Virus record (IMG/VR): IMGVR_UViG_3300032284_001989
Location: 1 to 21,393 of that record
Reading direction: 5' to 3' (one strand)
Source of the DNA: a virus
Length of the DNA: 21,393 nucleotides
The notes beneath the pieces are model-generated. The model was given only the letters and a program-made list of their open reading frames with translations, did no database searches and was not told the DNA's origin. Shown here piece by piece: positions 1-21,393 of this stretch. Each line of letters starts with the position of its first letter. Position 1 is the stretch's first letter. A program made the translations under genes and the position numbers.

Positions 1-177
1 ACGAGTTTTGCAGGAAAAAACGAAGAGCCAGATGACTTAGTTGCAAGTATGTTAGTCAATTTACGTATGGTTATGCAGTTACAAGACTGGGATCCTGCGG
101 TTTATGACACAATGCACGACTATGTAAATAGCGAAATGGAACTGCCCTTGCCCATCTACATAAGTACCAATTTTTAA
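1..177 (+). CDS. 17: Terminase large subunit gp17, C-terminal end (partial)
   Basis: Reading frame 1 is open from the first base to the TAA at 175-177 and gives 58 residues, so the start lies outside the window. The fragment contains GKNEEPDDLVASMLVNL. This resembles the end of the nuclease domain of T4-type gp17, where an acidic pair followed by LV (DDLV) supplies a metal-binding aspartate of the RNase H-like headful-cutting nuclease. Gp17 is the packaging motor ATPase/nuclease that cuts concatemeric DNA and pumps it into proheads. The TAA stop overlaps the AATAAATA element of the next gene. The call rests on a short C-terminal piece, so the family is likely but not certain. Confidence 0.65.
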   Translation, partial: TSFAGKNEEPDDLVASMLVNLRMVMQLQDWDPAVYDTMHDYVNSEMELPLPIYISTNF

Positions 178-183
178 TAAATA
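176..183 (+). promoter_or_regulatory. Late-promoter-like AATAAATA before the 666-aa gene
   Basis: AATAAATA differs from the T4 late consensus TATAAATA only at the first base. It overlaps the stop codon of gp17. TAAATA ends 5 bases before the ATG at 189, and no Shine-Dalgarno sequence is visible. With T4 geometry (element at -13 to -6) transcription would begin at the A of the ATG. Confidence 0.55.
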
Positions 184-188
184 CACAC

Positions 189-2189
189 ATGAATGCTATA
201 GAACTAATTGCACAAGATTTATTCGACAAGGTACGCAGTCGATTCTCCAACCTACAAATGGGCGATGAATCAGGCGCTGTAACTATCGACCCAACAGAAG
301 CTCGATTCTTTGATTTTGATTTCGTTGTAGAAGGAAACAATCTAGGACGTGTGAGCGTAAGTATCAACGAGCTAGGCAATTTAAAATTATTCTACAGCCA
401 AGGAATAGTAGAAGACCACGATCCAGTTACGCAGGATTTTTGGTTTGATTTTTTAAGAGAAATGAGACAGTTTGCCAAGCGCAGATTGTTACGATTTGAT
501 ACTAGAGATATTACAAAAGGTAACCTAGAGAAAAACGATTTCCAATACCTAGCCACAAATGGATCCAAGGAAGATAACATGACAGAATCACAAATGTACG
601 GTAGTTCAAAAAGTAGCTATCGCCCGTTAGAAAAAACATTATTAATTATTCGCCATAATAACAAAGTCGGTGAAGACCGCGGAGCTCGCAGTCGTCCTAA
701 TAATATCAAATCTGTTTTCATTCAAAATGAAGCAGGCGAAAGATTCAAATATCCATTTGTTCATCTAGCAGGTGCTAAAGCTATGCAACGTCACGTTTCC
801 AATGGCGGTATGCCATATGACGAAGCAGGTAGTGCTATCATTAAAATGAGCGAAACTATCCGTGCATTAAGCACATTCAAACGTCAAGTTGGAAATGCAG
901 AACAGCTAACACAAGAAGCAGTTGGCATTGTTGATCGTGCAAGTAACAAGTTAGCTACCCTAAGAACAACTATCGAAAACTTATCCAAGCAAACACATTA
1001 TGAAGCATGGAGAGAGAATCTAGAGAACGCTGACCTTTCAGAGCAATCAGAACTAGATCCAGCAACACTAGAAGATTATAAATCTAAATTTACAATATCA
1101 AGTTACAAAGAAGACCTAACACAATACTTTCCGTTACTGTACAGTATCATGAGAGAAACAAGCGAAATTGATCTTGAAGATTATGTAGGCGAAGAAAAAG
1201 AAGAAATGTGTGATGATTGTGGCGAACCAGTTGATGACTGCGGATGCGATGATCATGAAGATACTAAAGAAGGCATTGAAGCTTTTGAAGCATGGGCTGA
1301 TAAAGTTGCTATGGAAGTGTTCGATGAAGAAGTCGATGAAGCAGGTAGCCCAGCACAACAAGCCGCTATTGCTATCAATATGAAAAAGCATCACCAGAAG
1401 CCTAAGAGCATGGAAGAAGGTGCTTATCAAGATCTAGGGCCAAATGGCAGAGAAATTTATGCCAAGGTTCAAGCATTGCGCGACAAAATCCGCAGTGGCG
1501 AAATTACGCCTAACGAAAAGATGCAAAGCGAATTTGATCAACTTTTAGTTGGCGCAGGTATGGATCCAGAATTTGCCGATAGAGAGTGGAATAGAATTAC
1601 AGGTAATGGTTCTACTCCTACATTAGATCCTAGCATGAGAAAATCTGCTCCTCCAATGACAGCTCCAACTGATAGCGATGAAGAAGATGATGATGATGCG
1701 AGTTTCCTACAGAAGTTGCGTATGCAGGCCAAAGGCGGATCTATCCAACAAGGTGCCGATACAGGCGGAGTAGATGAAGAAATGGAAGAAACCAATATCC
1801 ATCCTGCTCAGATTGCAGAATTAGTATTACCACACATTGATCGTGAAACAGGCGGTTGCCCATTAGGTGCAACAGGTGTCGGTATTAATATTAAGAAACA
1901 AACTGGTTCCGAAAGAGCCGGTAAGTTAGCAGAGAAATTAGTACACCACTTACAAGCCAAGTATCAAGCAGAAAGCGAATCCAGACAGCAAATGGAATCA
2001 ATGCGTAGACTTGCTGGTTTACCTCCATTAGTTGAAGCTGAGAAGAAAAAGACCATGAGTCGTGCGGCTAAAGGCAACGAGAAATACGGCAAAGACGGCA
2101 TGAAATCCCTAGCCAAAGCAGGTCGCGAAGGCGCAAGTGAAAAAACCTTAGATACTATTCGTAAAAAGCACGACAAGTATAAAGATTAA
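189..2189 (+). CDS. Large acidic conserved phage protein, probably virion-associated, function unknown
   Basis: This 666-residue protein is not assignable to a named T4 product. The N-terminal ~100 residues are a mixed alpha/beta region. The segment around residues 115-230 (NDFQYLAT, MYGSSKSSYRPL, ERFKYPFVHLAGAKAMQRHV) looks like a conserved marine T4-type phage domain. A cysteine cluster, C341, C344, C351 and C353 (CDDCGEPVDDCGC), lies in an acidic linker and could bind a metal. Further Asp/Glu runs occur near residues 496-503. The C-terminus is basic and helical, with SMRRLAGLPPLVEAEKKK followed by a Lys/Gly-rich tail. Alternating acidic and basic low-complexity regions suit a head-assembly or internal protein, but that is inference. 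The start follows a late-type element with no ribosome-binding site; a strong terminator follows the stop. Confidence 0.85.
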   Translation: MNAIELIAQDLFDKVRSRFSNLQMGDESGAVTIDPTEARFFDFDFVVEGNNLGRVSVSINELGNLKLFYSQGIVEDHDPVTQDFWFDFLREMRQFAKRRLLRFDTRDITKGNLEKNDFQYLATNGSKEDNMTESQMYGSSKSSYRPLEKTLLIIRHNNKVGEDRGARSRPNNIKSVFIQNEAGERFKYPFVHLAGAKAMQRHVSNGGMPYDEAGSAIIKMSETIRALSTFKRQVGNAEQLTQEAVGIVDRASNKLATLRTTIENLSKQTHYEAWRENLENADLSEQSELDPATLEDYKSKFTISSYKEDLTQYFPLLYSIMRETSEIDLEDYVGEEKEEMCDDCGEPVDDCGCDDHEDTKEGIEAFEAWADKVAMEVFDEEVDEAGSPAQQAAIAINMKKHHQKPKSMEEGAYQDLGPNGREIYAKVQALRDKIRSGEITPNEKMQSEFDQLLVGAGMDPEFADREWNRITGNGSTPTLDPSMRKSAPPMTAPTDSDEEDDDDASFLQKLRMQAKGGSIQQGADTGGVDEEMEETNIHPAQIAELVLPHIDRETGGCPLGATGVGINIKKQTGSERAGKLAEKLVHHLQAKYQAESESRQQMESMRRLAGLPPLVEAEKKKTMSRAAKGNEKYGKDGMKSLAKAGREGASEKTLDTIRKKHDKYKD

Positions 2190-2212
2190 ACCATTCTTTT
2201 AAAAGAGATCGA

Positions 2213-2237
2213 AAAAGGCAGAATATTTCTGCCTTTT
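2213..2237 (+). terminator. Strong intrinsic terminator after the 666-aa gene
   Basis: A perfect 11-bp inverted repeat, AAAAGGCAGAA and TTCTGCCTTTT, with the loop TAT, ends in a T run. It lies 24 bases after the stop at 2189. The A run on the left arm means it could also act on the opposite strand. It insulates the gp32 promoter from upstream transcription. Confidence 0.8.
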
Positions 2238-2240
2238 CTC

Positions 2241-2269
2241 TTGACGTGATAAATAAAGTAGTATACAAT
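2241..2269 (+). promoter_or_regulatory. Sigma-70-type promoter for gp32 with an overlapping late-type element
   Basis: TTGACG at 2241-2246 and TACAAT at 2264-2269 are separated by 17 bases, close to the bacterial housekeeping consensus. Within the spacer, GATAAATA at 2248-2255 resembles the T4 late element, so the gene may be read both early and late. The expected leader is about 70-90 bases and ends in the strong Shine-Dalgarno AAGGAG at 2337-2342. Confidence 0.6.
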
Positions 2270-2349
2270 TAAACGTATGCAGATTCTTAGATGTAGTTGC
2301 ATTTAAGAAACAGGCAAAACAAAGGCATAAACAATTAAGGAGATTTATT

Positions 2350-3366
2350 ATGGCAACTTTGGCAGAAATCCGCGCGAAACTTCAAGAAGCGCAACAAAAA
2401 TCAAGTGGTCAATCGACCGGTGGTGGCGACAACGCAATTTACCCACATTGGAATATCCCAGAAAACTCAGAAGCAGTAATCCGTTTCTTACCAGATGCAG
2501 ACGGAGATAACACATTCTTCTGGATCGAACGTGCAATGATCAAATTGCCATTCGCAGGCATCAAGGGAGAAACAAATTCTAAACCTGTAACAGTACAAGT
2601 ACCTTGCATGGAAATGTGGGGCGAAACCTGTCCAATTCTTACTGAGGTTCGTCCTTGGTTCAAGGATAAGAGTTTGGAAGATATGGGTCGTAAGTATTGG
2701 AAGAAGCGTAGTTATTTGTTCCAAGGCTTTGTTGTTGATAGCCCATTGAAGGAAGATAAGACTCCAGAAAATCCAATCCGTAGATTCATCATTGGTAGCC
2801 AGATTTTTAACATCGTTAAAGCGGCGTTGATGGATCCAGACATGGAAGATTTGCCAACAGACATCTTACGTGGTGTCGACTTCAAAATCACTAAAACATC
2901 AAAAGGTGGTTACGCTGACTACAGCACATCTAAGTATGCTCGTCGTGAACGTGCATTAGATGATGCAGAACAAGCGGCTCTCAAAGAGCATGGTTTGTTT
3001 AATCTCAAAGACTTCCTACCTAAGAAGCCAGGTGAAGTTGAACTCAAGGTCATGAAAGAAATGTTTGAAGCGTCAGTCGACGGTGAAGCATTTGACATGG
3101 AACGTTGGGGTCAATATTTCAAGCCAGCAGGTATGGGCGGTAGCGGTTCAGCTACAGGTTCAAATACACAAGCGGCAGCCCCAAAGGCAGCTCCTGTAGT
3201 CGGGGAAGATGATGACGCCCCTTTTGAGCCAGCGGCATCAGCACCCGCACCTCAAGTTGCTGAATCTGCTCCTGTGGAAGCGAAAGCTACACCAGCGGCT
3301 GGCAGTGAAGCAAGTGCAAGAGCACAAGACATTCTTGCAATGATCCGTAACCGTCAAAAACAATAA
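2350..3366 (+). CDS. 32: Single-stranded DNA-binding protein gp32
   Basis: This 338-residue protein coats single-stranded DNA at the fork and during recombination, and would work with UvsX, the gp41/gp61 primosome and the polymerase. The OB-fold core is recognisable at about residues 30-215: YPHWNIPENSEAVIRFLPD, the basic/aromatic KYWKKRSYLFQGFVV, then NPIRRFIIGSQIFN. The Cys/His zinc set of T4 gp32 is only partly kept: C86 and C94 are the only cysteines, so the canonical zinc site appears absent or altered. The T4 basic cooperativity tail (Lys-Arg-Lys near residue 3) is not obvious at the N-terminus. The C-terminal third is Ala/Pro/Gly-rich with a short acidic patch (GEDDDAPFEP) and ends in a non-acidic helix (DILAMIRNRQKQ). 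AAGGAG lies 7 bases before the ATG. Confidence 0.93.
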   Translation: MATLAEIRAKLQEAQQKSSGQSTGGGDNAIYPHWNIPENSEAVIRFLPDADGDNTFFWIERAMIKLPFAGIKGETNSKPVTVQVPCMEMWGETCPILTEVRPWFKDKSLEDMGRKYWKKRSYLFQGFVVDSPLKEDKTPENPIRRFIIGSQIFNIVKAALMDPDMEDLPTDILRGVDFKITKTSKGGYADYSTSKYARRERALDDAEQAALKEHGLFNLKDFLPKKPGEVELKVMKEMFEASVDGEAFDMERWGQYFKPAGMGGSGSATGSNTQAAAPKAAPVVGEDDDAPFEPAASAPAPQVAESAPVEAKATPAAGSEASARAQDILAMIRNRQKQ

Positions 3367-3380
3367 TTAGGAGATAGACT

Positions 3381-4451
3381 ATGGGAAAAGCCTTCGATGT
3401 TTCGAAGTTCCGTAAGTCTATCACTAAGTCAATTGACGGCTTAGGTATAGGCTTTAACGATCCAACAGACTGGATCTCAACGGGCAATTACGCACTCAAC
3501 TACCTTATTTCTGGTGACTTCTTTAAAGGAGTTCCACTAGGTAAAGTAACGGTATTTGCAGGCGAATCAGGTGCAGGTAAGAGTTATATCTGCTCAGGTA
3601 ATATTATTAAAGCCGCACAAGAACAGGGTATTTTTGTTGTCTTAATCGACACAGAAAATGCGTTGGATCAAGCGTGGTTAGAAGCATTAGGTGTTGATAT
3701 TTCAGAAGAAAAACTTTTGAAACTCAACATGGCGATGATTGATGATGTTGCTAAAACTATCAACGAGTTCATGAAAGAATACAAATCAATGCCAGACGAA
3801 GAACGTCCAAAGGTATTGTTTGTAATCGACTCACTTGGTATGTTGCTTACTCCGACTGATGTAAATCAGTTCGAAGCAGGTGACTTAAAAGGTGATATGG
3901 GCCGTAAACCTAAAGCACTTACAGCATTGGTTCGTAACTGTGTAAATCAGTTTGGTAACTATAATGTTGGACTTGTTTGTACTAATCATACATACGCATC
4001 ACAGGATATGTTTGATCCAGATGACAAGATTTCAGGTGGTCAAGGTTTCGTTTATGCAAGCTCAATCGTTGTTGCTATGAAAAAACTCAAACTCAAAGAG
4101 GATGAGGATGGTAATAAAGTAAGTGATGTATTAGGTATCCGTTCAGCGTGTAAGATTATGAAAACACGTTATGCTAAACCATTTGAAAGTGTACAAGTTA
4201 AGATTCCATATTCAACAGGTATGGCACCTACTTCCGGACTAGTTGACATGTTCGAAAAGATGGGTGTATTATCTAAGGTAGGGAATAAATTAGCATACAC
4301 AGACAAGGAGTCTGGAGAGATTATTGCCGAATTCCGTAAAAACTGGACCGAAGATAAGTTGCATATTATCATGAAACAGTGGGATACAAAGGCGGCAGAA
4401 TCTTTAACTACAACGACCGAACCGGTTGAAACAGAGGAAGAAGAAGCATAA
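3381..4451 (+). CDS. uvsX: UvsX RecA-like recombinase
   Basis: This 356-residue ATPase would form filaments on single-stranded DNA and drive strand exchange for recombination-dependent replication and repair. The Walker A motif GESGAGKS is at about residues 61-68 and the Walker B strand VLFVIDSLGML at about 145-155. The ISGGQGFVYASSIVVAMKK segment matches the L2/core region of T4-type UvsX. The protein ends in an acidic tail (VETEEEEA), as is common in this family. AGGAG at 3368-3372 precedes the ATG, only 14 bases after gp32, so the two are probably co-transcribed. The TAA stop overlaps the next ATG (TAATG). Confidence 0.95.
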   Translation: MGKAFDVSKFRKSITKSIDGLGIGFNDPTDWISTGNYALNYLISGDFFKGVPLGKVTVFAGESGAGKSYICSGNIIKAAQEQGIFVVLIDTENALDQAWLEALGVDISEEKLLKLNMAMIDDVAKTINEFMKEYKSMPDEERPKVLFVIDSLGMLLTPTDVNQFEAGDLKGDMGRKPKALTALVRNCVNQFGNYNVGLVCTNHTYASQDMFDPDDKISGGQGFVYASSIVVAMKKLKLKEDEDGNKVSDVLGIRSACKIMKTRYAKPFESVQVKIPYSTGMAPTSGLVDMFEKMGVLSKVGNKLAYTDKESGEIIAEFRKNWTEDKLHIIMKQWDTKAAESLTTTTEPVETEEEEA

Positions 4452-4705
4452 TGGATGAACATCTAATCATTACTGTTTGGGATATGTTCCGTGAATATAT
4501 TCCAGAAAAAAATCGTGAAATGGCCGCAAATCAATATGTTGATTTCTTGTTAGGTCACGATATTGATGCAGACACATTATCTGGTTATACTGGATATGAT
4601 CCGCATTTAGATGAAGCAATTAAAACCGTAGTTGCCGAAGAGGGAGTCGACGATGACGAACTTAACGACGAAGATAATTATGGTTACGAAGACGAGGATT
4701 ACTAA
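4451..4705 (+). CDS. Small acidic conserved protein between uvsX and a uvsY-like gene
   Basis: This 84-residue protein is of unknown function. The N-terminal ~55 residues look helical (EHLIITVWDMFREYIPEKNREMAANQYVDFLLG). The C-terminal third is almost wholly acidic (DDDELNDEDNYGYEDEDY) and could be a protein-protein or DNA-mimic tail. Its ATG overlaps the uvsX stop and its stop overlaps the next ATG, both as TAATG. It is therefore very probably translated by coupling and belongs to the recombination operon. No known family is claimed. Confidence 0.85.
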   Translation: MDEHLIITVWDMFREYIPEKNREMAANQYVDFLLGHDIDADTLSGYTGYDPHLDEAIKTVVAEEGVDDDELNDEDNYGYEDEDY

Positions 4706-5157
4706 TGTGGTACAGTAAGGTTAGTCGAGATATTTCTCACTTGCCCGATTGTATTGAGTATTATTATTCTCAATTAGAAGAGGCTAGGAAGGAAGTAAAA
4801 GTCTACGGAAATCTCGAAAAGGCTAGTGCGGCTCTTCCTGGCATCGTCGAACAACGTTTCAACCAGCTTCAAGAAATTGAAGCTGTGTTGGAATACCTAA
4901 ATATCGAACTTAGACGCACTAAATCAAAAGCGTTTAAGAAGTATCTTGAAAATTATCAACGAGCTCTAAGCAGTAGAGACTGCGAAAAGTATGTTGAAGG
5001 TGAGGCCGACGTAGTTGACCTAGAAAAGATTATCAACGAATTTGCATTGTTGCGTAATCAGTGGTTAGGAATTATCAAAGGCCTTGATATCAAACAATGG
5101 CAAGTTTCTAACATCATTAAACTTAGAACAGCCGGAATGGAAGATGTACAAATATAA
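4705..5157 (+). CDS. Possible UvsY-like recombination mediator
   Basis: This 150-residue, strongly helical protein is predicted to be coiled-coil-forming through the middle (EQRFNQLQEIEAVLEYLNIELRRTK region removed to key residues: heptad Leu/Ile with Arg/Lys). T4 UvsY loads UvsX onto gp32-coated DNA. The C-terminal half has a comparable layout: an Asp-rich step (EGEADVVDLEKI), a long helix, then a short IKQWQVSNIIKLRTAGMED end, comparable with the FAIKHIQDMRAFEAGK end of T4 UvsY. Length and position close downstream of uvsX also fit. The N-terminus (WYSKVSRDISHLPDCIEYY) is unlike T4 UvsY, so this remains a suggestion. Coding status is secure: the frame is intact and both ends abut neighbours. 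Confidence 0.7.
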   Translation: MWYSKVSRDISHLPDCIEYYYSQLEEARKEVKVYGNLEKASAALPGIVEQRFNQLQEIEAVLEYLNIELRRTKSKAFKKYLENYQRALSSRDCEKYVEGEADVVDLEKIINEFALLRNQWLGIIKGLDIKQWQVSNIIKLRTAGMEDVQI

Positions 5158-5159
5158 TC

Positions 5160-6389
5160 ATGTACGTAGAAGAACTAATACTCCGGTTAGCCTGCGAAGG
5201 CAAGTACCTGTTTGATACCCCACTAATGCCCCAAGTCGGTTGGGAATACAACTTTTTAAATTCAGTCGGCGTACAGATACATTTAGGAAACGCCCTCACA
5301 GAAAAGCAAGCTACCCAATGTTTAAAAATTATCAAGCGTTATAAAACACAATTAGAAGTATCGTTCAACACATCAATAGATTTAGACAATCCTGTTTACC
5401 AACAAGGATTTAGATTAGTCAGCCAGAATAAATCTGTACAGATAGCAGACTACAAAGGGTCTAATGCGATAAAAGTTAAATTTCCTTACGATGAACAATT
5501 AATCAAAAAAATACACGATTACATAAACAGCACCAATTGGCGGTCTGTGCAATGGAACACAGCATTGAAGGAATTAGTAGCCAAATGGGATCAAGATGAA
5601 AAGGCTTGGATTTTTTCTCTTAAAGAAGAAAACATTATATGGATTTCTCTAAATCTTGTTCCGTTGGGATTCGAGCCCGATACTAAATTTAAAGATTATG
5701 TTGCAGAAATAAACACTGTATTGGACAATATAAACGATCACGCTCCTATGGTTATTAAGGACGGCTCAACTTACGGATTTAAAAACGCATCTAGCAAAAT
5801 AGCGGCATACGATACTGATAACGTGATAGATTTTTTATTCTATGCCAAGCATCGGGGGATTACTACCTGGGACGAATCTGTTGATGAAGATTTTAAAAAT
5901 GCATCAGATTCTCCTGTCATTCGTAGTATCCTTAATAGTATCAACGCACTATACATCGACAGTAATACATACGAAATTGCAGAATTTAATGATGTTTTAA
6001 AATTCAGTGGTCCAACGCTAATCATTATCCCCGGCGGTAGTGAAATTGAGCACACAGTTAAATGGCATCAACACGCATTAGATTGCGGAATCACCAATGA
6101 TCAAATCGCGGTTTTATTTAGGACTCCTAATCAAAGTAGTGGCGGGTTTAATCAGTATGTACGTGAAAATAATTTAAACAATGAAATCAGTGAGAATACT
6201 AGGCTAGTATTTGTCAGTACAAAAATTCCTAAACCTTTGGTAAAATCCGGTATTAAAATCAACACAATTATTAACTTAGGTTACTATAGTCAGATACATT
6301 TTTCTATGAGTGTGCTCTTGCAATCACCACCTAATATAGTGTATTATAACAATAAGCAACCACACGGAGTAAACGTTGTCAACAGCTAA
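5160..6389 (+). CDS. Conserved 409-aa protein upstream of uvsW, possible degenerate helicase-like domain
   Basis: I do not recognise a named family. The N-terminal part has a GNALTEKQATQCLKIIKRYK segment, typical of a short helical module. The middle is mixed alpha/beta with NTALKELVAKWDQDEKAWIF. The C-terminal ~130 residues alternate hydrophobic strands and helices (PTLIIIPGG, DQIAVLFRT, NTRLVFVSTKI, INTIINLGY, PNIVYYNN) in an order resembling the second RecA-like domain of a superfamily 2 helicase. No Walker A or DExH motif is visible. It starts 2 bases after the previous stop and overlaps the UvsW start by 14 bases, so it is coupled to the UvsW gene. A non-catalytic helicase-fold partner is one possibility; this is inference. 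Confidence 0.88.
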   Translation: MYVEELILRLACEGKYLFDTPLMPQVGWEYNFLNSVGVQIHLGNALTEKQATQCLKIIKRYKTQLEVSFNTSIDLDNPVYQQGFRLVSQNKSVQIADYKGSNAIKVKFPYDEQLIKKIHDYINSTNWRSVQWNTALKELVAKWDQDEKAWIFSLKEENIIWISLNLVPLGFEPDTKFKDYVAEINTVLDNINDHAPMVIKDGSTYGFKNASSKIAAYDTDNVIDFLFYAKHRGITTWDESVDEDFKNASDSPVIRSILNSINALYIDSNTYEIAEFNDVLKFSGPTLIIIPGGSEIEHTVKWHQHALDCGITNDQIAVLFRTPNQSSGGFNQYVRENNLNNEISENTRLVFVSTKIPKPLVKSGIKINTIINLGYYSQIHFSMSVLLQSPPNIVYYNNKQPHGVNVVNS

Positions 6390-7827
6390 ACTAATAATAA
6401 AAGACGAAGTTAACGTAAAAATTGAAGGCTTAGATTTAGATACTAGGAAAGAACTAGTTAAAAAATTCAAGTACTTTGATCCAGCGGCAAGATACATGCC
6501 GGCGTACAAACTTGGACGTTGGGATGGTTGTACTACGTTTTTTGGACTAGGCGGAACTACGTATGTTAGCCTACTTGATCGCATCCTTCCACTGTTAGAG
6601 CAATGGGGGTATTATATCGAAGTCGAAGATCACAGAGTATCTGAGTCGCTAGCATTTAGTCAAGTAGGCGAGGACTATTGGGGCGATACTTGCTGGCCAG
6701 AAGGTCACATGATGGCTGGTCAGCCTATCAGATTGCGTGACTATCAGTGTGAGGTTATTAATAATTTCTTAGGTGCACCACAGGCTCTACAGGAAGTTGC
6801 TACAGGAGCAGGAAAAACTATTATCACAGCTACGCTGAGTAAGATATGCGAGAAGTATGGTAGGACTATGACTATCGTACCAAATAAAAGTCTTGTTGAG
6901 CAAACTGAAGAAGATTTTAGAAATTGCGGATTAGACGTGGGGGTGTACTACGGCGACAGGAAAGAATTAAACAAAACACATACTATTTGCACATGGCAGA
7001 GTTTAAACATTTTAGATAAGAAATCACACAACGATGATTCTGTATTGACACTTGCAGAATTTTTAGACAATGTTAAAACCATCATCATAGACGAAGTACA
7101 TCAAGCCAAAGCAGAAGTATTAAAAAAATTATTAACAGTTAATTTTGCTCATGCGCCGATTCGCTGGGGATTAACTGGAACAGTTCCTAAAGATGATTTA
7201 CAATTTGAAAGTATTCGATGCAGTTTAGGCGATGTGATTAATCGTGTATCTGCACATGATTTACAACAAAGAGGAGTATTAAGTGCTTGTCATGTTAATA
7301 TCATACAATCGCAAGAGCTTCGAGAATTTGAAAGTTACCCGGCAGAATTAAAGTATCTTGTTACTGACGAAGATCGCATGCTGTGGGTATCTAAGATGAT
7401 AAAAGGAATTGCAGACAGCGGAAATACGTTAGTCCTAGTTGACAGGATTGAGTCAGGAAAATTTTTAGTTAACGAACTTCCGGAGTCTGTTTTTATCAGC
7501 GGCGCTGTTAAAACTAAAGATAGAAAAGAAGAATATGATGAAATTAAAACCAGCGATAACAAGATTATTGTGGCGACTTATGGTGTGGCCGCTGTGGGTA
7601 TTAATATCCCTAGGATTTTTAATTTGGTTCTTTTGGAGCCCGGAAAGAGCTTTGTACGAGTTATACAAAGTATTGGACGAGGTATTCGAAAGGCAGAAGA
7701 TAAAGACTTTGTCCAGATCTGGGATGTCACAGCAAACACGAAATATGCTAAACGTCATCTCACTGAACGGAAACGGTTCTATAAAGAAGCGAAGTATCCG
7801 TTCGCTATTGAAAAGGTAAAATACTAA
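6376..7827 (+). CDS. uvsW: UvsW-type RNA-DNA / branch-migration helicase
   Basis: This 483-residue superfamily 2 helicase would process branched DNA and R-loops and switch replication from origin-dependent to recombination-dependent mode. The N-terminal domain (YKLGRWDGCTTFF) matches the UvsW double-stranded-DNA-binding module. Visible motifs include motif I ATGAGKT (142-148), motif II DEVH (239-242), motif III LTGT, and motif VI QSIGRGIR near the end. The start is TTG at 6376, inside the end of the previous gene. GGAG at 6365-6368 lies 7 bases upstream, and no in-frame ATG upstream would fit better. The TTG and 14-base overlap suggest translation tuned to that of the 409-aa gene. Confidence 0.93.
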   Translation: MSTAKLIIKDEVNVKIEGLDLDTRKELVKKFKYFDPAARYMPAYKLGRWDGCTTFFGLGGTTYVSLLDRILPLLEQWGYYIEVEDHRVSESLAFSQVGEDYWGDTCWPEGHMMAGQPIRLRDYQCEVINNFLGAPQALQEVATGAGKTIITATLSKICEKYGRTMTIVPNKSLVEQTEEDFRNCGLDVGVYYGDRKELNKTHTICTWQSLNILDKKSHNDDSVLTLAEFLDNVKTIIIDEVHQAKAEVLKKLLTVNFAHAPIRWGLTGTVPKDDLQFESIRCSLGDVINRVSAHDLQQRGVLSACHVNIIQSQELREFESYPAELKYLVTDEDRMLWVSKMIKGIADSGNTLVLVDRIESGKFLVNELPESVFISGAVKTKDRKEEYDEIKTSDNKIIVATYGVAAVGINIPRIFNLVLLEPGKSFVRVIQSIGRGIRKAEDKDFVQIWDVTANTKYAKRHLTERKRFYKEAKYPFAIEKVKY

Positions 7828-7828
7828 G

Positions 7829-8332
7829 ATGCAAATATTAACATTAGACAACAAAACATTCTATCTAAATGATTTACCAGATGAGATTGATGAAGATTTT
7901 AGATTTTCTGTTTTAGATAACAGCGACAATCAAAATCCTGATTACTTCTTTCTGCCATTAATCTTTTTAGAATCATTTACAGGACCCGCCGCTGTACTTA
8001 AAGTGGGCCCACATGAAATTACTATGCCGTTAGATTGGTGCACCATTGTAGGCGATCCAACTGGCCCAGAAATGGAAGTGTTGCCACTTACTAGCTTGAA
8101 CGATAGAGGATTTAAAACATTTACATTTAATCCGTTAAGTAGTTTCCGTCCCGAGTTTTTTGAAATTGATATCATTAACATTTACCAAGATGTTAAATGG
8201 TATTTTCCAAAGATGAAACCAGGACAGTTGTTGACCACACCATTACACGGTGGAGATAAACCGGCATGTGCGTTCTTTGTCAAAGAAGTTAGCCGGCAAA
8301 GTGAGATCGTTGACTATTCTAGGTGTTGGTAA
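7829..8332 (+). CDS. Conserved phage protein of unknown function downstream of uvsW
   Basis: This 167-residue protein has no recognised domain. It is beta-rich with many aromatic and proline residues (DYFFLPLIFLESF, HEITMPLDWCTIVGD, FNPLSSFRPEFFEID). It contains an N-terminal FYLNDLPDEIDEDFRFSVLD region. There are no membrane spans or signal peptide. It begins 1 base after the UvsW stop and ends 1 base before the next ATG, so it is part of the same coupled operon. The Shine-Dalgarno is weak. A replication-linked role is suggested by position only. Confidence 0.85.
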   Translation: MQILTLDNKTFYLNDLPDEIDEDFRFSVLDNSDNQNPDYFFLPLIFLESFTGPAAVLKVGPHEITMPLDWCTIVGDPTGPEMEVLPLTSLNDRGFKTFTFNPLSSFRPEFFEIDIINIYQDVKWYFPKMKPGQLLTTPLHGGDKPACAFFVKEVSRQSEIVDYSRCW

Positions 8333-8333
8333 T

Positions 8334-8630
8334 ATGGGAAATCTTAAACCAGGTGCAACCTATATACATGAACGTGTAGACAACGTAGTCTATGCTAGAG
8401 AGTTTGGTTCCGATCCTAGCACTAGGCAAGTAGTTGGCTGGGATTATGACAAGGACGATCCAAATTTTGACCCACGCACGGCAGATGGCCGACCATTAAT
8501 TGATCAGATGCGAGAAGATCAGCTCTGGGCAAACATCCGTAGGGAAGCAAAGACAAATCCCACTTTGCAGGCGGCCATGGAACGTGTTAAAATGTTATAT
8601 TATTTGAGTAAAGAAAAAGATGGCACTTGA
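8334..8630 (+). CDS. Conserved 98-aa phage protein of unknown function
   Basis: The frame is open from a possible start at 8250, but that would overlap the previous gene by 83 bases. The ATG at 8334, one base after the preceding stop, is preferred. The protein begins MGNLKPGATYIHER and contains VVYAREFGSDP and VGWDYDKDDPNFDP, a pattern I associate with a small protein common in marine T4-like phages. The C-terminal half is helical (LQAAMERVKMLYYLSKEK). It overlaps the gp62-like gene by 11 bases. No function can be assigned. Confidence 0.85.
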   Translation: MGNLKPGATYIHERVDNVVYAREFGSDPSTRQVVGWDYDKDDPNFDPRTADGRPLIDQMREDQLWANIRREAKTNPTLQAAMERVKMLYYLSKEKDGT

Positions 8631-9075
8631 TATTAAACGTGAATTAAATGCAGTTGATAAGAGAGATTATGATTTCTATGATAAACTGTCTGACGAAGAG
8701 AAGAAAGAATTCTCACCCTATATCCTGATGAGATATGTATCAAATGTACAAGGTGATGCCGACACCCAAGAATGGTTCTTAGAACACACTAACGAACATG
8801 TGAACAAACACCATTGGGTATTATCAAAAAATCATAAAGCACTGTTGTGGAAATTATTTGCCGGATGTGGCACTGGTATTACTGCATATCATCCATATCT
8901 TAAAGCTAGCACGAAAGAAAAAGCAGTTAAGATTGAAAAGCTGTTAGCAGAGTTATATCCAGCGATGAAACTTAGAGAAATCAAGCAGTGGGCCAAGATG
9001 CTGTCTAAAGAAGACAAAGAAGAATTGTTTGACAAGATGGGATTTGATAAAAAACAACGCAAGGAATACGAATAA
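8620..9075 (+). CDS. 62: Clamp-loader small subunit, gp62-like
   Basis: This 151-residue, largely helical, charged protein has the layout of T4-type gp62 proteins: an N-terminal helix with a Lys/Asp step (IKRELNAVDKRDYDF), a central SPYILMRYVSNVQGD segment where the family usually has an aligned fold element, a helix with aromatic residues (HHWVLSKNHKALLWKLF), and a Lys/Glu-rich helical C-terminus with EIKQWAKMLSKEDKEEL. Gp62 pairs with the gp44 ATPase to load the sliding clamp. Neither gp44 nor gp45 is in the window. The assignment rests on the pattern, length and replication-block context, and sequence divergence leaves it moderately uncertain. Confidence 0.7.
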   Translation: MALDIKRELNAVDKRDYDFYDKLSDEEKKEFSPYILMRYVSNVQGDADTQEWFLEHTNEHVNKHHWVLSKNHKALLWKLFAGCGTGITAYHPYLKASTKEKAVKIEKLLAELYPAMKLREIKQWAKMLSKEDKEELFDKMGFDKKQRKEYE

Positions 9076-9248
9076 TGTGGACTGTCGGAGTTACAAAAGA
9101 CGATCGGGTATTTTTAGAAACTGACGATTCCACACACGATGTAAGATTGTATGTCAACGGCAATTTTTCATCTAAGGAACAAGAAATAAAATACGCAAGC
9201 GATCTAGCGAGAAAAATTAACGGTACATTGGATGATGCAACTAGCTGA
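9075..9248 (+). CDS. 57-aa conserved small protein between the gp62-like and zinc-finger-like genes
   Basis: The ATG at 9075 overlaps the preceding TAA as TAATG, and the frame runs to the TGA at 9246-9248, giving 57 residues (MWTVGVTKDDRVFLETDD at the start, ending NGTLDDATS). It overlaps the next gene by 17 bases. It fills what would otherwise be a 156-base gap in an operon with no gaps, and its composition is protein-like: a short beta region followed by one helix (KEQEIKYASDLARKING). No function is recognised. Confidence 0.72.
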   Translation: MWTVGVTKDDRVFLETDDSTHDVRLYVNGNFSSKEQEIKYASDLARKINGTLDDATS

Positions 9249-9927
9249 ACAGCCTTTCAACTGCACACATTGTGGTAAGAGTTTTATGAAAGAGAAAACT
9301 CTGTTTGCCCACATGTGTGAACCCAAGCGCAGGTTCATGCAGAAAGATGAAAAACGTGTTCAAACAGGATTCTATGCCTTTAATCAATTTTATAAAATCC
9401 GCCAAGGCTCGAAAATACAAAAGACCTACGACGAATTCTGTAAGAGTGCATACTATAATGCATTTGTTAAATTTGGCAGTTTCATGAATAATGTAAATCC
9501 GTTATATCCAGAAAAATTTATCGAATTTGTGATTAAAAGTGATGTTAAACTTGATCACTGGTGTAGAGATGAACTGTACGAAACATATCTGTATGAGATG
9601 TTGAAAATAGAGCCAGTAGAATCTGCGTGTCGTCGGACTATCACTACAATGATTGAATGGGGTGACACTAGCGGAGCACAATGGAATCATTATTTCAACT
9701 ATGTGAATTTTAATCGAGCAGTGCATGACATTAAAGATGGAAAAATCTCAGCGTGGGTCATTTTAAATTGTTCATCCGGCAAGAAAATGCTTGAAAGTTT
9801 TAATGACGAGCAACTTGACTTAATCAGTAAGTCGCTAGATATTCCGTATTGGATAAAACACTTCAAATCAAACAAAGAAGATGTTGCTGTAGTGAGAGAA
9901 ATCTGTGAAGGTTCAGGAATTGAGTAA
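9232..9927 (+). CDS. Conserved protein with an N-terminal C2HC/C2H2-like zinc finger
   Basis: This 231-residue protein opens with a zinc-finger-like motif: C11 and C14 (CTHC), then H27 and C29 (FAHMC), spaced C-x2-C-x12-H-x-C and followed by basic residues (EPKRR). The remainder is alpha-rich with many aromatics (FYAFNQFYKIRQGSK, HWCRDELYETYLYEML, WIKHFKSN), with no catalytic motif I recognise. The finger suggests nucleic-acid or protein binding. Two adjacent ATG codons (9232 and 9235) could start it; the gene overlaps its predecessor by 17 bases and its stop overlaps the next ATG as TAATG. Its position immediately before the DnaE-like gene makes a joint function worth considering. Confidence 0.88.
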   Translation: MMQLAEQPFNCTHCGKSFMKEKTLFAHMCEPKRRFMQKDEKRVQTGFYAFNQFYKIRQGSKIQKTYDEFCKSAYYNAFVKFGSFMNNVNPLYPEKFIEFVIKSDVKLDHWCRDELYETYLYEMLKIEPVESACRRTITTMIEWGDTSGAQWNHYFNYVNFNRAVHDIKDGKISAWVILNCSSGKKMLESFNDEQLDLISKSLDIPYWIKHFKSNKEDVAVVREICEGSGIE

Positions 9928-10514
9928 TGCCAGATATTGATATTGACTTTGCTAGTCGAGATTTAGTCTTAGATAAGATCAAACATGCTGTGGCCGCGAG
10001 GATCGACAGCAACGATGCTAAAAAACATAACACCGGTGTGTATTGTCATGAAATCCCAGTCAATCCTCTCACCGGACTAGCTAGCATTGATTATGACGAA
10101 GCCGAAAGTCGAGGATATTTTAAGATAGATTTCCTGAATGCTAGTGTCTATAATGACATCCGCGACGAAAATCATATCATTGAATTATTAAAGGTAGAAC
10201 CTTTGTGGGATTTGTTAGAACAGAAAGATTTTTGTGACATGATATTCCATGTTAACGGATATCATGAACTAGTTGCCACACTAAAACCAAAAAATATTGA
10301 ACAGTTAGCTATGTTTCTAGCCTTACTTAGACCGGGTAAAAAACATCTCATCCCAATATGCCAAGAAAAAGGCTTCGATGCGATCAAAGACGAAATTTGG
10401 GTGAAAAATGAGGATGCCTATACGTTTAAGAAGAGTCATGCTGTTGCGTATGCTCATGCTATCGTTGTACAAATGAATAGGATTTGTGAAAGTCTTAGCC
10501 AGTCCGGCGTTTAG
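9927..10514 (+). CDS. Miniature DnaE-like (family C DNA polymerase core) protein
   Basis: This 195-residue protein carries, in order, the hallmark motifs of bacterial Pol III alpha. PDIDIDF (residues 2-8) matches the palm motif whose alternating aspartates bind metal. NTGVY (35-39) sits where DnaE has its conserved Gly-rich step. GYFKIDFL (63-70) matches the GLVKFDFL motif holding the third catalytic Asp (D68). LLRPGK (133-138) matches the RPGP fingers motif, and FKKSHAVAYA (167-176) the FNKSHAAAY motif. DnaE is normally about 1,000-1,200 residues. Here the PHP exonuclease, thumb, beta-binding and OB domains are absent and the palm spacing is greatly shortened. It could be a small polymerase, a primer-handling factor or an inactive decoy. 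The start overlaps the previous stop (TAATG). Confidence 0.85.
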   Translation: MPDIDIDFASRDLVLDKIKHAVAARIDSNDAKKHNTGVYCHEIPVNPLTGLASIDYDEAESRGYFKIDFLNASVYNDIRDENHIIELLKVEPLWDLLEQKDFCDMIFHVNGYHELVATLKPKNIEQLAMFLALLRPGKKHLIPICQEKGFDAIKDEIWVKNEDAYTFKKSHAVAYAHAIVVQMNRICESLSQSGV

Positions 10515-10884
10515 GACTGCGTACTAGCTGTATCGATTTGCGTTTGATGCGTTTTTCTGCGATTTCGCTCAAATTTACCGTAGGACCAAAAATTATAGTA
10601 ATGTCTTTACTATTAAAAGTTTTGATATAGGGTCTAAAAGCAAACATTTCATTTTTTAAGAAAATATTAATTGGAATTTTACGATTTGACTCCCACCACC
10701 ATGTTTCGCCGAGCTCTAAAAAGTTAGATTTTTCAAATTCTGTGCGGATTATGCCAAAATCGTAAATGCTTGTAACATTAGAATCGTAGTTTATAACTAT
10801 CCCTACGTATTCGTCCTCGTTAGAACGTATGCAGGTGATAAACGGAAATTTTTCTTGAAATTCTTGGTCTTTGTTTGACTTCAT
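10495..10884 (-). CDS. Small minus-strand conserved phage protein
   Basis: This 129-residue protein has the cluster GETWWWESNRKIPINIFLK, followed by FRPYIKTF, and ends in a very basic stretch (AEKRIKRKSIQLVRSPKRR). The N-terminal half is beta-rich (FPFITCIRSNEDEYVGIVIN). The pattern resembles a small protein conserved in marine T4-type phages; function unknown, with nucleic-acid binding possible from the basic tail. AAGG lies just upstream of the ATG on the minus strand. It runs against the replication operon and its 3' end overlaps the DnaE-like gene by 20 bases, so antisense transcription of that gene's end is likely. Confidence 0.85.
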   Translation of the reverse strand: MKSNKDQEFQEKFPFITCIRSNEDEYVGIVINYDSNVTSIYDFGIIRTEFEKSNFLELGETWWWESNRKIPINIFLKNEMFAFRPYIKTFNSKDITIIFGPTVNLSEIAEKRIKRKSIQLVRSPKRRTG

Positions 10885-10890
10885 ATACCT

Positions 10891-10898
10891 TATAAATA
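10891..10898 (+). promoter_or_regulatory. Exact T4-type late element TATAAATA
   Basis: TATAAATA is the T4 late promoter consensus with no mismatch. The element ends 5 bases before the ATG at 10904 and covers the first base of the alternative ATG at 10898. With T4 geometry transcription would start at 10904, so the mRNA would be leaderless and the 10898 codon would not be transcribed. Confidence 0.6.
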
Positions 10899-10903
10899 TG
10901 CTT

Positions 10904-11812
10904 ATGCAGAAATTACCTGTCTATTTATATACCAATCTATATGACATTATACTAGATTTGGACAACTCACGAGGTGTTAACAACGTCATGTACCAGCGCA
11001 ACCTAATTTTTCAAAAGGGCCTCAAAAATCAGGTCCAGATCCAGTTTAAGAACTCGGATCAAAAACCAGTACCAATAACAGATGGCACATATTTTTTCAG
11101 AATGTTTGATAATTCAAACGTAATGCCATTTGAACCAAAAAAATTAGACATCATCGATGACGGTGTGACTACAAGCACACGTGGCTTGGCACTTTTGACC
11201 TTAACTGAGAGCGATACTATTGACGTACATCCACAAACTTACACATTCAGCATCACCGCGCTAGGTGCTGACGGTAGTTATGTACCAACCTACTCAAATA
11301 CATATTATGGTGTTAATGGTGTAGCAGAAATCCGTGATGACGTACAACCATTTTTAACCGAAAGTTTTTCAACAGAAACATTTACCTACTACAGAGATCA
11401 ACCCATCGACAGATTTGGACAAGTTCAATACAACTGGTGGACATTTAGCTCAGGCACCCTCGAAGCCGACCCTGCACTCAATACAAATAATGGCCTACAA
11501 ACATTTGCTCTATACCTCGATAACTTCAAAGGTCATGTGGACATTTATGGTACACTCCAAAATACTCCAAGTGGCATGGGCAATGCCAACGAACAGTATG
11601 CCCTATTGAAAACAATCAAGTATGATAAGAATTTTACCGGTGTAGATTACCTCAATCTATATGGTAATTTTACCAATTTCAAAATCAAATACGTACCAGA
11701 CGGCGACGTTACTGGGTCTAATTGGTATGGAGCATCTCTTCCTGGCAACCCAGAGACAGGACAACCGTACTGGCCTAACGGAAAACTTGACAAAGTCCTA
11801 TTTAGAAGCTAA
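10904..11812 (+). CDS. Probable structural protein (baseplate/tail or head), unidentified
   Basis: From the ATG at 10904 the protein has 302 residues (MQKLPVYLYTNLYDII). The ATG at 10898 and a TTG at 10871 are alternatives, but both lie at or before the presumed transcription start. The sequence is beta-rich and Asn/Thr/Tyr-rich: VQIQFKNSDQKPVPITDGTY, then PQTYTFSITALGADGSYVP, typical of phage virion beta-sandwich domains. The N-terminal pattern 'input value, then KNSDQKPV-TDGTY-F' resembles domains of receptor-binding or baseplate proteins. No signal peptide or membrane span. It sits between replication genes, driven by its own late-type element, which fits a late virion gene. Function is otherwise unknown. 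Confidence 0.85.
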   Translation: MQKLPVYLYTNLYDIILDLDNSRGVNNVMYQRNLIFQKGLKNQVQIQFKNSDQKPVPITDGTYFFRMFDNSNVMPFEPKKLDIIDDGVTTSTRGLALLTLTESDTIDVHPQTYTFSITALGADGSYVPTYSNTYYGVNGVAEIRDDVQPFLTESFSTETFTYYRDQPIDRFGQVQYNWWTFSSGTLEADPALNTNNGLQTFALYLDNFKGHVDIYGTLQNTPSGMGNANEQYALLKTIKYDKNFTGVDYLNLYGNFTNFKIKYVPDGDVTGSNWYGASLPGNPETGQPYWPNGKLDKVLFRS

Positions 11813-11821
11813 AATAGTTGC

Positions 11822-12823
11822 ATGAACCTGATTCAGGCAACCTTTTTAAATTTCTTACCTCCGAAAAGAAAACAGACACCAAGCGGCTGGATCAGCTTCA
11901 ATGCGCCCTGTTGTGTACACAACGGCGACAGAGCAGACAAACGGCAACGTGGTGGAGTAAAACTAAGCGGAGATGACGGGTTTCAGTTCCACTGCTTCAA
12001 TTGTGGTTTCAAAGCCGGTTGGATGCCTGGAAAATTGCTCAGTAAAAATACCAAAAGTCTCATGCGTTGGTTAGGCATGCCAGACGACGAAGTTAGCAAA
12101 CTTTCACTGGAAGCACTCAAGAACAAGGATGAATTAGACAAAACACCTATACCACTAAATTTCGCATTAGAACCGAAAAATTTGCCAGAAAATTGCCTTT
12201 CCATTGAAACTTGGATCGATGAAGGTTGTGAGGATCCTGATTTTTTAAATGTCATTGGTTACATCCTTGACAGAGGTATGCAACTTGATTGGTACGACTG
12301 GATGTGGTGTCCTGAAGCAGGATATAAGGATCGTGTCATTGTGCCATTTTTCCACGAAAATGTGGTCGTAGGCTGGACAGCCAGAAAAATCAAGGATGGC
12401 AAACCAAAATATTTGACATCGAGTCAACCAGGCTATGTTTTTAATTTAGGCGCACAGGTACACGACAGGAAATTTGTCATTGTCGTCGAAGGACAGTTTG
12501 ATGCTATCGCGATAGATGGCGTGGCGATCGGTCATAATGAGCCAAATGATGCCCAAATTATGAGAATTAACTCATTGGGTCGAGAAGTTATCGTAGTTCC
12601 AGACAATGACAAGCCAGGAGCAAAATTAATCAAGGCGGCCATCGATAATCGTTGGTCAGTGAGCTTGCCAGACTGGGGACCAGATGTAAAAGACGTTGCA
12701 GATGCAGTGAAGAAATTTGGCAGGATTTACACATTTTTCACGATTTTGAAGTATAGAGAGTCGGGAGAGATAAAAATTAAACTACTCAAAAAACAATTAG
12801 AAAACAAACATGACGACAGATAA
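11822..12823 (+). CDS. 61: DNA primase gp61
   Basis: This 333-residue DnaG-type primase would make lagging-strand primers in complex with gp41. The N-terminal zinc-binding domain has C30/C31, H33 and then C58 and C61 (HCFNC). The TOPRIM part is clear: VVEGQFDAIA with E223 and VVPDNDKPGA with D261 and D263, the metal-binding triad expected of primases. Length is close to T4 gp61. No Shine-Dalgarno is visible; AAAATA at 11811-11816 lies 5 bases before the ATG, a poor variant of the TAAATA element seen elsewhere. The 3' end overlaps the gp41 start by 14 bases. Confidence 0.9.
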   Translation: MNLIQATFLNFLPPKRKQTPSGWISFNAPCCVHNGDRADKRQRGGVKLSGDDGFQFHCFNCGFKAGWMPGKLLSKNTKSLMRWLGMPDDEVSKLSLEALKNKDELDKTPIPLNFALEPKNLPENCLSIETWIDEGCEDPDFLNVIGYILDRGMQLDWYDWMWCPEAGYKDRVIVPFFHENVVVGWTARKIKDGKPKYLTSSQPGYVFNLGAQVHDRKFVIVVEGQFDAIAIDGVAIGHNEPNDAQIMRINSLGREVIVVPDNDKPGAKLIKAAIDNRWSVSLPDWGPDVKDVADAVKKFGRIYTFFTILKYRESGEIKIKLLKKQLENKHDDR

Positions 12824-14246
12824 TATACCAAACTACAGCGCCGAGATACAGAGGTTATATCTCGAAATGTTCATGAGTGATGCTGAGACATTTGTGCGTT
12901 GTCAGAACATATTTGACCCCGAAAATTTCGACAGAAAACTCCAGGATGTTGCGGCATTTATCAATGCCTATGTGAATGAATATAAAATTATGCCAGAGGC
13001 ACAGATCGTCAATGCGTCTTGCGGCACAGACCTAAATCCGGTAGAATTACCCAAGGAAAACTATGATTGGTTGATGGCAGAATTTGAGACATTTTCACGC
13101 CATAAAGCACTTGAAAGGGCGATTTTAAAATCAGCTGATTTGTTGGACAAAGGCGATTATGGTCCAGTAGAAAAGATGATTAAAGACGCTGTACAAATCA
13201 GTCTACAGCGTGACATGGGTACAGATTACTTTGAAGATCCTAGACAGCGACTTGAAGCATTGAAGAACTCAAATGGGCAAATTAGCACTGGTTGGCCGTC
13301 GATCGATAAGAAATTGTATGGTGGATTTAATCGAGGTGAATTAAACATTTGGTGTGCGGCATCAGGAGGCGGTAAGAGTTTGTTCCTTGCAAACTTGGGC
13401 TGTAACTGGGCATTGAACGGATTAAACGTCTTGTATCTAACATTTGAGTTGAGCGAAAATTTAGTGGCTATGCGTATGGATAGTATGATGACTGATGTAC
13501 CGACTCGTGAAATTTTTAAGAATCTCGAAGACGTCGAACTCAAGGTTAGGATGCTAGGCAAGAAAGCAGGAAGCATACAAATCAAGTATATGCCTAGTGG
13601 TAAGACTGCGAATGATATCCGTGCATATCTAAAAGAATATCAAGTGAAAAAAGGATGCAAACCTGACATTTTATTGATCGACTATTTGGACTTGATGATG
13701 CCGATGTCAGTTAAAGTTAGTCCAAGCGATCTTTTCGTCAAAGACAAATATGTGTCAGAAGAACTGCGTAACTTGGCTATGGAAACGCAATCGATTGTGT
13801 GTACAGCTAGTCAGTTAAATCGTGCGGCAGTGGAAGAAATTGAGTTTGATCACAGTCATATTTCAGGTGGCTTATCTAAGATCCAAACAGCAGATAATGT
13901 GATTGGTATTTTTACAAGTCGTGCAATGAAGGAACGTGGACGCTATCAAATCCAGTTTATGAAGACTCGTTCTAGTAGCGGAGTTGGACAAAAAGTTGAC
14001 TTGGAATTTGACGTTGATACTCTGAGAATTAAAGACTTAGGTGACGAGGAAAGCGGCGACGGATTCAAGAAACCCGGAGCATCGATTTATGATAGCTTGA
14101 AAAAATCAAGCACAGTTGTAAATCAAGATACAGGTGAAATTAAATCTGATCCTACTGAAGGAATTCCTGTGAGCAAAATCAAAGGTGTAACAGGTAATTC
14201 AAAGATTAGAGAACTACTGGCAAATATCAATCCAGAAAAAGATTAG
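12810..14246 (+). CDS. 41: Replicative DNA helicase gp41 (DnaB-like)
   Basis: This 478-residue RecA-fold hexameric helicase unwinds DNA ahead of the fork and activates gp61. The N-terminal ~130 residues are helical. The core shows Walker A ASGGGKS (184-190), the catalytic Glu strand VLYLTFELSENL, Walker B DILLIDYLDLM and the conserved TASQLNRAA and HISGGLSKIQTADNVIGIF segments of the DnaB/gp41 family. The C-terminal ~70 residues are a flexible Lys/Ser-rich tail with KIRELLANI at the end. The ATG lies within the last codons of gp61, implying coupled expression of the primosome pair. The TAG stop overlaps the stop of the convergent gene on the other strand. Confidence 0.95.
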   Translation: MTTDNIPNYSAEIQRLYLEMFMSDAETFVRCQNIFDPENFDRKLQDVAAFINAYVNEYKIMPEAQIVNASCGTDLNPVELPKENYDWLMAEFETFSRHKALERAILKSADLLDKGDYGPVEKMIKDAVQISLQRDMGTDYFEDPRQRLEALKNSNGQISTGWPSIDKKLYGGFNRGELNIWCAASGGGKSLFLANLGCNWALNGLNVLYLTFELSENLVAMRMDSMMTDVPTREIFKNLEDVELKVRMLGKKAGSIQIKYMPSGKTANDIRAYLKEYQVKKGCKPDILLIDYLDLMMPMSVKVSPSDLFVKDKYVSEELRNLAMETQSIVCTASQLNRAAVEEIEFDHSHISGGLSKIQTADNVIGIFTSRAMKERGRYQIQFMKTRSSSGVGQKVDLEFDVDTLRIKDLGDEESGDGFKKPGASIYDSLKKSSTVVNQDTGEIKSDPTEGIPVSKIKGVTGNSKIRELLANINPEKD

Positions 14247-14803
14247 AACAAGCTAGATATTTTTTGATTAACACAGTGACTGATCGCACGTTGCCACTGT
14301 TCTTCGCCTGTGCCGCTTAGGCAAACATCAATCGAGGCAGGCGCAGTAAGCCAACGATGATCCGGAGTCCACGGACTTATACCGCTCATTTCTCCGTCCA
14401 GTTGTCCTGCACTCCAAGCCGCTAGTCCAATACCAGGTCGCCAAATAGCAGGTCCATCATTTCCGGCTATAGCAGCCAAGATACTGATATCTCCAGTGAT
14501 ACCCAGATCGGGTGTAATTTGTAAGGTGCTCGGACTGGACCAATCCATCGTGTGTACTACGTGTACCCTGGCAGGCTCAACAGGCCCGCCTACGTAGACA
14601 TTCGAAAATCCATTGTACTCGATCCCAGCGGCCTGCATGACTGTTTTCATAGTTACAGCATTAGCTTCTTTATTCACTACTACTCCCCATGCACCATTAA
14701 CTCCGTGTTGCGCCAGCAGGATAACCGCTTTGGAGAAGTGGGGGCTGTTGTTTTTCGGTTGGGAAACTAGTACATTTCCCATGAGTGAATTAAAACTGGT
14801 CAT
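14243..14803 (-). CDS. YqgE/AlgH family (DUF179) protein
   Basis: This 186-residue protein matches the YqgE/AlgH (UPF0301) pattern: GNVLVSQPKNNSPHFSKAVILL, the GAWGVVVNKEA step, VYVGGPVEPARVHVVHT, and the near-signature GLAAWSAGQLDGEMSG followed by W. The length is that of bacterial YqgE (about 185). Bacterial members are cytosolic proteins of poorly known role; AlgH was named as a regulator of alginate synthesis. I see no truncation. It lies alone on the minus strand and converges on gp41 with overlapping stop codons. A CGTAAATA element ends 5 bases before the ATG and no ribosome-binding site is present. Confidence 0.9.
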   Translation of the reverse strand: MTSFNSLMGNVLVSQPKNNSPHFSKAVILLAQHGVNGAWGVVVNKEANAVTMKTVMQAAGIEYNGFSNVYVGGPVEPARVHVVHTMDWSSPSTLQITPDLGITGDISILAAIAGNDGPAIWRPGIGLAAWSAGQLDGEMSGISPWTPDHRWLTAPASIDVCLSGTGEEQWQRAISHCVNQKISSLF

Positions 14804-14808
14804 AGTGA

Positions 14809-14816
14809 TATTTACG
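14809..14816 (-). promoter_or_regulatory. Late-like CGTAAATA before the YqgE/AlgH gene (minus)
   Basis: Read on the minus strand, CGTAAATA ends exactly 5 bases before the ATG at 14803. This is the same spacing as at 189 and 10904. It lies back-to-back with a plus-strand element at 14818-14825, so both divergent genes are served from a 29-base gap. Confidence 0.5.
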
Positions 14817-14817
14817 C

Positions 14818-14825
14818 AATAAATA
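14818..14825 (+). promoter_or_regulatory. Late-like AATAAATA before the nucleotidyltransferase gene
   Basis: AATAAATA ends 7 bases before the ATG at 14833. There is no Shine-Dalgarno between. With T4 geometry the mRNA would have a 2-base leader. Confidence 0.5.
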
Positions 14826-14832
14826 ACAGTCT

Positions 14833-15525
14833 ATGTACATCTTTGAGTATAATCCGCCGATCGAACTGCATGATAAGCTAAACCCTGTTCTATGGAACGA
14901 CGAGGAAATTAGACGTCAAATCCAGGTCAAACTGCTTCAAATCGCCAAGGAATTCTATCATTTTTTGTCGGTTTCGGCGCCGATCGAAGACGTTTTGATA
15001 ACCGGGTCTCAATCCAACTATAACTACACAAACTGGTCTGATATAGACCTACATATCGTATTAGATTACGATAACATCAGTTGTGAAGGAGAAGCCAAAA
15101 ATCTACTGGATGCCAAACGTAAACTGTGGAAACGCGAGCACGATATCAAACTCAAAGGTATTCCGGTAGAGTGCTACGCTGAAGATCTAAATCAACCAGC
15201 AGTTACAGCCAGCTACAGTCTAATACACAACAAGTGGGTCAAACGCCCAAGCGCACCTATAAAAAACTACGACGTCGAAGGTGTTAAAGAATTGTACGGC
15301 ATGTGGAAAACAGTGATCAAAGATGCTATCAAATTCCGTGAAGCAGGACTGCTAAAACGTGTCAAAGAACTACTGGCTACATTTAGGAGAAAGAGTCTTG
15401 CTAAAGATGGTGAATTTGGTAACGGCAATCTAGCGTTTAAAGCACTGAGAAATTCTGGATGGATAGAACGATTAATGAAAGCAGTTGATGATCTAGAAGA
15501 TCAGGAACTGAGTTTAAAGGATTAA
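14833..15525 (+). CDS. Nucleotidyltransferase-fold protein
   Basis: This 230-residue protein has the pol-beta-type nucleotidyltransferase signature GSQSNYNYTNWSDIDLHIV: G58-S59 followed by D70 and D72, with a candidate third carboxylate at E113 in GIPVECYAED. The C-terminal ~90 residues are helical and basic (FREAGLLKRVKELLATFRRK). Such domains in the family transfer a nucleotide to protein, RNA or small molecules, and occur in toxin-antitoxin, repair and modification systems. The target cannot be read from sequence. It stands alone on the plus strand, divergent from the YqgE/AlgH gene, and is closed by an intrinsic terminator, so it is a single-gene unit. Confidence 0.88.
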   Translation: MYIFEYNPPIELHDKLNPVLWNDEEIRRQIQVKLLQIAKEFYHFLSVSAPIEDVLITGSQSNYNYTNWSDIDLHIVLDYDNISCEGEAKNLLDAKRKLWKREHDIKLKGIPVECYAEDLNQPAVTASYSLIHNKWVKRPSAPIKNYDVEGVKELYGMWKTVIKDAIKFREAGLLKRVKELLATFRRKSLAKDGEFGNGNLAFKALRNSGWIERLMKAVDDLEDQELSLKD

Positions 15526-15526
15526 C

Positions 15527-15551
15527 AAGCCCACAGATACGTGGGCTTTTT
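15527..15551 (+). terminator. Intrinsic terminator after the nucleotidyltransferase gene
   Basis: GCCCAC and GTGGGC (8-bp stem counting the flanking AA/TT) enclose the loop AGATAC and are followed by five T. It starts 2 bases after the stop at 15525. The T run overlaps the TAA of the convergent minus-strand gene (15550-15552), and the A run of the left arm gives only a partial terminator signal for that gene. Confidence 0.8.
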
Positions 15552-15909
15552 ATTGTACCCAGGGTGGCACTTGGGCTGTGACTTTTACTTCTTGTTCGAG
15601 CTGTTCTAATTGGACCTTGAGCTGATCTGTCATGCGCACTAGCTCGTCTTCGCCTAGCGCATCTTCTAACAATTCTTCTACATGCTCTTTGGTAAGACTA
15701 GCATACTCGACCCAATTTTCTACAGTAGCGTTTTGGAATTCGGCTGTTGGTATATCTGTCGAACCGTACATAGGTACACGATTGCCTTGGCTATCACTGC
15801 CCCACATGGTCCAATAGACTTTGGTAACTACGTCTGTGTGATTACCGATTTTAGATGTAGTTTCTAGTTTGGTAAAATCCCAGTCGAAATAATATTGTAT
15901 GGTTGTCAT
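15550..15909 (-). CDS. Small beta-rich phage protein, DUF7936-like
   Basis: This 119-residue protein contains HTDVVTKVYWTMWGSDSQGN, a strand pattern followed by an acidic helical half (LTKEHVEELLEDALGEDE) and a PPWVQ end. This order resembles small phage proteins grouped as DUF7936, found near tail-fibre genes in T4-type marine phages. A virion or tail-assembly role is suggested by its place beside the fibre gene, not by a catalytic motif. No Shine-Dalgarno is seen before the ATG. It is the last gene of the minus-strand cluster that begins with the fibre gene. Confidence 0.8.
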   Translation of the reverse strand: MTTIQYYFDWDFTKLETTSKIGNHTDVVTKVYWTMWGSDSQGNRVPMYGSTDIPTAEFQNATVENWVEYASLTKEHVEELLEDALGEDELVRMTDQLKVQLEQLEQEVKVTAQVPPWVQ

Positions 15910-15915
15910 GGTTGA

Positions 15916-16218
15916 TTAATTTCTAGAACGCTGTCCTGGTGGATAATCTTTTTCATTGTATGGGCCCAGGTCTGCTAACCATTCGTTCATTTCTGCAACG
16001 TTCTTAACCATAGTACCGTCAGGTAACTGTATCACTGGCAGCTGGCTCCAGTTAGGACTGGCCGCTCTAAACTGTTCCCACTTCCACGCACCACCGTCAA
16101 CACATCTTTCCTCAAATTGAACATTTTGATTTTGTAAACGATGTATAACCCATCTGCTGAGTGTGCAGTGTACACGTGTCCATACTACGCATTGTTTTGG
16201 TTGTGTGCTTAATGACAT
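15916..16218 (-). CDS. Glutaredoxin-like protein with a CTLS active site
   Basis: This 100-residue protein has the thioredoxin-fold layout of glutaredoxins: strand VVWTRVH, then C18-T-L-S21 at the head of a helix (SRWVIHRLQNQN), then the cis-proline segment SQLPVIQLPDG (P61) and a C-terminal helix (VAEMNEWLADL). In dithiol glutaredoxins the motif is CPYC; here the second cysteine is replaced by serine, as in monothiol CGFS-type proteins, so a monothiol mechanism or a binding role is likely. T4 NrdC is a relative in function for ribonucleotide reductase, but no reductase gene is in this window. AGAGGA lies upstream of the ATG. It lies between the fibre gene and the small beta-rich gene. Confidence 0.85.
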   Translation of the reverse strand: MSLSTQPKQCVVWTRVHCTLSRWVIHRLQNQNVQFEERCVDGGAWKWEQFRAASPNWSQLPVIQLPDGTMVKNVAEMNEWLADLGPYNEKDYPPGQRSRN

Positions 16219-16229
16219 TTTTAATCCTC

Positions 16230-17951
16230 TTATACGTTTGATCTAACTAACCAGCTGTATTTAATTGACTGTACCACGCTGGCTGATTTTGTTATGTTGT
16301 TGTTTTGACTGTTCCTATCACCGTTATAGATCGGAATAGCGATGCTGTTAGCATTGGTAAATGTGCCAACACCATTGGTTAATCCTACGACCAGTTTGTC
16401 TGTTTTGTTTCCAGCAACGTTTGGATGGATCGTGTAGGTATTATCAGGATAAACATAAACTTCAACAGTTCCTTTGTAGTATTCTGTTTCGCTTAGATCC
16501 TGCCAGCTGAATGCTAGTTCACCATAGGTAATGTTAGTGCAGTCAAGGATAGCGAGATTGTAGGTAGTACCGTAGGCTTCGCCTAAGGGCATGGTTATAG
16601 TGTTGCTTTGATTGACTACAGCATTGCCCTGCACAGAAGCGTTGATAGCACCTGCATGATTCATTTCTGGTAATCGTACCCACGTGTCGTTGGTTGATAT
16701 ATAGAACGTGTCGTTGATAGTGTAAGTGACTGTACCCTGGATAGTGAAGAATGCAGTTGCTTGATTTGGTACAGTAGCGATACTGGTTACTGGATATGCT
16801 TGCTGTTTGGTTGAATCATAAATGGTCCAAGCGCCAGGAACATATGATGACTGGTAAGTGTTTACCTGTGAATACCATTGGCTGGCCATAGTAGTGATCA
16901 CGTTGGTAAAGGTGTTGGCTGTTTGGCTTGCTGAGAATCCGCTTGGCGCAAAATTTGAAGTAGCCACATATAGATAGTTGTCGTCAACTAAGACTTGTCC
17001 TGGAACTTGATTTAACTGACCTTGTAGAGTCTGTGGAGCACCAATGCCCAAGATAGTAGTCACTGTGGTAAGGCTAACAGTACCGTCAGCTGGATTAACT
17101 GTTAGACCAAAACCAACTCGGATACCACCTAGTTGGCTTGAGCTAGCGATAGGTACTGAGAATGTTGATGGTAGATCACTTAGGTCGTTGTAGCTACCAG
17201 ATACTGCTACAGCGGCCAGGCCAAGATTTGAAACACCGATGGCTTTTTGCTGTGTAGTATACGTAGTAACTGTGCTGATATCCAGCTTGTGGCCGATGTT
17301 GTCAGTTAGGGTTTGTAGTGTATTAGTGTTGGTTAGTGCGGCTGCCAAATCGCTAATAACTTGGAATGTGGTTCCCGATGAGCCAACCAAATTGCCCAAT
17401 GCGGCAGACACAGCGTTATTCAGTGTACCTGTGGTCACATATGAACTCAATGTGGCACTGGTCAAGTAGCCCATGTTGTTAACGAATGAGCTAAGGGCAG
17501 TTGGATAGTCAAGCAAGCTGTAGTAGCTGCCTGAAGTTGATACCTGTGCCAATACTGGTCGGTGTGTTAGATCGTTGTAGTCGCCTGTGATAGCCACGTT
17601 ACTGAGATTAGGCAGTTGTCCTGCGTCAAATGGCTTGACCCAAGTAAATCCACCATAGGGATTGGCGCTCAATAACCACGTGGCTGTAGCCGCAGAATCT
17701 GTGCGTAGCATGGTGTTGATGATAGTGCCGCTGGCTATTTGGCTTTCTGAAAGCTGTCCAGTTATCTGTTGGAAGCTGGGGAATCCGCCGCCTCCACCAC
17801 CGCCGTTGTGTATGGCTACTCCGCCTGGAGTTACCCCATCGCTGATGGCAAATGTTAATGTGTCTAAATCGACGAAAATTTCGCCTCTGTGCGGTACTAG
17901 TGTGCTACCTTGGGCAATAATGTCTTTACCCTGGAATATTCTTGTGGCCAT
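16230..17951 (-). CDS. Tail-fibre-like protein
   Basis: This 573-residue, Gly/Ser/Thr/Asn-rich protein would be a virion adhesin. The N-terminal ~50 residues (HRGEIFVDLDTLTFAISDG) have the short attachment-domain pattern of phage fibres. They are followed by a run of seven glycines (50-56). A typical fibre motif, G(D/S)YxxLxxxP, occurs at about residues 123, 141 and 252 (GDYNDLTHRP, GSYYSLLDYP, GSYNDLSDLP), and SSQLGGIRVGFGLTVN at about 269-284 is a further fibre-type repeat. The C-terminal ~250 residues are beta-rich with no lyase motif and may be the receptor-binding tip. AAGGAAG precedes the ATG. It heads a minus-strand cluster with the glutaredoxin-like gene. Confidence 0.88.
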   Translation of the reverse strand: MATRIFQGKDIIAQGSTLVPHRGEIFVDLDTLTFAISDGVTPGGVAIHNGGGGGGGFPSFQQITGQLSESQIASGTIINTMLRTDSAATATWLLSANPYGGFTWVKPFDAGQLPNLSNVAITGDYNDLTHRPVLAQVSTSGSYYSLLDYPTALSSFVNNMGYLTSATLSSYVTTGTLNNAVSAALGNLVGSSGTTFQVISDLAAALTNTNTLQTLTDNIGHKLDISTVTTYTTQQKAIGVSNLGLAAVAVSGSYNDLSDLPSTFSVPIASSSQLGGIRVGFGLTVNPADGTVSLTTVTTILGIGAPQTLQGQLNQVPGQVLVDDNYLYVATSNFAPSGFSASQTANTFTNVITTMASQWYSQVNTYQSSYVPGAWTIYDSTKQQAYPVTSIATVPNQATAFFTIQGTVTYTINDTFYISTNDTWVRLPEMNHAGAINASVQGNAVVNQSNTITMPLGEAYGTTYNLAILDCTNITYGELAFSWQDLSETEYYKGTVEVYVYPDNTYTIHPNVAGNKTDKLVVGLTNGVGTFTNANSIAIPIYNGDRNSQNNNITKSASVVQSIKYSWLVRSNV

Positions 17952-17981
17952 TTGTGATCTTCCTTGCTCTCTAACGTATTG

Positions 17982-17989
17982 GTTAAATA
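17982..17989 (+). promoter_or_regulatory. Late-like GTTAAATA before the 145-aa gene
   Basis: GTTAAATA ends 7 bases before the ATG at 17997, the same spacing as at 14833. There is no ribosome-binding site. It lies in the 45-base gap between two divergent genes. Confidence 0.45.
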
Positions 17990-17996
17990 TACGACT

Positions 17997-18434
17997 ATGA
18001 CATTATTTACCGTTAATGTAGAAACTTCCGATATACCCGCAGCCATGCTACTCAGCCGTTTGAGCACGGGCTACGGCGCCGAAAGCGCACTGTTTAATCT
18101 AAATGCCGGCGAGTTTGACTGGCCCTTTGATTTACCAGTCGAAACCAGTTCAGGGCGCCAGATCCTACCGGGAGAAGCAGAAATGCAGATGCTGATACAC
18201 CTGTTCGATCGGTGCATAATGGCTGTAGATGTCAAACGGGTAGTAGATCAAGGACTGCGTGATTTCGCCTGGCCCGGACACGTTTTCATGGACGAATCCA
18301 TAAGGGTGCGCTACACTGTGACTAGGCTCAAACCCAGACTGGGCTGTACAGACGTAGACTGGCAGTGCGAACTGCTGTCAGCAGATGATCGTGTGGCCTG
18401 TAGTTTCGTCAAACAACAGCGTTGGTACTTATGA
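17997..18434 (+). CDS. Unknown protein next to the tail-fibre gene
   Basis: This 145-residue protein starts at the ATG 17997; the open frame goes further upstream to 17964, but that is inside the divergent promoter gap. It is not recognised. It contains FNLNAGEFDWPFDLPVETSSGRQ-type beta segments and a run PGHVFMDESIRVRYTVTRLK followed by VDWQCELLSADDRVACSF, a strand pattern slightly like a hot-dog fold but without catalytic residues I can identify. There are no membrane spans. The stop overlaps the next start as ATGA. Function unknown; a virion role is the neighbourhood guess. Confidence 0.78.
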   Translation: MTLFTVNVETSDIPAAMLLSRLSTGYGAESALFNLNAGEFDWPFDLPVETSSGRQILPGEAEMQMLIHLFDRCIMAVDVKRVVDQGLRDFAWPGHVFMDESIRVRYTVTRLKPRLGCTDVDWQCELLSADDRVACSFVKQQRWYL

Positions 18435-18991
18435 CCGTATATTTCAGTTCAACCGCTAGTGTTTTTAGCTCTACCCAATTTACCACGGGCATAGACAGCT
18501 GGACAGTCACACCGCAGGTCTATGTTACTACAGCCAGCAACGTACCGCCCACTACTTTTGCCAATGTAGTTACCAGTGTCAGCTGGCACATGCAGGGCGT
18601 AGAAACACTGACTAATCTAACCAGCTACTATTTTACCGCTACCACTGTGACTGTGTTCGTGCAGACCATGAGCGGGGGCATACTCTACAGCTCAGTGATA
18701 GATCCTGCTACGGGCGGTGTCAAGCTCACAGACAACAGCCAGCGCAGTGGTGAAGGTTTTGAGCTAGGCGTCAGCGATTCGGCAACAGCTACCCCCGAAC
18801 AGGTCCTAGGTTGGATCGTAAACGCCAGCCCCTTGGGCTATGCCAACACTGTGGCCTATCTCACAGCCACTATCTGTACAGACATACTGACCCAGAGCCA
18901 GCGCCAGCTGAGCATCGCTTCTAGCCCAAGCCAGCAGACTCCTCCTTTCGCCCAAATCCAACCCTATTCCACGAGTACACAGCACATTTGA
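18431..18991 (+). CDS. Ser/Thr-rich unknown protein, probable virion component
   Basis: The ATG at 18431 overlaps the previous TGA as ATGA, giving 186 residues; the frame could extend 9 bases further to a TTG but the overlap is the better start. The protein is rich in Thr, Ser, Val and beta strands (TTFANVVTSVSWHMQG, YYFTATTVTVFVQTMSGG) and ends TPEQVLGWIVNASPLGYAN. The (N/D)VVTxVxWxMxG segment is shared with the 119-aa gene at 15550-15909, so they may be distant relatives. No catalytic motif is visible. Its stop is embedded in the -35 element of the next promoter. Confidence 0.75.
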   Translation: MTVYFSSTASVFSSTQFTTGIDSWTVTPQVYVTTASNVPPTTFANVVTSVSWHMQGVETLTNLTSYYFTATTVTVFVQTMSGGILYSSVIDPATGGVKLTDNSQRSGEGFELGVSDSATATPEQVLGWIVNASPLGYANTVAYLTATICTDILTQSQRQLSIASSPSQQTPPFAQIQPYSTSTQHI

Positions 18992-19016
18992 CAGGGATTC
19001 TTAAATATGCTATTAT
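18988..19016 (+). promoter_or_regulatory. Near-consensus sigma-70 promoter before the glycosyltransferase gene
   Basis: TTGACA (perfect -35) at 18988-18993 and TATTAT (-10, one mismatch) at 19011-19016 are separated by 17 bases. The -35 overlaps the stop codon of the preceding gene. The spacer contains CTTAAATA at 19000-19007, so an overlapping late-type element is possible. Transcription would start about 15 bases before the ATG, leaving room for AAAGGA at 19027-19032. Confidence 0.65.
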
Positions 19017-19037
19017 ATTAGCACTTAAAGGATCACT

Positions 19038-19868
19038 ATGTACAAGTTTAAACCAGGCCCATACGAGCCAGCGGCTATCGAACCGGGCAAGCCCCTAACA
19101 TTCTCACAAACATGGACGTTTGGTGACATCATCTACTCCATGATTCCCATACGCTTGCTAGGCGGTGGCGAGTTTTATCTACGCTTGGAAAATCTAGACA
19201 ACTTGTGTAAGACAGTCATAGGTTGGCCCGATGGCGGCTCACACTCGGGTCGCATGCGCCAGAAAGATTTCGACTTGCTCAAACCTCTAATCGAAGCACA
19301 AGACTACATCACCAAATGGGCAGTATGGAACGGCGAAGCCATCACACATCCCCTAGACAATATCTGTTGCTGGTTCTACGGCAATCGCATAGACAAAGGA
19401 CACTACGGACGGCTCTACGCACTGGCAGTGGGACTAGACCCAGATCAGTGGGAACCAGCCATCACCCAACCATGGCTCACACTAGGTAACAATGAACCAA
19501 TACGTGTGCCAGGAAAACACATAGTGATATCTAAAACTGACAGATACGGTAACGGACAAGTACATCAGGTATGGCGCAACATGGTTGAACAGCAGTGGAA
19601 CGAGCAGGCCTTGTTCGTAGGCACCGCCGAAGAACACGCGGCATTTGAGCAGGATTTCGGCATCAAGATCCAGTACTATCCAACCAAAGATCTGCTGGAA
19701 CTAGCACAGGTCATAGCGGGCTCAGAACTGTATCTGGGCAACCAATCAGTGGGCATGGCTATAGCACAGGGTCTAGGCGTCAACTTCTGGTGCGATCACC
19801 GCAAGGACAACTGTACACTAGAAGGCTGTGAAACTTACTTTAAACGAGAAAATGGCTATTATTTCTAA
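19038..19868 (+). CDS. GT9-like glycosyltransferase (heptosyltransferase-type fold)
   Basis: This 276-residue protein looks like a GT-B enzyme of the ADP-heptose:LPS heptosyltransferase family (GT9). The N-terminal Rossmann half starts with TFGDIIYSMIPIRLL (28-41), analogous to the GD-x-hhxxhP step. The C-terminal half has FVGTAEEHAAFE, the YPTKDLLELAQVIAGSE segment and YLGNQSVGMAIAQGLG (232-247), the family's nucleotide-sugar-binding signature near the end. The enzyme could modify host lipopolysaccharide, phage virion protein or DNA; the substrate is unknown. It is an apparently independent gene with its own promoter and a Shine-Dalgarno (AAAGGA). Confidence 0.82.
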   Translation: MYKFKPGPYEPAAIEPGKPLTFSQTWTFGDIIYSMIPIRLLGGGEFYLRLENLDNLCKTVIGWPDGGSHSGRMRQKDFDLLKPLIEAQDYITKWAVWNGEAITHPLDNICCWFYGNRIDKGHYGRLYALAVGLDPDQWEPAITQPWLTLGNNEPIRVPGKHIVISKTDRYGNGQVHQVWRNMVEQQWNEQALFVGTAEEHAAFEQDFGIKIQYYPTKDLLELAQVIAGSELYLGNQSVGMAIAQGLGVNFWCDHRKDNCTLEGCETYFKRENGYYF

Positions 19869-19877
19869 GAGTCACAC

Positions 19878-20084
19878 ATGGGTGCTGGTACTATTTGTGC
19901 TGGTATTCGTCCTAGCCCGAGCTGTCCGATGGCACGTGTTCTAACACAAGCACTGGCACAGATAGCCGAGCTCAGAGCTGTACAGGCACGCCGGCGCAAG
20001 CAGAAACAGCTGGAAAGGCTTAAGAAGTTAATGGCTAACAAGCCTCGGCCACGTCCGGCAGCCAAGTCAGTTAAAAAGAGCTAA
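19878..20084 (+). CDS. Small very basic protein, uncertain
   Basis: This 68-residue frame begins 9 bases after the glycosyltransferase stop. The first ~20 residues are Gly/Cys/Pro-containing (MGAGTICAGIRPSPSC), and the rest is a charged, Lys/Arg-rich helix (RAVQARRRKQKQLERLKKL) with a Pro/Lys tail. A shorter start at 19929 (MARVLTQALAQ) would remove the odd N-terminus. There is no catalytic motif; nucleic-acid binding or virion packaging is possible. Only a weak AAGAG precedes the ATG. The minus strand is also open across this stretch, so the coding call is moderate. Confidence 0.5.
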   Translation: MGAGTICAGIRPSPSCPMARVLTQALAQIAELRAVQARRRKQKQLERLKKLMANKPRPRPAAKSVKKS

Positions 20085-20112
20085 TCCGGGCGGCACTCTA
20101 CAACCCTCTCCC

Positions 20113-20126
20113 GCGAAGCGGTTCGC
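20113..20126. repeat. Short hairpin GCGAA/TTCGC followed by A8T5
   Basis: GCGAA-gcgg-TTCGC is a perfect 5-bp stem, next to AAAAAAAATTTTT at 20127-20139. It lies between the convergent genes ending at 20084 and 20148. The bases after the stem are A on the plus strand and not T on the minus strand, so it does not meet the usual intrinsic-terminator rule in either direction. Confidence 0.5.
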
Positions 20127-20147
20127 AAAAAAAATTTTTGCTAGAGT

Positions 20148-20291
20148 TCAGGGACAATTGGTAAACCATCGGCACCAAGTCCACATGTATCGTACTTCCA
20201 GATACAGCAGTAGGATCAATAGAACTAGTACTAGGGTTTCAGGCCAAGAGTACTTGACAGGTTCAGGTGTCCAATCTTCAGGTTTGTCCAT
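20148..20291 (-). CDS. Small single-span membrane protein (47 aa)
   Basis: The ATG at 20291 (minus) opens 47 residues with stop TGA at 20148-20150. A hydrophilic start (MDKPEDWTPEPVKYSWPE) precedes a hydrophobic helix, ETLVLVLLILLLYLEV, then a Trp/Cys-rich end (YMWTWCRWF). One membrane span with the short N-terminus outside or inside cannot be decided. It begins 4 bases after the stop of the 85-aa gene, in the same direction, with AGGTG near the ATG. The hydrophobic block and gene spacing argue for a real gene. Small phage membrane proteins include holin-like or superinfection-exclusion types, but no family match is claimed. Confidence 0.6.
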   Translation of the reverse strand: MDKPEDWTPEPVKYSWPETLVLVLLILLLYLEVRYMWTWCRWFTNCP

Positions 20292-20295
20292 ACAC

Positions 20296-20553
20296 CTACT
20301 TAGCCCATGCTAGCAGGAACATGGTTTTATCCTGATTCCATTTGAACGCTACGCAAGCCTGCCAGTATTCCTGCTCATGTACAGTATGATAACACCAACG
20401 AGTCCAGTGACAGCCCACGTGTGCGTGTAGCCATGATTCTAGCACATCTATAGAGTCGACCCAGTCGATCTGTCCCTGATCCAATAAGGGCCACGGCGCT
20501 AAGGCTATGTGTGGAAAGTCTGGATGTACAGGATGATCTGGTAAGAATCGCAT
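20296..20553 (-). CDS. Small Trp/His-rich conserved protein
   Basis: This 85-residue protein contains VDSIDVLESWLHAHVGCHWTRW and then CVAFKWNQDKTMFLLAWAK at its end. The layout (a Trp-anchored helix, then two strands ending in FLL) resembles small proteins seen in marine T4-type phages. No catalytic or membrane features. It starts 1 base after the stop of the 69-aa gene (20555) and precedes the membrane ORF by 4 bases, so the three are probably co-transcribed. Function unknown. Confidence 0.72.
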   Translation of the reverse strand: MRFLPDHPVHPDFPHIALAPWPLLDQGQIDWVDSIDVLESWLHAHVGCHWTRWCYHTVHEQEYWQACVAFKWNQDKTMFLLAWAK

Positions 20554-20554
20554 G

Positions 20555-20764
20555 TTAAAAGTATTTTATAGTGCGTATCTCGAAATCTTCACGATCTATA
20601 TACTGCGTTCGCCCGCCGCGGTTGGTATAGCTGTAGTACTTGCCGAGCCATATGAACTGGCGTCCAAAATCCCAGCGATCGATCCACGTAGGCCAAACAG
20701 CCCAGTATTCAGTGTAAGTGACTCCGTTCAAGCGGAATGTGCGAGTGATTGGATTAGCGTACAT
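20555..20764 (-). CDS. Small aromatic-rich conserved protein, first gene of a minus-strand cluster
   Basis: This 69-residue protein is rich in Trp, Tyr and Arg (TYTEYWAVWPTWIDRWDFGR, then GGRTQY). It resembles short conserved phage proteins with a WPTWIDRWDFG core, but its function is unknown. It has no membrane span. Upstream on the minus strand are TATAAT at 20775-20780 and TGTAAATA at 20785-20792, either of which could direct transcription. No Shine-Dalgarno is evident before the ATG. Confidence 0.75.
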   Translation of the reverse strand: MYANPITRTFRLNGVTYTEYWAVWPTWIDRWDFGRQFIWLGKYYSYTNRGGRTQYIDREDFEIRTIKYF

Positions 20765-20784
20765 ATACAGTCGTTATTATAGAC

Positions 20785-20792
20785 TATTTACA
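20785..20792 (-). promoter_or_regulatory. Late-like TGTAAATA upstream of the minus-strand small-gene cluster
   Basis: TGTAAATA on the minus strand lies 20 bases before the ATG at 20764, longer than the other gaps. A TATAAT (20780-20775) follows it with no good -35 at the right distance. Either could be the promoter; both are weak calls. Confidence 0.35.
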
Positions 20793-20823
20793 GTGGCGAA
20801 TGTATATCCACTGTTCTCAGTGG
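20791..20823. repeat. Alternating inverted repeats: two mutually exclusive hairpins
   Basis: CAGTGG (20791-20796), CCACTG (20808-20813) and CAGTGG (20818-20823) form two competing stems: the first with the second (11-base loop), or the second with the third (loop TTCT). The middle arm can pair with only one at a time. There is no T run, so neither stem is a terminator on its own. Confidence 0.6.
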
Positions 20824-20909
20824 GAAAAATAGCGAAGACGTATGTGTAGTGCAAAAAAAATTACTGCGCAAAATTTTTTGAACCAAAAATTCGGGATATG
20901 AGGAGCATT

Positions 20910-20937
20910 TTTACTCTAGTGTGTAAGTATATATGTA
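20910..20937 (+). promoter_or_regulatory. Possible promoter for the 17-aa ORF transcript
   Basis: TTTACT (20910-20915) and TATGTA (20932-20937) with a 16-base spacer are a moderate sigma-70-type match. Transcription would begin near 20943, at the AAGGAG of the ORF. Confidence 0.4.
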
Positions 20938-20954
20938 ACACAAGGAGAATACAA

Positions 20955-21008
20955 ATGACCCAGTTACAGCACACTATTAAAGAGTTACACGGGGAGAATC
21001 CACCCTAA
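20955..21008 (+). CDS. 17-residue ORF with a strong ribosome-binding site
   Basis: ATG at 20955 to TAA at 21006-21008 encodes MTQLQHTIKELHGENPP. AAGGAG at 20943-20948 is spaced 6 bases from the ATG, one of the best ribosome-binding sites in the window. It lies alone in a short transcription unit closed by a UUCG-loop terminator 57 bases downstream. It may be a leader peptide, a tiny functional protein, or the start of a gene lost by mutation. Coding by length alone cannot be shown. Confidence 0.45.
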   Translation: MTQLQHTIKELHGENPP

Positions 21009-21064
21009 TTGAATGTGTAATACAATTTGACGCAGTGTACAAGTCGTAGGACTATAAATTACTC

Positions 21065-21089
21065 AAGCTCTATTCGTAGGGCTTTTTTT
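21065..21089 (+). terminator. Intrinsic terminator with UUCG tetraloop
   Basis: AAGCTCTA and TAGGGCTT pair (one T-G wobble) around the loop TTCG and run into a T stretch ending at 21089. UUCG loops are unusually stable. It closes the short transcription unit containing the 17-aa ORF. Confidence 0.8.
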
Positions 21090-21155
21090 GTGGCCGGTCT
21101 ATGTGTATATACAAAAAATCTTGTGCGCAAAAAGTTGGATGGGTGGAGAACCTGA

Positions 21156-21181
21156 CCCCTGGTGATACAGTCTAACAGGGG
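21156..21181. repeat. Inverted repeat CCCCTG / CAGGGG
   Basis: CCCCTG at 21156-21161 and CAGGGG at 21176-21181 pair around a 14-base loop. No T run follows. It could fold in RNA or extruded DNA. Confidence 0.5.
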
Positions 21182-21205
21182 GGTGATTTTAGGAAAGATT
21201 TGGCA

Positions 21206-21238
21206 TGCGCTTTATTGCGCAAGTTAGTGCTTGCTAAC
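21206..21238. repeat. Two adjacent short hairpins
   Basis: TGCGC (21206) and GCGCA (ending 21221) pair around TTTATT. GTTAG (21223-21227) and CTAAC (21234-21238) pair around TGCTTG. They follow each other with one base between. Confidence 0.5.
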
Positions 21239-21283
21239 ATAGTGACCTGGGTACCCCCACCATACCCACCGGCCACCATCCCC

Positions 21284-21306
21284 TAAGCATGCTTTAAGCA
21301 TGCTTA
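21284..21306. repeat. 23-base near-perfect palindrome with internal direct repeat
   Basis: TAAGCATGCTT (21284-21294) and AAGCATGCTTA (21296-21306) are exact reverse complements around a central T. Each arm is itself built on GCATGC, so the element is also a tandem repeat of the 10-base palindrome AAGCATGCTT. It lies 4 bases beyond the stop codon of the minus-strand gene at 21311. This symmetry suits a dimeric DNA-binding protein. Confidence 0.65.
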
Positions 21307-21310
21307 CCAT

Positions 21311-21393
21311 TTAGAGCTCTAGTTCTCCGTCCGCTTCTAGCTCGGCGACCACATCGTTGAATAGACTGCCCAACTCCTGCTGTGCCGTCGCAC
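21311..21393 (-). CDS. C-terminal end of an unidentified minus-strand gene (partial)
   Basis: On the minus strand one frame is open from the window edge to the TAA at 21313-21311 and gives 26 residues ending QQELGSLFNDVVAELEADGELEL. The acidic, regular helical pattern and absence of stops suggest real coding. The other two minus frames look random (one is very Arg-rich, one is interrupted). The gene's body is outside the window; no family can be given. Confidence 0.45.
   Translation of the reverse strand, partial: ATAQQELGSLFNDVVAELEADGELEL

Follow-up and report, generated by a model that had tools for sequence, protein, structure and literature searches.

What can a 195-residue protein with the motifs of a family C DNA polymerase contribute to a phage of the T4 type, which would be expected to replicate with a family B polymerase? 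The question is raised by the ORF at 9927-10514 (+) of IMG/VR record IMGVR_UViG_3300032284_001989, a viral DNA fragment analyzed here over its whole 21,393 nucleotides (the window). The ORF starts with ATG and overlaps the stop codon of the upstream ORF in the sequence TAATG, as expected within an operon. The surroundings had been described in an earlier note as a T4-type replication cluster, and this description holds: UvsX, UvsW, a gp61-type primase, and a gp41-type helicase are all encoded in the window, and the ORF lies between UvsW and the primase/gp41 pair. The context features are as follows.

2350-3366 (+), single-strand DNA-binding protein (phrog_1192)
3381-4451 (+), UvsX-like recombinase
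6376-7827 (+), UvsW-like helicase
11822-12823 (+), Toprim primase (gp61 type)
12810-14246 (+), DnaB-type helicase (gp41 type)

The protein itself, referred to below as the C-unit, and its motifs are located as follows.

9927-10514 (+), C-unit, 195 aa, predicted metal-binding palm half and fingers core of a split minimal Pol III alpha (phrog_11778)
9930-9950 (+), PDIDIDF with the catalytic D5 and D7 (E. coli D401 and D403), N-terminal end of the C-unit, at the split
10122-10130 (+), K66-I-D68, the third catalytic Asp (E. coli D555) and the preceding Lys
10206-10340 (+), fingers segment W94...R135-P136-x-K138, with profile positions 93-137 aligned to E. coli alpha 596-641
10425-10454 (+), FKKSHAVAYA, fingers motif (FNKSHSAAYA in DnaE)

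All of the family C motifs that the earlier note had named are in place, namely PDIDIDF (residues 2-8), NTGVY (35-39), GYFKIDFL (63-70), WDLLEQKDF...FHVNG (94-111), LLRPGK (133-138), and FKKSHAVAYA (167-176), and their occurrence is far above chance. The proposed homology to Pol III alpha is borne out as well. In PHROG, phrog_11778 ("DNA polymerase", 197 aa) matches residues 3-189 of the 195-residue C-unit with E=1e-62; a second match, with E=5e-8, is to phrog_405, the Pol III alpha family of 1190 aa. The general libraries gave weak matches: Pfam DNA_pol3_finger with E=0.004 and NCBIfam polc (TIGR00594) with E=0.0015, the latter at 16.7 bits and hence below the family cut-off of 434. A profile was needed for the PDB, where phmmer found no match for the single protein; with a profile of 95 relatives, nearly all matches were Pol III alpha chains (best E=8e-4), and MPDIDIDF, KxDFL, the finger segment, and FxKSHAxxY aligned in order and in register with Pol III alpha. 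In both the PHROG and the PDB searches, family C polymerases were favored over any unrelated fold. From its sequence, the C-unit belongs to phrog_11778, the C-terminal family of the split minimal Pol III alpha.

Relatives of the C-unit are widespread. They were found by tblastn in 65 phage records, with an identity of 35-46% among those listed, including Rak2/121Q/GAP32-like and PA5oct-like phages, Atu_ph07, Phosso, and others, and more than 550 IMG/VR stretches code for one. Among 125 non-redundant relatives (<90% identity), the catalytic residues D5, D7, and D68 are invariant; D3, D5, and D7 are each present in 124/124 sequences (one gap), and K66, D68, R135, P136, K168, H171, and Y175 in 125/125, while G37 and K138 are fully or almost fully invariant. 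Together with the register with DnaE, this upholds the claim that D5, D7, and D68 are the catalytic aspartates. The median dN/dS is 0.09 (57 close pairs), and the length ranges from 181 to 216 aa (158 units). The two flanking genes are conserved as well.

9232-9927 (+), zinc finger protein, C2H2-type, phrog_11058, upstream neighbor
10495-10884 (-), convergent neighbor phrog_11637, its tail overlapping the C-unit of the window by 20 bp

Where the respective flank is present, phrog_11058 lies upstream of the C-unit in 117/118 loci, and phrog_11637 lies tail to tail with it in 147/147, usually with an overlap of 4-26 bp. Because of the invariant residues and the low dN/dS, we conclude that the C-unit is a constrained protein. 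A length of one sixth of the usual and a sequence split across two places might be expected of a degenerate remnant of a captured dnaE, and yet purifying selection, fixed lengths, an invariant core, and fixed neighbors on both sides speak so strongly against decay that this reading is refuted by the selection and conservation data and retains hardly any probability. As for the neighbors themselves, phrog_11058 is perhaps a replication accessory protein. The phrog_11637 protein (120-129 aa, with invariant WWW and GP) is encoded in the orientation opposite to that of the surrounding cluster, and it has no Pfam family above the cut-off and no relative in the PDB.

The predicted fold leads to the same family. 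An AlphaFold2 model of the C-unit, with the profile alignment of the 95 relatives as input, reached a pLDDT of 93.1 and a pTM of 0.81. In VIA-align, ranks 1-14 were all DnaE or PolC, covering 175-190 of the 195 residues. The top match was 3e0d (Z 10.0, 3.4 A, Taq 461-841), and E. coli 2hnh followed over residues 399-784 (Z 9.7), these two alignments spanning 187-190 of the 195 residues; the first structure from outside family C scored only Z 2.4, and no unrelated fold matched better. The scores of Foldseek were weak (best E 3.8e-4, TM 0.58) because the template has long inserts. The correspondence of the active-site aspartates rests on the range of the structural alignment and the sequence register.

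The model also makes clear what the C-unit lacks. The earlier note held that the PHP, thumb, beta-binding, and OB domains are lost, and this was confirmed: no PHP match was found with Pfam, and nearly all of the 195 residues fall in the palm/fingers alignment. D7 and D68 are separated by 61 residues, compared with about 150 in DnaE, and the thumb is missing. From P136 to F167 there are 31 residues compared with about 115 in DnaE, so that about 85 fingers residues are missing before FKKSHAVAYA. The HhH, beta-binding, and OB parts are absent, too. The DnaE palm also requires a GxGRGS loop just ahead of PDxDIDF. This loop (GxGRGSS, GxGxGS) is not in the C-unit chain, which begins at PDIDIDF. The idea of one small protein with the catalytic core is therefore to be revised: the aspartate motifs are present in the C-unit, but the core is not whole, as the GxGRGSS half is on a second gene.

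This second gene was located by PF07733 as a separate gene of 169-177 aa elsewhere in the genomes of Phosso, GAP32, and Paride. Its family is phrog_11127, and its product is referred to as the N-unit. The N-unit model (pLDDT 92.5) matched family C polymerases exclusively at structural ranks 1-16, with 5lew as the best match (Z 12.3, 2.0 A over 98 residues) and E. coli 2hnh 272-393 also among them. In the profile alignments, the counterpart of the N-unit is E. coli alpha 321-392, and MPDIDIDF is where the C-unit begins. G-R-G-S-S is present in 74/74 distinct N-units, with R138, G139, S140, and S141 each in 74/74, and the terminal F-L-K/R is the exact stop of 67 of the 74. In 20/20 pairs from one and the same genome, the last residues of the N-unit are ...EFLK/R, give or take a few positions, and the partner C-unit opens with (P/T/S)DIDIDF, preceded by a few residues at most. 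The coincidence of these ends and starts means that the two proteins abut at one point inside the catalytic domain. To judge from these alignments, the C-unit is the C-terminal half of the palm, the cut lying after the GxGRGSS loop for dNTP binding and before the metal motif PDIDIDF. No intein was found at the seam in the N- and C-units of the jumbo phages. A search for a fused form with the joined N- and C-units of Phosso yielded no record in which at least 80% of the query was covered in one place; the matches from actinophages and others were ordinary DnaE-like proteins. The split in Microbacterium phage Chivey was rejected as an instance of the same arrangement, since it falls after PHP, a different place.

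The two halves are inherited together. Among 20 genome-sized contigs or phages (220 kb or more), the C-unit is present in 20/20, both halves in 19/20, and a family B polymerase in 20/20, the last as expected for phages of the T4 type. Likewise, of the 60 phage records listed for the C-unit, 59 contain an N-unit, the exception being a 109-kb record. The distance between the two genes is about 33 kb in GAP32 and 44 kb in Paride. Across the 20 genomes, the N and C distances correlate with a Mantel r of 0.65 (reached by 0 of 5000 permutations), which is a sign of co-inheritance and not of contact in itself, as shared ancestry alone suffices to explain it. In the window, which is a fragment of only 21 kb, there is no N-unit and no family B polymerase among the annotated ORFs; by analogy with the relatives, the phage probably has an N-unit elsewhere in its genome.

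The single genome-sized exception, the 222-kb contig G036 (L209), has a C-unit and no detectable N-unit; the contig may be incomplete, which would account for the absence. It could also be taken to mean that the active site is completed by a chain other than phrog_11127, such as the host DnaE or another family C protein of the phage. A candidate for the latter exists, because in marine contigs whose C-unit shares 47-58% identity with that of the window, a gene for a one-chain family C polymerase without PHP lies near the C-unit.

IMGVR_UViG_3300020419_000923 (L176), 2034-3674 (-), one-chain PHP-less family C polymerase, 546 aa

The one-chain polymerase matches PF07733 with E=1.5e-40 and the finger domain with 5e-16, and its gene is located downstream of gp41. 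Both it and the C-unit are present in 6/6 long contigs tested (48-101 kb, partial), and 180 matched IMG/VR stretches encode a relative of it. The one-chain protein, however, owns a complete palm, and phrog_11127 is present in all genome-sized cases except G036, so completion by another chain is very unlikely.

The same arrangement has been predicted before. Iyer et al. (2021; PMC7824862) described that the jumbo phages of group 2.2 pair a family B polymerase with a minimal split Pol III alpha, one half being an N-terminal protein that binds NTP and the other a C-terminal protein that binds metal and template, with the two encoded by distant genes. They suggested that the split enzyme works alongside the family B polymerase, either to make one of the strands or in repair, and that its deep origin is primordial. 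The protein of the window is a further member of this kind: it shares the C-unit of the group 2.2 system (phrog_11127 plus phrog_11778) by family match, and its relatives share the companion family B polymerase. We found no basic difference; the window is a metagenomic fragment whose C-unit has 35-46% identity to those of cultured phages. What is new beyond PMC7824862 is the exact seam, the invariant residues, the co-occurrence counts, the fold matches of both halves, and the fixed neighbors. In a marine survey (PMC9123017), PF07733 marks the cluster PGC_A (51.9% of phages), a marker which may well correspond to the N-unit, and two "DNA polymerase III subunits" have been reported in Sinorhizobium phage AP-J-162 (PMC11242549). 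Papers on PaBG, RsoM2USA, and MIJ3 were set aside, as they concern other polymerases. No experimental study of the split minimal Pol III was found in the literature.

Compared with DnaE and PolC, the C-unit has the same palm Asp triad, K-x-D-F-L, fingers motifs, and fold over almost its whole length, but it has no PHP, thumb, beta-binding, or OB domain, part of the fingers is gone, and the GSS loop is on another chain. A closer parallel is Tenacibaculum phage Larrie (ON950054), in which a two-gene Pol III alpha is cut within PF07733 at the same place, between FLN and PDIDSDF (PF07733 positions 3-98 in the N-part and 100-260 in the C-part). It differs from the split of the jumbo phages in that the genes are adjacent (L174 5146-8726), PHP and HhH are kept, and the C-part has 676 aa. 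About 55 extra residues after FLN in Larrie look intein-like by eye; no Pfam intein match was found in them. In the Synechocystis-type split DnaE, Pol III alpha also comes from two distant genes, and its parts are spliced to one chain by a split intein. The jumbo phage units are similar in the distance of the genes and differ in having a seam without intein sequence.

With the homology of both halves, their shared cut, co-occurrence, invariant catalytic residues, purifying selection, and fold observed in this study, we infer that the N- and C-units pair physically and are catalytic, and we suggest that together they probably form a two-gene minimal polymerase of the Pol III alpha type. In such an enzyme, the C-unit would supply the three metal-binding aspartates (D5, D7, and D68), K66, and the fingers residues R135, K168, H171, and Y175, and the separate N-subunit would supply the GxGRGSS loop, which in DnaE and PolC holds the incoming dNTP. 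The halves would meet at the palm cut as a heterodimer and form a single active site that adds nucleotides to a primed template.

Two other uses of such halves have to be weighed. The small, part-length copy of a host-type enzyme could be a non-catalytic mimic that acts on the host Pol III or clamp loader, either blocking or recruiting it. Such a mimic needs neither catalytic Asp and Lys residues that are invariant in about 125 sequences, nor a dN/dS of 0.09, nor a co-inherited missing half; it was rejected on conservation and selection and is, in our view, quite improbable. Alternatively, the halves could be an active nucleotidyltransferase of the Pol beta fold that copies no template and adds, for example, to DNA ends, RNA, or protein. 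The active-site residues are kept while the template-gripping thumb and much of the fingers are lost, as seen in the shortened spacings D7-D68 (61 vs. about 150 in DnaE) and P136-F167 (31 vs. about 115), which would suit such an activity. However, R135, P136, K168, H171, and Y175 are invariant to the same degree as the aspartates, and the genes are situated among those of the primase, the helicase, UvsW, and the clamp loader, so that non-templated transfer is unlikely, if less so than mimicry.

As for the role of the putative two-chain polymerase, most likely it makes short patches and does not serve as the main replicase, because it is without PHP, thumb, clamp-binding, and OB domains and always occurs in a genome with a family B polymerase. 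Processive synthesis is doubtful, because the thumb and about 85 fingers residues are missing. It would make short templated products alongside the family B replicase, either extending the primers of the neighboring primase or filling gaps in recombination-dependent replication. The C-unit gene is on the side of the primase; downstream of the N-unit gene, a GroES-like gene is found in 52/53 loci and the gp44 clamp loader in 51/53. Because of these locations, which are an association only, primer extension or gap filling is the role that we favor, as a tentative proposal well below an even chance. The fullest form of the proposal, a working two-chain DNA polymerase of about 365 residues, cut in the palm, forming part of the core replication machinery in a large group of giant T4-like phages, and passing short products to the family B replicase, is in our estimate slightly short of even.

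If this is true, no smaller family C polymerase would be known, and the enzyme would serve as a model for the first assembly of Pol III or for its dismantling. Family C polymerases have been known as enzymes of very large size; how small they can be would be seen from a conserved form in two pieces with about 365 residues in all. Such a form would let the palm be dismantled and rebuilt in vitro, and it would explain the presence of a second polymerase in giant phages that already have a family B replicase. Now that seam, invariant residues, and constant neighbors have been defined, the published prediction can be put directly to the test at the bench.

Some other genes around the two halves are worth mentioning. 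The GroES-like gene (Cpn10 match), of which L177 3815-4213 (-) is an example, is kept between the N-unit and gp44. Between UvsX and UvsW, the window has a 409-aa ORF without family match (5160-6389, +), which is present in just 3 of the 14 related loci that include this flank. Farther downstream, a 230-aa protein of phrog_36119 (14833-15525, +) has weak matches to nucleotidyltransferases of the Pol beta type, and an AlgH-like (DUF179) protein (14243-14803, -) is encoded within the replication region with E=1e-30.
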